Assembly: GCF_021191695.1 (NCBI RefSeq)
Contig: NZ_JAIWPT010000007.1
Span: 62,001-126,000, forward strand
Reading direction: 5' to 3'
From: Proluteimonas luteida
GTDB taxonomy: Bacteria > Pseudomonadota > Gammaproteobacteria > Xanthomonadales > Xanthomonadaceae
DNA: 64,000 nt
The notes under the pieces were generated by a model, which was not told where the DNA came from, ran no database searches, and worked only from the letters and a program-made list of their open reading frames with translations. This document shows, piece after piece, positions 1 through 64,000 of the stretch (position 1 is its first letter; every line of letters starts with the position of its first letter). Both the position numbers and the translations under genes were made by a program.

Positions 1-39
1 TCCCCATCCAGCCCCAGGGCTGCCAACAGGAGAACTGCA

Positions 40-495
40 ATGGGAATGAAGCGTTCGACGACCCCGTCCGGTGCCACGCCGCCCCCCGTAGGGGAGGTGA
101 GGGTTGAAATCGAAGCGGCCGCGGACGGATCGCTGGCGGTCTGGCCGGAGACGGTGTCCGCGGATCCAGGGACGAGGATCGTCTGGACCATGCGTCCAGG
201 CGATGCCGGCGGATTCTATCTGGTGTTCGACAGGCCTTTGCATGCGGACCGCGGCGCAGTGCCGGAGACTGTTTCAGGACCCAAAGGGAGTGGGCCATTT
301 CCGGTGTATCGGCCGGACCGTGACGGCGCCTGCGAGGTCGTACTCGGCAGCGGGCTGGATGACGGCCACTACCACTACCAGGTGCAATGGCAGGGCGATG
401 CCGTCGGCTCGGCGTCGGGAGGCATCGGTATCGTTGCAGTCGGGCGCGGCGTGATGATGCCGTTGGTCGACCAGGGCGGCGATGTCGTCAACTGA
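40..495 (+). CDS. Hypothetical protein, possible beta-sandwich fold
   Basis: A 151-residue protein that I do not recognise. The ATG is preceded by a clear AGGAG ribosome site seven bases upstream. There is no signal peptide or membrane segment. The body alternates hydrophobic and charged residues ([19 protein letters not shown] at 19-37, GHYHYQVQW near 109-117), as in a small cupredoxin-like or immunoglobulin-like sandwich, but no metal-ligand set is obvious. It runs towards rnhB and the two genes share their last eight bases. In relatives I know, dnaE follows rnhB, so this gene may mark a local rearrangement. Confidence 0.6.
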
Positions 496-1111
496 CGCCC
501 ACGGCCGCGTCGAACAGGTCGTCGCAAGTCGGCGTGGTGGCAAGCGCCGTGCGCACCGGGGCGAAGCTGCGCCGGTGCGCGGGGCAGGGGCCATGCGCCT
601 GCAGCGCGGCGAGGTGGGTCGGCGCGGCGTAGCCCTTGTGCCGGTCGAAGCCGTAGACGGGAAAGCGCGCGTGCATGGCGACCATCGCCCGGTCGCGCGC
701 GACCTTGGCCAGGATCGATGCGGCCATGATCGACGGCTCGATCGCGTCGCCGCCGACGATTGCGCGCGCCGGGCAGGCGAGGCCCGGCGGCAGGCGGTTG
801 CCGTCGACCAGCACCCGCTCCGCGGCCGGCAGCAGCGCCTGCACCGCGCGGGCCATGCCGGTCATCGTCGCGTGGAAGATGTTGATGCGGTCGATCTCGT
901 CGACATCGACGAACTCGATCCGCCATGCCAGCGCGTTGGCGGTGATCTGCGGATACAGCGCCTCGCGGCGCTTTTCCGTGAGCTTCTTGGAGTCGTCGAG
1001 GCCGTCGAGCGGGCGCCGCGGATGCAGGATCACCGCGGCCACGACCACGGGGCCGGCCAGCGGCCCGCGTCCGGCCTCGTCGACGCCGGCGATGCGCAGG
1101 CGCCGGGTCAC
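488..1111 (-). CDS. rnhB: Ribonuclease HII
   Basis: Cleaves the RNA strand of RNA-DNA hybrids and removes single misincorporated ribonucleotides. The 207-residue product has the usual family length. The motif [11 protein letters not shown] gives catalytic Asp11 and Glu12; Asp103 (LVDGN) and Asp122 (GGD) supply the other metal ligands, and the conserved [14 protein letters not shown] helix follows. The GTG start overlaps the lpxB stop as GTGA, so translation is probably coupled to lpxB. It is the last gene of the lipid A cluster, as in most gammaproteobacteria. Confidence 0.95.
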
Positions 1112-2352
1112 GGCGACGGCCCCGGCAGTGCCGGCAGCGCAAGCTTGTCGACGGCGTCGGCGGCAGCGGACGAGGCGCCGCGCCGCAACTGCAGGTGCAG
1201 GTCGCGGTAGACCGGATCGAGCGCGGCGACGGCGGCCGGGTCGCGGAACCAGTGCAGCACCGCCGCGGCCAGGTTCCCGGGCGTGCAGTCCTCCTGCATC
1301 AGCTCCGGCGCGATGGTGCGGCCGGCGAGCACGTTCGGCAGCGAGAACCGGTCGACCTTCATCAGTTTCAGCAGCCGTACCAGGAAGGCGGTGCTCGGCG
1401 CGATGCGGTAACCCACGACCATCGGCCGCTTGGCCAGCAGCGCCTCCAGCGTCGCGGTGCCCGAGGCCAGCAGCACCACGTCGCTGGCGACCATCGCGGT
1501 GCGCGCCTGGCCATCGAGCAGATGGACGTCCAGCGCGGCGAACCGTGGCCCGGCCAGCAGTGCCTGCAATGCGGCGCGGCAGCCGGCGTTGGCGGCCGGG
1601 ACCACGATCTGCAGCCCCGGCAGTTCCGCCGCGACGCGCGCGGCGGCGTCCAGGAACACCTCGCCCAGCCGCGCGATCTCGCCCAGCCGCGAACCGGGCA
1701 GCACCGCCAGCACCGGCGCCGCGGCGTCGAGCTGCAGCGCGGCGCGCGCGGCCGCGCGATCGGGGTCGAGTGCGACCAGTTCGGCCAGCGGGTGGCCGAC
1801 GAAGCGCGCATCGACGCCGTGCCGGGCGTAGATCGCCGGCTCCATCGGGAACAGGCACAGCACCAGGTCGGCGCTGCGTCCGATCTTCGCCGCGCGCCCC
1901 TGCCGCCAGGCCCAGATCGACGGGCTGACGTAGTGCACCGTGCGGATGCCGTGCCGCTTGAGCGTACGTTCGAGCCCGAGGTTGAAATCGGGCGCGTCGA
2001 TGCCGATGAACACGTCCGGCCGCCAGTCCAGCAGCCGCTTGCGCAGTCCACGGCGCAGGCGCAGCAGCCGCGGCAGGTGCCGCAGCACCTCGGACAGGCC
2101 CATGACCGCCAGTTCCGACGCGTCGTGCCAGGCATCGAGGCCGACGGCGCGCATCGCATCGCCACCGACGCCGGCGAACTCGGCGCCCGGGTGGCGCGCG
2201 CGCAGCTGTTCGATCAGCCCCGCGCCGAGCAGGTCGCCGGAGGCTTCGCCCGCAACCAGGGCCACGCGGAGCGCGGTCCTGGTCGGGTGATTCGTGATTG
2301 GTGATTGGTGATTCGACAAAGCAGGATCACGCGATCGGTCAGATGGCGGCAT
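1108..2352 (-). CDS. lpxB: Lipid-A-disaccharide synthase
   Basis: Joins UDP-2,3-diacylglucosamine and lipid X to form the tetraacyl disaccharide of lipid A at the inner-membrane face. The GT19 signature [17 protein letters not shown] begins the conserved part, and [10 protein letters not shown] and LPGSRLGEI are family landmarks. The start is ambiguous. ATG 2352 has a GGAAGAG ribosome site and gives 414 residues; an internal GTG at 2265 gives 385, closer to the E. coli 382. With the upstream start, the N-terminus is encoded by a heptad repeat array ([10 protein letters not shown]), which is not part of the fold. The stop overlaps rnhB. Confidence 0.93.
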
Positions 2353-2417
2353 TCTGCTCTTCCGAATCACGGCGTTTCAACGAACGAATGTTCGGTCATC
2401 ACGAATCACCAATTACC
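2287..2417. repeat. Paired inverted heptad-repeat arrays between lpxA and lpxB
   Basis: On the plus strand the left array (2287-2315) repeats TGATTCG/TGATTGG heptads, and the right array (about 2396-2417) carries the same unit inverted (CGAATCACCAAT). At least 12 bases can pair (2304-2315 with the right array), so the lpxA-lpxB transcript could fold an intercistronic stem. The left array lies within the predicted lpxB coding sequence. A second copy of this arrangement lies between frr and uppS. Confidence 0.75.
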
Positions 2418-2420
2418 GCT

Positions 2421-3221
2421 TCACCGCAACAACGGCCGCTCGCCGCTGTCGATGAAATCGAGGAACGCGCGCACGTCGTCGCTGTCCCGGGCCAGTTCGG
2501 CGATGCACGCACGGGCCTCGGCCAGCGAGTCGCCGGAGACGTAGAGCGCGCGGTAGGCGCGCTTGATCGCCGCGGTGCGCGCACTGTCGAAACCGCGCCG
2601 CTTCAAGCCCTCGGCGTTGATGCCGCGCGGCCGGCCGTAGCCGTCCTGGGCGACCATGACGAACGGCGGCACGTCGCCGTTGACGAACGCGCCCATGCCG
2701 ATGAACGCATGCGCACCGATGCGGCAGAACTGGTGGATGCCGACGAAGCCGCTGAGGATGACGTGGTCGCCGACCTCGACGTGCCCGGCCAGCGTGGCGT
2801 TGTTGGAGAACACGCAGTGGTTGCCGACGATGCAGTCGTGGGCGACGTGGGTGTAGGCAAGCAACCAGTTGTCGTCGCCGATGCGGGTGATGCCGCCGCC
2901 GTCGCCGGTGCCGCGGTTGATGGTGACGAATTCGCGGATCGTGTTGCGGTCGCCGATGACCAGTTCCACGCGCTCGCCGCGGAACTTCTTGTCCTGCGGC
3001 TCGCCGCCGATCGCGGCGTGGCCGTGGATGTGGTTGTCGCGACCGATCCGGGTCGGTCCGTGCACGCTGCAGTGCGGGCCGATGACGGTGCCGGCGCCGA
3101 TCTCGACGTCCGCGCCGACGAGGGTGAACGCACCGATGCGCACGCCCTCGCCCAGCCGCGCGCCGGGATCGACGACCGCCGTGGGATGGATGGCATCGGT
3201 CCGCGGCCCGGCCTCGCGCAT
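2421..3221 (-). CDS. lpxA: UDP-N-acetylglucosamine acyltransferase
   Basis: First enzyme of lipid A synthesis; transfers a 3-hydroxyacyl chain from ACP to the 3-hydroxyl of UDP-GlcNAc. The 266-residue protein is a left-handed parallel beta-helix built from hexapeptide repeats (residues about 10-190) followed by a helical C-terminus. The catalytic His falls in AYTHVAHDC (about His128), matching E. coli His125. The ATG comes one base after the fabZ stop (TGAcATG), so it belongs to the lpxD-fabZ-lpxA-lpxB translational chain. Confidence 0.96.
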
Positions 3222-3222
3222 G

Positions 3223-3678
3223 TCAGCGCTTCACTTCCGCGCAGACGATCTCCGCGCAGGCGGCCTGCTGGCCGTCGACCCGGGCGACGCCGCTGTACAT
3301 CGTCATGTTGCGGATCTCGCGCTTGATCGAGACTTCCAGTTCCAGGCGATCGCCGGGCACGACCATGCGCGAGAACTTCGCCGCGTCGACCTTGACCAGG
3401 TACGACAGGTTGCCTTCGCAGTCCTTGCCCTTGGTCAGGTGGGTGAGGATGCCGCCGGCCTGCGCCAGCGCCTCGATCACCAGCACGCCCGGCATCACCG
3501 GGTGGCCGGGGAAATGGCCCTGGAAATAGTGCTCGTTGGCCGAAACGTTCTTGTAGCAGAGCACCCGCTTGCCGACCTCGAACTCGATCACCCGGTCGAT
3601 CAGCAGGAACGGGTACCGGTGCGGCAGCAGCCTGTGGATGCCGTCGATGTCGATCGGCAATGTCGGGTCCAGCGTCAT
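3223..3678 (-). CDS. fabZ: 3-hydroxyacyl-ACP dehydratase
   Basis: Hot-dog-fold dehydratase that converts 3-hydroxyacyl-ACP to trans-2-enoyl-ACP, competing with LpxA for the shared 3-hydroxyacyl-ACP pool. The 151-residue length is typical. [10 protein letters not shown] (19-28) and [22 protein letters not shown] contain the catalytic His55 and Glu69. The ATG has a strong GGGGGAGG ribosome site and overlaps the lpxD stop as ATGA, which fixes the start. Confidence 0.96.
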
Positions 3679-4703
3679 TCCTCCCCCTTTGCGCGTCCGC
3701 CGATGCGGCGGGCGAGCGAATCGAGCTGGCGGATCCGCACGGCATTCTTGCGCCATTCCCGGGTGGGCTGCGCCGGAATGCCGGACGAGTACTCGCCGGG
3801 CTCGGTGATGGATGCGGACACCATCGTCATCGCGTGGATGACGACCTTGTCGCAGATGTCGAGATGTCCCGCGACCCCGGCCTTGCCGGCGAGCAGGCAG
3901 TAGCGGCCGATGCGGGTGCTGCCGGCGACGCCGACGCAGCCGGCCAGCGCGCTGTGCGCGCCGATGCGCACGTTGTGGCCGATCTGGATCAGGTTGTCGA
4001 GGCGGACGTCCTCCTCGATCACGGTGTCGTCGAGCGCGCCGCGGTCGATCGTGGTATTGGCGCCGATGTCGCAATCGTCGCCGATCACCACGCCGCCGAG
4101 CTGCGGCACGTTGATCCAGTGGCCGGCGTCCATCGCCAGGCCGAAGCCGGCGGCGCCGAGTACCGCGCCCGGATGGATCGTGACCCGCTGGCCGAGGCGG
4201 ACGCGGGTCACCAGCGTGACCCGCGCGACCAGCTCGCAGCCATCGCCGATCACGCAGTCGTCGCCGATCACGCAGCCGGGGCCGATGCGCGTGCCCGCGC
4301 CGACGCGGGTGTTGGCGCCGATGCAGACCTGCGGGCCGATCGACGCGGTCGCATCGACCACCGCCGACGGGTCGATGACCGCGGACGGGTGGACGCCGGC
4401 GGGCGCGTTGGCGGCGGGTTCGAACAGCGCGGCGATCTTCGCGTAGGCGACGTAGGGATCGCGCGCGATCAGTGCCGTGCCGGCATAGCTGTCGGCATCG
4501 GCCTCGCGCATGACCACGATGCCGGCCGTGGTGTGGGCCAACTGCGGGCGATAGCGCGGGTTCGACAGGAACGCGAGTTCGGTCGGGCCGGCGCGCGTCA
4601 GCGGCGCGACGCCGGTGACCGCAACCGTGGCGTCGCCGCGGACGCCGAGGTCGAAACGCGCGGCGAGCGCCGCGGCGGTATGGGGAGCGTGGTCTGCTGC
4701 CAT
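3675..4703 (-). CDS. lpxD: UDP-3-O-acylglucosamine N-acyltransferase
   Basis: Third step of lipid A synthesis; adds the N-linked 3-hydroxyacyl chain. The 342-residue protein has an N-terminal uridine-binding domain (LAFLSNPRY about 55-63), a long hexapeptide beta-helix, and the C-terminal SSGIPAQPTREWRKNAVRI segment that holds the acyl-ACP-binding helices. The putative catalytic His is in IQIGHNVRIG (about residue 240). It follows bamA by 28 bases with no skp gene between them. Confidence 0.95.
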   Translation of the reverse strand: MAADHAPHTAAALAARFDLGVRGDATVAVTGVAPLTRAGPTELAFLSNPRYRPQLAHTTAGIVVMREADADSYAGTALIARDPYVAYAKIAALFEPAANAPAGVHPSAVIDPSAVVDATASIGPQVCIGANTRVGAGTRIGPGCVIGDDCVIGDGCELVARVTLVTRVRLGQRVTIHPGAVLGAAGFGLAMDAGHWINVPQLGGVVIGDDCDIGANTTIDRGALDDTVIEEDVRLDNLIQIGHNVRIGAHSALAGCVGVAGSTRIGRYCLLAGKAGVAGHLDICDKVVIHAMTMVSASITEPGEYSSGIPAQPTREWRKNAVRIRQLDSLARRIGGRAKGEE

Positions 4704-4731
4704 GGGCCGGTGGTCGCGTCGCGCGACGCGG

Positions 4732-7257
4732 TCAGAACGCGCCGCCGAAGGTGAACTGCAGGCGCTCGACCTCGTCGCCGGCCTTGATCAGGTCGCCAGC
4801 ACCGCCGCGGACCTCGTCTTGCTTGCGCAGCGGGTAGGCGTAGCTGATCGAGATCGGGCCGACCGGTGCGCGCCACATCAGCGCCACGCCCGCCGAGGCG
4901 CGCAGTTCCTTGGCGTCCCAGGAATCGATGTCCTTGTAGACGTTGCCGAAGTCGACGAACGCCGAGATGCGCGCGGCCGGCGACTTGATCAGCTGCGGGA
5001 AGAACATCTCGATCGAGCCGACCGTCTTGACCGCGCCGCCGATCGGCTGCAGGTAGCTGCTGGCGAACGCGGTCTCGCGCGGACCCAGGGTGTTGTCGCG
5101 GAAACCGCGCACCGAGCGCGCGCCACCGGCGTAGAAGTTCTCGTAGAACGGCAGCCCGGTCGCGGTGACCGTCTTGATGTAGTCCGCCGAGTCCGGCAGG
5201 CACGGGTCGGTGGGCACCGGGGTCGGGTTGTCCTCGGTCGGCACGGTGTAGCAGATGTTGCGCACGACGTCGTCGCCATAGCTGTCGCCGTAGCCGATCT
5301 CGGCGCGGGTGTTGAGCACCAGCGCGCGGTTGATCGGCCAGTACCGGGAGATCTCGTAGTTGAGCTTGTAGAACTCGGCGGTCGAGCCGGGCAGGGTGGT
5401 TTCCAGCGACACCCGCTGGAACGTGCCGCGGGTCGGCTGCAGGTAGTCGTTGCGGGTGTCGCGCGCCCAGGCCAGCTCGCTGCGCCAGGCGTGGAAGGTG
5501 CGCGAGCCGAACGCGTCGATGTAGTCGACGATCGACTCCGGCGAGGAACCGCGCCAGGCGTAGATCTGGTTGCGGTCGGCGCCGAACAGCAGCGAGAACG
5601 AGTCGTTCTCGGTCAGCGGGATGCCGAGGATCGCCTGGCCGGCGGCGCTGGTCGACGAGTACTGCGCGGTGTTGAACTCGGAGTTGTCGAACTCGCGCCA
5701 CCACAGGTTGTAGCCCAGCGACATGCCGCCGTCGGTGAAGTACGGGTTCATGAACGAGAACGAGTAGCGCTGCAGGTACACGTTGCGCTGCGCCTCCACC
5801 GACACGCGGTTGCCGCTGCCGAGGAAGTTGTTCTGCGACAGCTGCACCGACGTGGTGACGCCGGCCAGCTGCGAGTAGCCCAGGCCGAACACGAAGCTGC
5901 CCGACGTTGTCTCGGTAACGCTGAAGATCACGTCGACCTGGTCGCTGGTGCCGGGCACCGGCTGGGTCTCGACGTTGACGCTGCCCGACTCGAAGTAGCC
6001 CAGGCGCTGCAGGCGGACCTTGGAGCGGTCGATCGCGGCCTGCGAGTACCAGGCGTTCTCGAACTGGCGCATCTCGCGGCGCATCACTTCGTCGGCGGTG
6101 CGGGTGTTGCCGCGGAACTGGATGCGGCGCACGTTGACGCGCGGGCCCGGCACGACCTGCAGGTTGATCGCCACGGTGCGGTTCTCGCGGTCGACCTCCG
6201 GGATCGGATTGACCTGGGCGAAGGCGTAGCCGATGTTGCCGAGCGTGGCGGTGATCGCGTCGGAGCTCAGCTCCAGCAGCGCGCGCGAGAACACCTGGCC
6301 CTCGTTGACGAACACGCGGCTCTGGATCTCTTCCTTCGGCAGCACCGTGTTGCCGGTGATCTGCACGTCCGACACCTTGTAGATCTCGCCCTCGGTGATG
6401 CCGGCGGTGATGAACATGTCGGTCTTGTCGGGGCTGATCGCGACCTGGATGCTGTCCTCGCTGAAGTCGATGTAGCCGCGGTCGAGGTAGAAGTTGTGCA
6501 GCTTCTCGCGGTCGCCCTCGAGCTTCTCGCGCGAGTACTGGTCGTCGCGGCGGTACCAGCTGAGCCAGTTGGATTCGCCCGATTCCCAGTTGTCGGTCAG
6601 CGTGTCGAGGTCGTAGATCTCGTTGCCGATGATGTTGATGTGGCGGATCTTGGCCGCCTTGCCCTCGTCGATGGCGATGGCGATGTCGACGCGGTTGCGG
6701 TCCAGGCGCGACACCGTCGGCTCGATCTTGACGTTGTACTTGCCGCGGTTGTTGTACTGGCGCACCAGTTCCTGGGTGACGCGGTCGAGGTCGAGGCGGT
6801 CGAAGGTCTCGCCCTCGGACAGGCCGATGTCGTTGAGGCCCCGGGTCAGGTCCTCGGTCTTGATGTCCTTGTTGCCGGTCAGCGTCAGCCGGTTGATCGC
6901 CGGGCGCTCGGTCACCGAGAACACCAGGATGTCGCCCTGTCGGCCGACCTGGATGTCCTCGAAGAAGCCGGTGCGGTACAGCGCGCGGATCGCGTCGGAC
7001 AGCCGGTTCTGGTCGACCGTGTCCCCGCGCTCGATCGGCAGGTAGGTGAACACCGTGCCGGCGCCGATGCGCTGCAGGCCGTCGACGCGGATGTCGCTGA
7101 CGGTGAAGCTGCTGGCCGATGCCGGCGCCAGCGCGGGCAGCGCGGCCGGTGCCGTTGCTGCGGGTTCCGACGGCGCCGTCTGGGCCCAGGCTGGCGTGGC
7201 GATGGCCGCGGCAAGGGCGAGGGCAAGCAGTCGGCGGTCGGGCATTCGCGTCATCAT
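4732..7257 (-). CDS. bamA: Outer-membrane protein assembly factor BamA
   Basis: Core of the BAM complex that folds beta-barrel proteins into the outer membrane. The 841-residue product has a Sec signal peptide (cleavage after about residue 25, AWA-QT), five POTRA repeats across about 50-450, and a C-terminal Omp85 barrel. The lid-loop motif VRGF (ARSVRGFRDNTLGPRE) is intact, and the chain ends in aromatic Phe, as barrel substrates do. Two closely spaced ATGs are possible (residues 1 and 2). It lies between rseP and lpxD, linking barrel assembly with lipopolysaccharide synthesis. Confidence 0.97.
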   Translation of the reverse strand: MMTRMPDRRLLALALAAAIATPAWAQTAPSEPAATAPAALPALAPASASSFTVSDIRVDGLQRIGAGTVFTYLPIERGDTVDQNRLSDAIRALYRTGFFEDIQVGRQGDILVFSVTERPAINRLTLTGNKDIKTEDLTRGLNDIGLSEGETFDRLDLDRVTQELVRQYNNRGKYNVKIEPTVSRLDRNRVDIAIAIDEGKAAKIRHINIIGNEIYDLDTLTDNWESGESNWLSWYRRDDQYSREKLEGDREKLHNFYLDRGYIDFSEDSIQVAISPDKTDMFITAGITEGEIYKVSDVQITGNTVLPKEEIQSRVFVNEGQVFSRALLELSSDAITATLGNIGYAFAQVNPIPEVDRENRTVAINLQVVPGPRVNVRRIQFRGNTRTADEVMRREMRQFENAWYSQAAIDRSKVRLQRLGYFESGSVNVETQPVPGTSDQVDVIFSVTETTSGSFVFGLGYSQLAGVTTSVQLSQNNFLGSGNRVSVEAQRNVYLQRYSFSFMNPYFTDGGMSLGYNLWWREFDNSEFNTAQYSSTSAAGQAILGIPLTENDSFSLLFGADRNQIYAWRGSSPESIVDYIDAFGSRTFHAWRSELAWARDTRNDYLQPTRGTFQRVSLETTLPGSTAEFYKLNYEISRYWPINRALVLNTRAEIGYGDSYGDDVVRNICYTVPTEDNPTPVPTDPCLPDSADYIKTVTATGLPFYENFYAGGARSVRGFRDNTLGPRETAFASSYLQPIGGAVKTVGSIEMFFPQLIKSPAARISAFVDFGNVYKDIDSWDAKELRASAGVALMWRAPVGPISISYAYPLRKQDEVRGGAGDLIKAGDEVERLQFTFGGAF

Positions 7258-7333
7258 CGGATCCGGTAGGGGAGGTGCCCATCGCGTCGGTATGCGATGG
7301 AGGTCGTGCGGGTGAAGGCGGGTCTCGGAGGCG

Positions 7334-8695
7334 TCAGCGCACCAGTTGCAGGATGTCGTTGTAGAACGCCAGACCCATCAGGCTGGCCAGCAGGACCAGC
7401 CCGACATACTGTCCGGCCACCATCGCGCGCTCGCTGACAGGGCTGCCTTTGACCAACTCGATAAGGTAATACAACAGGTGTCCGCCATCCAAGAGCGGGA
7501 TCGGCAGCAGGTTCAGGATCGCCAGGCTCAGCGACAGCAGCGCCAGGATGGTCAGGTACCACGCCGCGCCCTGCTGGGCATAGGCATTGGCGGCCCGGGC
7601 GATGGTGATCGGGCCGGACACGGTGTTCTCGATCGCCAGCCGCCCGCTGAACGCGCGGCCAACCATGCCGACCAGCTGGCCGGTCAGGTGGCCGACCTCG
7701 CGCAATGCCACCGGCACCGCGGCGACCGGGCCGTAGCGCTGCACGGCGTCCTTTTCCGGTGCCGGCAGGTTGGCGGGCGGGGCGATGCCCAGCGCCCAGA
7801 GCTGGCTGCCGTCGGGGCGTTCGAGACGGGTCGGGGTGATCTCCAGCGCCAGCCGTTCGCCGCCGCGCAGCACCTCGATCATCGCCGGCCGGTCGCGCTC
7901 GCCCAGCGGCTGCACCGCCGGCCCGATCTCGTCGAACCAGTGGATCGGCACGCCATCGATGGCGGTGATGCGGTCTTCCTCGGCCAGCGCGCCCCAGGCG
8001 GCGGAATCCGGCGTGACCCGGCCGACCACCGGCGGCAGCAGGAAATGCCGGGGCACGACCCCGATCATCTGGGTGATGCGGCGCTGGTCGAAGTCCGCCG
8101 GCAGCTGCGACAGCTGCAGCCGGCGCTGCGCGGCGCGGCCGTTGGCATCGGTGACCTGCACGTCGACATCGGCATGGTCGAGCGCGGCGGGCAGCAGCGC
8201 CAGGTGGACTTCGCTCCAGGTCGGCGTGGCGCGGTCGCCGACGGCATCGATGGTGTCGCCGCCGCGCAGGCCCGAGGCCGCGGCGATGCCGGTGGCCTGG
8301 CCCAGGACCGGCGCGTAGTCCGGACGGCCGATGACGAACATCGCCCACAGCAACGCGACGCACAGGACCAGGTTGGCGACGGGGCCGGCGGCGACGATGG
8401 CGATGCGCTTCCACACCGAGGCGCGGTTGAATGCCTGCGCGGCCTCGGCCGGGGCGACGTCGCCCTCGCGCTCGTCGAGCATCTTCACGTAGCCCCCGAG
8501 CGGGATCATCGCGACCTGGTAGACCGTGCCGTCGCGGCCGCGACGCGACCACAGGGCGCGGCCGAACCCGACCGAGAAGCGCAGCACCCTGACCCCGCAG
8601 CGCCGCGCGACCCAGTAGTGGCCGAACTCGTGGAAGGTGACCAGCACGCCGAGGCTGACGATCAGCCACCACACCGAACCGAGGAATTCAGACAT
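7334..8695 (-). CDS. rseP: Site-2 protease RseP
   Basis: Inner-membrane zinc metalloprotease that cuts anti-sigma factor RseA within the membrane during envelope stress and clears remnant signal peptides. The HExxH site is at His22-Glu23-His26 in the first transmembrane helix; the third ligand lies in LLDGGHL near the C-terminus. Two PDZ domains fill the periplasmic middle (about 120-310). The 453-residue length matches the family. It sits 21 bases after dxr and 76 before bamA. Confidence 0.96.
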   Translation of the reverse strand: MSEFLGSVWWLIVSLGVLVTFHEFGHYWVARRCGVRVLRFSVGFGRALWSRRGRDGTVYQVAMIPLGGYVKMLDEREGDVAPAEAAQAFNRASVWKRIAIVAAGPVANLVLCVALLWAMFVIGRPDYAPVLGQATGIAAASGLRGGDTIDAVGDRATPTWSEVHLALLPAALDHADVDVQVTDANGRAAQRRLQLSQLPADFDQRRITQMIGVVPRHFLLPPVVGRVTPDSAAWGALAEEDRITAIDGVPIHWFDEIGPAVQPLGERDRPAMIEVLRGGERLALEITPTRLERPDGSQLWALGIAPPANLPAPEKDAVQRYGPVAAVPVALREVGHLTGQLVGMVGRAFSGRLAIENTVSGPITIARAANAYAQQGAAWYLTILALLSLSLAILNLLPIPLLDGGHLLYYLIELVKGSPVSERAMVAGQYVGLVLLASLMGLAFYNDILQLVR

Positions 8696-8716
8696 CGCGC
8701 TTGCTCACCGGCTTGC

Positions 8717-9895
8717 TCAACGGACCGCACCTGTCTCGATCGCCAGTCCCGCGAGCTCGCGTGCCCGCGCGTCGGTCGCGCGCAGCACGTCCAGCGATTC
8801 CGCGGGGACGGCAGGAAGCGCGGCAAGCGTGTGCTCGACCAGCGCCGGAATGGCTAGAAAACGCATGCGACCCTGAAGAAAGGCTGAAACGGCCACTTCG
8901 TTGGCGGCGTTCAGCACCGCCGGTGCGGTACCGCCGGCCTCCAGCGCGTCGCGGGCCAGCTGCAGGCAGGGGAATGCGCGCAGGTCCGGCGCCTCGAAGT
9001 CCAGGCGGCCGTGCTGCAACAGGTCCAGGCCGGCGACGCCCGAGGCGATGCGCTCCGGACTGCCCAGGCCCACCGCCAGCGCGGTGCGCATGTCCGGCAG
9101 GCCGAGCTGGGCGAGGGTCGAGCCGTCGATGAACTCGACCAGCGAATGCACCAGGCTCTGCGGATGCACCAGCACGTCGAGGCGGCTGGACGGCATCGCG
9201 AACAGGTGGTGCGCCTCGATCAGTTCCAGGCCCTTGTTCATCAGCGTCGCGGAATCGACCGAGATCTTCGGGCCCATCGACCATTTCGGGTGCGCGACCG
9301 CCTGCGCCGGCGTGACGTCGGCCAGCGATTCCCGCGTGCGGCCGCGGAACGGCCCGCCGGAGGCGGTCAGCACGATCCGGCGCACGCCGCGGCAACCGCC
9401 ATCGGGCGGCAGGCACTGGTGGATCGCGTTGTGCTCGCTGTCGATCGGCACGACGGTGGCGCCGGCCTCGCGCGCGGCCTGCATCATCAGCGTGCCGGCC
9501 AGCACCAGCGATTCCTTGTTCGCCAGCAGCACGCGCTTGCCGCTGCGGATCGCCGCCAGGGTCGAGTCCAGGCCGGCGGCGCCGACGATCGCGGCGACCA
9601 CGGTGTCGCAGGCGTCAGGATCGGCGGCCAGGGCGTCGAGCGCCGCCACGCCGGCGTGCGCCTTGGTGTCGAGGCCGGATGCGCGCAGGCCCGCGCGCAA
9701 CGCGGCGTGGCCGGCTTCGTCGGCGATCACCGCATGGTCGGGCCGATGGCGCACGCACAGCGCGACCAGCGCCTCGACGTTGCGGCCGGCCGCCAGCACG
9801 CTGGCGCGCAGGCGCTGCGGGTGGCGGGCGACGACATCGAGCGCCGAGCTGCCGATCGAGCCGGTGGCGCCGAAGATGGCGACGTTGCGGGTCAC
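8717..9895 (-). CDS. dxr: 1-deoxy-D-xylulose 5-phosphate reductoisomerase
   Basis: Second step of the MEP isoprenoid pathway, NADPH-dependent, and the target of fosmidomycin. The 392-residue protein opens with the dinucleotide-binding motif GATGSIG (9-15). The metal and substrate site is in [14 protein letters not shown] with the downstream LTASGGPFR. The start codon is GTG, placed 73 bases after cdsA. Its location between cdsA and rseP is typical of Xanthomonadaceae and pseudomonads and puts isoprenoid precursor supply beside uppS. Confidence 0.96.
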
Positions 9896-9968
9896 GGGGC
9901 GGCCCCGGGGACGGAGGCGTGGGAAGTGGTCCCGGGGCGGGGCCAGGCGTGGTTCGCTTGCATGCCGT

Positions 9969-10808
9969 TCAGAACCCCAGCCAGATCTTGCCGAGGGCGA
10001 ACACCGGCAGCGCCGCCAGCACGCTGTCGATGCGGTCGAGCACGCCGCCGTGGCCGGGGATCAGCGTGCCCGAGTCCTTGGCGTCGACATGGCGCTTGAG
10101 CAGGCTCTCGAACAGGTCGCCGACCACCGAGGCCAGCACCGTCAGCAGCGCGACCAGCGCGACCAGCGGCAGCTGCGCGGTCGTGGCGCCGGCCCACGGC
10201 GCGGCGGCGACCGCGACCAGCACACCGGCCAGCACGCCGCCGGCCAGCCCCTCGACGGTCTTGTTGGGGCTGATCCGCGGTGCCAGCTTGTGCCGGCCGA
10301 AGCGGCGCCCGGCGAAGTAGGCGCCGGTATCGGTGGCCCAGACGACCGCCAGCGCCAGCAGCAGCCAGCGGTTGCCGTGCTCGCCGCCCTCGTTGGCATG
10401 GATCAGGCACAGCGCGCACCAGGCGGGGATGATCGCCAGCGTGCCGGCGGCGAGCTTGAACACGCGCGCGCGGGTGTCATGGTCGGAGGCGAAGTCGTAG
10501 TGACGCAGCCACATCGCCGCCAGCAGCCACCAGATCACGCCGACCACCACCATCATCTTCAGCAGCACCAGCGAACCGCCGCCGGTCGCCGAGGCCCAGA
10601 CGATCGCCACCATCAGCAACAGGTTGGCCAGCAGCAGCAGGGTGCGGGCCAGGGTGTCCTCGATGTCGGTCAGGCGCAGCCATTCCCACAGCGCGGCCAG
10701 GAACACGATCGCCGAGACCGCGGCCATCCACGGGGTGTTGAGCAGCAGCACGGCGGCGATGGCGATCGGCGCCATCAGCAGGGCGGCGAGGATGCGGGTG
10801 CGGGTCAT
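9969..10808 (-). CDS. cdsA: Phosphatidate cytidylyltransferase
   Basis: Makes CDP-diacylglycerol from phosphatidate and CTP at the inner membrane; PssA (46554-47174) uses this product. The 279-residue protein is almost wholly hydrophobic, with about seven or eight transmembrane helices. The CDP-alcohol synthetase signature is seen in [20 protein letters not shown] followed by [10 protein letters not shown]. The ATG overlaps the uppS stop (ATGA), which sets the start. Confidence 0.96.
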
Positions 10809-11632
10809 CGGCTTCTCGTCTGGTGGGGAGGTGCCGCCGGCACGTCCCGGGCGATCTGCTCGCCGGTCAGGCCGAAACGGCGTTCGCGCACGGCATAGGC
10901 CTGCAGGGCCCGCTCCAGTTCGGCGACGTCCAGTTCCGGCCACAGGGTCTCGGTGAACCACAGCTCGGTATACGCCAGCTGCCACAACAGGAAATTGCTG
11001 ATCCGCAGGTCGCCGCCGGTGCGGATGAACAGGTCCGGGGCCGGCAGGTCGGCCAGCGCGACGCGCGCGCCCACCGCCGCCTCGTCGATGTCCTCGGGGC
11101 GCAGGCGGCCGGCGGCCACGTCCTCGGCCAGCGCACGCGCCGCCATGGCGATGTCGTGGCGGCCGCCATAGCTGGCGGCGACCGACAGCGTCAGCGCGGT
11201 ATTGCCGGCGGTATGCGCTTCGGCGGCGTCCATGCGCGCGCGGATCGCGTCGCTGAAGCGCGCGCGGTCGCCGATGAAGCGCAGGCGGACGCCGCGGCGG
11301 TGCAGTTCGCCGACCTCGCGGTCGAGCGCCTGCAGGAACAGTTTCATCAGCGCGCCGACCTCGTCCTCGGGCCGGCCCCAGTTCTCGCTGGAGAACGCGA
11401 ACAGGGTCAGCGCCTCGATCCCGCGTTCGAGGCAGAAGTCGATGCACAGGTTGACGGTGCGCGCACCGGCGCGATGGCCGATGACGCGCGGGCGCCGGCG
11501 GCGTGCGGCCCAGCGGCCGTTGCCGTCCATGATGATGGCCACGTGCCTCGGCACGTGACCGTGATCGGTGATTCGTGATTCGTGATTCGGAACAGCGGAA
11601 TCCCGCGAATCTGAAGTCTCAGGCAATGGCAT
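10805..11632 (-). CDS. uppS: Undecaprenyl diphosphate synthase
   Basis: Cis-prenyltransferase that condenses isopentenyl diphosphate onto farnesyl diphosphate for the lipid carrier of peptidoglycan and O-antigen. Conserved RHVAIIMDGNGRWA holds the catalytic Asp; SSENWGRP and IRTGGDLRISNFLLWQ are further family motifs. ATG 11632 has a GAAGAGG ribosome site and gives 275 residues. An internal GTG at 11554 would remove the leader, which is partly encoded by a heptad repeat array (NHESRITDHG). The stop overlaps cdsA. Confidence 0.95.
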   Translation of the reverse strand: MPLPETSDSRDSAVPNHESRITDHGHVPRHVAIIMDGNGRWAARRRRPRVIGHRAGARTVNLCIDFCLERGIEALTLFAFSSENWGRPEDEVGALMKLFLQALDREVGELHRRGVRLRFIGDRARFSDAIRARMDAAEAHTAGNTALTLSVAASYGGRHDIAMAARALAEDVAAGRLRPEDIDEAAVGARVALADLPAPDLFIRTGGDLRISNFLLWQLAYTELWFTETLWPELDVAELERALQAYAVRERRFGLTGEQIARDVPAAPPHQTRSR

Positions 11633-11686
11633 GGCCTCTTCGGCTTTGGCTTCTACCAACAACGAATCACCAATTGCGAATCACGG
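11561..11686. repeat. Paired inverted heptad-repeat arrays between frr and uppS
   Basis: The left array (11561-11590) has four TGATTCG-type heptads on the plus strand. The right array (11661-11686) has the inverted unit (CGAATCACCAATT). They flank the predicted uppS start and could pair in the frr-uppS message. The geometry is the same as at 2287-2417 in front of lpxB: right array just after the upstream stop codon, left array inside the first codons of the downstream gene. Confidence 0.75.
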
Positions 11687-11690
11687 CGCA

Positions 11691-12248
11691 TCAAACCGCC
11701 ATCAGTTCCTGTTCCTTGGTCTTGACGACCTCGTCGACATCCTTGATCGCCTTGTCGGTCAGCTTCTGGATGTCGTCCTCGGCGGCGCGCTGGTCGTCCT
11801 CGGAAATGAGCTTCTCCTTCAGCAGCTCCTTGATCTGCTGGTTGGCGTCGCGGCGGATGTTGCGGATCGCGACCTTGCTGTCCTCGCCTTCGCCGTGCAC
11901 GACCTTGGACAGCTCGCGGCGGCGCTCCTCGGTCAGCGCCGGCAGGTTCAGGCGGATCGTGGTGCCGGCGGTGTTGGGGGTCAGGCCGAGGTCGGAGGCG
12001 AGGATCGCCTTCTCGACCGCGCCGACCATCTGCTTCTCCCAGGGCGTGATCGTCAACGAGCGGGCGTCGGAGACGGCGACGCTGGCGACCTGGCTCAGGG
12101 GCATGTCGGAGCCGTAGTAGTTGACCTTCAGGTGTTCGACCAGCGCGGTCGAGGCGCGGCCGGTGCGCACCTTGATCAGGGTGTGCTTGAGCGCCTCGAC
12201 GCTCTTGGCCATGCGCGTCTGGGTGTCCTGCTTGATTTCGTTGAGCAT
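11691..12248 (-). CDS. frr: Ribosome recycling factor
   Basis: Splits post-termination ribosomes together with EF-G. The 185-residue product has the standard length and motifs: KVRTGRAST near the N-terminus, [30 protein letters not shown] in the middle, and an alpha-helical C-terminus. The canonical start MLNEIKQDT is used; an in-frame ATG six codons earlier is less likely because RRFs begin near this point. It follows pyrH, the universal neighbour, after 184 bases. Confidence 0.96.
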
Positions 12249-12325
12249 CGTCGTGGCCCGATCCATGTGCGGAATCGGACGATTATAAGGGCAGGGGCCA
12301 GGGGACAGGGACCGGCGGCAGGGCC

Positions 12326-12355
12326 GGGCGGAAAGCGCAGGGGCGGAAAGCGCAG
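12326..12355. repeat. 15-bp perfect tandem duplication
   Basis: The unit GGGCGGAAAGCGCAG occurs twice head to tail in the pyrH-frr gap, next to purine-rich CAGGGGCCAGGGGACAGGG sequence at 12291-12311. No function is evident; it looks like slippage in a repeat-prone spacer. Confidence 0.8.
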
Positions 12356-12432
12356 GGGCCCCGGACACGGCGAGGCAAGGGCCACGCCCGCGTTCTCGCC
12401 CGCCTTGGCCCCTGTCCTCCGAACTCTGGCGC

Positions 12433-13158
12433 TCAGCTCCTGCCCTGCACCAGCGTGCCGATCGATTCGCCGCGCAGGATGCGCAGCAGCACGCCCGGCT
12501 GGCTCATGTCGAAGATCCGCAACGGCAGGTCGGAATCGCGCGCCAGTGCGAACGCGGCCGTGTCCATGACCTCCAGGCCCTGGCCGAGCACTTCGTCGTA
12601 GGTCAGCGTGTCGTAGCGCCTGGCATCGGGGAACTTCTTCGGGTCGGCGTCGTAGACGCCGTCGACCTTGGTGGCCTTGAGCAGCAGGTCGGCACCGATC
12701 TCGATCGCGCGCAGCGCCGCGCCCGAGTCGGTGGTGAAGAACGGGTTGCCGGTGCCGGCGGCGAAGATGCCGATCCGGCCCTTCTCCAGGTGCCGGATCG
12801 CGCGCCTGCGGATGTAGTCCTCGCAGACATCGTTGATCTTGATCGCGCTCATCACCCGCACCCGCGCGCCGCGCTTCTCCAGCGCATCCTGCATCGCCAG
12901 CGCGTTGATGACCGTGGCCAGCATGCCCATCTGGTCGCCGGTGACCCGGTCCATGCCGCCTGCGGCCAGCCCTGCGCCGCGGAAGATGTTGCCGCCGCCG
13001 ATGACCACGCCGACCTCGGCGCCGGCCTGCTGGGCCTCGATGACCTCGTCGGCGAGGCGGCCGATGACCTTGGGGTCGATGCCGTAGTCCTCGTCTCCCA
13101 TCAGGGCCTCGCCGGACAACTTGAGCAGGACACGGCGGTAGGCGAGGGGTTGCGACAT
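12433..13158 (-). CDS. pyrH: Uridylate kinase
   Basis: Phosphorylates UMP to UDP with ATP; hexameric amino-acid-kinase fold. The 241-residue protein shows [11 protein letters not shown] (13-23), [11 protein letters not shown] (the UMP/ATP loop) and [13 protein letters not shown]. The start MSQPLAYRR fits the family. It heads the envelope cluster here. In most relatives tsf and rpsB precede it, but upstream here is an aldo/keto reductase with a GC-rich hairpin at about 13199-13228, so tsf-rpsB must lie elsewhere. Confidence 0.96.
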
Positions 13159-13284
13159 GCGGGGACTCCGGTGGGGCGGCCGGGGAATTCTAGGGGATCG
13201 CGCGCGCCAGCGGGGGGCTCCGCGCGCCGGTCTCACCCGAAAGGGGCCGGATGCAGGCGGTTTTCCGGCCAGTCGAGGCACGCC

Positions 13285-14157
13285 TTACAGCACGTCCAGC
13301 GGCAGCTTGCGCACCGGTGGCGGGAAATGCCGGTCGAGCAGCGCGAGATCGTCGGCGGTGAGCCGCAACTGCAGCGCGGCGGCGTTCTCCCGCACGTGGG
13401 CGACCGAGCCCGATTCGGGAATCGCGACCACATGGCCACCGCGGATCGCCCAGGCCAGCGCGACCGCGGTCGCCGACACGCCGCGGCGTTCGCCGATCCG
13501 GGCGAGCGTGGCGTCCTCCAGCAGCGCGCGGCTGCCGAGCGGGGAATAGGCCATCACCGCGACCTCGTGGTCGATGCACCATGGCAGCAGGTCGAACTCG
13601 ATGCCGCGGCTGCCGACGTGATAGAGCACCTGGTTGACGAGACAGCGGTCGCCACCGGGGACCGACCACAGCGCCTCCATGTCGTCGACATCGAAATTGG
13701 ACACGCCCCAACCGGCGATGCGGCCGGCATCGCGCAACTGCTCGAAGGTGTCCACCACCTCGGGCAGGCGGGCGCCGCCGCGCCAGTGCAGCAGGTACAG
13801 GTCCAGCCGTTCGACGCCCAGGCGCGCGAGGCTGGCCTCGCAGGCGCGCACGATGCCGCGCGCGCTGGCATTCGACGGCAGGACCTTCGACACCAGCCGG
13901 GGACGCTGCGCGAGGCCGGCCAGCGCGCGGCCGATCAGCGACTCCGAACGCCCGTCGCCGTACATCTCCGCGGTGTCGATCAGTGTCATGCCCAGCCCGC
14001 AGCCGGTCCGCAGCGCGTCGATTTCCTGCGCTGCCGGGTGGCGACCCTGGCCCAGGTTCCATGAGCCCTGGCCGAGGGCGGGCAGCCGCGTCGCGTTGCG
14101 CAGGCCGACGGTTGCGGCGGCGCCATGGTCCGCGACGGGTTGCGATGCCGGCGACAT
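13285..14157 (-). CDS. Aldo/keto reductase
   Basis: Probable NADPH-dependent reductase of carbonyl compounds, with a TIM-barrel fold. All four catalytic residues are present: Asp61 and Tyr66 in DTAEMYGDGRSE, Lys91 in LVSKVLP, His124 in LYLLHWRG. The nucleotide-binding end is IPESGSVAHVREN. The 290-residue length is normal. It lies upstream of pyrH on the same strand, 126 bases away, and is divergent from the cluster that starts at 14371. The substrate cannot be told from sequence. Confidence 0.9.
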   Translation of the reverse strand: MSPASQPVADHGAAATVGLRNATRLPALGQGSWNLGQGRHPAAQEIDALRTGCGLGMTLIDTAEMYGDGRSESLIGRALAGLAQRPRLVSKVLPSNASARGIVRACEASLARLGVERLDLYLLHWRGGARLPEVVDTFEQLRDAGRIAGWGVSNFDVDDMEALWSVPGGDRCLVNQVLYHVGSRGIEFDLLPWCIDHEVAVMAYSPLGSRALLEDATLARIGERRGVSATAVALAWAIRGGHVVAIPESGSVAHVRENAAALQLRLTADDLALLDRHFPPPVRKLPLDVL

Positions 14158-14370
14158 GCGGGGCTCCTGTCCGACGCCGCCAATCGCGGCTGGCCGCCAG
14201 TTTCGGCGGCCCGCGGTCGGCATGGCGTGAGGCGTGCGGCGCGGCGGACCACCGTGCCCGCCGTTTGCCTGCGCGGCGGACAACCGCGACGGCACGGCCC
14301 CGGAGGTCGTCGCATCGCCGTCATCCGGGCGCACGCACAGTACCGGCACCGTTTCCGGAGCAGTGTCGTG

Positions 14371-15372
14371 ATGCAACGATCGGCCGCAAACGCGGCAGGC
14401 GCCACCTCTGCGCCACCTGCGTCCGCAGTCCTGTTGCACGCCGCGCGCGCGCATCTTTTGGACACGCCGACGCTGCCGTTGCCAGGTGGCGGCGCGACGC
14501 TGGCACGCTGGCGGTTGCTGGCCGCCGCCGCCGCCGCGGACGTGTGCCTGGCGAAGCTGCTGGAAGCGCATTACGACGCGCAGGCCATCCTTGCTGAACT
14601 GGACGATGCTGGGATCGCCACCCCCGGATCGCTGCTGGCGGTCTGGGCGGCCGAGCCGCCGGATGCACGGCTGGAGTTCCGCCCGGGTGCCGGGCGGCGC
14701 GGCACGCTGCACGGCACCAAGGCCTGGTGTTCGGGCGCGGACATGGTCGATGCGGCGCTGGTGACCGCGCATGCGGGCGACCAGCGCGTGCTGGTGCATG
14801 TGGACCTGCGCCAGCCCGGGGTCGACCATGACGCTGCCGGCTGGCAGGCGGTGGGCATGGCGCGCGTACCGAGCGGACGCGTCGGATTCGACGCCGTGCC
14901 GGCGGTCCAGGTGGCTGCGCCCGGTGCCTATCTGTCGCGGCCCGGGTTCTGGCATGGCGGCGCCGGCATCGCGGCCTGCTGGTTCGGCGCCGCGACCGCG
15001 ATCGCCGACACGCTGCGGCTGGCGCCGCGCGCCGCGGACAGTCCGCATGCGATGGCGCATCTGGGTGCGGTCGACATGGCACTGTCCGCTGCGGCCAGCC
15101 TGCTGCGCGAGACCGCGGCGCGCATCGACGCCGCGCCGACGCTGGCGCATGCCGACGCGGTGACCCGCGTGCGCAGCGTCGTCGAGCGCAGCGCCGCCGA
15201 GGTCATCGACCGGGTGGGTCGGGCACTGGGGCCAGGGCCGCTGTGCGAAGACCGCGCGCATGCGCTGCGCTGCGCGGACCTGACGACGTTCCTGCGCCAG
15301 AGCCACGCCGAGCGCGATTGGGCCTCGCTCGGCGAAGCGGTGCGCGCGGAGGCGGATGCATGGCGACTGTAG
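14371..15372 (+). CDS. Acyl-CoA dehydrogenase-like protein
   Basis: A 333-residue protein resembling the acyl-CoA dehydrogenase fold: an Ala-rich helical N-domain, a beta middle (RRGTLHGTKAWCSGADMVDAALV, like the flavin-contacting segment G-x-K-x-W/F-x-S-G), and a helical C-domain. It is shorter than the usual 380 residues, and the catalytic Glu cannot be placed with confidence, so activity is uncertain. It starts the five-gene cluster and its stop lies 13 bases inside the PIG-L gene. I infer oxidation or binding of an acyl thioester that feeds the same product pathway. Confidence 0.75.
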   Translation: MQRSAANAAGATSAPPASAVLLHAARAHLLDTPTLPLPGGGATLARWRLLAAAAAADVCLAKLLEAHYDAQAILAELDDAGIATPGSLLAVWAAEPPDARLEFRPGAGRRGTLHGTKAWCSGADMVDAALVTAHAGDQRVLVHVDLRQPGVDHDAAGWQAVGMARVPSGRVGFDAVPAVQVAAPGAYLSRPGFWHGGAGIAACWFGAATAIADTLRLAPRAADSPHAMAHLGAVDMALSAAASLLRETAARIDAAPTLAHADAVTRVRSVVERSAAEVIDRVGRALGPGPLCEDRAHALRCADLTTFLRQSHAERDWASLGEAVRAEADAWRL

Positions 15373-16136
15373 CCGCCGTGGACATCGCGATGTCGCCGAG
15401 GATCGAGGGCGCCGGCACGCCGGAATCCGCGTGGCGGCGTTCGCCGTGGCTGGCCGCGCTGCCGATGCTCGATGCCGGTGCATGGCTGGCCGGCATACGC
15501 CGGCTCGTCGTCGTCGCCCCGCATCCCGACGACGAGGCGCTGGGTGCCGGTGGTCTGATCGCGACCGCGCGCGCGGCGGGCCTCGACGTGCGTGTCGTCT
15601 CGGTCACCGACGGCGAAGCCTGCTACCCGGGTGTCGATGCGTGGCCGGCGGCGCGCCTGCGCGCGGCGCGACGGCGCGAACTGGCGCGCGCGATGGCATG
15701 CTTGGGCGTCTGTGCCGGTGCGATCACCAGCCTCGACCTCGGCGACGGCCATGTCGCGGCACAGGAGCGCGTGCTGTCGGACGCCCTGCGGCCGCTGCTG
15801 CGCAGCGGCGATCGCGTGCTGACGACGTGGCGCGGCGACGGCCATCCCGATCACGAAGCCTGCGCGCGCGGGGTCGAACGCGCGGCTGCCGCATGCGCGG
15901 CGGACGTCGTCCAGTTCCCGGTCTGGGCCTGGCACTGGATGTCGCCCGACGTCGCGGTCGCGCCGCTGCCGGAAGCGTTCCGCTGCCGGCTGCCGGCAGC
16001 GGCCTGCAGCGCCAAGGCGAAGGCGCTGGCGTGCTTCGCCTCGCAGCTGCGCAGCGACGATCCCGCGGTGCCGCCGATCCTGCCGCCGCACGTGCTGGCC
16101 CGGTTCGGACGCGGATTCGAGGTGCTGCTGCGATGA
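15360..16136 (+). CDS. PIG-L family deacetylase
   Basis: LmbE/PIG-L zinc hydrolase, 258 residues, which in characterised members removes N-acetyl groups from GlcNAc-containing glycolipids or small thiol conjugates. APHPDDE (53-59) supplies zinc ligands His55 and Asp58 and the catalytic Asp57 region; GDGHPDHEACARG supplies the third ligand. No signal peptide is seen, so it acts in the cytoplasm. It overlaps both neighbours (ACAD-like by 13 bases, methyltransferase by ATGA), indicating one transcript. Confidence 0.9.
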   Translation: MATVAAVDIAMSPRIEGAGTPESAWRRSPWLAALPMLDAGAWLAGIRRLVVVAPHPDDEALGAGGLIATARAAGLDVRVVSVTDGEACYPGVDAWPAARLRAARRRELARAMACLGVCAGAITSLDLGDGHVAAQERVLSDALRPLLRSGDRVLTTWRGDGHPDHEACARGVERAAAACAADVVQFPVWAWHWMSPDVAVAPLPEAFRCRLPAAACSAKAKALACFASQLRSDDPAVPPILPPHVLARFGRGFEVLLR

Positions 16137-16735
16137 CCGCCGCCACGCCCGCGCAGTATTTCGACGCCATCTATTCCGACGACGACCCGTTCGGCTACCG
16201 CGAGCGCTGGTACGAGGCGCGCAAGCGCAGCCTGCTGCTGGCGAGCCTGCCGGCGGCGCGCTTCGCCGATGCCTGGGAAATCGGTTGCTCGAACGGCGAG
16301 CTGACCGCAGCGCTCGCGCCGCGCTGCGACCGGCTGCTGGCCACCGACCTCAGCGCCCGCGCGGTCGCACTGGCCACGTCGCGTACGCAAGGTCTGGCAC
16401 ACGTGCGCGCGCGGCAGGCGCGACACCCGGACGACTGGCCCGACGGCCGTTTCGACCTGATCGTCTTCAGCGAGGTCGGCTACTACCTCGATGCCGCGAC
16501 GCTGTCGCGGATGGCAGCGCGGCTGCGCGCCAGCTTGCGCGATGGCGGGGTGCTGGTCGCCTGCCACTGGCTGGCGCCGTTCCGCGAGGCGCCGCTGTCC
16601 GGTCGCGACGTGCATCGCCTGCTGCGCCGCCGACTGGCGTTGCCACGGCTGTTCGCCTATGCCGACGGCGACCTGCGCCTCGAAGGCTGGGGCGGCGGTG
16701 GCCGATCGGTCGCGCAGCGGGCGGGCCTGCGATGA
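16133..16735 (+). CDS. SAM-dependent methyltransferase, NodS-like
   Basis: Class I methyltransferase of 200 residues. Motif I is EIGCSNGELTAAL (49-61), the acidic residue ending strand 2 is in LLATDLS, and motif IV is DLIVFSEVGYYL. The N-terminal YFDAIYSDDDPFGYRERWYE is typical of the NodS-like nodulation methyltransferase group, which N-methylates de-N-acetylated chito-oligosaccharides. Sitting right after a PIG-L deacetylase, the inferred role is methylation of the freed amine. It is linked by ATGA overlaps at both ends. Confidence 0.88.
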   Translation: MTAATPAQYFDAIYSDDDPFGYRERWYEARKRSLLLASLPAARFADAWEIGCSNGELTAALAPRCDRLLATDLSARAVALATSRTQGLAHVRARQARHPDDWPDGRFDLIVFSEVGYYLDAATLSRMAARLRASLRDGGVLVACHWLAPFREAPLSGRDVHRLLRRRLALPRLFAYADGDLRLEGWGGGGRSVAQRAGLR

Positions 16736-17469
16736 TCGGCATCGTCATTCCCGCGCACAACGAGGAAGCGGTCATCGCCGCGTGCCTGGCTTCGGTCCAG
16801 CATGCCGCGGCCTGCACGGCACTGGCGGGCGAGCAGGTCGAGATCTTCGTGGTGCTGGACCGCTGCAGCGACGACACCGCGGCGATCGTCGCCGCCCATG
16901 GCGTGGTCGGCCTGGCGCTGTCGGAAGGCAACGTCGGTCGCGCCCGCGCGGCCGGGGCGGTGATGGCGATCGCGCGCGGCGCGCGCTGGGTGGCCTGCAC
17001 CGATGCCGATTCGGTGGTGCCGCCCGACTGGCTGTCCGCGCAGCTGGCCTACCGCTGCGATGCGTTCTGCGGGATCGTCACCGTGCACGACTGGTGCGAT
17101 TACGGCACGGCGGTCCGCGAGACCTATCTGGCGGGCGAGTGCGATCGCGACGGCCATCCGCACGTGCACGGCGCGAACCTCGGCATGAGCGCGGCGATGT
17201 ACCTGCGCTGTGGCGGGTTTCCGCCGCTGGCGGCGCACGAGGATGTCGCGGTCGTCGCCGCGCTGGTCGCCGCGGGCGCGCGCATCGCGCGCAAGGCGAG
17301 CCCGGCCGTCGTCACCAGTGCGCGCCGCGTCGCCCGCGCCCGCGGCGGTTTCGCCGATTATCTGCTCGCACTCGAGGCGCGCACGCGGGGCCTTGCGGTG
17401 CAGGTGCGGGGCGTCGTCGGCCCGGATCCGATGCCGGTTGCGCGAACCGGGACTTCCCGTGAGTCCTGA
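16732..17469 (+). CDS. Family 2 glycosyltransferase
   Basis: GT-A fold inverting glycosyltransferase, 245 residues. VIPAHNEE opens the nucleotide-binding domain and the metal-binding DxD is Asp91-Ala-Asp93 in CTDADS. HGANLGMSAAMY and AHEDVAVVAAL hold the acceptor site and catalytic-base region. There is no membrane helix. It probably adds the sugar later trimmed by the PIG-L enzyme and methylated by the NodS-like protein, which is inference from gene order. The ATG overlaps the methyltransferase stop. Confidence 0.88.
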   Translation: MIGIVIPAHNEEAVIAACLASVQHAAACTALAGEQVEIFVVLDRCSDDTAAIVAAHGVVGLALSEGNVGRARAAGAVMAIARGARWVACTDADSVVPPDWLSAQLAYRCDAFCGIVTVHDWCDYGTAVRETYLAGECDRDGHPHVHGANLGMSAAMYLRCGGFPPLAAHEDVAVVAALVAAGARIARKASPAVVTSARRVARARGGFADYLLALEARTRGLAVQVRGVVGPDPMPVARTGTSRES

Positions 17470-17725
17470 GTCGATCGGCTGGGCCGCCTCGGCGATCCTG
17501 CTGGCGACGCTGAGCCGGCAGATCGTGACGCAGGTCCGCGACGACAGTGCGCGTGGCGTCTCGAAATGGCTGTTCGTCGGGCAGATCGCCGCATCGACAG
17601 GATTCGTGGCCTACAGCGCGCTGGTCGGCGACTGGGTGTTCATCGTCACCAACTGCTGCATCCTCGCAACGGCCGTCGTCGGCCAGTTCGTGACCTGGCG
17701 CAAGCGCCGCGCGAATCGTGCATAG
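17459..17725 (+). CDS. PQ-loop (SemiSWEET-like) membrane protein
   Basis: An 88-residue protein with three transmembrane segments (about 4-20, 35-53, 56-76) in the SemiSWEET pattern: the first helix ends in SRQIVTQVRDDSARGVS, where PQ is replaced by RQ, then FVAYSALVGDWVFIVTNCCIL. SemiSWEETs are dimeric sugar carriers; lipid-A-linked relatives also exist. The GTG start lies 11 bases inside the glycosyltransferase gene, so it belongs to that transcript. The transported molecule is unknown. Confidence 0.7.
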   Translation: MSPESIGWAASAILLATLSRQIVTQVRDDSARGVSKWLFVGQIAASTGFVAYSALVGDWVFIVTNCCILATAVVGQFVTWRKRRANRA

Positions 17726-17727
17726 GA

Positions 17728-17749
17728 AGCGCCGCCTCGCGGCGGCGCT
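17728..17749. terminator. Hairpin between convergent genes
   Basis: AGCGCCGCC and GGCGGCGCT form a perfect nine-base stem with a TCGC loop, three bases after the PQ-loop gene stop and 25 bases beyond the catalase stop. No T-tract follows on either strand, so termination by it alone is uncertain. Confidence 0.45.
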
Positions 17750-17774
17750 GTCCGTTGGCCGTGTGCCGTGACTG

Positions 17775-19913
17775 TCAGGCCAGCAGGCGCACCTTCGGTT
17801 CGCGGTCCCACTGGCGGGTCTTCGCCGCGGCGATGAAGCCCTTGATGTCGCCGGCGTCGACGACACCCTTGTCCCTGGCGATGCCGCCGGCCTTCAGCAC
17901 GGCCTGCGCGCCGGCATCGGCCGCGATCGCCTTGAGGTGGCCGAAGGCGTCGCGGACCCAGTCGACGGCGGCCGCTTCCTTCGCCAGCTGCTTGCCGGCG
18001 TCGCTGGAGAGCACCACCGCGACCGCGTCGAACACCGCCGACGGCGTGCCGGCCAGCTGGCCGTCGGCCGGGAGTTTCTTGCCGTCGGCGAGCCTGGCGC
18101 CACCCAGCTTCGGTGCCACGACCTTGACCGTCGCGCCCGCTGATTCGGCCGCCTTGCGCAGGCTCTTGATCGTCGCGGCGTCGGAACCGTCGTGGACGAG
18201 GATGCCGACGCAGCGGCCTTCGAGCGTGTCCTTCATGCGGTCGATGATCCGCAGTGCCGGCGACGGGTCCAGGTCCTGCGGCGCGACGCGCGCTTCCGGC
18301 GCGGGCGGCAGCGCGTCCATGCCGAGCCCGTCGGCGACGCGCTGCGCGAGTGCGGGGTCGACGTGGCGCAGGTGGCTGACGACCGCCTCGCGCACGTGCG
18401 CCGTCTCGACCTTCGACAGCTCGAACACCAGCGCCGAGGCGATGTGCGCCTGTTCGGGCGCGGACTGGCTGCGGAAGAACATCCGCGCCTGCGAGTAGTG
18501 GTCGGCGAAGCTGCCGGCGCGGATGCGGCCCTTGGCGCCGTCGTCGGCCGGCGTGGCATGGCTGCGGAAGCCGGCCGGCGTCTCGCGCGGCGTGTCGCCC
18601 TGCAGCGAGCTGGGTTCGTAGTTGACCCGGCCCTTCGGTACGCCCATCTGCATGTGGCCGTCGCGCTGCAGGTTGGCGAACGGGCATTTCGGCGCGTTGA
18701 TCGGAATCTGGTGGAAGTTGGGACCGCCGAGGCGCGAGAGCTGGGTGTCGAGATACGAGAACAGCCGGCCCTGCAGCAGCGGATCGTTGCTGAAGTCGAT
18801 GCCCGGCACGACGTGCGAGGGGCAGAACGCGACCTGCTCGGTCTCGGCGAAGAAGTTGTCCGGCCAGCGGTCGAGCACCATGCGCCCGACGACCGTCAAC
18901 GGCACCAGTTCCTCGGGGATGAGTTTCGTCGCATCGAGGTGGTCGAACGGGAATCCGTCGGCGTCTTCCTGGGTGAACAGCTGCACCGCCAGCTCCCACT
19001 CGGGGAAGTTGCCGGACTGGATCGCCTCGAACAGGTCGCGGCGATGGAAGTCGTTGTCGGCCGACTGCAGCTTGACCGCCTCGTCCCAGACCGTGGACTG
19101 GATGCCCAGCTTCGGCCGCCAGTGGAACTTGACGAAGGTGCTATCGCCGGCCTCGTTGACCAGCCGGAAACTGTGCACGCCGAAGCCCTCGATGGTGCGC
19201 AGCGAGCGCGGGATCGTGCGGTCGCTCATCGCCCACATGATCATGTGCATGGTTTCCGGCGTCAGCGACACGAAGTCCCAGAACGTGTCGTGGGCGCTGC
19301 CGGCCTGCGGATAGCCGCGGTCGGGCTCCATCTTCACCGAGTGCACCACGTCCGGGAACTTCATCGCGTCCTGGATGAAGAACACCGGGATGTTGTTGCC
19401 GACCAGGTCCCAGTTGCCTTCCCTGGTATAGAACTTGACCGCGAAGCCGCGCACGTCGCGCGGGGTGTCGACCGAACCGGCGCCGCCGGCCACGGTCGAG
19501 AAGCGGGTGAACAGGGGCGTCTTCTCGCCGACTTCGGTGAGGATCTTCGCGCGGGTGTACGGCGCCAGCGACTTCGTCAGCTCGAAATAGCCATGCGCCG
19601 CCGAGCCGCGCGCATGCACGATGCGCTCGGGAATGCGCTCGTGATCGAAGTGGGTGATTTTCTCGCGGAGGATGAAGTCCTCCAGCAGCGTGGGACTGCG
19701 TTCGGTCGCGCGCAGCGAGTTCTGGTTGTCGGCGAGCGGCAGACCCTGGTTGGTGGTCAGCGGCGGATGCGCGCCACCTGCGCTCTGGTGCAGTTCGTCG
19801 CCGTTGCCGCGGGCGTCACCCGCGCGCTTGCCGGTGGCGTCGCGCGATCGATCGGAAGTGCCGGACCCGGCGGAGCGTGCGGCGGGCTTGCGTGTCGGCT
19901 TGCTGGCGGCCAT
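17775..19913 (-). CDS. katE: Large-subunit catalase HPII
   Basis: Clade 2 haem catalase that removes hydrogen peroxide, 712 residues. The catalytic His100 is in [12 protein letters not shown], the distal Asn in [12 protein letters not shown], and the haem-ligand Tyr in [17 protein letters not shown]-terminal flavodoxin/class I amidotransferase-like domain (from about 535, [12 protein letters not shown] onward) marks the large-subunit type. The N-terminal 50 residues are Lys/Ala/Gly rich and probably disordered. The ATG has a GAGGAAA ribosome site. Stationary-phase control is typical of the family, but no sigma-S promoter was assigned. Confidence 0.95.
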
Positions 19914-20331
19914 CGGATTTTCCTCGGGAGTGACGAACGGAACAGGCCACGATGCGTGGCGGTCGTCTCCGGAGGTTGCGTGGAGTGCCGTGAACGTGCC
20001 GTCGCGCATCCTGCGTATCCGCGCCGCGCAGAGGACCTGAACACGCGCCGGTGCATCCGATGCGTGGTTGCGTCGTCCGCGTGCCCAGCATGACGACGTG
20101 CGGGCCGACAGACGATGCGTGGCGAGCGTGAGCGCGTCGCTTGCGGCGACGTTGCGGGCATCGCAACCGACGGGCGGCATCCCGGCGCTTCACTAGCACC
20201 GGCGTCCCGCCGGGCGTGCGTCGCGTGGATCGCGGAAAAGGCGGTGCAAGGGGAGGGAGAGGCAGCCACGCCGCCCTGCTGGGCTAGGATGTGACGCCTG
20301 TCAGGACACGGATCCGGCGATCCACGACCTC
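19914..20331. other. katE/MFS divergent intergenic region
   Basis: About 418 bases between divergent genes. I find no coding pattern, repeat array or RNA gene. It must hold the promoters of both genes, but I could not assign convincing -35/-10 pairs. Confidence 0.6.
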
Positions 20332-21774
20332 TTGAAACCAGAACGCCTGCTCCCCCTCATCGTCGCGACCGCGTTGTTCATCGAGAACATGGACTCGACG
20401 GCGATTGCGACCTCGTTGCCCACCATCGCAGTGGATCTCGGCGTGGAACCGGTGTCGCTGAAGCTCGCGCTGACGACCTACATGCTGGCGCTGGCGGTGT
20501 TCATTCCCGTCAGTGGCTGGGTGGCCGAGCGGTTCGGCGCGCGTTCGACCTTCATGGCCGCGATCGGCGTGTTCCTGCTGGGTTCGCTCGGGTGTGCGGT
20601 CTCCGGGTCACTCGGCGAACTCGTCGCCGCGCGCTTCCTGCAGGGCATGGGCGGCGCGATGATGGTGCCGGTCGGCCGGCTGGTGATCCTGCGCAGCATT
20701 GCCAAGACCGAGCTGATCCGCGCCCTCAGCTGGCTCACGGTGCCGGCATTGCTCGGACCGATGCTGGGGCCGGTGATCGGCGGGTTGATCACCACGTACA
20801 CGCACTGGCGCTTCATCTTCCTCATCAACATTCCGATGGGGCTGCTCGGCATCTGGCTCGCATGGCGGCACATTCCGCAGCTGCGGGAGGCGGTGGGGCC
20901 GCTCGACTGGCGTGGCTTCCTGCTGTCGGGCGGCGGCATGGCGCTCGCGATCTTCGGCTTCGCGTCCGCCGGACGGCACATGGTCGGCGCACCGGTCACG
21001 ATCACGTGCCTGCTGCTGGGGGTCGCGCTGATGCTGCTGTACGGCTTGCATGCGCGGCACTTCAGGTCCCGGGGGCGCAGGCCGCTCGTCGATCTCGAGC
21101 TCTTCCGGCTGTCGACGTTCCGCAATGGCGTGCTCGGCGGTTCGCTGTTCCGCATCGGCATCGGTGCGACGCCGTTCCTGCTGCCGTTGATGCTGCAGCT
21201 GGGGTTCGGGCTGTCGCCGGTGCAGTCGGGCCTGATCACGTTCACTTCGGCCGCCGGTGCGATGTTCATGAAGACGATCGCCGCGCGGATCCTGAAACGC
21301 TTCGGATTCCGGCCGGTGCTCGTGACCAATGCACTGGTGGCGTCGCTGCTGCTATGCGGCTTCGGCCTGTTCCGCGCCGAGACGCCGTATCCGTTGATGG
21401 TGGGCGTGCTGCTGGTCAGCGGGTGTTTCCGCTCGCTGCAGTTCACGAGTCTCAATGCCATCGTGTACGTCGACGTCGATGCCGCGCGGATGGCCCAGGC
21501 CAGCAGCCTGGCTGCAATGGCCCAGCAGGTCTCGCTTGCGCTGGGCGTGACGATCGGCGGCTACGCGCTGACCCTGTCGAGCCTGGCGACAGGTACGCCG
21601 ACCGACGCGGTGATCAACTTCACGTTCGCCTTCCTCACCGTTGGCCTCGTGTCCGCGAGTTCGGTGCTGATGATGCTGCGGCTCGCGCCCGACGCCGGCG
21701 CCGAGATGTCCGGGCGCGCGAAGCCCGGCGAGGAGATCACGGAGCCGAAGCCGGCGGCGCGCCCCGGGACCTGA
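20332..21774 (+). CDS. DHA2-family MFS exporter
   Basis: A 480-residue drug:proton antiporter of the EmrB/QacA group with 13-14 predicted helices. The first helix carries ENMDSTAIATSLPTIAVDLG, the DHA2 motif D1, and motif A-like GWVAERFGARSTF follows helix 2. Motif C-like residues are in GPMLGPVIGGLI. The start is TTG, since no ATG lies nearby in frame. It stands alone, divergent from katE, with no adjacent membrane-fusion protein, so the substrate is unknown. Confidence 0.9.
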   Translation: MKPERLLPLIVATALFIENMDSTAIATSLPTIAVDLGVEPVSLKLALTTYMLALAVFIPVSGWVAERFGARSTFMAAIGVFLLGSLGCAVSGSLGELVAARFLQGMGGAMMVPVGRLVILRSIAKTELIRALSWLTVPALLGPMLGPVIGGLITTYTHWRFIFLINIPMGLLGIWLAWRHIPQLREAVGPLDWRGFLLSGGGMALAIFGFASAGRHMVGAPVTITCLLLGVALMLLYGLHARHFRSRGRRPLVDLELFRLSTFRNGVLGGSLFRIGIGATPFLLPLMLQLGFGLSPVQSGLITFTSAAGAMFMKTIAARILKRFGFRPVLVTNALVASLLLCGFGLFRAETPYPLMVGVLLVSGCFRSLQFTSLNAIVYVDVDAARMAQASSLAAMAQQVSLALGVTIGGYALTLSSLATGTPTDAVINFTFAFLTVGLVSASSVLMMLRLAPDAGAEMSGRAKPGEEITEPKPAARPGT

Positions 21775-21965
21775 CGGCAAGTGCAGGGCGGCATTTCCCG
21801 TGTGCGGACGCGTCCGGGCCCGCCCCGTCAGGCTGTCGGCAAGCACCGCCCGACCGATTGTTGAAGGCCGTGGGGACGTGGCGTGGCGCGTGGCCGGAAG
21901 ACCGCGCCGGCGGGTGTCCGCCGGCAACGGAGGCGGGGCAGCCTCGGCAGGCTGCGCCGCGCAGG

Positions 21966-24977
<3,012 letters not shown>

Positions 24978-25149
24978 GGCGGACATCCGGAAAGGGTGGG
25001 GACGACGGAAAGACCTGTGCTTTCCGGGTGGGGGCGACCGGTTCCCGTCGTCGTTCCGGGCACCGGAGCCCGCGTCGCCGGTCAATGACCGGACCGCCTG
25101 GCTGCGGGTGCACTGGGCCGACGCCGGAAGACCGGTTGGCTTTCCTCGC

Positions 25150-25340
25150 GCCCCTCTGTCCTTTTGCCTGAGAGTTTGGAAGCCGGCGCGCACGTGCGTC
25201 GCCGGACCTCGTGCCCCTTCGGCGCCGGTGCGCCGATGATCCGGCGGCCGGTCTCTCCAGAGTGTGTCGCCCGCAGCGGTGTTGGGCCTGAGCGATTCCG
25301 GGCGGTTGCGCCTACGGCAGCGGGTCGCCCCGCTTCTCCC
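25150..25340 (-). promoter_or_regulatory. Tandem glycine riboswitch upstream of gcvP
   Basis: Read on the minus strand, the second aptamer (about 25262 to 25151) starts with TCTGGAGAGACC, contains GCGCCGAAGGGGCA and ends with the signature CTCTCAGGCAAAAGGACAGAG. The first aptamer (about 25340 to 25263) has GTAGGCGCAACCGCC and CGCTCAGGCCCAACACCG. This matches the two-aptamer glycine riboswitch. It normally turns on glycine-cleavage genes when glycine is high. About 170 bases separate it from the gcvP ATG; a CCGGTCA-TGACCGG palindrome at 25077-25091 may be part of the expression platform. Confidence 0.9.
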
Positions 25341-25675
25341 ACTGCGAACCCGGCCAGTATAGCGGGGTGGTGGCACGGCGGCAGGACGGGCCGGCGATCG
25401 CGTGTCCGGTCGGGAACCGTGAACGCGGAACGCTGTGGATGGCCGGCATCGGCTGACGTCGACCGGCCGCGCCCCTATCATGGGCATCCCGCGGCCCGCC
25501 GGGCCGCACGCGTGCGGCGCTTCCGCCGCCCCTGCCGGCAGCCGATCACGGCTGCGGCCCGTTCGAGACCCCTCGTCATGATCCATCCGGTGCTGGCGCG
25601 TCCGTCGCGGTCGGCGGTCGCAGTCGACAACGGCGTTGCGTGCAGGCCGCGCGCGCTCCGCGTCCGGGTGCCCCG
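25341..25675. other. Intergenic region between gcvP riboswitch and Bcr/CflA gene
   Basis: About 335 bases. It should hold the minus-strand promoter of the riboswitch transcript and the plus-strand promoter of the exporter. It contains no convincing gene. The CCGGCCAGTATAGCGGGG segment (about 25350-25367) has a TATAGC-like -10 candidate only on the plus strand. Confidence 0.4.
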
Positions 25676-26974
25676 ATGAGTCCGCCGGAGACAGGCGCGC
25701 CGCGGGCCGGGGCGCCGGAAACGGACAGGCCCGCAACGGGCCCGCGAATGCCGAGCATGCGCACGCTGGCGCTGCTGCTGGCGGGCCTGGCGATGTTCGG
25801 CCCATTCTCGATCGACACCATCTTCCCCGCGTTTCCGGCGATGGGCGCCGACCTCGGTGCCGACCGGCTGGCGATGCAGCAGACGATCGCGGTCTATCTG
25901 GTCGCCTATGCGCTGATGAGCATCGTCCACGGGCCGCTGTCGGATGCGATCGGCCGGCGGCGGGTGATCCTCGGCGGGCTTGCGGTGTTCATCGTCGCGT
26001 CGGTGGGCTGCGCGCTGGCGACCGACCTCGGCACGCTGCTGGTGTTCCGCGCGCTGCAGGGCCTGTCGGCGGGCGTGGGCCTGATCGTCGGCCGCGCGGT
26101 GATCCGCGACGTGCTGCACGGCGACGACGCGCAGCGGCTGATGAGCCAGGTGTCGATGCTCTTCGGCATCGCCCCGGCGATCGCGCCGCTGATCGGCGGC
26201 TGGATCCTCGGCTGGGGGCGCTGGCCGCTGATCTTCTGGTTCCTGGTGGCGTTCTCGCTGGTGCTGTTCGTCGTGACCTGGTTCCGGCTGCCGGAAACCC
26301 ATCCGCCGGCGGCGCGGATCTCGCTGGTGCCGCGACGGCTGCTGCGCGACTACGTGGCGGTCTTCGTCAACCCGCGCTTCCAGAGGATCGCCGCCGCCGG
26401 TGCATTCAATTTCTCCGCGCTGTTCCTGTACATCGCATCGGCGCCGGTGTTCGTCATGGACCACCTGGGCCTGGGCGAGCGCCAGTTCGGCTGGTTCTTC
26501 ATCCCGATGATCAGCGGCATGATGATCGGTGCGTTCCTGTCCGGCCGCGCGGCCGGGCGCATCACCGGTACCCGGCTGGCGAACATCGGCTTCGCCTGCA
26601 GCGGCGTGGCGATGGCTGCCAACCTCGGCTACAACCTGCTGGTCGACGTGCCGACGGTGCCGTGGGCAGTGCTGCCGATGTCGCTCAACGCGCTTGGCAT
26701 CGCCCTGGTGTTTCCGATCCTGACCCTGGCGATCCTCGACATGTATCCGGGCATGCGCGGCTCGGCCTCGTCGTTGCAGGCCTTCACCGGCCTGGTGCTC
26801 AACGCCGTCGTCGCCGGCCTGCTGTCGCCGCTGGTCAGCGACACGCCGCTGCACCTGGCACTGGCCGGGGCGGTGTTCATGCTGGTCGGCTGGCTGTTCT
26901 GGCGCTGGGAGCAGCGTGCCCGTCCGTTGCCGCCGGCGAACGGGGATCCGGTCGCGCTGCCGCCATCGCTGTGA
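25676..26974 (+). CDS. Bcr/CflA-family drug exporter
   Basis: MFS 12-helix drug:proton antiporter, 432 residues. After a Pro/Gly-rich cytoplasmic leader, helix 1 has [20 protein letters not shown], the DHA1 Bcr signature with the conserved Asp. Motif A is [16 protein letters not shown] and motif C-like residues are in [17 protein letters not shown] 25676 was chosen over an in-frame GTG 36 bases earlier because the protein already has a long leader. It is divergent from gcvP and independent of the vWA operon 58 bases downstream. Confidence 0.92.
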
Positions 26975-27032
26975 CGCGTGGCTGGCACGGTTGCGGGGTT
27001 CCGCGTTAACCTCGCCGGCCGACGAATCAGGC

Positions 27033-27728
27033 ATGGAAAACGCATCGATGACGGACATGGGAATTCCCGACGTTGCACTGGTCGACAACACCGAGCAGCG
27101 CACCCCGCTGGTCCTGGTGCTCGACTGTTCGGGCAGCATGGGCGGCCAGCCGATCCAGCAGCTCAACGAGGGCCTCAAGCTGCTGGAGCAGGAGCTCAGG
27201 GACGACGTGATCGCGGCCAAGCGCGTGCGCGTGCTGGTGGTCACCTACGGCGGCATGGACACGGCCGACGTCGCCGGCGAGTGGTGCGATGCGATGGACT
27301 TCTCGGCGCCCGCGCTGAAGGCCAGCGGCACCACGCCGATGGGCCGCGCGGTGGAACTTGCGCTCGACGAGATCGAGGACGAGAAGGCGCGGTTCCGCGC
27401 CGCCGGCATCGCCTATACCCGGCCATGGCTGTTCCTGATGAGCGACGGCGTGCCCACCGACCCGTGGGAGGCGGCCGCCGGCCGCTGCCACGACGCGGAG
27501 GTGGCGAACAAGGTCGCGGTGTTCCCGATCGCGGTCGGCGATGCCGACGTCGAGGTGCTGGGCCGCTTCAGCCGCAACGGCGAGCGCGGGGTCAAGCGCC
27601 TGCAGGGGCTGCAGTTCCGCGAGCTGTTCCTGTGGCTGAGCGCGAGCATGCAGGTGGTCTCGCACTCCACGCCCGGCGGGCAGGTGCAACTGCCGTCGAC
27701 CGACAGCTGGTCCCTCGCCCCGGTCTGA
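27033..27728 (+). CDS. TerY-like von Willebrand A domain protein
   Basis: A 231-residue soluble vWA protein. The MIDAS metal site is Asp31-x-Ser33-x-Ser35 in LDCSGSMGG, the Thr is in SGTTPMGRA, and the distal Asp is in FLMSDGVPTD. The family is the TerY group of tellurite-resistance-associated vWA proteins. With the next two genes it makes the TerY-P triad (vWA, PP2C phosphatase, kinase), known from comparative genomics and listed among candidate phage-defence systems. Its role is inferred as metal-dependent scaffold or substrate. An ATG at 27048 is an alternative start. Confidence 0.9.
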   Translation: MENASMTDMGIPDVALVDNTEQRTPLVLVLDCSGSMGGQPIQQLNEGLKLLEQELRDDVIAAKRVRVLVVTYGGMDTADVAGEWCDAMDFSAPALKASGTTPMGRAVELALDEIEDEKARFRAAGIAYTRPWLFLMSDGVPTDPWEAAAGRCHDAEVANKVAVFPIAVGDADVEVLGRFSRNGERGVKRLQGLQFRELFLWLSASMQVVSHSTPGGQVQLPSTDSWSLAPV

Positions 27729-27730
27729 CG

Positions 27731-28489
27731 ATGGCCTGGCACGTGGTGGCGGCCTCGGCGACGGGGCGCGCCCATCTCGATCGCGGGCAGCCCTGCCAGG
27801 ACGCGTTCGCGGCGGAAGTCGTCGACGGCGTGTTGGTCGCGGTGGTGTGCGACGGCGCGGGTTCGGCCGCGCATGCCGACGTCGGCGCACGCACGGTGGC
27901 TTCGGCCACGGTGCAGGCCCTGGCCGCGCGCCTGCGCTGGGGCAAGGACCTGCTGCGGGCCGATGCCGCGGCCGCGGGCGCGGCGTTCGGCGACGCGCTG
28001 GCCTCGGTGCGCGGTGGGCTGGAGGCGCAGGCCGCCGCGGCGCACCACGACCTGCGCGACTACGCCTGCACCGTGGTGGGCGTGGCTGCGGGCGCGGCCG
28101 GCGGCTGGCTGTTCCACATCGGCGACGGCGTCGCGGTGGTCGAGTCGGCGCAGGCGCCGGCACTGGTGTCGCGGCCGGACAACGGCGAATACGCCAACGA
28201 GACCTACTTCCTGTCCGGGCCGCAGTGGCGCGAACGCCTGCGCCTGACCCGGATCGCGGAGCCGGCCACGCAGCTGGCGCTGATGAGCGACGGCGCCCAG
28301 GCCTTCGCCATGGCGCGCGGCGACGGCGGGCTGTATCCGCCGTTCATCGACCCGGTGGCGCGCTACCTGCGCGGGGTCGACGCGGCGCAGGGCGCGCGCG
28401 CGCTGCAGGCGACGCTGGCCGATCCGCGCACCGACGCGATCACCGGCGACGACAAGACCCTGCTGCTGGCATGGCCGGAGCGGGGCTAG
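27731..28489 (+). CDS. PP2C-family Ser/Thr phosphatase of the TerY-P triad
   Basis: A 252-residue metal-dependent phosphatase. Metal-binding acidic residues are in GQPCQDAFA and VVCDGAGSA near the N-terminus, MSDGAQAF in the middle, and TGDDKTLLLA at the end, the order expected for PP2C. There is no membrane segment. It starts two bases after the vWA stop, so the two are co-translated. It should reverse phosphorylation by the kinase encoded next. The vWA protein is a plausible shared substrate, by inference. Confidence 0.9.
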   Translation: MAWHVVAASATGRAHLDRGQPCQDAFAAEVVDGVLVAVVCDGAGSAAHADVGARTVASATVQALAARLRWGKDLLRADAAAAGAAFGDALASVRGGLEAQAAAAHHDLRDYACTVVGVAAGAAGGWLFHIGDGVAVVESAQAPALVSRPDNGEYANETYFLSGPQWRERLRLTRIAEPATQLALMSDGAQAFAMARGDGGLYPPFIDPVARYLRGVDAAQGARALQATLADPRTDAITGDDKTLLLAWPERG

Positions 28490-28570
28490 GCGCCATGCAC
28501 GCCGTCGTTGATCCTGCCGTGGCAGCCCCGGTCGCAGCGGCGCAGGCCGTCCACCGTCGCCGCGCCTGAC

Positions 28571-30016
28571 ATGCCCGCGCGCACCGGCAGCACCGTCCGC
28601 GACAGCCGCCAGCGCACGCTGCGGCTGGGCCGGCTGATCAAGAGCGGCGGCGCCGGCAGCGTGTTCCTGCTCGACGGCATGCCCGACGAGGTGGTCAAGC
28701 TCTACCACCCGGGCAGCGATTTCGCGGTCTACGAGCGCAAGCTCGAGGCGATGCTGGCGTTGTGCCCGGACCTGCCGGACCGGCTCGAGCACGGCAACCG
28801 CTACGTGCAGATCGCCTGGCCGCGCGCCCTGGTCCACGATGCCCGCGGGCGCTTCGCCGGGTTCGCCATGCCGACCCTCGACATCGCCGCGACCAGCGAC
28901 CTGGAACACGTGCTGCAGGAGCGGCAGGCGCGTGCGGCCGGTTTGCCGACCGGCCTCGGCGCGAAGATGACCCTGGCCGCCAACCTGGCGACGCTGCTGG
29001 CGGCCCTGCACCGGCGCGGCCACTACGTCGTCGACCTGAAACCGCTCAACGTGCGCTTCTACCGCGAGTCGCTGTACATCGCGATGCTCGACTGCGACGG
29101 CTTCAGCGTGCAGGGCGAGGGCGAGCGCTTTCCCGCCGGGCAGGTCACGGTGGACTATCTCGCGCCCGAGTTCCAGCAGCGCGGCGTGCGGCCCGGGCAG
29201 GAGGCCGCGCAGGACCGTTTCGCGCTGGCGGTGGTGCTGTTCCAGCTGCTGAACTCGGGCATCCATCCCTACAGCGGGCGCACCCGCGGCGAGGCGGCGC
29301 CGACCGACCTGCCGGGACGCATCCGCGCGCAGATGTACGCCTATGGCCTGCGCCCGCACCGCGACATCGCACCGGCGCCGGTCAGCGGCCATGCGGCGAT
29401 GCCGGAGCAACTGCGGCGGATGTTCGACCGCGCATTCTCGACGCGTCCGCAGGACCGGCCCGACGCGGCGCAGTGGGCATCGGCCCTGGTCGGCTACGCG
29501 CGCCGCGAGGGCGGCCTGCTGGTCGCCTGCCAGGCCGACGCCCAGCACCAGCATTTCGTCGGCCTGCCGTGCGCGGCCTGCGCGCGCGCCGAGGCGCTGT
29601 CGAAGGCCGGTCAGGCGAGCGCCACCCGCCAGCGCAGCGCGCAGCGGCGGGCGCGGCGCCAGAATGCCGGCAAGCGGGCCGCGGCACGCCAGCACGCGCC
29701 TGCCGGCACGCGCGCGCCGGCGCAACAGCCGCTGGGGCAGAGGCTCGCCCAGACACAGGCCCAGACGCTGGCAACGGCACCGACCGGGCTGGGGATGCGG
29801 CTGTTCATGGCGCTGCTTGGCCCGGTGCTGCTGGGATGGCTGCTGGGTTGGGGCATGCCGGCCTACCGTGCGTTCGACGCGGCTTCGCGCAGCGGGGGCT
29901 GGTGGGCGCTATGGGGGGATGCGCTGGCGCTGGCGTTCCAGGCTGGCGTGCTGCTGCTGGGGCTGCTGGTCTTCGTCGCGCTGGTGCCGATGGTGATCAT
30001 GAGCCGGCGGCCATGA
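28571..30016 (+). CDS. Membrane-anchored Ser/Thr kinase with zinc finger
   Basis: A 481-residue protein kinase. Glycine loop GGAGS 26-30, ATP lysine Lys43 (VVKLYHP), catalytic loop VVDLKPLN 153-160, metal-binding DCDGF 174-178, and APE at 198-200. After the kinase domain come a probable zinc knuckle (Cys320, His326/328, Cys334, Cys337), a basic Arg/Ala/Gln linker, and two transmembrane helices (about 408-428, 448-476). Such a kinase-plus-finger layout fits the TerY-P triad; the membrane anchor is notable. An 81-base gap from the phosphatase gene contains a 24-codon reading frame (28495-28569) ending one base before this ATG. TTG 28508 is an alternative start. Confidence 0.88.
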   Translation: MPARTGSTVRDSRQRTLRLGRLIKSGGAGSVFLLDGMPDEVVKLYHPGSDFAVYERKLEAMLALCPDLPDRLEHGNRYVQIAWPRALVHDARGRFAGFAMPTLDIAATSDLEHVLQERQARAAGLPTGLGAKMTLAANLATLLAALHRRGHYVVDLKPLNVRFYRESLYIAMLDCDGFSVQGEGERFPAGQVTVDYLAPEFQQRGVRPGQEAAQDRFALAVVLFQLLNSGIHPYSGRTRGEAAPTDLPGRIRAQMYAYGLRPHRDIAPAPVSGHAAMPEQLRRMFDRAFSTRPQDRPDAAQWASALVGYARREGGLLVACQADAQHQHFVGLPCAACARAEALSKAGQASATRQRSAQRRARRQNAGKRAAARQHAPAGTRAPAQQPLGQRLAQTQAQTLATAPTGLGMRLFMALLGPVLLGWLLGWGMPAYRAFDAASRSGGWWALWGDALALAFQAGVLLLGLLVFVALVPMVIMSRRP

Positions 30017-31818
30017 AGTGGCTTGTCGGCATCATCGCGGTGCTGCTGCTGGCCGTGGTGGGCATGCCGCTGCTGGGCTACCTGTCGATGCTGCCGTTCG
30101 CGCTGCTCGAGCGCATCGGCGACTGGTTCTCGCCGGCGTACTTCAGCGACGGCCAGCGCGCGTTCCGCACCGGCCTGGTGCTGGGTGGCGCGGTGTCGGT
30201 GCTGTCGCTGCTGTGGGTGGCCGCCAAGGACACCAGCGCGACCTACCTGTGGTCGGCGGTCGGTGTGTCCATCGTCCTGCTGTTGCTGGGCGTCACAACC
30301 GCGCCGGAATCGCCAGCGCAGGTGGCCGAGCGCAATGCGCGCTGGGCGCGCGCGCAGCGGGTCGAGTCCCCCGCGGCCACCGCCAGGCCGTCCTGGGCGG
30401 CGCATCTGGACCAGTCCGAACGCCGCATCGGCGAGATCGCGACTGCGTCGGCGCGCGGCCAGGACGCGCGGGTCCAGGCATTGTGGGAGGAAATGGCCGC
30501 CGCCGCGGCGCAGCGGCCGTCGCGGCGCCGCGACGCCACGCGCTACAACGCGGCCCGCTCGCAGTATCTGGAACAACGGCGGGCGATGGCCGGCCAGCGC
30601 GATGTGGAGGCGCTGTTCGCCAGACGCGAGGCACTGCGCGGGATGGTCGAGGCCGATCCTGCCGCCGACGGCGCGCTGCAGGAGCTGGCGCACATGGAGC
30701 TGACCGAAATGCGCCTAGCCCTGATCGGCCGTCGTGCCCCCGAGCAGGCCGACGAGCTGGCCGGGATCCTCAGCGGACGCTCTCCGGAAGCGCTGCTGGA
30801 TTCGGCGCGCACGCTGCTGCTGCAGGCGCTGGCGGTCAATCCCGAGCGCCGGCCACTGTGGGGCAGCTACGCCATCACCCTGGTCGACAGCGACGCCGAG
30901 GCCGCACTGGGCGCGATGATCCTGTCGTTGCCGCCGGCGGACGACAGCTTCGCGCAGCTCGCGGCGGCGCAGCTGGATCTGAGCATGTTCGCCTACCCGC
31001 GGGCGACCCGCGATCGCTGGCGCATCCTCAGGGCGCGTGCGGAGCTGGCGCACGCCAGCGCTCGGGGCGCGGATGTCGAGGCGCGAACCAGGGAGAGCGC
31101 CGAGGAAGTGCTGCCTGCGGCCGGCTGGCTGGAAGAAGGGACCGGGTTGCGACGGCACGGGCCGGCAAGCCGGGTTCCGGATGGACGACGTGCCGGTTCG
31201 GATCCAGGGGTGCAGGTCGAGGTGGATTTCGTGCAGGCGGGGATCGTGGAAAGCACGCGCCGGTTGCCGGAGACCCCGCGAACCCACCCGGGGCGGTATC
31301 CGCTCACCCTGGCACTGGACGTGGCCCCCTCGGGCGATGTGGTCGAGGTGCTGGTCGAGACGTCCTCGGGCGACATGGCATTGGATACCGCCGCGCGCGC
31401 GGCCGGGCTTTCCTGGCGCTTTGCGGCGAGCGAGGCGGGTGCGCGCCGCCGCGTGGAGGTGGTCTTCACCGGTGCGGAGACGACGCCCACCGTGGCGGCG
31501 GACCTGCATTCGTCCCGCGCGGCCGGCGGCGGCCACGGCCTGCTGGAGAAGATGGTCCGCGACGCGATGCGGACCAATCCGCCGCGCTACCCGCCCGCGG
31601 CGGTGCGCGAGGGCATCGAGGGCACGGTGCTGCTCGACATCGAAGTCGCGGGCAACGGCGAGATTGAGCGGATCGTCGTGGCCGAAAGCAGCGGACACCC
31701 GCTGCTCGACGATGCGGCCGTGCGCGCGGCGCGCAGGTGGCGGGTCCACCCCGGCGCTGCGACCAGCGATGTCGACGTCGTGCGCATGCGCGTGCCGGTC
31801 GACTTCAGGATGTACTGA
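30013..31818 (+). CDS. Membrane protein with two TonB-like C-terminal domains
   Basis: A 601-residue protein, coupled to the kinase by an ATGA overlap. Three N-terminal helices (about 3-30, 52-71, 78-98) are followed by a long helical, Ala/Arg-rich periplasmic stretch (about 100-390) with TPR-like spacing. Two TonB-C-like domains come next: one at about 405-485 (RYPLTLALDVAPSGDVVEV) and a better one at about 515-601 (NPPRYPPAAVREGIEGTVLL, then DAAVRAARRWRV). No ExbB, ExbD or Pro-rich spanning region is present, so energy transduction is not assured. It is a fourth partner that may connect the triad to the envelope. Confidence 0.8.
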   Translation: MKWLVGIIAVLLLAVVGMPLLGYLSMLPFALLERIGDWFSPAYFSDGQRAFRTGLVLGGAVSVLSLLWVAAKDTSATYLWSAVGVSIVLLLLGVTTAPESPAQVAERNARWARAQRVESPAATARPSWAAHLDQSERRIGEIATASARGQDARVQALWEEMAAAAAQRPSRRRDATRYNAARSQYLEQRRAMAGQRDVEALFARREALRGMVEADPAADGALQELAHMELTEMRLALIGRRAPEQADELAGILSGRSPEALLDSARTLLLQALAVNPERRPLWGSYAITLVDSDAEAALGAMILSLPPADDSFAQLAAAQLDLSMFAYPRATRDRWRILRARAELAHASARGADVEARTRESAEEVLPAAGWLEEGTGLRRHGPASRVPDGRRAGSDPGVQVEVDFVQAGIVESTRRLPETPRTHPGRYPLTLALDVAPSGDVVEVLVETSSGDMALDTAARAAGLSWRFAASEAGARRRVEVVFTGAETTPTVAADLHSSRAAGGGHGLLEKMVRDAMRTNPPRYPPAAVREGIEGTVLLDIEVAGNGEIERIVVAESSGHPLLDDAAVRAARRWRVHPGAATSDVDVVRMRVPVDFRMY

Positions 31819-32025
31819 GGCAGGGTGCACCGGGGTCCCGGGAAGCACGGCTGCGCCTCGCGCAGGACGGGAAGGTGTCCCTGCGCGCGGTTTCAACCCG
31901 CCATCCATCGTGGCATCGCATCAACCGCCATCCGCGGACCTCCCGGACGCAGGACGCCGGAGCGGAGCGCGAGGCCGGCCCCCGAGGGGCGCGCACGGGC
32001 GCGTCATGCCAGCGCGAAGGGGCTT

Positions 32026-32063
32026 GCCCTCACCCCAACCCTCTCCCGCGTGCGGGAGAGGGG
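32026..32063. repeat. CTCTCCCGC-type interspersed palindrome
   Basis: CCCTCACCCCAACCCTCTCCCGC continues into its inverted arm GCGGGAGAGGG (stem 32039-32049 with 32052-32062). It lies in the 307-base gap between the convergent ends of the TonB-like gene and the M2 peptidase gene, where it may act as a bidirectional transcription stop. The rest of the gap (31819-32025) shows no feature. Confidence 0.8.
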
Positions 32064-32125
32064 CTGGATGCCGCTGCGGATTCCACCGCCTGGGCCGGCA
32101 CTGTCGTGCCGTTTCCCGGTCTGCG

Positions 32126-34132
32126 TCAGCCCTGCGCTGGCGGCGTTGCCGCAGGGGTCTCCGCCGGCGCGGGCGACTGCACCGCTGCCGGTGCGCTCCA
32201 GCCGCAGCTGCGGCCTTCGTTCTGCTCGGTCAGCCAGTCCTGCAGCGGGGCGAAGTATTCGAGCACCGGCGCCGCATCCATCTGCTCGCCGCCGGTCAGT
32301 TCCTCGAGCGTCTGCTGCCACGGCTGGCTGTTGCCCTTCTCCAGCATCGACCAGAATTTCGCGCCGGCGGCCTTGTTGCCGTAGAAGCTGCATTCGTACA
32401 GCGGGCCGGTGTGGCCGGAGGCGTCGCACAGCGCCTTGTAGAACTGGAACTGCAGGATGTGCGACAGGAAATAGCGCGTGTACGGCGTGTTGCCGGGCAC
32501 GTGGTACTTGGCGCCGGCGTCGAAGAATTCCTCGCCGCGCGGCGTGGCCGGCGCGACGCCCTGGTACTGCGCCTTCAGTGCCCACCAGGCGCCGTTGTAG
32601 TTGTCGGGCGTGATCGAGCCGTCGAACACGCCCCAGCGCCACCGGTCGATCATCAGGCCGAACGGCAGGAACGCCACCTTGGCCAGCGCCATGCGCATCT
32701 GCGAGTTGACCAGCGACTCCTGCGACTGCTGCTGCTCGCCGACCAGGCCGATCGACTGCAGGTACTGCGGCGTCATCGCCAGCACGATGGTGTCGCCGAT
32801 CGCCTCGTGGAAGCCGTCGTGCGCGCCGCCCTGGAACAGTGGCGGGCGCTTGTTGTAGGCCAGGTAGTAATAGACGTGGCCGAGCTCGTGGTAGATCGTG
32901 GTGAAGTCTTCCTCGTTCGGCTTGGTGCACATCTTGGTGCGCACGTCGCCGGCCATGTTCATGTCCCAGGCGCTGGCGTGGCAGACCACGTCGCGGTCGC
33001 GCGGCTTGACGAACTGGGTCTTGTCCCAGTAGCTGGCGGGCAGCTTCGGCATGCCGAGGGAGACGTAGAAGTCCTGCGCGCGTTCGTTCATGCGCTTGGC
33101 GTTCTCGATCTGCGCCTCGTGCGCGACGTCGGCGCGGCGGTCGCTGTCGATCAGCGCGTTCTCGCGGACCATGCGCGCGTTGAGCGCGCTCTGGTACTGC
33201 CGCTCCAGCGCGCCGGTGATGTCGAGGTCGCCGGCGTTGGGGTAGGGCTGCAGCGTGTCCCACAGGTTGCTCCAGTCCTGCTGCCACATGTTGCCGGTCA
33301 GGTGCGCAGGCAGCAGCCCGCCGTCGACGGTGCCGCGGCCCGGGTACTGCGCTTCCAGCCTGGTCCGGGTATAGCAGTGCAGCTGTTCGTACAGTGGCTT
33401 GACCTGGTTCCACAGGCGGTCGGTTTCGGCGGCCAGTTCGGCCGGCGGCATGTCGTAGCCCGAGCGCCAGACTTCGCCGGCGTCGGCGAACCCCAGGTCG
33501 TTCGCGCCCTCGTTGACCAGCTCGACGAAACGCACGTAGTCCTGGCGCATCGGCCGGGCGATGCCGTGCCAGCCCTGCCAGGCATCGAGCTGCGCGTCGT
33601 AGTCGCGGCTGCTGCGCAGCACGTCCTCGAGCGCGCCGAGCTGGCGGCAGCTGCGCGCCTCGCCCTCGCCGGTGCAGTAGCTGCCGGCGCCATAGGTGCC
33701 TTCCATCTTCGAGGCGATGCGGGTCAGCTCGGCCAGGTGCTCGGGGTTGCGCGGCGGCGGCATCGACGCGCCGAGCTTGAGCAGGTTGATCGCACGTGCG
33801 GTCTCGGCCGACATCTGCTGGCCTTCGAAGCGCTTGGCATCCTCGATCCAGCGGTTGAGCTGGGCCAGGTAGCGCTCGTTGTACTTGGCGGCGAGCAACT
33901 GGCTGTCGTCGTTGATGTAGGTCGCCGACAGCCACTGCGAGGCGGTCAGCTCCGGCATCAGCGCGCGCAGCTCGTCGTTGACCCGGGCGATGAACTGGTC
34001 GGCGGTTTCTCCGGCCGGTGCGGTGCCGGATGCCGCGGGCGTCGGCGCGTCGGGTGACGGCGAGCGCGTACAGCCGGCGAACGTCAGGCTCGCGGCGACC
34101 GCGAGGGCGAGCAGGGCGTGGCGATGGTTCAC
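32126..34132 (-). CDS. M2-family peptidyl-dipeptidase (ACE homologue), lipoprotein
   Basis: Zinc dipeptidyl carboxypeptidase homologous to angiotensin-converting enzyme; a Xanthomonas ACE homologue has been characterised. The zinc site HELGH (in TIYHELGHVYYYLAY) and the third ligand in HEAIGD are intact. The GTG start gives 668 residues and a lipobox LTFAGC (Cys at about 21), so the enzyme is probably anchored in the periplasm or outer membrane. The C-terminal tail is Ala/Pro rich. An earlier TTG (34192) would place the signal peptide too far inside. Confidence 0.93.
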   Translation of the reverse strand: MNHRHALLALAVAASLTFAGCTRSPSPDAPTPAASGTAPAGETADQFIARVNDELRALMPELTASQWLSATYINDDSQLLAAKYNERYLAQLNRWIEDAKRFEGQQMSAETARAINLLKLGASMPPPRNPEHLAELTRIASKMEGTYGAGSYCTGEGEARSCRQLGALEDVLRSSRDYDAQLDAWQGWHGIARPMRQDYVRFVELVNEGANDLGFADAGEVWRSGYDMPPAELAAETDRLWNQVKPLYEQLHCYTRTRLEAQYPGRGTVDGGLLPAHLTGNMWQQDWSNLWDTLQPYPNAGDLDITGALERQYQSALNARMVRENALIDSDRRADVAHEAQIENAKRMNERAQDFYVSLGMPKLPASYWDKTQFVKPRDRDVVCHASAWDMNMAGDVRTKMCTKPNEEDFTTIYHELGHVYYYLAYNKRPPLFQGGAHDGFHEAIGDTIVLAMTPQYLQSIGLVGEQQQSQESLVNSQMRMALAKVAFLPFGLMIDRWRWGVFDGSITPDNYNGAWWALKAQYQGVAPATPRGEEFFDAGAKYHVPGNTPYTRYFLSHILQFQFYKALCDASGHTGPLYECSFYGNKAAGAKFWSMLEKGNSQPWQQTLEELTGGEQMDAAPVLEYFAPLQDWLTEQNEGRSCGWSAPAAVQSPAPAETPAATPPAQG

Positions 34133-34278
34133 GGACGGCTTCCGGTCGGCAATGGGAAACGGGAGGCTAGTGCGCCCGTTACAGGCCCGCAAGTGTCGCT
34201 GTGGTATGGGTGGAACCCCTTACGGCGATGCGATCCGATGTGCTTCGGAATCGCATCCGGATCCAGCGAGGTGCTGCC

Positions 34279-34827
34279 ATGTCGGACAATCGCGGTCGAT
34301 TCCCCTTCTTTTTTCCGGTGGCCGCCGCACTGCTCGCGGCGTGCGTTGCGTCGCTGCCGGTGTCGGCGATGGCCCAGGACGCGGCCGGCAACGCGCACCG
34401 GCAAGCGCCCGCGTTCGCCGGCCAGGCCCAGCAGGCATTCTTCGGTGACGCCCGGGCCGCCTACCTGCACGCAGAAGGGCCGCTCCTGCAGCAGATGGGC
34501 GCAGTGCTGGGCATTCCCGACATGGACCGGCATGCCACCCGCACGCGCGACCTGGGCGATGGACTGTTGCTGCACACCGGCTGTCGCCAGCACAGCTGCA
34601 CCGAGAAGGGGGCGGTGGTCTACGACACTGCGGCGGAGGTCGTCGTGGTCGCCGGCATGATCCATTTCAACTGCGCGCCGCAGCCTGCAGGGTGCGCCCG
34701 CGAGCCGACGTTGACGGTGTTCACCTCCAGCCAGCGATCGGTACCGCTGCCGGCGCTGGTCGCGATCGACGAGTGGGCCGAGGACAAGGTGCCCGGCATC
34801 GCGCGCGACCTGCGCAACCTCCCGTAG
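34279..34827 (+). CDS. Ivy-like periplasmic protein, possible lysozyme inhibitor
   Basis: A 182-residue secreted protein with a signal peptide (about 1-32, cleavage near SAMA-QD). The central GCRQHSCTEKGAVVYD (101-116) resembles the CKPHDC loop of Ivy-type lysozyme inhibitors, where the His enters the lysozyme active site between two disulfide-bonded Cys. The rest is not diagnostic, so the function is tentative. It is divergent from the M2 peptidase with a 146-base gap. A second possible lysozyme-inhibitor-like gene lies in the suf operon. Confidence 0.6.
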   Translation: MSDNRGRFPFFFPVAAALLAACVASLPVSAMAQDAAGNAHRQAPAFAGQAQQAFFGDARAAYLHAEGPLLQQMGAVLGIPDMDRHATRTRDLGDGLLLHTGCRQHSCTEKGAVVYDTAAEVVVVAGMIHFNCAPQPAGCAREPTLTVFTSSQRSVPLPALVAIDEWAEDKVPGIARDLRNLP

Positions 34828-34845
34828 AACGGAGCGGGTTCCGCG

Positions 34846-35364
34846 CTACGCGTCTGCCTGCCCAGGCAGCAGCCCGCGCTCGGCCAGCCAGTGCCGCGCG
34901 TCCTCGGCATCGCGCTCGAACCAGGCCCGCGTCGATCCCAGCCGGAACGTGTAGCCCCACGCGTCCATGTCCGCCATCAGCCGGTCGCGGCCCACCCCGG
35001 GCAGGCGGTCGGCAAGCAGGATCTGCAGGTAGCAGGTCGCGTCTTCCTCTTCGACCGAATCGGTGGCGTCGGTGTGCACGGCCGCGCGCCGGTCCGGCGG
35101 CAGCACGATCAGGTGGCAGGCTTCGTGCAGCAGCGAATGCACCGGGGTGTCGTCGCGCACGAACACCTCGCTGGCGATCACCCCGGCTTCGCTGTCGCCC
35201 CAGTAGCTGCCGGGGATGGCGGCTACTGGGGCGACATGCCGCAAGGCCAGGTCGAACCCGGCGAGCAGCGACGACAGCCGCTCCCAGGGCACGTCGGCGA
35301 CGCGCAGCACGCCGGCTTCCGGCGTGGGGGCGGTCGCGGCCTGGGTGGCGGGACGTGCGTTCAT
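34846..35364 (-). CDS. Hypothetical protein with HEACH motif
   Basis: A 172-residue cytoplasmic protein, no signal peptide. HSLLHEACHLIVLP (about 76-89) has the HExxH pattern of zinc peptidases, and TDSVEEEDATCYLQILLA contains acidic residues that could supply a third ligand. I know it only as a conserved protein of Xanthomonadaceae. It lies 63 bases after minE on the same strand and ends 18 bases from the Ivy-like gene stop. Whether it is an active protease cannot be judged. Confidence 0.7.
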   Translation of the reverse strand: MNARPATQAATAPTPEAGVLRVADVPWERLSSLLAGFDLALRHVAPVAAIPGSYWGDSEAGVIASEVFVRDDTPVHSLLHEACHLIVLPPDRRAAVHTDATDSVEEEDATCYLQILLADRLPGVGRDRLMADMDAWGYTFRLGSTRAWFERDAEDARHWLAERGLLPGQADA

Positions 35365-35427
35365 CGGAATGGATGCCGGCTTGCATCGCGCCTGGCGGCG
35401 CGATGCCGTCACGGCCGATCCGATCAC

Positions 35428-35682
35428 TCAGTTGTTGCCTTCGGGCAGTGCGACCGAGATGTCGAGCACGTCGTGGTCGCCGTCCTTCAGCAGGTCGACC
35501 TTGACCGCGTCGGCGTCGATGTTGACGTACTTCTTGATCACCTCGAGCAGCTCGCGCTGCAGCAGCGGCAGGTAGTCCGGGGCGCCGCGCTGGGTGCGCT
35601 CCTGGGCGATGATGATCTGCAGCCGGTTCTTCGCCGTTTCCGCCGTGTTCTTCTTGACCCGCAGGAAATCGAACATGCCCAT
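35428..35682 (-). CDS. minE: Cell division topological specificity factor MinE
   Basis: Drives MinD off the membrane and keeps the division site at mid-cell. The 84-residue length and sequence ([18 protein letters not shown], then [12 protein letters not shown]) are canonical. ATG 35682 is placed nine bases after GGAGG and gives MGMFDFL, matching the family start; an in-frame TTG two codons earlier is less likely. The minD stop lies just upstream, so the genes are coupled. Confidence 0.96.
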
Positions 35683-35684
35683 GC

Positions 35685-36494
35685 TCAACCTCCGAACAGC
35701 TTGCTGAAGAAGCCTTTCTTCTCCGCCGTGGTGAAGCGCATCGGCCGATCCTGGCCGAGGATGCGCGCGACCGCGTCGTCGTAGGCCTGGCCGGCCGGGG
35801 ATTCCATGTCCAGGATCACCGGCTCGCCCTTGTTCGACGCATTGAGCACGTCGCCCGATTCGGGAATCACGCCGATGCTCTTCAGGCCCAGCACTTCCTC
35901 GACGTCAGCGATCGACAGCATCTCGCCGGTTTCCACGCGCGCGGGGCTGTAGCGGGTCAGCAGCAGGTATTCCTGCACGCGCTCGCCGGCCTCGGCGCGG
36001 CGCGTCTTGGACTGCAGCAGGCCGATGATGCGGTCGGAGTCGCGCACCGAGGAGACTTCCGGGTTGACCACGACGATCGCGCGGTCGGCGAAGTACATCG
36101 CCAGGAACGCGCCTTTCTCGATGCCGGCCGGGGAATCGCAGACGATGAACTCGAAGCCCTCGTCGGAGAGTTCGCGCAGCACCTTCTCCACGCCCTCCTT
36201 GGTCAGCGCGTCCTTGTCGCGGGTCTGCGAGGCGGCCAGCACGTACAGGTTGTCGAAGCGCTTGTCCTTGATCAGCGCCTGCTTCAGCGAGGCCTCGCCC
36301 TGGACCACGTTGACCAGGTCGTACACCACGCGGCGCTCGCAGCCCATGATCAGGTCGAGGTTGCGCAGGCCGACGTCGAAGTCGATGACCGCGGTGCGCT
36401 TGCCGTTGCGCGCCAGTCCGCTGGCGATGCTCGCGCTGCTGGTGGTCTTGCCGACGCCGCCCTTGCCCGAGGTGACCACGATGATTTCAGCCAA
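35685..36494 (-). CDS. minD: Septum-site determining ATPase MinD
   Basis: Deviant Walker ATPase that binds the membrane in its ATP form and recruits MinC. KGGVGKTT (11-18) is the deviant Walker A, and the C-terminal amphipathic membrane-targeting helix is [11 protein letters not shown]. The 269-residue length is normal. It lies between minC and minE with 24- and 2-base spacing, in one operon. Confidence 0.97.
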
Positions 36495-36518
36495 AACACG
36501 TCTCCTGGTGTGCCGCCG

Positions 36519-37304
36519 TCACTCGAGTGCGGCGATCTTCAATTCGTCATGCTCCAGCCAGACCTGGACGGCCTTGCCATGGAGTTCCTTCGGGATATCT
36601 TCCAGTACCTTGTAGTGCCCCGCCACTGCCACGAGTTCGGCATGGAAGCTGCGGCAGAAGATGCGGGCGCTGGTGTTGCCCTGGGCGCCGGCGAGCGCGC
36701 GCCCGCGCAGCGGCCCGTAGATGTGGATCGAACCGTCGGCGATGACCTCGGCGCCGGCGCCCACCGAGGCCAGCACGGTCAGGTCGCGGTTCTGCGCGTA
36801 CAGCTGCTGGCCCGAGCGTACCGGGCCGGCCTGGATCAGGCCGGGCTCGCCCGCGGGCGCGGCCTGCGGGCGCGCGGGTTCCGGCGCCGGGCGGGCGGGC
36901 GCGGGGGGCGGTGCCTGCGGCGCGGGCGCCGCGCCGGCATCGCCGCTTTCGTACTGGGCGCGGAACCGGGCCAGCAGCGGCAGGCCCAGGGCCTGGGCCA
37001 GCGCGGCGTTGTCGCTGCTGCCCCAGGCCAGCGCGACCGGCAGCGCGCCGGCCTCGCGCAGCGCGGCGATCAGCGCCCGCGCGGTGTCCACGCTGGGCGT
37101 GGCCGGCAGGCCGCCGAAATCCAGGATCACCGCGGCGCGTTCGAACAGCTTCGGCGCGCGCGCGACGCGGCTGCGCATCTCCTCGCCGAGGCGGGCGACA
37201 TCCAGGGTGCGGATGCGCAGGTTGGCGATGCCGACCTGGCCGATCTTCAGTTCGCCGGCCTGTTCGAAGCCGTCGACCGGTGCGGGAGCTGGATGCGAGG
37301 CCAT
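36519..37304 (-). CDS. minC: Septum-site determining protein MinC
   Basis: FtsZ-antagonist of the Min system. The N-terminal FtsZ-binding domain (about 15-115) is joined by an Ala/Pro-rich linker (about 122-160) to the C-terminal beta-helix dimer domain (VRSGQQLYAQNRDLTVLASV, IHIYGPLRGRALAG). The 261-residue length is typical. Its ATG shares one base with the stop of the upstream acetyltransferase gene (TGATG), so both are on one message. Confidence 0.95.
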   Translation of the reverse strand: MASHPAPAPVDGFEQAGELKIGQVGIANLRIRTLDVARLGEEMRSRVARAPKLFERAAVILDFGGLPATPSVDTARALIAALREAGALPVALAWGSSDNAALAQALGLPLLARFRAQYESGDAGAAPAPQAPPPAPARPAPEPARPQAAPAGEPGLIQAGPVRSGQQLYAQNRDLTVLASVGAGAEVIADGSIHIYGPLRGRALAGAQGNTSARIFCRSFHAELVAVAGHYKVLEDIPKELHGKAVQVWLEHDELKIAALE

Positions 37305-37894
37305 CAGGCGCCGGCCTCCGCCGCCTGGCGCCGCGCGCGCGGCTTGCCCAGCCACGGCGCATCGGGCAGGGCGTCGCCGTAGCGCTCGCGCACCCACGGA
37401 TAGCTGCACAGGTCCTTGACCAGCATCGAGGCGCGGATGTCGGTGCCCGGCATCACGTGCTGGCCGATCTCGCGGAAGCCGAAGCTGCCGTGGAACAGGC
37501 GGACCGGGTCGTTGTCGTGTTCCAGGAACACCTCGCAGGTCAGCACCGGATAGCGGACCTCGGCATAGCTCTGCACGTCGGCGTAGAACGCGCGGCCCAC
37601 GCCGCCGCCGCGGCGGCGGCTGGCGACGACGATGCGGTCGATGTAGAAGAAATCCGGGTAATGCGCGGCGAACCACTGGAAATTGCTGCTGTCGTGGCCG
37701 CTGCGCGAGCCGAACGCGATCAGGAAGCCGGTCGGCGCGCCGTCGCGCTCGGCGACGCGGAAGTACTCGGCGGTGTCGAAGAGATGGCGCAGGCGGTCGG
37801 CGTCCAGGGGCAGGATCGAGGGGCCGGCGGCATTGTTCAGTTCGAGGATGGAATCCAGCTCGTGCTCGCGCACGTCGCGGACGACGATCGACAT
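37304..37894 (-). CDS. GNAT-family N-acetyltransferase
   Basis: A 196-residue acetyltransferase. The acetyl-CoA-binding motif A is IVVASRRRGGGVGRAFY, followed by a motif B strand and the FHGSFGFREIG turn typical of GNATs acting on small molecules or protein N-termini. A GGAG ribosome site precedes ATG 37894. It is translationally coupled to minC, but the substrate is unknown. Confidence 0.88.
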   Translation of the reverse strand: MSIVVRDVREHELDSILELNNAAGPSILPLDADRLRHLFDTAEYFRVAERDGAPTGFLIAFGSRSGHDSSNFQWFAAHYPDFFYIDRIVVASRRRGGGVGRAFYADVQSYAEVRYPVLTCEVFLEHDNDPVRLFHGSFGFREIGQHVMPGTDIRASMLVKDLCSYPWVRERYGDALPDAPWLGKPRARRQAAEAGA

Positions 37895-38101
37895 TCCAGA
37901 CTCCAGTGGCTGACAACGGGACGTACGACCACCGCGGGCTGCAGCGGCAGCGCGGGGCGACGCCGTGCGGCCTTGCGCCGCAACGAACGGATTATTGCAT
38001 GTCCGCGCACGCCGGGGCGACCCGCCGGGTGCCGCCGGCCCGGTCCGGCGGCATGACTTCAGGCCCGGTCGGGAGGGCGGCTTTGCGCCTACCATCGGCG
38101 C

Positions 38102-39349
38102 ATGATCGGGCACCTGAACCACAACCGCCTGCTGCGCATCGCCGGCCTGTTCACGTGGGCGGTGATCGGCCTGCCGCTGCTGCTGCTGTCGCTGGCGCCG
38201 TCCGAGCAGCTGGACGTGGACCTGTCGCTGGCGCTGCTGCAGAGCTGGCGGACGTGGCTGGCCTGGATCGTGTTCGGGTTGAGCTACGCGTGGTTGACGC
38301 GCGGGTTGGGCGAGCGCCGGATCACGCCGCTCGACCACCTGCTGATGGTGATGCTGGCGGGCAGCGCGATCGCGATCAGCTTCTACAGCCAGAGCGGCCT
38401 GGGCAGCATCCTGCTGATGGTCGTCGCCTGCGTGCTGCCATGGCTGCTGCCGGTCTGGCTGGGCATCGCGCTGCTGGTGCTGTGCGAGTTCTTCATCATC
38501 CCGGTCTACGTACGCGGCTTCGATTTCACCTGGATGGAGGCGGTGCTGCAGGCGGCCCTGTACGTCGGTTTCACCGGTTTCGCCTTCGTCACCGGGCTCG
38601 TCGCCCGCCAGCAGAATCAGGCCCGCGAGGAGCAGCGGCGGCTCAACGCGGAGCTGCGCGCCACCCGGGCGCTGCTGGCCGAGAGCGTGCGCGTCAACGA
38701 GCGCACCCGCATCTCGCGCGAGCTCCACGACCTGCTGGGCCACCACCTGACCGCGCTGAGCCTGAACCTCGAGGTGGCCAGCCACCTGGTCGGCGGGCAG
38801 GCGCAGGAACATGTGGACCAGGCCCAGACCCTGGCCAAGCTGCTGCTCAGCGACGTGCGCGAGGTGGTCAGCCAGCTGCGCGACGACGATGCCATCGACA
38901 TGCGCGCCACCCTGTTGCCGCTGGCGGAGAACGTGCCCGGCCTGCGCATCGACATGCAGATGCCGGCGCACTTCCTGATCGACGATCCCGAGCGTGCCCA
39001 TGTGCTGCTGCGCTGCACCCAGGAGATCATCACCAACGCCGTGCGCCACGCCGGCGCCCAGCTGCTGCGCCTGCGCTATACCCAGGACCCGACGGCGGTG
39101 CGGCTGGATGCGCGCGACGACGGCCGCGGCGCCGAGAGCGCCCGCGCCGGCAACGGCCTGAGCGGCATGCGCGAGCGGCTGGCCGCCTACGGCGGCCGGC
39201 TGCAGGTCGAGACCGCGCCGGACCAGGGCTTCGTGCTGCGGCTGGAGCTGCCGCTGGCGGGCGAGGGCGGGCTGCGCGATGCTGCGCACGTGTCCGCCCC
39301 GGCCGCGACGCCGGCACAGGTCGCGCCGGATGCGGGCGGTGGCGCATGA
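38102..39349 (+). CDS. DesK-like sensor histidine kinase
   Basis: Membrane sensor of the HisKA_3/NarL-DesK class, 415 residues. Five or six N-terminal transmembrane helices (about 10-165) with only short loops suggest sensing in or near the bilayer, as DesK does for membrane fluidity. A coiled-coil leads to the phospho-acceptor His209 in RISRELHDLLGHH. The ATP-binding domain shows N in EIITNAVRHA, DDGRG and GNGLSGMRER. The partner regulator follows 58 bases later. Confidence 0.92.
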   Translation: MIGHLNHNRLLRIAGLFTWAVIGLPLLLLSLAPSEQLDVDLSLALLQSWRTWLAWIVFGLSYAWLTRGLGERRITPLDHLLMVMLAGSAIAISFYSQSGLGSILLMVVACVLPWLLPVWLGIALLVLCEFFIIPVYVRGFDFTWMEAVLQAALYVGFTGFAFVTGLVARQQNQAREEQRRLNAELRATRALLAESVRVNERTRISRELHDLLGHHLTALSLNLEVASHLVGGQAQEHVDQAQTLAKLLLSDVREVVSQLRDDDAIDMRATLLPLAENVPGLRIDMQMPAHFLIDDPERAHVLLRCTQEIITNAVRHAGAQLLRLRYTQDPTAVRLDARDDGRGAESARAGNGLSGMRERLAAYGGRLQVETAPDQGFVLRLELPLAGEGGLRDAAHVSAPAATPAQVAPDAGGGA

Positions 39350-39407
39350 TGCGCGCCGTGGCCACGGCCGGAATGCCGGCCCTCATTGACGCAAGCCGGG
39401 AGGCAGC

Positions 39408-40049
39408 ATGATCCGAGTCTTTCTGGTCGACGACCAGAACCTGGTCCGCCAGGGCATCCGTTCGCTGCTGGCGCTCGATGGCGGCATCGAAGTCATCGGC
39501 GAGGCCGCCGACGGCCAGCAGGCGGTCGCGACGATTCCCGGCCTGGCGCCGGATGTCGTGCTGATGGACATGCGCATGCCGGTGATGTCCGGGCTGGAGG
39601 CGTTGCAGGCGCTGGCCCGCGCCGATGCGCTGCCGCCGACCATCATCCTGACCACCTTCGACGACGACCAGCTGGTGCTGGCCGGGCTGAAGGCGGGTGC
39701 CAAGGGCTACCTGCTCAAGGACGTGTCGCTGGACCAGCTGGTCAGCGCGATCCGCACCGTCGCCGACGGCGGCTCGCTGGTGCAGCCGGCGGTGACCCAG
39801 CGCCTGCTGACCGGCCTGGAGCAGATGCGCAACGAGTTCGTCAGCCTCGATCGCCCGGACCCGCTGACCGAGCGCGAGACCGAGATCCTGCGGCTGATGG
39901 CCGGCGGGTTCTCCAACAAGGAGATCGCCAATTCGCTGGGCGTGGCCGAGGGCACGATCAAGAACCACGTGTCGAACATCCTGTCCAAGCTCGGCGTGCG
40001 CGACCGCACCCGGGCCGTGCTGAAGGCCTTCGAGCTGCAGCTGGTCTGA
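39408..40049 (+). CDS. LuxR/NarL-type response regulator
   Basis: A 213-residue regulator. The receiver domain (1-120) has acidic Asp8/Asp9, phospho-acceptor Asp54 (VLMDMRMP), Thr in LTTFDDD and Lys in YLLKD. The C-terminal helix-turn-helix (about 150-213) carries LTERETEILRLMAGGFSNKEIA and GTIKNHVSNILSKLGV. It is the cognate partner of the kinase at 38102. The last 22 codons and stop lie inside a tandemly repeated 223-bp unit. Targets are unknown. Confidence 0.94.
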   Translation: MIRVFLVDDQNLVRQGIRSLLALDGGIEVIGEAADGQQAVATIPGLAPDVVLMDMRMPVMSGLEALQALARADALPPTIILTTFDDDQLVLAGLKAGAKGYLLKDVSLDQLVSAIRTVADGGSLVQPAVTQRLLTGLEQMRNEFVSLDRPDPLTERETEILRLMAGGFSNKEIANSLGVAEGTIKNHVSNILSKLGVRDRTRAVLKAFELQLV

Positions 40050-40495
40050 CCGACAGGCTGTTCCGGGCCGGTGCAGCGCACCGGCCGTTCGTTGCCGCGC
40101 GCGGCATGCCGCGCAAGCCGCGGCGCCTCACCCAGCCCGCCGCAGCGCGGCGGGCGTTCGCCGTCGCCACGAGGCAGTGCCTCGTGAGCGGCGCCGGCTC
40201 ACTCTGTCCAAGCTCGGCGTGCGCGACCGCACCCGGGCCGTGCTCAAGGCCTTCGAGCTGCAGCTGGTCTGATCGACAGGCTGTTCCGGGCCGGTGCAGC
40301 GCACCGGCCGTTCGTTGCCGCGCGCGGCATGCCGCGCAAGCCGCGGCGCCTCACCCAGCCCGCCGCAGCGCGGCGGGCGTTCGCGCTGCCCGCGAGGCAG
40401 TGCCTCGCAAGCGGGGCCGCGCTCACCCTACCAACCCGGCGTGCGCGACCGCGACCGGGCGGTGCTGAGGGCCCTTCAGCTGCAGCCGGCCGGGG
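39981..40495. repeat. Three tandem copies of the response-regulator 3' end plus hairpin block
   Basis: Copy 1 is 39981-40203, copy 2 40204-40426 (period 223), and copy 3 from 40427 is shorter and degenerate. Each full copy holds the last 69 bases of the regulator gene with its stop, then four hairpins; in copy 1 they are GGCCGGTGC/GCACCGGCC (40066-40086), GCGCGGCA/TGCCGCGC (about 40099-40114), CCCGCCGC/GCGGCGGG (40136-40154) and CACGAGGCA/TGCCTCGTG (40168-40186). The remaining gap to 40749 has no gene. Confidence 0.92.
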
Positions 40496-40749
40496 CGGCC
40501 GGCCGCGTCTCGGCGGCCGGCGGGTGCGTCATGGACGGCATGTCATGAAGCGGAAGCGCCGCGCGGGTATACCCGGGCGACCTTCCGCCCGGGGCGGCGG
40601 CTGTCCGTCGACGGGCGTTCCAGCGGCGCCGGACAGCGCGACCGGCCGCGCGGCGCCATCCCATCCACGTACTCGCCCGTCCCCGCGCAACTTGCTACGA
40701 TTGCCGGTCTGTGCCGCATCAGGCCGGAATTGGTCCTGGAGAACCCTGA

Positions 40750-41913
40750 ATGACCCGTCTGCTCGAACTGCTGATCTCTTGTGTCATCGTCGCCGTGCTG
40801 TTTGTGGTGGTCGCCGTGTTGCTCCCGTCCAGCCGGACACTGACCGAATCGGTCGAGACCAACCGTCGGCAGACGATCGTGTTCGACACGATCAACAGCC
40901 TCCGCCGTTTCAAGGACTGGTCGTCCATCCCGCTCTACGACCCCGCGGTGACGCTGAAGCTGTCGGGACCCGACGCCGGTGTCGGCGCCCGCGTCGACTA
41001 CGACTCGTCCGTCGATCGCATCGGCAAGGGCAGCTGGGAAATCATCGAGTCCGACCCGGGCACGCGCGTGGTCTACGCGGTCGAGAACCCGCAGCGCGGC
41101 CACAACAAGAAGATGACCTACACGCTGCGCCCGACCGGCCGCAACAACCGCAACATCGAGATCCGCCAGACCTACAACGTCGACTATGGCTGGGATCTGC
41201 TCGGCCGTTTCGCCGGCCTTTACGTCAGCCGCAACGTCGGTGACGACATGAAGCTGTCGCTGGGCCAGATGTCGAACATCCTGGCCTCGGTCCCGAACGT
41301 CGACTACCGCGTCGAGGGCAGCACGCTCAGCGACCTGGCCGTGGTCGATCGGCCGGCCGAGAACCTGCTGGTGGTCGCCGCCGGCGCCATCGAGCGCAAC
41401 AACCAGGTCATCCAGGACTCGATGAAGTCGAACCGCGAGTGGATCAACCGCACGATGGCCGCCAACGATCTCGAGGCCGCCGGTCCGCTGCGCATCATCA
41501 CCACCGAACTGGGCCGCGAGACCTACAACTTCGACGTGGCCCTGCCGGTCCGCAAGAAGGGCACCGGTCCGGCCGCGCCGGCCGTCTCCGAGGCCGACGA
41601 CGACGGCGAGAACGGCGATGCCGCGCCCGCCGTGGCCGAAGCGCCGGCGGCCGATGCCGCCGAGCTGTCCGGTCTGGAGCTGCTGGGCCCGGTCAAGTAC
41701 GTGCACGTGCCCCGCACCCGCGCCGCCAAGGCCAACTACAAGGGCTTCATGGCCGAGCTGGACAACGTGCGCAACGCGGTCCGCGCCTGGGCGCTGACCC
41801 AGGGCGACCAGGTCACCGACCGGCCCTACGAGTTCTATCTCAACGGCATCGACGACGCGTTCACCGAGAACGGCGAGTTCCAGGTCTACTGGACCCTGCG
41901 CGACCAGCCGTAA
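40750..41913 (+). CDS. SRPBCC-domain membrane protein with GyrI-like C-terminal half
   Basis: A 387-residue protein with one N-terminal transmembrane helix (about 5-26), then an SRPBCC/START-like hydrophobic-ligand domain (about 35-185, with ETNRRQTIVFDTINSLRRFKDWS) and a C-terminal GyrI/effector-binding-like part (about 200-387, ending YEFYLNGIDDAFTENGEFQVYWTL). An acidic Ala/Asp/Glu linker (about 270-300) lies within the second half. A GGAG site precedes the ATG. It is common in Xanthomonadaceae and of unknown role; it stands alone. Confidence 0.85.
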   Translation: MTRLLELLISCVIVAVLFVVVAVLLPSSRTLTESVETNRRQTIVFDTINSLRRFKDWSSIPLYDPAVTLKLSGPDAGVGARVDYDSSVDRIGKGSWEIIESDPGTRVVYAVENPQRGHNKKMTYTLRPTGRNNRNIEIRQTYNVDYGWDLLGRFAGLYVSRNVGDDMKLSLGQMSNILASVPNVDYRVEGSTLSDLAVVDRPAENLLVVAAGAIERNNQVIQDSMKSNREWINRTMAANDLEAAGPLRIITTELGRETYNFDVALPVRKKGTGPAAPAVSEADDDGENGDAAPAVAEAPAADAAELSGLELLGPVKYVHVPRTRAAKANYKGFMAELDNVRNAVRAWALTQGDQVTDRPYEFYLNGIDDAFTENGEFQVYWTLRDQP

Positions 41914-42038
41914 GGCCGCCGGGTTTCCAGCGATGATGTCGTCCGCACGCCGCATCCTCACCGATGCGGCGTGCGTCGTTTCGGGGGTCGGGGACAATGT
42001 CCGGCACCGCGGCGGCGATGCGCCGGGGGAGGGATCGG

Positions 42039-42413
42039 ATGCGTCGTGATCGCGGGCTTGATTCCGGGCCGGGGCCGGGCGGCCTGGTGGCTGCGGGCGC
42101 GCTGCTGGCGGGGATCGCGGTCGGCCTGTCCGCCTATGCCGCACATGCGGTCGACGGCGATGCCCGCAGCGGCCTGCAGACGGCCGCGGTGTTCGCGTTC
42201 GGACACGGCGTGGCGCTTGCCGCGCTGGCGCGGGGCGCCCGCCGCACGCTGACCGCGCTGGCGCTTCTGGCACTGCTGCTGGGCACGCTGCTGTTCTCCG
42301 GGGCGCTGGTCTCCCGCTACCTGCTGGCCGGGCCGTCGATGTTCGCCCCGTGGGGCGGCATGCTGGTGATGCTGGGCTGGGTGCTGTATGCGGTGGATGC
42401 GTTGCGGCGCTGA
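42039..42413 (+). CDS. DUF423 membrane protein (YgdD-like)
   Basis: A 124-residue protein with four transmembrane helices. The first segment, GLVAAGALLAGIAVGLSAYAAHAV, and the closing MFAPWGGMLVMLGWVLYAVDAL match DUF423. ATG 42039 has a GGGGAGGG ribosome site five bases upstream, which decides it over ATG 42017. The function is unknown in the family. Confidence 0.85.
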   Translation: MRRDRGLDSGPGPGGLVAAGALLAGIAVGLSAYAAHAVDGDARSGLQTAAVFAFGHGVALAALARGARRTLTALALLALLLGTLLFSGALVSRYLLAGPSMFAPWGGMLVMLGWVLYAVDALRR

Positions 42414-42455
42414 GGGGCGAGGCGTCCAGGGGCGCGGCAGGCACGCCTGGCGTTG

Positions 42456-42548
42456 CCCTCACCCCACCATCGGCGCCGCCGATGGTCCCCCCCTCTCCCG
42501 CGTTGCGTGAGAGGGGCGGCGGTGTCTCCCGCCGGGCGGCGGGAGACG
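42456..42548. repeat. Composite of three consecutive hairpins
   Basis: CCCTCACCCC is followed by ACCATCGGC/GCCGATGGT (42467-42487), a CCCTCTC/GAGAGGG stem (about 42493-42516) and GTCTCCCGCC/GGCGGGAGAC (42525-42548). The first part is the same interspersed family as at 32026. It fills the gap between convergent DUF423 and D,D-carboxypeptidase genes and may stop transcription from both sides. Confidence 0.85.
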
Positions 42549-42552
42549 GCAA

Positions 42553-43350
42553 TTATTCCTGGCGCCAGTGCCAGGGCTCGTGGACGATGCCGTGCAGGTT
42601 GTCGCGTGGGTAGCTCATCGTGAAGCCATGCGTGGCCGCGTGTTCGCGCAGCCAGGCGAATGCCCGAGTGTGTTCGAAGGATTCCTCGGCGGCGGGTTCG
42701 CCCGGCGTGCCGATGTCCAGCGCCCGGCCGGAATGGTGCTCGCTGTAGCCGGGCGCGGCATTGACCCGCAGGATGTCGTCGACCCGCTGTCCGCGCGCGC
42801 GCTTGCGCGCGAAGATGCCGAGCTGGTAATCGTGGCTGCGGTAGCCGGAAACCGCTTCGAGCACGACGCCGTCGCGCGCCGCGGCCTCACGCATCCGCGG
42901 CCACGCGCGCGCGGTATCCGCATGCAGCCACAACGGACGGCGGTAGCGGTCCTCGCCGGCGTACGCCAGCCGCGCGGGCTCGGGCACCAGCGGCAGGCCG
43001 GTGCGCGCGGCATAGGCATCGCCGTCGACGCCGAGGGCCTGCAGCCGCTCCTGCAGGCGGTGCAGGGGCAGCGTGGCCGCATCGTCCGCGCCCGATCGCC
43101 GCGCATCCGCCAACGCGTCCAGCACGTCGAGTGCGTCGTGCAGGCCGGCTTCGCGATGCCAGCGCGGCAGCAGCGGCATCAGTCCTTCCGGCAGTGCCGC
43201 CGCCAGATAGCGGCCGTCGCGCTTGCGGCGCAGGACGTGGCCGGCACGGGCGAGGATGCGGGCGTCGCGGTTGCTGCGCGCGCGCAGCAGGTCCGCGGGC
43301 CAGAGTTCGATATCGGGGGTGTTGAACAGGGTGCGGCAGCGGATACGCAT
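42553..43350 (-). CDS. M15B D-alanyl-D-alanine carboxypeptidase (VanY-like)
   Basis: Zinc carboxypeptidase that trims the terminal D-Ala from peptidoglycan stems, 265 residues. Zinc ligands lie in SEHHSGRALDIG (SxHxxGxAxD) and EPWHWR near the end, with the family motif VSGYRSHDYQ before them. The N-terminal half (1-125) is an unassigned Arg/Ala/Leu-rich region. No clear signal peptide is visible, which is odd for a periplasmic enzyme, so export or the start is uncertain. Confidence 0.85.
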   Translation of the reverse strand: MRIRCRTLFNTPDIELWPADLLRARSNRDARILARAGHVLRRKRDGRYLAAALPEGLMPLLPRWHREAGLHDALDVLDALADARRSGADDAATLPLHRLQERLQALGVDGDAYAARTGLPLVPEPARLAYAGEDRYRRPLWLHADTARAWPRMREAAARDGVVLEAVSGYRSHDYQLGIFARKRARGQRVDDILRVNAAPGYSEHHSGRALDIGTPGEPAAEESFEHTRAFAWLREHAATHGFTMSYPRDNLHGIVHEPWHWRQE

Positions 43351-43410
43351 GCCGCAAGCTTAGGGCCTGTCGTCCATTGCCGGGTAGCCCGCGATGGCCG
43401 CCTGGCGGAA

Positions 43411-43812
43411 TCAGCCGCCTGCCGCGACCGGCGCGAAATGCAGGCCGGCGATCTTGCCGTCGTTGTCGATCGCGACCGTGGCGTCGAGGCTGGCCTGCTC
43501 GCGATGTACGCGGATCATCACGACGGTGTAGCCGTCCTGCTCCGCCACCCGCGCGGGATCGCGCGAGGTGACCGGGCCGGCGGCCTCGATCTGCTGCTGG
43601 ACCGCCTGCAGCTGCGGCCGGTCGAGTGCGGCCTTCATCTGTGCGTTGAACTGGGCGGTGACCGTGTCGAAGTCGCCGGCATCGAGCTGGTCGAGGATCG
43701 CGTTGGCGGTCGCGGCCGCCTCCGCCTCGTCGGCGGCGAGTGCGGGCATGGCGAAGCAGGCGACGAGCAACGCGAGCAGGGCCGAATGCCTGAAGGAGCG
43801 GAAGAGGCGCAT
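43411..43812 (-). CDS. Secreted DUF3887-like protein
   Basis: A 133-residue protein with a signal peptide (1-26, MPALA-AD). The mature part (ILDQLDAGDFDTVTAQFN and MKAALDRPQLQAVQQQI) resembles DUF3887, an NTF2-like fold found alone or fused to hydrolases. The DNA about 10 bases before the ATG contains a weak AGTCCAC segment only. It is 60 bases upstream of the carboxypeptidase gene on the same strand. Confidence 0.75.
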   Translation of the reverse strand: MRLFRSFRHSALLALLVACFAMPALAADEAEAAATANAILDQLDAGDFDTVTAQFNAQMKAALDRPQLQAVQQQIEAAGPVTSRDPARVAEQDGYTVVMIRVHREQASLDATVAIDNDGKIAGLHFAPVAAGG

Positions 43813-43912
43813 GGGCGTGGACTCCGGAAGGATGTGCCGACGACTCTAGCCCGTGGCGCCCGGGGCCGCCATCCGGGCCGACCCCAGCGTCCGCTTCGCC
43901 GCGACCAGCTTC

Positions 43913-44755
43913 CTAGAGCACCGCCTGCGGCATCAGCAGGGGCACTGCCACGTGCAGCACGAGGTCGGCGCTGAAATGCGCCAGTACGGCCATTTCGAGT
44001 CCGCGCTTCCAGTAGACCCAGCCGAAGGCCACACCGCCGATCGCGTTGAGCAGCACGGTGCGTGCCACCACCCCGGCATCGAGCCCCCAGATGCCGGCCG
44101 CGGTGGGCAGGTGGCCGGCGCCGAACAGCAGCGCGGCGATGACGATCGCGGTCCACACCAGTGCCGCGGACGGGCGCGGATGCGGCGTCTGCGCGCGCAT
44201 GGTGCGCGGCAGCCGCAGCCGTTCGGCCTGGGCCACGCCCCACACCAGCAGGGTCATCAGGAACAGGCGCAGTTGGACTTCCTCGACGATGCCGCCGTAG
44301 AACGACGCCAGCAGGCCGTACAGGGCGTTGCGCGCGCCGTCGATGTCCTGCATCGCGACCTTCGGTTCGGGCAGCAGCAGCGGATCGAGCAGATACGACA
44401 GCAGCAGGATCGCAAGCGCCGAGGCAACGCCCAGCACGATGCTGTGGCCTGGCCGCAGCGCCCGGACCCCGACAGCGCCATGGCGGTTGATCCAGCGCTG
44501 CATCAGCGGGCTGCCGAGCCCGACGCGATGGCCCATGCGCAGGCCGGCCCATGCCAGCAGCGCGGTCATGATGAACATCTGCATCGCCTGGATCGCGATC
44601 AGCGCCGGCAGCGGCACCGGTATCGCGTCGAGCCGGCCCGGCATGACCTGCATCAGGTAGGGGAACACGGCCACCGTCGCCAGCGCGGCAAGCGCCGCCC
44701 ATGCGACCGCGACGCGCAGGTCCTGGCGCAGGCGGGGAGGGGGCGGCGCGATCAT
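43913..44755 (-). CDS. CPBP-family intramembrane metalloprotease
   Basis: A 280-residue protein with about seven or eight helices. The CPBP (Abi) motifs are EEVQLR (158-163), a variant of EExxxR, FGAGHL and HFSADLVLH, which together form the metal site of Rce1-like proteases. Its ATG overlaps the DUF4177 stop (ATGA), so it is the last gene of the five-gene SPFH operon. Possible roles are prenyl-protein processing, bacteriocin immunity, or cleavage of an anti-sigma factor; the context does not choose among them. Confidence 0.88.
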   Translation of the reverse strand: MIAPPPPRLRQDLRVAVAWAALAALATVAVFPYLMQVMPGRLDAIPVPLPALIAIQAMQMFIMTALLAWAGLRMGHRVGLGSPLMQRWINRHGAVGVRALRPGHSIVLGVASALAILLLSYLLDPLLLPEPKVAMQDIDGARNALYGLLASFYGGIVEEVQLRLFLMTLLVWGVAQAERLRLPRTMRAQTPHPRPSAALVWTAIVIAALLFGAGHLPTAAGIWGLDAGVVARTVLLNAIGGVAFGWVYWKRGLEMAVLAHFSADLVLHVAVPLLMPQAVL

Positions 44756-44928
44756 GCGCGCCGCTTCAGGAACGGCAGCACGGGCCGTCCGGCCACGTGC
44801 ACGGCGTTGACCCGTTCCCAACCCTGCTGGCCAAGCCGTTGCAGGTGCTCTTCGACGACCTCCGGCTTGACCCCGCCAAGCGTACCGACCTCGACCTGCT
44901 GCACCTTGTACTGCCAACGCTCACTCAT
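44752..44928 (-). CDS. Small DUF4177 protein
   Basis: A 58-residue protein, [15 protein letters not shown]...QGWERVNAV, the DUF4177 pattern (a short ferredoxin-like domain of unknown function). An AAGGAAAAA ribosome site precedes the ATG. It overlaps the RHH gene upstream by eight bases and the CPBP gene downstream by four, so it is tightly co-translated. Confidence 0.85.
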
Positions 44929-45112
44929 CGCTTTTTCCTTTGGATGTCGGCGGATTCCGGGACGCGGGAAGCCGGCCGGCCCGGCGCAACGCATCGCGCA
45001 GCACGTATTCGATCTGTGCGTTGGCGCTGCGCAGTTCGTCGTCCGCCCAGCGCTGCACCGCTGCCAGGATCTCGGCATTGATGCGCAGCGGGTAGGCCTT
45101 CTTGCCGTTCAC
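44921..45112 (-). CDS. Arc-type ribbon-helix-helix regulator
   Basis: A 63-residue protein: the N-terminal ribbon [43 protein letters not shown] is a classic RHH DNA-binding domain, followed by a basic tail. The GTG start overlaps the preceding membrane-protein stop as GTGA. Its likely target is the operator-like sequence at 46337-46364 in front of its own operon, by analogy with other operon-encoded RHH repressors. Confidence 0.85.
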
Positions 45113-45447
45113 CGGCGGTCCCGCGCCCGCCGCTTGGCGGCGACGACGACCAGCACCGCGGCCAGCGCCAGGCCGTTGACGACCAGCACCATGACCGCCG
45201 CCAGCGCCAGCAGCCGGGTCTCGTCGTCGCCCCACAGCGCCACGCCCGCGGCGGTGGCCAGCATCGCCAGCCCGATCATCCGCATCAGCCGCGCCAGCCT
45301 GCTGTCGAGCACCGCCTTGTCGCCGGCGGTCATGCCGGTGCTGCCGGCGGGCAGCGGCAGGCGCCCCCCGGCCAGCCAGCGGGCCGACACGAACGCGGGC
45401 CCGGCGAGCAGGGCGAAGACCGTGGCGGCGACGTAGTGCTGGGCCAT
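45109..45447 (-). CDS. Small membrane protein of the SPFH operon
   Basis: A 112-residue protein with three transmembrane helices: about 5-27, 52-70 ([19 protein letters not shown]) and 78-103. The C-terminus is Arg/Lys rich. I do not recognise a domain. It begins one base after the SPFH stop and overlaps the RHH gene, so it is an integral operon member, perhaps a partner of the SPFH protein. Confidence 0.8.
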
Positions 45448-45448
45448 G

Positions 45449-46303
45449 TCAGTACAGCGAGCCGGTGTTGACCACCGGCTGCGTCGCGCGGTCGCTGCAC
45501 AGCACCACCAGCAGATTGCTGACCATCGTGGCCTTGCGCTCCTCGTCGAGCGCGACCACCCCGTTCTTCTCCAGCTCGGCCAGCGCCATCTCGACCATGC
45601 CCACGGCGCCGGCGACGATCCGCGTGCGCGCGGCGATGACCGCATTGGCCTGCTGGCGCTGCAGCATCGCCTGGGCGATCTCGGGCGCGTAGGCGAGGTG
45701 GCTGATGCGCGCTTCCAGCACGTCGACGCCGGCCGCGGTCAGGCGCTCGTCGAGGTGCTCCTTGAGGCGGTCGGAGATCTCGGCCGGATGGCTGCGCAGC
45801 GAGATATCGCCTTCCTCGTGCTGGTCGTAGGGATAGCTGGTCGCCATCGCCCGCAGCGCCGCCTCGGACTGGATGTGCACGAAGCTCTCGTAGTCGTCGA
45901 CGTTGAACACCGCCTCGGCCGAATCGACGACCTTCCAGACCACCACCGCGGCGATCTCGATCGGGCTGCCGTCGAGCTCGTTGACCTTGAGCCGGCCGCT
46001 CTCGAAGTTGCGCACCCGCAAGGACACCTTCTTCTTGGTGAAGAACGGGTTGTTCCAGCGCAGGCCGTTGGCCTTGTCGGTGCCGACGTATTTCCCGAAC
46101 AGGCTCAGGACCGCGGCCTGGTTGGGTTCGACCATGTACAGGCCGGTGACCAGGAAGGCCAGCGCCAGCGCGGCGGCGATCGCGACCAGCGGCACCACGC
46201 CGCCGCCGCCGGCAAAGAACAGGTAGACGCACAGGCCGATGCCCGCGAGCAGCAGCAGCGCGAACGGGATGCCGGGCAGGGAGCGGATCGGGTTCTCTTT
46301 CAT
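45449..46303 (-). CDS. SPFH/Band 7 membrane scaffold protein
   Basis: A 284-residue protein with an N-terminal helical hairpin (about 10-55), then an SPFH domain: [45 protein letters not shown], and a long helical region with [36 protein letters not shown]. Such proteins form rings that organise membrane patches and regulate proteases. ATG 46303 was chosen because an upstream in-frame extension lies in the promoter. It is the first gene of the operon. Confidence 0.9.
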
Positions 46304-46336
46304 GGCATGGCGCCGTTGCAGTGGGTGTGGGATCAA

Positions 46337-46364
46337 TTGATATCAAATAGATATCGGATGTCAA
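46337..46364 (-). promoter_or_regulatory. Promoter and putative RHH operator of the SPFH operon
   Basis: Minus strand: perfect -35 TTGACA (46359-46364), 16-base spacer, TATCAA (46337-46342). Overlapping it is the perfect palindrome TTGATATCAA (46337-46346), and related heptamers GATATCA, GATATCG and GATGTCA start at 46339, 46350 and 46357. This AT-rich 28 bases stands out in very GC-rich DNA, 34 bases from the SPFH ATG. Spaced half-sites suit an RHH protein. Confidence 0.7.
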
Positions 46365-46553
46365 GCGGCGGCGGCCCCGCCCGCCGGCGCATGCGGCCCG
46401 GTCCGCGGACTCGCGCTGCCGGACCCCCGCAGCGCCCCGGCCTGCGCGCGATGCACAATGCCGGTCGATGTCGCGGGCGCGGCATCGGTGCCGCTCACGC
46501 GCGGTTCCCGCCCGCGCCGGCACCATCGCCATGCCCCCTGCACTGGAGTCCCG

Positions 46554-47174
46554 ATGTCCCGTCCCCGCCATTTCTCGATGCTGCGCGACTTCCAGCTGGC
46601 CGACTGGTTCACGCTGGGCAACGCGTTCTGCGGTACCGGCGCGGTGTTCGCGGCGATGCGCTTCCTGCAGGACGGCGAGGTGTCCGACCTGCTGACCGGT
46701 ATGGCGCTGATCCCGCTGGCGTTCGTGTTCGACGCCCTCGACGGCCGCATCGCGCGCTGGCGCAAGGTCGCCTCGACCCTGGGCCGCGAGCTCGATTCGC
46801 TGGCCGACATCATCTCCTTCGGCCTCGCCCCGGCCGCGCTGGCCTATGCCTGCGGCATGCAGGGCGGCTGGGACTGGATCGTGCTGAGCTTCTTCGTCGG
46901 CTGCGGCGTCAGCCGGCTGGCGCGCTACAACGTCACCGCCGAGACGCTGGCCGACGGCGGCGACAAGGTGAAGTACTTCGAGGGCACGCCGATCCCGTCG
47001 AGCCTGCTGCTGGTGGTGCTGCTGGCGATCGCCGCGTGGAGCGGGCGCATCGGCAGCGAGCTGTGGCTGGGCGTGGTGCAGCTGGGTCCCTGGCAGCTGC
47101 ATCCGCTGGTGCTGGTGTTCGCGCTGTCGGGGTCGCTGATGATCAGCAAGACCCTGCGCATTCCCAAGTTCTGA
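46554..47174 (+). CDS. pssA: CDP-diacylglycerol-serine O-phosphatidyltransferase
   Basis: Makes phosphatidylserine, the precursor of phosphatidylethanolamine, from CDP-diacylglycerol (CdsA product) and serine. It is the integral-membrane type: 206 residues, about six to eight helices. The CDP-alcohol motif is complete: Asp60, Asp63, Gly64, Arg68, Gly77, Asp81 and Asp85 in DALDGRIARWRKVASTLGR and ELDSLAD. A GGAG site precedes ATG 46554. It is divergent from the SPFH operon; the gap holds the promoter. Confidence 0.92.
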   Translation: MSRPRHFSMLRDFQLADWFTLGNAFCGTGAVFAAMRFLQDGEVSDLLTGMALIPLAFVFDALDGRIARWRKVASTLGRELDSLADIISFGLAPAALAYACGMQGGWDWIVLSFFVGCGVSRLARYNVTAETLADGGDKVKYFEGTPIPSSLLLVVLLAIAAWSGRIGSELWLGVVQLGPWQLHPLVLVFALSGSLMISKTLRIPKF

Positions 47175-47248
47175 GCGCGCGGGTCGGCGGACAGGCGTGC
47201 AGCAACCGCCAGTTGTTATGATCGGAGACATCTGAGCGGGAGGGCGCG

Positions 47249-48829
47249 ATGGCGAACGGCTGGCAGGGCGTTCCGGGGATCTCCGGAACCGAACTCGAGC
47301 GTCTGGCGCGCCAGGCATGGGACGCCTGGGGACAGGCCCTGCGCCAGACCGCGCCCGGCGCGGCGGCAGGTGCCGGTGGCTTCGGCCTGCCGGGCGCGGT
47401 GCCCGGCTTCGGCACGGCAGCGGCCGACCCGTGGCGCGACGCGATGGACTGGTGGGCGCGTCACGCGGCGCCGCCGGGACAGCCGGCCGCCGGCGACGTC
47501 GTCGACCGTTTCAACGCCCAGGCGCGGCAATGGTTCGCGGAGATGCAGCGGCTCGCGATGCAGTTCGCCGAGCGCAGCGCCAGTCCGCAGGACATCGCCG
47601 GTGCCTGGCGACAGGCGCTGGGCGGCGCCCAGGCCAATCCCTTCGCGCAGATGTTCGACGGCCTGCAGGGCATGGCCGGGCCGGATGCATGGATGGCGCA
47701 TCTGCGTCCGTTTCTCGACGCCGTCAACGGCGGGCAGCGCGACTGGCTGCAGATGCCTGCCTTCGGCGTCGCCCGCGAGCACCAGGAGCGCTGGCAGGCG
47801 CTGGCGCTGGCGCAGACGGACTACCAGCGCAGCCAGCAGGCGTATCACGCGCTGCTGGCGCGGGCATCGCAGGCCGCGTTCGTCATCTTCGAACGCAAGC
47901 TGGAGGCGCACGCGACGCCCGGGCGGCAGATCGAATCGCCGCGCGCGCTGTTCGACCTGTGGATCGATGCCGCCGAGGAGGCCTATGCCGAGATCGCGCT
48001 GTCGCTGGAGTTCCGCAGCGCCTACGCCGACATGGTCAACGGCCAGATGCGGCTGCGGCTGGCCGTGCAGAAGGAGATCGAGCAGGCCTGCCGCCTGTTC
48101 GACCTGCCCACGCGCAGCGAACTCGACGGCGCGCACCGCAAGATCGCCGAACTCGAACGCGCGCTGCGCCGGTTGAGCGCCCGTGTCGACGAGGTCGCGC
48201 CGCGCACGACGCGGCGAGGCGCCGCCGGTGTGGCGGCGACCGCAGCGCCGGCCACGCCGCAGGCCCGGGGCGACGGCCCGGCGGCCGACGATGTCACGGC
48301 AACGAAGGCCACGGCACAGCGGCGCGCGACGCCGGCGCCCGCGGCGGCGGGCGCGGGCGCATCGACAGGGGCAGCGGCGCCGGCTGCGAAGAAGCGCGCC
48401 GCGAAGACCACCGGCAAGGCGGCGAAGAAGACCGCGAAGAAGACCGTCGCACGGACCGCCACGAAGACCGCGAAGCAGGCGTCGGGCAAGGTCGCCGCCC
48501 CCGCGCGCAAGGCGCCGAAGAAGACCGCCGGCAAGGTGGCGGCGCCGCAACGCGCGGCTCCCGCTGCGCCGACCAGGGCGAACCCGTCGCCGGCGAAGGG
48601 ACGCGGCAAGCGCACCGCGGCCGCCTCTAAGGCGACAGCGACACGGACCGCCGCGCGGCGCACGCCGCGCGCGGTACCCGCTACCCGGGCCGCCGCCCGC
48701 AAGGCCGCGCGGGCGCCGTCGCGCGTGGAGCGCCTGCCCAACTACGGGTTCATATCGCCGATCCCGCTCGCGCCCGAGCCCTTGAACGACGTGCCGGCCG
48801 GGCGCGTCCGCAGCAAGAAGAAGCGCTGA
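47249..48829 (+). CDS. phaE: Class III PHA synthase subunit PhaE with histone-like tail
   Basis: Partner of PhaC in polyhydroxyalkanoate polymerisation on storage granules. The N-terminal about 310 residues match PhaE (SPRALFDLWIDAAEEAYAEIA, YADMVNGQMRLRLAVQKEIE, LPTRSELDGAHRKIAELE). The remaining about 215 residues are low-complexity Ala/Lys/Thr/Arg with AKKTAKKT-type repeats like the DNA-binding tail of PhaF phasins and H1-like proteins, then a C-terminal motif LPNYGFISPIP. The 526-residue length exceeds the usual 360. phaC starts one base after its stop. Confidence 0.9.
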   Translation: MANGWQGVPGISGTELERLARQAWDAWGQALRQTAPGAAAGAGGFGLPGAVPGFGTAAADPWRDAMDWWARHAAPPGQPAAGDVVDRFNAQARQWFAEMQRLAMQFAERSASPQDIAGAWRQALGGAQANPFAQMFDGLQGMAGPDAWMAHLRPFLDAVNGGQRDWLQMPAFGVAREHQERWQALALAQTDYQRSQQAYHALLARASQAAFVIFERKLEAHATPGRQIESPRALFDLWIDAAEEAYAEIALSLEFRSAYADMVNGQMRLRLAVQKEIEQACRLFDLPTRSELDGAHRKIAELERALRRLSARVDEVAPRTTRRGAAGVAATAAPATPQARGDGPAADDVTATKATAQRRATPAPAAAGAGASTGAAAPAAKKRAAKTTGKAAKKTAKKTVARTATKTAKQASGKVAAPARKAPKKTAGKVAAPQRAAPAAPTRANPSPAKGRGKRTAAASKATATRTAARRTPRAVPATRAAARKAARAPSRVERLPNYGFISPIPLAPEPLNDVPAGRVRSKKKR

Positions 48830-48830
48830 C

Positions 48831-49904
48831 ATGACCGCACCACTGCACATCACGCCCCAGCGCATCGTCGAAGACGCGATGCGCCTCCAGCACAAGCTCG
48901 GCGCCAGCCTGCGGACCCTGCGCGATCTCGACGACGTCCACTACGGCGCGACGGCGAAGCAGGAGGTCTGGCGCGACGGCAAGGTGGTGCTCTACCGCTT
49001 CATCGGCGAGCGTGCGCCGACCGCGAAGGTACCGCTGCTGATCGTCTATGCGCTGGTCAACCGGCCGTACATGGTCGACCTGCAGGCCAACCGCTCGATC
49101 GTCAAGGGGCTGCTCGAACGCGGCGAGGACGTCTACATCCTCGACTGGGGCTATGTCGACCGATCGGACCGCTTCCTGACGCTCGAGGACTACATCGAGC
49201 GCTTCGTCGGCGGCGCTGTCGACCACCTGCGCGACGCGTTCGACATCGATGCGGTCAACCTGCTGGGCATCTGCCAGGGCGGCACGTTCTCGCTGTGCTA
49301 TGCCGCGCTGCATCCCGAGCGGGTGCGCAACCTGATCACGATGGTGACGCCGGTCGATTTCCACACCGGCGACAACATGCTGTCGAACTGGACCCGCGAC
49401 ATGGACGTGGACCTGTTCGTCGACACGCTCGGCAACGTGCCGGCCGACATGATGAACCTGTGCTACCTGACGCTGAAGCCGTGGCGGCTGTTCGTGCAGA
49501 AGTATGTCGGGCTGGTCGACATCCTCGACGACAAGGCCGCGCTCGAGGATTTCCTGCGCATGGAGAAGTGGATCTTCGATTCGCCCGACCAGGCGGGCGA
49601 GGCGTTCCGGCAGTTCATCAAGCAGTTCTACCAGGCCAACGGCTTCATCAACGGCTGCATCGTCATCGGCGAGCGCGAGGTGCACCTGGGGCTGGTGGAG
49701 ATGCCGGTGCTGAACATCTTCGCCGAACAGGACCACCTGGTGCCGCCCGACGCCTCGCGCGCGCTGCGCGGCCTGGTCGGCAGCGACGACTACAGCGAAC
49801 TGTCGTTCCGCGGCGGCCACATCGGCCTCTACGTCTCCGGCCGCGCGCAATCCGAGGTGCCGTCGGCGATCCACGACTGGCTGACGCCGCGTTCGCGCGA
49901 CTGA
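48831..49904 (+). CDS. phaC: Class III PHA synthase subunit PhaC
   Basis: Catalytic alpha/beta-hydrolase that polymerises 3-hydroxyacyl-CoA. GICQGG (146-151) is the lipase-box variant with nucleophile Cys148; the Asp is in FAEQDHLVPP and the general base His in FRGGHIGLYVSG. NRPYMVDLQ and the tryptophan in LDWGY are family-typical. At 357 residues it is class III size and needs PhaE, encoded directly upstream. Confidence 0.95.
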   Translation: MTAPLHITPQRIVEDAMRLQHKLGASLRTLRDLDDVHYGATAKQEVWRDGKVVLYRFIGERAPTAKVPLLIVYALVNRPYMVDLQANRSIVKGLLERGEDVYILDWGYVDRSDRFLTLEDYIERFVGGAVDHLRDAFDIDAVNLLGICQGGTFSLCYAALHPERVRNLITMVTPVDFHTGDNMLSNWTRDMDVDLFVDTLGNVPADMMNLCYLTLKPWRLFVQKYVGLVDILDDKAALEDFLRMEKWIFDSPDQAGEAFRQFIKQFYQANGFINGCIVIGEREVHLGLVEMPVLNIFAEQDHLVPPDASRALRGLVGSDDYSELSFRGGHIGLYVSGRAQSEVPSAIHDWLTPRSRD

Positions 49905-49994
49905 GTCCGTGTCCCGGCGGCGGGCGCCTGCATTGAAACCCCGGCCTTCGCGCCACATCTCGCGCATGCCCACTTCCGACGACCGAGGTCCCCG

Positions 49995-50195
49995 ATGCGT
50001 CTTTCCAATGGCCTGAGCCGTCCCCGCGACGATCGCGTGCTTGCCGGGGTGATCGGCGGCATCGCCCGGCGCTTCGGCTGGAACTCCAACCTCACGCGCG
50101 CGCTGTACATCGTGCTGTCGGTGGTGTCGGCGGCGTTCCCCGGCATCCTCGTCTACGTCCTGTTGTGGCTGCTGATGCCGGAAGACGACGGTTGA
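49995..50195 (+). CDS. PspC-domain membrane protein
   Basis: A 66-residue protein: RPRDDRVLAGVIGGIARRFGWN followed by a hydrophobic helix (about 37-58, IVLSVVSAAFPGILVYVLLWLLMP). This is the PspC/LiaI-associated domain, linked to membrane stress. No pspA or pspB is nearby. It overlaps the next gene by four bases (TTGA). Confidence 0.88.
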   Translation: MRLSNGLSRPRDDRVLAGVIGGIARRFGWNSNLTRALYIVLSVVSAAFPGILVYVLLWLLMPEDDG

Positions 50196-50671
50196 GCGCC
50201 GCGCGGTACCCGCGATGGCGGCACTGGCCGGTCGCGGCGCGCCGCATCCTGCAGATCCTCGGTGCCGTGTGGACGTCGCCCAATTCCCTGATCGGCCTGC
50301 TGGCGGGTACCGCCGGGCTCGCGCGCGGCGCCCGTCCGCACTGGCGCGGCCGTGACCTGGCGCTGGTGTTCGAGCGCTGGCCGTGGGGCCCGGGCGGGGC
50401 GATCACGTTCGGCAACGTGATCCTGCATACCGGCGCGTCGGTGGACGTGGCCTGCGCGACCTATGCGCACCGGGCCGGCCTGTGCGTCGATGCGCCGATC
50501 CGGCTGTGCGACCACGAGCGTGCGCACGTCTACCAGTACATGGTGCTGGGGCCGCTGTTCCTTCCGCTGTACCTGCTGTGCGGTGGCATCAGCGTGCGCA
50601 ACCGCTTCGAGCGTGCCGCCGACCGCTATGCCGCCCGTGGGACGGGCTGGTGGCCATGGCCTGCGCCGTGA
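50192..50671 (+). CDS. Membrane protein with HERAH motif
   Basis: A 159-residue protein with a TTG start overlapping the PspC stop. DHERAHVYQYMVLGPLFLPLYLL (about 109-131) combines an HExxH zinc-protease pattern with a transmembrane helix, and NRFERAADRYA may supply a third ligand (Glu). The N-terminal segment LIGLLAGTAGLARG is also hydrophobic. I do not recognise the family by name. Pairing with PspC hints at membrane-stress processing, which is inference. Confidence 0.65.
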   Translation: MSAARYPRWRHWPVAARRILQILGAVWTSPNSLIGLLAGTAGLARGARPHWRGRDLALVFERWPWGPGGAITFGNVILHTGASVDVACATYAHRAGLCVDAPIRLCDHERAHVYQYMVLGPLFLPLYLLCGGISVRNRFERAADRYAARGTGWWPWPAP

Positions 50672-51026
50672 ATGCGTCGGCGCCGCCGGAACCCGACGAA
50701 CGGAGGCTTTTCTTGACGCCTCGATAACGGTCGATGTGGGACGCTGCACCCGTCGAAGAAGAAGCAGGAAGCGCAACGCGCGGAATGCAATTGCTTCGGC
50801 AAAGATAAGGTCCGGCCATTCGGAGAAATCCGGAAAGACCGGACCTTTCGCTGTTGTGGCTGCGTGCGGTCAGCCCGTCGCCATCGGCCCGGCCGCGACA
50901 CGCCTGTCCCAGCGCACGTCCGTCCGACCGCGATGCCTCGCTCGCATTGCGGCTGCGGCGTGCTGCGGACTTGCGGTGGACGTGCCGACTGCGCGACGCT
51001 CGATGCGTCCACCGGAGAACCCCGCC
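50672..51026. other. Intergenic region with strong hairpin
   Basis: About 355 bases without a convincing gene. It contains an inverted repeat AAGGTCCGG (50807-50815) / CCGGACCTT (50839-50847) enclosing a 23-base loop, and a smaller GAGGC...GCCTC stem around 50704-50723. The DNA between is less GC-rich than its flanks. It could hold a leader, terminator or small RNA; nothing decides. Confidence 0.4.
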
Positions 51027-51563
51027 ATGCATGAACGTGATTCCGCCGTCTCGCCCTGGGCGTTCTTCCTGCCCGTGACGCTGGCGGTGATCGTCGGCAG
51101 TCTGGTCGCCGGCGGCATCCGCCACTGGGCGGTCGGCGCATTCGGCCAGACATCCGACAGCGGGCAGGCCGCGGTCGTGCCCGAGGCGCCGGAAGCTCCG
51201 GAAGCCGTGGATGCAGTGCCCACGGCAGTGGAACAGGCTCCGTTGCCGGCCTCGGCTCCGGCCACCCCCCCGGCCCCGGCGTTTCCGGCCGAGCCGCCAG
51301 CCGCCGCGAATCCCGATGCGGCCGATCTCGCGCCCGTGGCGGGAGCGGAAACCGCTGCGCCGTCGTCCGCCGGCGGCGAGGACGAGGGCGAGGCGCTGGA
51401 TGCCGAAGGCAATCCGATGCTGCCGGGGCCGATCAGTGCCCGCCAATCCGGCGCGACGCGCAGTTGCATCAACGGGACCGTGGCCGCGCGCTCGCCCAAC
51501 GGATGGGAGCAGGTGCTGGAGAACGACGCGCCGTTGCGCTGCACGGCGACCACGGCGCAGTAG
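51027..51563 (+). CDS. Pro/Ala-rich membrane-anchored protein
   Basis: A 178-residue protein of unknown function with one transmembrane helix (about 11-33, WAFFLPVTLAVIVGSLVAGGI), then about 90 residues of Pro/Ala/Glu low complexity and a short C-terminal module (RSCINGTVAARSPNGWEQVLENDAPLRC) with two Cys that could pair in the periplasm. A GGAG ribosome site supports ATG 51027. An in-frame ATG at 51003 is possible. Confidence 0.7.
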   Translation: MHERDSAVSPWAFFLPVTLAVIVGSLVAGGIRHWAVGAFGQTSDSGQAAVVPEAPEAPEAVDAVPTAVEQAPLPASAPATPPAPAFPAEPPAAANPDAADLAPVAGAETAAPSSAGGEDEGEALDAEGNPMLPGPISARQSGATRSCINGTVAARSPNGWEQVLENDAPLRCTATTAQ

Positions 51564-51629
51564 TCCCGCGCTCACCACGCGCCTCCGGTTCGCGCGCAAG
51601 CCGCTTGCCGGCGGGCGCCAGCGTGGCCG

Positions 51630-52421
51630 TCAGGTGGCCAGCCACGTCCGCGATGTGCCGGTTTCCACGCCAGACGGGCCGAAGCGCCGTTCCTCGAAGG
51701 CGATGCCGTCCGCGCCGGCCAGCACGACGCTGCTGCTGCGCGTGCCGTAGTCCGCATCGACGATGAACGGGGGCGACAGCCGGCGTTCCAGTTCCAGTCC
51801 CACGCCGGTGTCCGGCAGTGCGGCGTCGGGTGCGACGGTGGCGTCGCGCAACCCGGCGAACAGCGGCGCCAGGCGGGTGGCGTCGTGCAGGTCGGCGGCG
51901 ATGTCGTTGCCGCGCGTCGACAGCCAGTGATCCAGCGTGCGGGTCGCCGCGGTGCTCTTGGGCCATCGGGCATCGAATGCGCCGTTCGACATCGCATGCA
52001 GGCCGGGGGTGACCGCAGACGCGGTGAAGGCCGGGGTATTGCTGGCGAACCACAGTGCCGCGCCGTCCCACAGCAGCAGGTTGAACCGGCCATAGGCCTG
52101 CGCATCCGCGGCCAGCGCGGACGCGAATGCCGGCGCCGGCAGGTCGCCGCGGACGAAGTCGCGGACCAGCCAGCCGCGCGACGCAGCGGCGTCGCCGGCC
52201 TGCCGGCCCTGGCGTACGTTGGTGACCGCGGCGAGGCGACGCCGCGTCGATGCCAGCAGCCAGCTGCCGTGCTGCAGCAGGTCGCGCCCACCGTAGACGT
52301 CGGGCGCGTCGGGATCGAAATCCGCCGCAGCGCTGGGCCGCCGGTGGAATTCGTCGCGGTTGGCGATCAGCGCCAGCGGCAGGTCGGGACGCGTGTTCCA
52401 GGCGATGGCGATCAGGCACAT
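51630..52421 (-). CDS. TANGO2/NRDE-family protein
   Basis: A 263-residue cytoplasmic protein. MCLIAIAWNTRPDLPLALIA followed by NRDE (21-24) is the defining signature of the NRDE/TANGO2 family, whose N-terminal Cys2 and NRDE resemble Ntn-hydrolases. Human TANGO2 is linked to haem and lipid handling; the bacterial role is open. It stands alone, with 66 bases to the convergent gene on one side and 199 bases to the receptor stop on the other. Confidence 0.88.
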   Translation of the reverse strand: MCLIAIAWNTRPDLPLALIANRDEFHRRPSAAADFDPDAPDVYGGRDLLQHGSWLLASTRRRLAAVTNVRQGRQAGDAAASRGWLVRDFVRGDLPAPAFASALAADAQAYGRFNLLLWDGAALWFASNTPAFTASAVTPGLHAMSNGAFDARWPKSTAATRTLDHWLSTRGNDIAADLHDATRLAPLFAGLRDATVAPDAALPDTGVGLELERRLSPPFIVDADYGTRSSSVVLAGADGIAFEERRFGPSGVETGTSRTWLAT

Positions 52422-52620
52422 GCCGGCATGCTAGCGGAACCCGGGTGGCGGGCAGTGCATGCGCATGCGGCTCGTGCGGCAACTGGCGCATGGTTGTCCG
52501 GATGGCACACCGCCCGCTGCCGTGGCGTGCGGCAGCGGGCGGTGCGTTGGTTCGATCCGGGCTTACCCGGTCAGGTGTTGGGCCGGACTGCCCGGCAGGC
52601 ATCCGGTCCCGGTATCCGGT

Positions 52621-55068
52621 TCAGAACCGGACGTTGAGGCTCAGCCAGAAATTGCGCGCCTTGTCCTTGTTGTTGTAGTCGTCCTGGGCCGACAGCGTGT
52701 AGCTGCCGTCGCCGTTGTCGATGAACGCGTACTGGTAGGTGGTGAAGTCGCGATCCAGCAGGTTGTTGATGCGCGCGTTGATCGTGGCCCATTGGTTGAC
52801 ACTGTACGAAGCGCCCAGGTGCAACACCTGGTAGTCCTTCCAGTACAGGTGTTCGCCGGTGGTCGAATCGACGCCGCGATAGCGCTTGGAGCGGGCCTCG
52901 GCGGCAAGGAAGACGTTGAAGCTGTCCATGGCCTGCCAGTCCAGGGTGGCGTTGGCCATGTGCCGGGCGCTGTTGCCAAGCGGCAGGCCGGCGCTGTTGC
53001 CGCTCTTCTGTTCGCTGTCGGTGTAGGTGTAGTTGGCACGCAGGCCGAAGCGGTCGCTCACCTGCCAGCGGCCGGCCAGCTCCACGCCCTGCGTGACCGC
53101 TTCGTCGATGTTGATCGTCTTGCTGCTGTTGGAATAGCCCAGGTCGGCATAGTCGCCGGTGCTGGAACAGGCGAGCGCCAGGCCTGCGCCGCAGGATTGC
53201 GAGGCGATCTTGTCGTCGAATTCGTTGCGGAACACGGTGGCATTGAAGTTGTGACCCTCCGGATGCTGCCAGTACACCGCCACTTCGTAGCTGGTGCTGG
53301 TTTCCGGCTTCAGGTCCGGGTTGCCGAACATCGGCGAGACGCCCTGGCTGCCGAAACCGACGATGCCGTCGTACAACTGGGTTGTCTTCGGGGTCTTGAA
53401 GCCGGTGCTGACGCCGCCCTTCAGGGTCCACTGCGGATTCACCGTCCACACGCCGTACAGGCGCGGGCTGACGTGGTTGCCGAACACCTTGTGGTCGTCG
53501 TAGCGCAGGCCGGCGGTGATCGCCAGGGGCTCGATCACGTACCAGGTGTCCTCGGCGAACAGCGAGTACATGTCGTGTTTCTGGGCGCTGCCGGTCGTAC
53601 CGCTTTCCATGCCGAACACGCCGTCGATCAGTTCGCCGCGGATGATCTGGGTACCGATCACCGCCGTGTGGTCGCCATGCCACTGGAACGGGATGTCCAG
53701 CTTGGCGTCGAGGGTGTACTGGTTGCTTTCCAGCCTGCGGTCCGGGCGCGGCAGGTAGGTCAGCAGCTGCGCGTACTGCTCCGGCGTCAGGTTGTCTTCC
53801 ATCGCCGCGAGCTTTGCGGCTTCGGACAGGTTGTTCCACGCGTTGACGTTGGCGTAACCGGTGCCGGCCACCGGGCAGTAGCCGTCTCCGTCCACGGTGC
53901 CGCCAAGGTTGGCGCAGAACGAGTTCCACAGCAGTTGCATGCTCTGGCGCTCGGCCACCGTGTAGGGCAGGGTGCGTCCGTCGTTGTTGGTTTCGACATA
54001 GGCCAGCGACACGAAGCTGTTGCCGAAGTCCCAACGTCCCTGGTGGGAGATCGCCCAGTTGTCGCGGGTGAACTCCTGGGTGGGGCGATAGCCGGCGCGC
54101 GGTTCGATGCGGCCGTTGTTGCCGATGCGCAGCATCGCGCCGTAGTCGTCGACGGTGCCGACCGGGTACTCCTCGACGCCGGCGTCGTTGATCTTGGTTT
54201 CGTTGTCGTATTCCTGGCGCGAGATATCGTAGTCCAGGGTCACGGTCTGGTTTTCGCCCAGCAGCCATTCCAGGCTGACGCCGGCGGCCTTGTTGGTGTT
54301 GTCCACGGTCTTGCCGCCGCCGCCGAAGCCGAGCGAGCGGTTGTGGATCTCGCCCGCCGGGTCGGTGACCGAATCGTAGACCGGGTTGGACGCGTCGCGC
54401 CGGTACCAGCTGCCGCGCGCGCTGAGGTTGAGCTTGCCGGGCACCAGCGGACCGGTGACGAAGAAGTCGACCGTGGAATCGTCGCCGAACTGGTCGTCGG
54501 TCTCGAAAGTGCGGGCGATCGAGGCCGAACCGCTCCAGGTGTCGAGGTTGCGCTTGGTGATGATGTTGATCACGCCGCCCATCGCGTCGGCCCCGTACAG
54601 CGTGGACATCGGCCCGCGGATCACCTCGATGCGCTCGATCGCGTCCAGCGGCGGGATGTGGTTGAACTGGTTGCCGCCGAAGCTGTTGGGGTAGATGTCG
54701 CCGTGGTTGTTCTGGCGCCGGCCGTTGACCAGGATCAGGGTGTAGTCCGAGCCCATGCCGCGGATCGAGATGGTGCCCTGGCCGGTCTTGTCGCGGGTCT
54801 CGCCGACGTCGATGCCTTCGAGGTCGCGTACGGCGTCGAGCAGGGTCATGTAGGGGCGCTTGGCCAGGTCTTCCCGGGTGATCACGCTGATGCTCGCGGG
54901 AGCGTCGGTGAGCTTCTGTTCGAAGCCCGCCGCGGTCACCACGACGGTGTCGAAGTCGGTGGTCTGGGGGGCGGTGGCGGTCAGGGTTTCGGCCAGCACC
55001 GGCGTCGACAGTGCGCCCAGCAGGGCGACGGCGAGCAGGGAGCGGCGGAATGGCATCGGAGTGTGCAT
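52621..55068 (-). CDS. TonB-dependent outer-membrane receptor (siderophore type)
   Basis: An 815-residue receptor of the FepA/CirA/IroN type. Signal peptide 1-26 (STPVLA-ET), TonB box DTVVVTAAG (about 40-48), plug domain with SIRGMGSDYTLILVNGRRQ and EVIRGPMSTLYGADAMGG, then a 22-strand barrel ending in LNVRF with terminal Phe. The likely substrate is a ferric catecholate, given the subfamily and the upstream Fur site, but it is not proven. It is downstream of the small gene at 55221, with a 152-base gap. Confidence 0.92.
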   Translation of the reverse strand: MHTPMPFRRSLLAVALLGALSTPVLAETLTATAPQTTDFDTVVVTAAGFEQKLTDAPASISVITREDLAKRPYMTLLDAVRDLEGIDVGETRDKTGQGTISIRGMGSDYTLILVNGRRQNNHGDIYPNSFGGNQFNHIPPLDAIERIEVIRGPMSTLYGADAMGGVINIITKRNLDTWSGSASIARTFETDDQFGDDSTVDFFVTGPLVPGKLNLSARGSWYRRDASNPVYDSVTDPAGEIHNRSLGFGGGGKTVDNTNKAAGVSLEWLLGENQTVTLDYDISRQEYDNETKINDAGVEEYPVGTVDDYGAMLRIGNNGRIEPRAGYRPTQEFTRDNWAISHQGRWDFGNSFVSLAYVETNNDGRTLPYTVAERQSMQLLWNSFCANLGGTVDGDGYCPVAGTGYANVNAWNNLSEAAKLAAMEDNLTPEQYAQLLTYLPRPDRRLESNQYTLDAKLDIPFQWHGDHTAVIGTQIIRGELIDGVFGMESGTTGSAQKHDMYSLFAEDTWYVIEPLAITAGLRYDDHKVFGNHVSPRLYGVWTVNPQWTLKGGVSTGFKTPKTTQLYDGIVGFGSQGVSPMFGNPDLKPETSTSYEVAVYWQHPEGHNFNATVFRNEFDDKIASQSCGAGLALACSSTGDYADLGYSNSSKTINIDEAVTQGVELAGRWQVSDRFGLRANYTYTDSEQKSGNSAGLPLGNSARHMANATLDWQAMDSFNVFLAAEARSKRYRGVDSTTGEHLYWKDYQVLHLGASYSVNQWATINARINNLLDRDFTTYQYAFIDNGDGSYTLSAQDDYNNKDKARNFWLSLNVRF

Positions 55069-55220
55069 GGAAGTCTCGTGTGAAGTGTGGTCACGACGCG
55101 ACGTGGCGATGGCTGGCCGGCGCAGGGAGTGGTGGGTGTGGGGGCTGTGCAGCATGGACGCCGGTCCGGAGGACCAGCGGCATCCTGCAAAGGGGGCGGC
55201 GTGTGGACGCCGGGGCCTGG

Positions 55221-55640
55221 TCAGGCCGGCGGCGCGCGGCTTCGGTGCTGGCGTGGCGGCGCATCCGGGTCCGGTGCGGTGCGCGGCGGCCCGTGCAACG
55301 GAGACAGGGCGGGTCCGGCAGTGGCGACGCGATCGGCGCATGCGCGGACTGGCTCTGCGACGCGTGCGGTGCGGGCAGGTCCGGTGGCGTGTGCGGCGGG
55401 GCGTCGCGCCACTGCCGGGGGGATTTCCGCGCCTTCGCACAGCCCGCAGGTGCCTTCCGCGACCGGCGTCGCCCCGGCGGCTCCGGGCATGGCCCGTGCG
55501 GGTCCGGTCAAGGTGGCCAGAAGAAAGGCACACAGCAGCAGGGCGAGCCCCGCCGCATCGCGCAGCCGACGGCACATGCCGGACGCGGCCATCGCAAGGC
55601 CGTCATCGGGCGATCCCGGGCGTTGGCTGTCATCGGTCAC
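55221..55640 (-). CDS. Small secreted or membrane protein in the Fur-controlled transcript
   Basis: A 139-residue protein of unknown function. GTG 55640 is preferred over ATG 55676 because the predicted transcription start lies near 55673 and GGAAG precedes the GTG. One hydrophobic segment (AAGLALLLCAFLLATLTGPARA, about 29-50) is followed by GTCGLCEG, with two Cys that could bind metal, and a Pro/Ala/Arg tail. It may be a spacer frame of GC-rich DNA rather than a gene, though its position between a Fur promoter and a receptor supports it. Confidence 0.45.
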   Translation of the reverse strand: MTDDSQRPGSPDDGLAMAASGMCRRLRDAAGLALLLCAFLLATLTGPARAMPGAAGATPVAEGTCGLCEGAEIPPAVARRPAAHATGPARTARVAEPVRACADRVATAGPALSPLHGPPRTAPDPDAPPRQHRSRAPPA

Positions 55641-55679
55641 GCGCTGCTTCCGTGAACGGGTCGATACCCCATTCACGGG

Positions 55680-55709
55680 ATTCTAACTGAGAATGATTAT
55701 CGTCAGCAA
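55680..55709 (-). promoter_or_regulatory. Fur-regulated sigma-70 promoter
   Basis: Minus strand: -35 TTGCTG (55704-55709), 18-base spacer, -10 TAGAAT (55680-55685). The spacer is covered by GCTGACGATAATCATTCTC (55689-55707), which I count as 15 of 19 matches to the Fur consensus GATAATGATAATCATTATC. It should repress the 55221 gene and TonB receptor when iron is plentiful. Confidence 0.85.
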
Positions 55710-55751
55710 AGGTTAACGATTGACGTTGGCGGCGGTGCGGTGTCGGCGGGC

Positions 55752-56084
55752 TCAGTCGCGGTCGTCGCGGGTCCACACGCCGCCGTGCTCGACCCTGGTC
55801 GGGAACTTCGCCACCGGCTCGTAGGCCGGCGCGCACAGGGCGCGTCCGTCGCGGACGTCGAACCTGGCGCCATGCAGCACGCACTCGATGGTGCCGCCGG
55901 CGGCATCGAATTCGCCGCTCGACAGCGGAAAATCCTCGTGACTGCACTGGTCCTCGAGCGCGTACAGGTCGCCGCCGTAGTTGAAGACGAGGATCGACGC
56001 GCCGGTGACCTCGTCGAAGGCCGTGCGCATCTCGCCGGGCAGCAGCTCGGCCGTGGCGCAGACGAAGGTCCAGGTCTCGCTCAC
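55752..56084 (-). CDS. Rieske [2Fe-2S] ferredoxin
   Basis: A 110-residue protein, like the ferredoxin subunit of non-haem iron oxygenases. Cluster ligands: Cys47 and His49 (CSH) and Cys68 and His71 (CVLH). The GTG start overlaps the acetyltransferase stop as GTGA. It is the last gene of the suf cluster, and a likely client or electron carrier of that system. Confidence 0.93.
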   Translation of the reverse strand: MSETWTFVCATAELLPGEMRTAFDEVTGASILVFNYGGDLYALEDQCSHEDFPLSSGEFDAAGGTIECVLHGARFDVRDGRALCAPAYEPVAKFPTRVEHGGVWTRDDRD

Positions 56085-56680
56085 AGGCTGGCTCCCAGTG
56101 GCTTTTCCAGCCGCTCGAAGCGCAGGTCGTCGCGCCTGGGGATGCCGAATCGCGCGTCGCCGTAGGGGAACGGCATGTGGATGCCGGTGCGGCGGTAGCC
56201 GCGGCGCTGGTACCAGGCGATCAGCGCAGCGCGCACGTCGATGACGGTCATGCGCATCGACGGCAGTCGCCATTCGTCGCGGGCGATGCGTTCGCATTCG
56301 GCCAGCAGCGCGGCACCGGTGCCGCGGCCCTGCAGCCGCGGGGAGACCGCGAACATGCCGAAGTAGCCGCAGCCGTCCTCGATCGCCACGTGCGCGCAGG
56401 CCAGCGGTCGCCCGTCGTCGCCGTCGACGACGACGACCCGGCTGTCCGCGCGGGCGATGTCGGCCAGCAGCACGTCCGGATCGATGCGCTGGCCGTCGAG
56501 CAGGTCGGCCTCGGTGGTCCAGCCGGCGCGGCTGGACTCGCCGCGGTAGGCCGACGTGACCAGCGCGACCAGCGCCGGGACGTCGTCGGCGGTGGCGGCG
56601 CGGAAGCGCGGTGCGAAGGGCGGCGCGGCGTCGTGGGCGGCGGGCCTGGGGGTTGCGGGCTCGGGGGCGGGATTCGGCAT
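56081..56680 (-). CDS. GNAT-family acetyltransferase
   Basis: A 199-residue protein. The acetyl-CoA loop is in MFAVSPRLQGRGTGAALL and the C-terminal motif B in AWYQRRGYRRTGIHMPFPYGDARFGIP. The first 24 residues are Pro/Ala rich. It lies 62 bases after sufS on the same strand and overlaps the Rieske gene. The substrate is unknown; this gene is a common passenger of suf operons in this family. Confidence 0.9.
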   Translation of the reverse strand: MPNPAPEPATPRPAAHDAAPPFAPRFRAATADDVPALVALVTSAYRGESSRAGWTTEADLLDGQRIDPDVLLADIARADSRVVVVDGDDGRPLACAHVAIEDGCGYFGMFAVSPRLQGRGTGAALLAECERIARDEWRLPSMRMTVIDVRAALIAWYQRRGYRRTGIHMPFPYGDARFGIPRRDDLRFERLEKPLGASL

Positions 56681-56742
56681 CCGCCTATGCTATCGCCGCC
56701 GCCGCGCCGCAGACAGCGGCGGTCGTGCAGCGGGCGGGGTGT

Positions 56743-58047
56743 TCACCCGAGCAGCTTGCGCACCTTGCGCAGCGCGGCGACGAAGGCGTCGATCTCCTCG
56801 TGCGTGTTGTAGAACGCGGGCGAGGCGCGGCAGGTCGCGGCGACGCCGTAGAACTGCAGCAGCGGGTGCGCGCAGTGCTGGCCGGAGCGGATCGCGACGC
56901 CTTCCAGGTCCAGCAGTGTGGCGAGGTCGTGCGCGTGCGCGCCTTCGACCAGGAACGACACCACCGCCGCCTTTTCCGGCGCGGTGCCGAAGATGCGCAG
57001 GCCGTCGATCCGCGTCAGCGCTTCGGTCAGGTGCGCCAGCAGTTCGGCCTCGCGCGCCTCGATGTGATCCATGCCGAGCCGGTCGAGATAGTCGACCGCC
57101 GCGCCCAGACCGACGAAGCCGGCGATGTTCGGGGTGCCGGCCTCGAACCGGTGCGGCGGATCGTTGAACACGGTGCCGTCGAAACTGACTTCCTTGATCA
57201 TCTCGCCGCCGCCGAGGAACGGCGGCATCGCCTGCAGGTGCTCGCGGCGCGCCCACAGCGCGCCGGTGCCGGTCGGACCGCACATCTTGTGGCCGGTGAA
57301 GGCGTAGAAGTCGCAGCCGATCGCGGCGATGTCGACCTTGCGGTGCGGCAGCGCCTGGGAGCCGTCGATGACCGTGACGATGCCGCGCCTGCGCGCCTCG
57401 CGGCAGACCGCGCGCACCGGATTGACGGTGCCGAGCACGTTGGAGACGTGGGTGAGCGCCAGCAGCTTGACGTCGGGCGTCATCGCCCGGGTCAGCGCGT
57501 CGAGGTCGAGCGTGCCCTCGGGCGTGATCTCGGCGACCCGGATCTTCGCGCCGCTGCGCTCGGCGACCAGTTGCCACGGCACGATGTTGGCATGGTGTTC
57601 CATGCGCGAGACCAGGATCGTGTCGCCGGGCCCGAGCCGCGGCAGCGCCCACGAGTACGCGACCAGGTTGATCGCGAACGTGGTGCCGCTGCACAGCACC
57701 AGCTCGTCGGGACGCACGTTGACGAACGCCGCAAGCCTGCGGCGCGTGCCTTCGTAGGCGTCGGTCGCCTCGGTGCCGAGCTGGTGCACGGCGCGGCTGA
57801 CGTTGGCGTTCTGGCGGCGGTAGAAGCCGTCGATCGCCTCGATCACCGATACCGGCTTCTGCCCGGTGTTGGCGTTGTCGAAGTAGACCAGCGGCTTGCC
57901 GTGGACCTCGCGCAGCAGCAGCGGGAAGTCGGCGCGCACCGCTGCCCAGTCGACCTGGCCGTTGTGCGTGCGCGGCATGCTCGGGCCGTCGAACGGAGGC
58001 TGGAATGGCGGCTCGACCGGCGGCGGAGGGACGTCCGGCCTGCTCAT
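56743..58047 (-). CDS. sufS: Cysteine desulfurase SufS
   Basis: PLP enzyme that takes sulfur from cysteine for the SUF scaffold, 434 residues. The PLP lysine is in FTGHKMCGPTGTG and the persulfide Cys in RSGQHCAHPLL. The usual YFDNANTGQKP and NANVSRAVH segments are near the N-terminus. The first about 23 residues are Pro-rich; ATG at MPRTHNG (about residue 24) is an alternative start. It overlaps sufD by ATGA. No sufE or sufU lies nearby. Confidence 0.95.
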   Translation of the reverse strand: MSRPDVPPPPVEPPFQPPFDGPSMPRTHNGQVDWAAVRADFPLLLREVHGKPLVYFDNANTGQKPVSVIEAIDGFYRRQNANVSRAVHQLGTEATDAYEGTRRRLAAFVNVRPDELVLCSGTTFAINLVAYSWALPRLGPGDTILVSRMEHHANIVPWQLVAERSGAKIRVAEITPEGTLDLDALTRAMTPDVKLLALTHVSNVLGTVNPVRAVCREARRRGIVTVIDGSQALPHRKVDIAAIGCDFYAFTGHKMCGPTGTGALWARREHLQAMPPFLGGGEMIKEVSFDGTVFNDPPHRFEAGTPNIAGFVGLGAAVDYLDRLGMDHIEAREAELLAHLTEALTRIDGLRIFGTAPEKAAVVSFLVEGAHAHDLATLLDLEGVAIRSGQHCAHPLLQFYGVAATCRASPAFYNTHEEIDAFVAALRKVRKLLG

Positions 58048-59290
58048 GGCGCGTCGCCGCCGGCCAGGGCGCGGTCGAGATGCGCCTGCACCTGCCCGCG
58101 AAGCGCGTCGTCCTCGATCGGCGCCAGCGGTTCGCGCACGAAGGCGGCGGTCAGCAGGTGCCGCGCCTCCGCCGCCGGCAGGCCGCGCGAACGCAGGTAG
58201 AACAGCGCGTTGGCATCGATCTGGCCGACGGTGGCGCCGTGCGCGGCCTGGACCTCGTCGGCATGGATCACCAGCACCGGCTGGGTGTCGATCTCGGCGG
58301 TGTCCGACAGCAGCAGGTTCTTGTTCGACAGCCGCGCATCGGTGCCGTCGGCACCGGCATCGATGGTGATGCCGCCATGGAACACGACCCGGCCGCGACG
58401 CTCGCCGATGCCGCGCCACATCAGCTGGCAGGCGGTGTCGCGGGCGACGTGGCGGATGCCGAGGCGGGTCTCGACGTGCGCGCGGCCACCGGCCAGCAGC
58501 ACGCCGTTGGCGGTCAGCCGGGCGCGGTCGCCGACCAGCCGGACGTCCAGTTCATGCCGGGTGAGGCCGCCGCCGAGTTCGACATCGACCCGGGTGTAGT
58601 CGGCATCGGCGCGCAGTTCGCCGTCGGTCTGCAGGAACGTGGTCGCGCCGGCGGTCCTGTGCTGCAGGCGCAGGTGCCGCATGCGCGCGCCTTCGGCGAT
58701 GCGCAGCGTCGTGGTGCCGGTGTCGAGGTGGCGGTGCGCGCCGCTGTCGATGTGGTGCTCGACCAGCGACAGCGACGCGCCGGCATCGACCAGCACGTCG
58801 TGGCGCAGGTGCCAGGCGAGATCGGTCGCCGCCGGCGCGCCGACGAACACCAGGTGCAACGCCGCGTCGGTGGCCGCCGCCGCCGAGGCGTGGACCACGA
58901 CACCGGCGTTGGCGAGCGCCGCATTGAGGTTGCGGAACACCGCGTCGCCGGCGCGCGCGCCGGTTTCGACGCGGACGTCGCACTCGTCGCCGTCGCGCAG
59001 GCGCACGTGGACGCCGCCCGGCAGGTCGGCGAGGTCGGTCAGCGCGGCGTCGACGCGGCCGTTGACGAACACCACGCGCGGCGCCGGGATGCCGGCGAGC
59101 AACGCGGCATCGACCCGTGCGTCGGCTTCGGCCGGCGCGAACGTACGCCGCTCGAGCGCGCGCAGCGATGTGTACTTCCAGGCTTCGCTGCGCGGGCCGG
59201 GCAGGCCGCCCTGCAGCGCGGCGTCGAGCGCGGCGCGGCGTGCGGCGTCGCCGTCGAACCCGGCGGCCAGCGATTCGAGCAGCGCACTCA

Positions 59291-59291
<1 letters not shown>
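58044..59291 (-). CDS. sufD: SUF scaffold subunit SufD
   Basis: Partner of SufB in the SufBC2D scaffold, 415 residues. GPRSEAWKYTSLRAL near the N-terminus and HGATVGQIDANALFYLRSRGL near the C-terminus are characteristic. It shares one base with the sufC stop (TGATG) and overlaps sufS, so it is translated in series. Confidence 0.94.
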
Positions 59292-60079
<788 letters not shown>

Positions 60080-60120
60080 GATGTTGGGTTCAAGTATCCG
60101 GAAGAAGGGGCGGGCGCGGC

Positions 60121-60518
60121 CTATCGGCCGGTGTCGCCTTGCCCGAGGAATTGCCGGCGCAGATAGGCGCTGCGCTGTCGTGTGAGTTCGGCTTTTTCGG
60201 CCGCGAACTCGAGGGGATAGATCGAGCCGTACGCAAGCCGCGGATCCTGTCCCTCTGCGAGCGGGAACTGCGCAGCCAGATCGGCATCACGAAGCTGGAT
60301 CCACAGCCGCTGTGCGGCCCGTAAGCGATCCAATGCAACAGGATCGCCGTTGCGCGAGGCGACGACTTGCCGGTAGACCGTGTTGAGTTCGGCGTCGGCT
60401 TCAGCCAGCTCTTCCGCGGCGCATTGGTTCAATTCCAGTTGCGAGCCATCGGGATTGCAGACAGGCGCTGCCATGGCCGGCATCGCGGCCACCAGGCACA
60501 GGGAAAGCAGCAGGGGTT

Positions 60519-60522
<4 letters not shown>
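60121..60522 (-). CDS. LprI-like (DUF1311) secreted protein inside the suf operon
   Basis: A 133-residue protein with a signal peptide (1-19, MAMA-AP). Cys22 and Cys34 ([19 protein letters not shown]) and [19 protein letters not shown] are the DUF1311/LprI pattern; Mycobacterium LprI inhibits lysozyme. The ATG overlaps the sufB stop as ATGA, so it is co-translated with the cytoplasmic scaffold. A periplasmic lysozyme-inhibitor-like protein has no obvious role in Fe-S assembly. Confidence 0.85.
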
Positions 60523-61991
<1,469 letters not shown>

Positions 61992-62007
61992 GGGGGCTGC
62001 CTACTGT

Positions 62008-62475
62008 CTATGCGGAGGCGAGGCGGGCGTGGATACGCTTCGCATCGCCGGGGGAGGAGGGGGCGGGATGGGCGGCATCGCCGAGCATCTGCGACAGGCT
62101 CACGCCACGCAGCGCGTCGGCGACGACGTCGTTGATCCGGCGCCAGTTGGTGCGCACGCCGCACTGCGCGGATATGCCGCAGTGGCCGTCGTGCAGGCTG
62201 CACTCGGTCATCGCCAGCGGGCCTTCCATCGCCTCGACGATCTCGACCAGGCTGATCGCATCGGCCGGGCGCGCCAGCCGGTAGCCGCCGTTGGCGCCGC
62301 GGAAGCCCTCGACCAAGCCCGCCTGCGCCAGCGGCTTGAGCAGCTTGCTAACGGTCGGCGCTTCCAGCCCGGCCTGATCGGCCAGCTCGGTCGCGCTCAT
62401 CACCGTATCCGGCCGCGCGGCGAGCACGGTCATGACCACGGTGGCGTAATCGGTGAGCTTGGTGACCCGGAGCAT
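62008..62475 (-). CDS. sufR: Rrf2-family SUF regulator
   Basis: Winged-helix Rrf2 regulator, 155 residues. The DNA-binding part is LTDYATVVMTVLA and GLEAPTVSKLLKPLAQAGLV (37-56); Cys92, Cys99 and Cys105 (ECSLHDGHC and QCG) are the expected [2Fe-2S] ligands. It probably senses cluster status and represses its own suf operon; a perfect inverted repeat covers its promoter (62493-62531). The symbol follows usage for SUF-linked Rrf2 proteins. Confidence 0.93.
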   Translation of the reverse strand: MLRVTKLTDYATVVMTVLAARPDTVMSATELADQAGLEAPTVSKLLKPLAQAGLVEGFRGANGGYRLARPADAISLVEIVEAMEGPLAMTECSLHDGHCGISAQCGVRTNWRRINDVVADALRGVSLSQMLGDAAHPAPSSPGDAKRIHARLASA

Positions 62476-62492
62476 GCGGAGAGCCGGTCAAA

Positions 62493-62531
62493 ACGGACCA
62501 AAATTGTACGCTTTTGGTCCGTGCGACTCAA
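62493..62531 (-). promoter_or_regulatory. suf promoter with perfect 11-bp inverted repeat
   Basis: Minus strand: -35 TTGAGT (62526-62531), 17-base spacer, -10 TACAAT (62503-62508). ACGGACCAAAA (62493-62503) and TTTTGGTCCGT (62512-62522) are perfect inverted arms with an 8-base centre, covering the -10 and most of the spacer. A homodimeric Rrf2 repressor bound here would block the promoter. It lies 18 bases from the sufR ATG. Confidence 0.85.
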
Positions 62532-62648
62532 CGTGTGTGCGACTTGGGGTTCAGCCGGACGGCGCACGGTCACGCGCTGCACGTGCATCGCTGGCGGCGG
62601 GCGTGGATGTTGGACACAATGCGGCGACCAGTCCAGAACGAGCGTGCG

Positions 62649-63137
62649 ATGCCCAGGAAACACAAGAAGAAGCCGAAGAAGATCGAAGCCCGCCTGTCGA
62701 GCATCCACGGCAATGGCGTGTTCGCCACCGAGGCGATCGCCAAGGGCGAGCGGATCATCCGCTACAAGGGTTTCCTGCGCAGCCACGCCGATGTGGACAA
62801 CGAATACGGCGATCTCGAGGAGGACGGGCACACTTTCCTGTTCACCCTCAACGACGACTACGTCATCGATGCCAATGTCGATGGCAACGTCGCGCGCTGG
62901 ATCAACCACAGCTGCGAGCCGAACTGCGAGGCCGTCGTCCAGGAGGACCCCAAGGACCGGCGGCACAAGGACAAGGTGTTCATCGAGGCGATCCGCGACA
63001 TCGCCGAGGGCGAGGAACTGACCTACAACTACGGCATCACCCTCGCCGAGCGGCATACGCCCAGGCTCAAGAAGCTCTGGGGTTGCCGCTGCGGATCGGC
63101 CAACTGCACCGGGACGATGCTGCAGCCCAAGAAATAG
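62649..63137 (+). CDS. SET-domain lysine methyltransferase
   Basis: A 162-residue protein with a compact SET domain: GNGVFATEAIAKGERIIRYKG, pseudoknot NHSCEPNC (86-93), GEELTYNYG (121-129, with the catalytic Tyr), and a post-SET zinc site CRCGSANC (Cys146, Cys148, Cys153, with Cys93). The N-terminus is Lys-rich (PRKHKKKPKK). Related bacterial SET proteins can methylate histone-like proteins; the target here is unknown. Divergent from sufR; its start is about 127 bases from the shared operator. Confidence 0.92.
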   Translation: MPRKHKKKPKKIEARLSSIHGNGVFATEAIAKGERIIRYKGFLRSHADVDNEYGDLEEDGHTFLFTLNDDYVIDANVDGNVARWINHSCEPNCEAVVQEDPKDRRHKDKVFIEAIRDIAEGEELTYNYGITLAERHTPRLKKLWGCRCGSANCTGTMLQPKK

Positions 63138-63222
63138 GTTCTTCGCCGATTCCGGGGCGCTCGATCGCAGGCCGGGGCAATGCCCCGACGCCGGGGCTTC
63201 GCGAATCCGCGACCCCGCGCGC

Positions 63223-63246
63223 GTCGGCCGCACGGGGCCGACCTAC
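63223..63246 (-). repeat. GTAG palindrome (SMAG/REP-like element)
   Basis: Minus strand: GTAG, then GTCGGCC, six-base loop CCGTGC, GGCCGAC. The GTAG head and short imperfect hairpin are the hallmark of the SMAG elements of Stenotrophomonas maltophilia (from memory). It lies in the 169-base gap between the SET gene and the terminal lipoprotein gene. No RAYT transposase is in the window. Confidence 0.7.
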
Positions 63247-63306
63247 GCGAAGCCGGATGGCCATGCCGCCTTCGCAGGGATGCCGGAGCACATCGAGGCG
63301 GCGTCG

Positions 63307-64000
63307 TCAGGGCGCCGGCACTTCGCGCAGGTCCGCCGAGGCGATCCGCCAGCTGCGCTGCACGTCGCTGGCACCGTCGACCACCGCGCGCCGCAGTACG
63401 TAGCTGCCGCTGAAGTGGCGGCTGCCGCCATCGCGCTGCTGGGCACGCAGCGTCACCGGCACCTCGATGTAGCGCGAACCGGCCGCGGCGTCGGCATTGC
63501 GCGGTGCGCCGATGTCGACCATCACCGCGGCGGTGTCGGCGAATCCGGCGGCGAACGCTTCCGGCGTCTGGCCGCTGCTGCGGCCGCCATCGGACCACAA
63601 CGCGTAGGCGCGGGGGTAGTCGAGGGCGTTGATCGCCGCGTAGTAGGTGCGGATCACCGCCGCGGCCTCCTCCGGGCCGGGCTCGGGTGGTTGCGTGGCC
63701 GCGTCCGCGTCGGGGGCGCCGGCGCCGGGCACCAGCAGGCCGCTTTCGGGCTCGTCCTCGAGCGGCGGCAACAGCGCGTCGGGGGCGGATGCCGGCGGCG
63801 TACCGCCCAGCGGCACGTCGCCGGGCCCCGGGTTCGCGGGCATCGCGGTCAGCGGGCCGTGCGGCGTCTGCGGCTGTGGCAGCGGCGCCTCGTCGGCAGT
63901 GTCTCCGGTCGGCGCGGGCTGGTCGCGTCCGCCGCAGGCGCACAGCCCGGATGCCACGACCAGCGCGGCGACGGCGATGCGCCAGTGCGCCGCGCGGGGC
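63307..64000 (-). CDS. Lipoprotein with NTF2-like domain, N-terminus outside window
   Basis: The frame stays open to the window edge. AHWRIAVAALVVASGLCACGG (encoded about 63988-63926, before the mature part) reads as a signal peptide with lipobox GLCA-C, so the true start is probably beyond 64000; a GTG at 63957 would cut the signal. About 95 Pro/Ala/Glu residues follow. The C-terminal part EEAAAVIRTYYAAINALDYPRAYALWSD looks like an NTF2/SnoaL-type domain. Function unknown. Confidence 0.75.
   Translation of the reverse strand, partial: PRAAHWRIAVAALVVASGLCACGGRDQPAPTGDTADEAPLPQPQTPHGPLTAMPANPGPGDVPLGGTPPASAPDALLPPLEDEPESGLLVPGAGAPDADAATQPPEPGPEEAAAVIRTYYAAINALDYPRAYALWSDGGRSSGQTPEAFAAGFADTAAVMVDIGAPRNADAAAGSRYIEVPVTLRAQQRDGGSRHFSGSYVLRRAVVDGASDVQRSWRIASADLREVPAP

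Follow-up and report, generated by a model that had tools for sequence, protein, structure and literature searches.

The locus considered here raises the question of why a vWA–PP2C–kinase triad is followed, in the same operon, by a gene for a membrane protein ending in a TonB C-terminal domain. The locus lies in the window, that is, the whole stretch of 64,000 nucleotides of Proluteimonas luteida that was analysed (assembly GCF_021191695.1, contig NZ_JAIWPT010000007.1, positions 62,001–126,000, forward strand). The four-gene layout of an earlier, sequence-only reading was recovered: four ORFs occupy 27033–31818 on the plus strand in the order vWA, PP2C, kinase, fourth gene. Their proteins yield Pfam matches to VWA (40.4 bits), PP2C_2 (156 bits), Pkinase (26.6 bits) and, for the whole fourth protein, TonB_C (86.5 bits). 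The features are as follows.

27033–27728, plus strand: TerY/YegL-like vWA protein, 231 aa (Pfam VWA, identity to YegL, alignment)
27731–28489, plus strand: PP2C phosphatase, 252 aa (Pfam PP2C_2, identity to PphC, alignment)
28571–30016, plus strand: membrane-anchored Ser/Thr kinase, 481 aa, with kinase domain, zinc knuckle and two membrane helices (Pfam, catalytic and knuckle residues)
29528–29581, plus strand: putative zinc knuckle C-x5-HxH-x5-CxxC, kinase residues 320–337 (invariant in aligned kinases)
29789–29857, plus strand: kinase membrane helix 1, about residues 407–429 (hydropathy)
29945–30001, plus strand: kinase membrane helix 2, about residues 459–477 (hydropathy)
30013–30016, plus strand: ATGA overlap of the kinase stop and the fourth-gene start (sequence)
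30013–31818, plus strand: fourth gene, 601-aa membrane protein, proposed periplasmic sensor subunit (ORF, Pfam, homologues at loci L087, L088 and L075)
30022–30303, plus strand: three N-terminal membrane helices of the fourth protein, within residues 4–97 (hydropathy; helices 2–39, 46–73 and 76–95 of the AlphaFold model)
30373–31140, plus strand: TPR-like helical region, residues 121–376, predicted periplasmic (AlphaFold helices, Foldseek TPR matches)
31303–31470, plus strand: first TonB_C-like domain, residues 431–486, degenerate (22.2 bits, model, counterpart in L087)
31579–31809, plus strand: second, canonical TonB_C domain, residues 523–599 (71.6 bits, NCBIfam, Foldseek)

The operon is directly flanked by genes for an MFS transporter and for an M2 peptidase. 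Beyond these flanks, min genes were recognised by eye.

The vWA protein is 46% identical to E. coli YegL over 212 aa, and the alignment of the two shows an intact MIDAS (DxSxS...T...D); an ATG at 27048 is a possible alternative to its start at 27033. The PP2C gene starts 2 bp past the vWA stop, and its product has the conserved acidic residues in the alignment and is 30% identical to E. coli PphC. The Pkinase score of the third protein is below the Pfam cut-off of 31.7 bits, and a search against PDB sequences produced weak generic kinase matches only; the catalytic lysine, DLKPxN and DCDGF are intact in the alignment. The residues of the putative zinc site (C320, H326, H328, C334, C337) are invariant in 20 out of 20 aligned kinases, and hydropathy places two C-terminal membrane helices past them, as had been claimed. 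By the same hydropathy cut-off, the kinase at L087 has one helix.

The TerY-P triad is defined, in the relevant part of PMC11090510, by a vWA protein, a PP2C phosphatase and a Ser/Thr kinase with a C-terminal zinc ribbon. The window has the same three proteins, a C-HxH-CxxC knuckle after the kinase domain and an intact MIDAS, which supports the assignment of a TerY-P-like triad. However, the knuckle is not C-terminal: the kinase runs on into membrane helices, followed by a protein of periplasmic type. The closest characterised triad is YegL–PphC–YegI of E. coli, the kinases being 28% identical over the kinase domain and knuckle. A section of PMC13232886 reports YegI to be membrane-bound and dephosphorylated by PphC. 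Unlike the window kinase, YegI has a long part past its membrane helices, lacks TonB_C and falls on a separate tree branch. This C-terminal part matches HHH_5 at 20.1 bits, under the cut-off of 27, and the Pfam scan of the window kinase gave no helix-hairpin-helix match at E≤1. The separation of the branches has support of 100/100 both with 31 rows and after removal of four long rows (L090, L093, L094, L095), in trees that took in seven of the 18 Burkholderiales kinases and had long branches flagged in both cases.

The fourth protein starts with three helices rather than a single anchor, and together with the kinase helices these support the proposed anchoring in the envelope. The location of its long region in the periplasm is a prediction. 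The AlphaFold model of this protein is poor (mean pLDDT 61.5, built from four sequences), and Foldseek yielded no PDB match with E<0.001. The best TPR match to the helical region has E of 0.009; no TPR family was matched by Pfam. Out of the two TonB-C-like domains suggested by the sequence-only reading, the second passes the TonB_C profile, and NCBIfam tonB_Cterm gives 91.8 bits for the protein; Foldseek matches this domain to TonB C-terminal domains with probabilities 0.99–1.00 and E of 0.017–0.16. The first, taken alone, stays under the Pfam cut-off of 24.6 bits. It appears as strand-strand-helix-strand in the low-confidence model, and its counterpart in L087 scores 28.9 bits.

The fourth gene adjoins the triad in all four close Xanthomonadaceae triads found (the window, L075, L087 and L088, from three genera), with an NTGA overlap of 4 bp between the kinase and the fourth gene in each of these split operons. 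Thus retention in other species, on which the earlier proposal had been made to depend, was observed, and the candidate explanation of a neighbour private to the window genome is rejected. The fourth proteins share low identity, 27–40%. Hydropathy gives two helices in L087 and one in L088, and the number of TonB_C domains varies from two in the window to one, degenerate, in L087 and none in L088; the fourth gene of L075 is truncated at a contig edge. Hence the fourth genes do not consistently encode a dual TonB domain, and we reject this feature as the hallmark of the system. A TonB_C fragment at L035 (genome G033) was considered as the missing end of the L075 gene and rejected, as ExbB- and ExbD-like ORFs come next.

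Homologous kinases of Cupriavidus and Janthinobacterium have a different gene structure: kinase, zinc knuckle, membrane helix, TPR and TonB_C or TonB_C-like parts form a single polypeptide, encoded after the same vWA and PP2C genes. The 18 Burkholderiales kinases (L010–L012, L014–L028) resemble that of the window in belonging to the same triad, being 52–55% identical to it over the alignment, and in the membrane and TPR-like parts, with TonB_C or a similar domain in 17; they differ in being one polypeptide with one TonB_C-like domain. The search of genome contigs places vWA and PP2C directly upstream of the kinase in 18 of 19 loci. In kinase set A1, TonB_C is matched at E≤0.1 in 17 of the 20 members and a TPR family in 16; the three members without TonB_C include the window's own kinase and L013. 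In the Cupriavidus kinase L010, one membrane helix (by hydropathy) precedes a modelled helical region with TPR matches in the PDB and then TonB_C at residues 703–765 (46.5 bits), although no TonB domain occurs among the 50 Foldseek matches listed for the model. The TonB_C of Janthinobacterium L011, 17.8 bits, is under the Pfam cut-off.

Comparison of profiles of the fourth proteins and the Burkholderiales C-termini gives probability 87 and E of 3.6e-6 for the TonB_C part, and 58.5 and 9.6e-5 for the TPR part alone; L013 is not significantly related to the fourth proteins (probability 1.4). When an HMM built from the TPR parts of the fused kinases is run against the fourth proteins, their matches do not rise above the level of shuffled sequences (L088 at E of 0.13, best shuffle 0.18), and L087 and L075 rank below L088. 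In the reverse search, the fourth-protein HMM retrieves three fused kinases at E≤1.1e-4, with the best shuffle at 0.21. As judged from sequence, the TPR relation of the split and fused forms is weak.

Other members of the same kinase branch carry other domains past the membrane helix: FGE-sulfatase in L092 (154 bits), Big_5 in L094 (42.3 bits) and a weak SH3_3 in L107 (18.8 bits, under the cut-off). The window kinase groups with those of L075 and L087 (95/94 with 31 rows, 80/93 with the four long rows dropped), and the L088 kinase groups with L089 instead; neither tree resolves the split kinases as one clade.

In the grouping proposed here, receptor kinases with a TPR–TonB_C sensor, the putative sensor module is encoded with the kinase, either fused to it, in Burkholderiales, or in an overlapping gene, in Xanthomonadaceae, where the L088 protein has no TonB_C. 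Since the Burkholderiales kinases carry a matching module in the same chain, a split receptor kinase fits better than an added accessory, and the preferred reading of the fourth protein is as the separately encoded periplasmic sensor half of such a kinase. Probably, the operon encodes a transmembrane vWA–PP2C–kinase switch of the TerY-P / YegL–PphC–YegI type with the fourth protein as its sensor subunit. The envelope phospho-switch proposed earlier thereby keeps its triad, anchoring and retained fourth gene, but not the notion of an extension added to the triad. A similar combination of cytoplasmic Ser/Thr kinase, membrane helix, extracytoplasmic sensor and partner PP2C is known from the PASTA receptor kinases (PknB/Stk1), which belong to another kinase family and have another sensor; no PASTA domain was matched in the proteins of the window or L010.

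An alternative that we consider unlikely takes the fourth protein for an energy transducer of the TonB type or a competitor of TonB, switched by the triad and acting on outer-membrane transporters, the signal running from the cytoplasm outward. The canonical second domain agrees with this: it is 50% identical to a 225-aa TonB-like ORF from a genome of the same genus and 48% identical to L001 of its own genome, and it keeps the YP motif. However, TonB has a single N-terminal helix with the SxxxH motif for ExbB–ExbD, and a spacer. The fourth protein has three helices and a TPR-like region in place of the spacer, and there is no histidine in its residues 1–100, hence the SxxxH motif is absent. 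The ExbB- and ExbD-like ORFs right after the TonB-like gene of L035, recognised by eye and aligning with L001, make that gene resemble a genuine TonB gene, whereas no such ORFs were recognised next to the fourth gene. Besides, TonB_C is missing from L088 and degenerate in L087, and the fused form ties it to the kinase.

Still less probable is that the operon is a TerY-P anti-phage module, with the membrane protein serving as its accessory or effector. TerY-P activity against T7-like phages is mentioned in PMC7699616, and a passage of PMC11090510 has TerY-P accompanying Type II and III-A CoCoNuTs; the occurrence is patchy, as the kinase is matched at E≤1e-15 in five of 52 genomes of the genus, two of them closely. 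The locus itself lends no support to the phage-defence link made earlier. In a PADLOC scan run without a positive control, three of the four proteins had no match at E≤1 and the kinase matched PD-T4-6 (2.1e-8), mad6 and MkoA only. In the direct flanks we recognised no ter, CoCoNuT, restriction or other defence gene, and the upstream MFS gene has a counterpart, 72% identical, upstream in L075, so the two Luteimonas genomes carry the operon at the same site. As for mobile elements, the kinase matched 43 plasmid records, all at less than 60% identity and each with a coverage of the kinase below 80%; the first 350 residues of the fourth protein had no plasmid match at E≤0.01. The matches in PHROGs were to unnamed families and to one generic family of serine-threonine kinases; in the phage collection, the sole match was an unverified scaffold from a metagenome.

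The low conservation of the fourth gene might suggest that it adjoins the triad by chance or only locally and plays no part in it, but this is highly improbable given the 4-bp overlap, the gene's presence in four of four close triads from three genera, and the fused equivalent.

Returning to the sensor-subunit reading, we infer the topology, the contact of kinase and sensor, the ligand, the direction of signalling, the output and the role of TonB_C as follows. The kinase would be held on the cytoplasmic face by its two membrane helices, and the fourth protein, past its three helices, would extend into the periplasm with its TPR-like binding region and then its TonB_C domains. A ligand or protein of the envelope, perhaps a peptide stretch like a TonB box, would bind the TPR/TonB_C part; the membrane helices would relay the binding to the kinase, which may autophosphorylate or phosphorylate the vWA protein or another target, and PP2C would reset the switch.

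The three-gene phosphorylation switch is known; its coupling to a fourth membrane protein reaching into the periplasm, with a kinase-fused form elsewhere, appears to be new. Apart from the founding TerY-P paper and the two YegI/PphC papers, the listed literature, judged by title, had nothing on TerY combined with TonB, nothing relevant on a TonB C-terminal domain fused to a kinase or TPR, and nothing on TerY-P with a membrane kinase. Metal sensing by these triads is treated as a hypothesis in the pertinent part of PMC11090510, and a statement in PMC13232886 has it that no condition promoting the expression of E. coli yegI and pphC is defined. The presence of a matching part fused to the kinase in other bacteria points to a role of the operon in envelope sensing, and a branch with kinase-borne or kinase-coupled periplasmic sensors is a direct handle on what the triads sense. 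A bolder and rather doubtful version is that the kinase monitors how the outer membrane is working: the periplasmic TonB_C would catch the TonB boxes on loaded transporters, or on phages or toxins passing through them, and report the traffic to the cytoplasmic switch, the sensor being exchangeable among relatives (TPR–TonB_C, sulfatase-modifying-factor-like, Ig-like, SH3-like). If true, TonB_C on a receptor kinase would be an unusual link from outer-membrane transport to protein phosphorylation.

The window lies on contig C49 of a 4.12 Mb genome. The sequence-only reading had described a vWA-PP2C-kinase triad followed by a fourth gene for a membrane protein, and this layout is confirmed, as four consecutive ORFs, the last two overlapping by ATGA, were found:

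27033-27728, + strand: vWA gene; ORF with Pfam support
27731-28489, + strand: PP2C gene; ORF with Pfam support
28571-30016, + strand: kinase gene; ORF, kinase domain below the Pfam cut-off, catalytic residues intact
30013-31818, + strand: fourth gene, 601 aa; ORF overlapping the kinase gene, TonB_C by Pfam and NCBIfam

Two TonB_C domains had been claimed for the fourth protein. The C-terminal one stands, with 71.6 bits, whereas the preceding one scores 22.2 bits, less than the cut-off of 24.6. The same genome has twelve TonB_C matches (E ≤ 0.001), and the kinase used as a query yields one match in it (E ≤ 1).

Elsewhere in the window, a 24-base near-palindrome (22698-22721) is situated within a - strand glycine dehydrogenase frame (gcvP, identified by eye). 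The stretch around it (22681-22870) seems to add about 40 in-frame residues relative to GcvP, which resembles the insertion of a palindromic repeat. Another 24-base near-palindrome (32039-32062) follows an M2 peptidase gene and has a 27-base near copy (93%) at 42491-42517; these two are perhaps REP-like.

Occurrence of the kinase is patchy. Counting the window's own genome, matches were observed in 13 of 61 relatives (E ≤ 0.001; mostly distant), in 5 of the 52 genus genomes searched (E ≤ 1e-15; two close, the window's genome and G033), in 4 of 299 genomes in the order (E ≤ 1e-30), in 11 of 369 in the class (E ≤ 1e-15) and, with a query limited to residues 1-344, in 2 of 299 in the phylum (E ≤ 1e-30). 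Close triads, defined by a kinase of at least 48% identity together with vWA and PP2C, occur in the Xanthomonadaceae in the window and at L075 (in G033), L087 (G181) and L088 (G337). The fourth gene is retained in all four, with alignable N-terminal parts and an NTGA overlap with the kinase gene in each. By a hydropathy cut-off, the N-terminal helices of the fourth protein number three in both the window and L075, two in L087 and one in L088, and the kinase has two C-terminal helices, except for one in L087. The dual TonB_C is not a constant feature: the window has two domains, L087 one (28.9 bits) and L088 none, and in L075 the gene is truncated by the contig edge. Beyond the TonB_C region, the fourth protein matched only G033 among the matches listed for the 61 relatives. 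A close kinase is also present at L089 (G337) and at L076 (G033), two loci that yield no vWA, PP2C or fourth-gene matches.

A Luteimonas MAG carries, on the contig of L076, a second close kinase (L013, 6001-8984, about 61%), with a TM segment and a C-terminus lacking recognised domains. A 353-aa ORF that begins with a hydrophobic stretch and matches nothing in Pfam overlaps this kinase by 4 bp; vWA and PP2C matches are absent from the contig.

A scan of genome contigs produced 19 loci: one in Cupriavidus, one in the Luteimonas MAG and 17 in Janthinobacterium. In all but the MAG (18 of 19), vWA and PP2C are directly upstream of the kinase, whose frame runs on into a membrane helix and then a TPR-like region; most of these kinases end in a TonB_C-like domain. 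Its score is above the cut-off in Cupriavidus (L010, 46.5 bits) and below it in Janthinobacterium L011 (17.8 bits); of the 20 kinases aligned, 17 have a TonB_C match at E ≤ 0.1. At E ≤ 0.01, a custom profile of 33 domains from the window's own and same-genus genomes, including the window's second domain and excluding the kinases and L087, scored L010 at 53.9 bits and L087 at 39.4, and picked up 11 of the 17 Janthinobacterium kinases (10.6-22.3 bits) but not the other six. In Janthinobacterium L011, L014 and L026 the kinase is directly followed by one or two genes in which YYPNGK-like motifs recur; by eye these look MORN/YwqK-like.

Comparison of the split and fused profiles relates the TonB_C parts (probability 87, E 3.6e-6) and, more weakly, the TPR parts (58.5, 9.6e-5), for which one HMM search direction scored no better than shuffles. 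The AlphaFold model of the 334 C-terminal residues of L010 (mean pLDDT 74.9) has paired helices and then a strand-strand-helix-strand unit. In the PDB it matches TPR proteins and designed helical proteins, in one case below E 0.001, and no TonB domain is among the 50 matches listed. The fourth protein, modelled from four sequences (mean pLDDT 61.5), has three long helices, a helical region and two strand-strand-helix-strand units, and its best Foldseek matches include TPR and TonB C-terminal domains, none below E 0.001.

The literature search, whose scope did not include the founding TerY-P and primary YegI papers, returned no account of TerY with TonB, of kinase-TPR-TonB_C or of a membrane TerY-P kinase. 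The operon is of a known triad type, in a form for which no description was found in the literature searched.

The anatomy is what we observe of the proposed switch; ligand binding, relay, activation and reset are how it may work. The predicted periplasmic TPR/TonB_C part would bind a ligand, the membrane helices would relay the signal and activate the kinase, PP2C would reset it, and the vWA protein would be a MIDAS-dependent adaptor or target. The TonB_C partner may be TonB boxes, peptidoglycan or something else. The operon may have a role in phage defence, as TerY-P modules reportedly act against T7-like phages (PMC7699616), although no finding at this locus points to defence. The fourth protein is unlikely to be the main TonB, as the TonB-like gene of the genus precedes ExbB- and ExbD-like ORFs (by eye) and none was recognised beside the fourth gene.

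A further triad, with the kinase ending in several hydrophobic stretches, is seen in MT836238.1 (L104, 5365-8289), labelled as an unverified phage scaffold from human faeces; this label may be wrong, because the other ORFs look bacterial by eye.

The E. coli yegL-pphC-yegI genes form a triad homologous to that of the window. In the kinase-domain tree of 31 sequences the window's branch is separated from the YegI-type kinases (100/100), and the same split is seen in a 27-row tree with four long rows removed, long branches being flagged in both. The YegI-type kinases have C-termini that look cytosolic, and in some of them helix-hairpin-helix motifs match weakly or are recognised by eye. The window's branch has varied parts after the membrane helix: TPR-TonB_C, FGE-sulfatase, Big_5, weak SH3_3, or several helices only. 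Individual relatives include L092 (1414-3501), with an FGE-sulfatase domain (154 bits) after the helix, and L094 (1393-3965), with Big_5 Ig-like and weak FG-GAP parts. Since members of the branch differ in this region, these few examples, with uncertain branch positions, suggest that a common kinase bears an exchangeable extracytoplasmic sensor.
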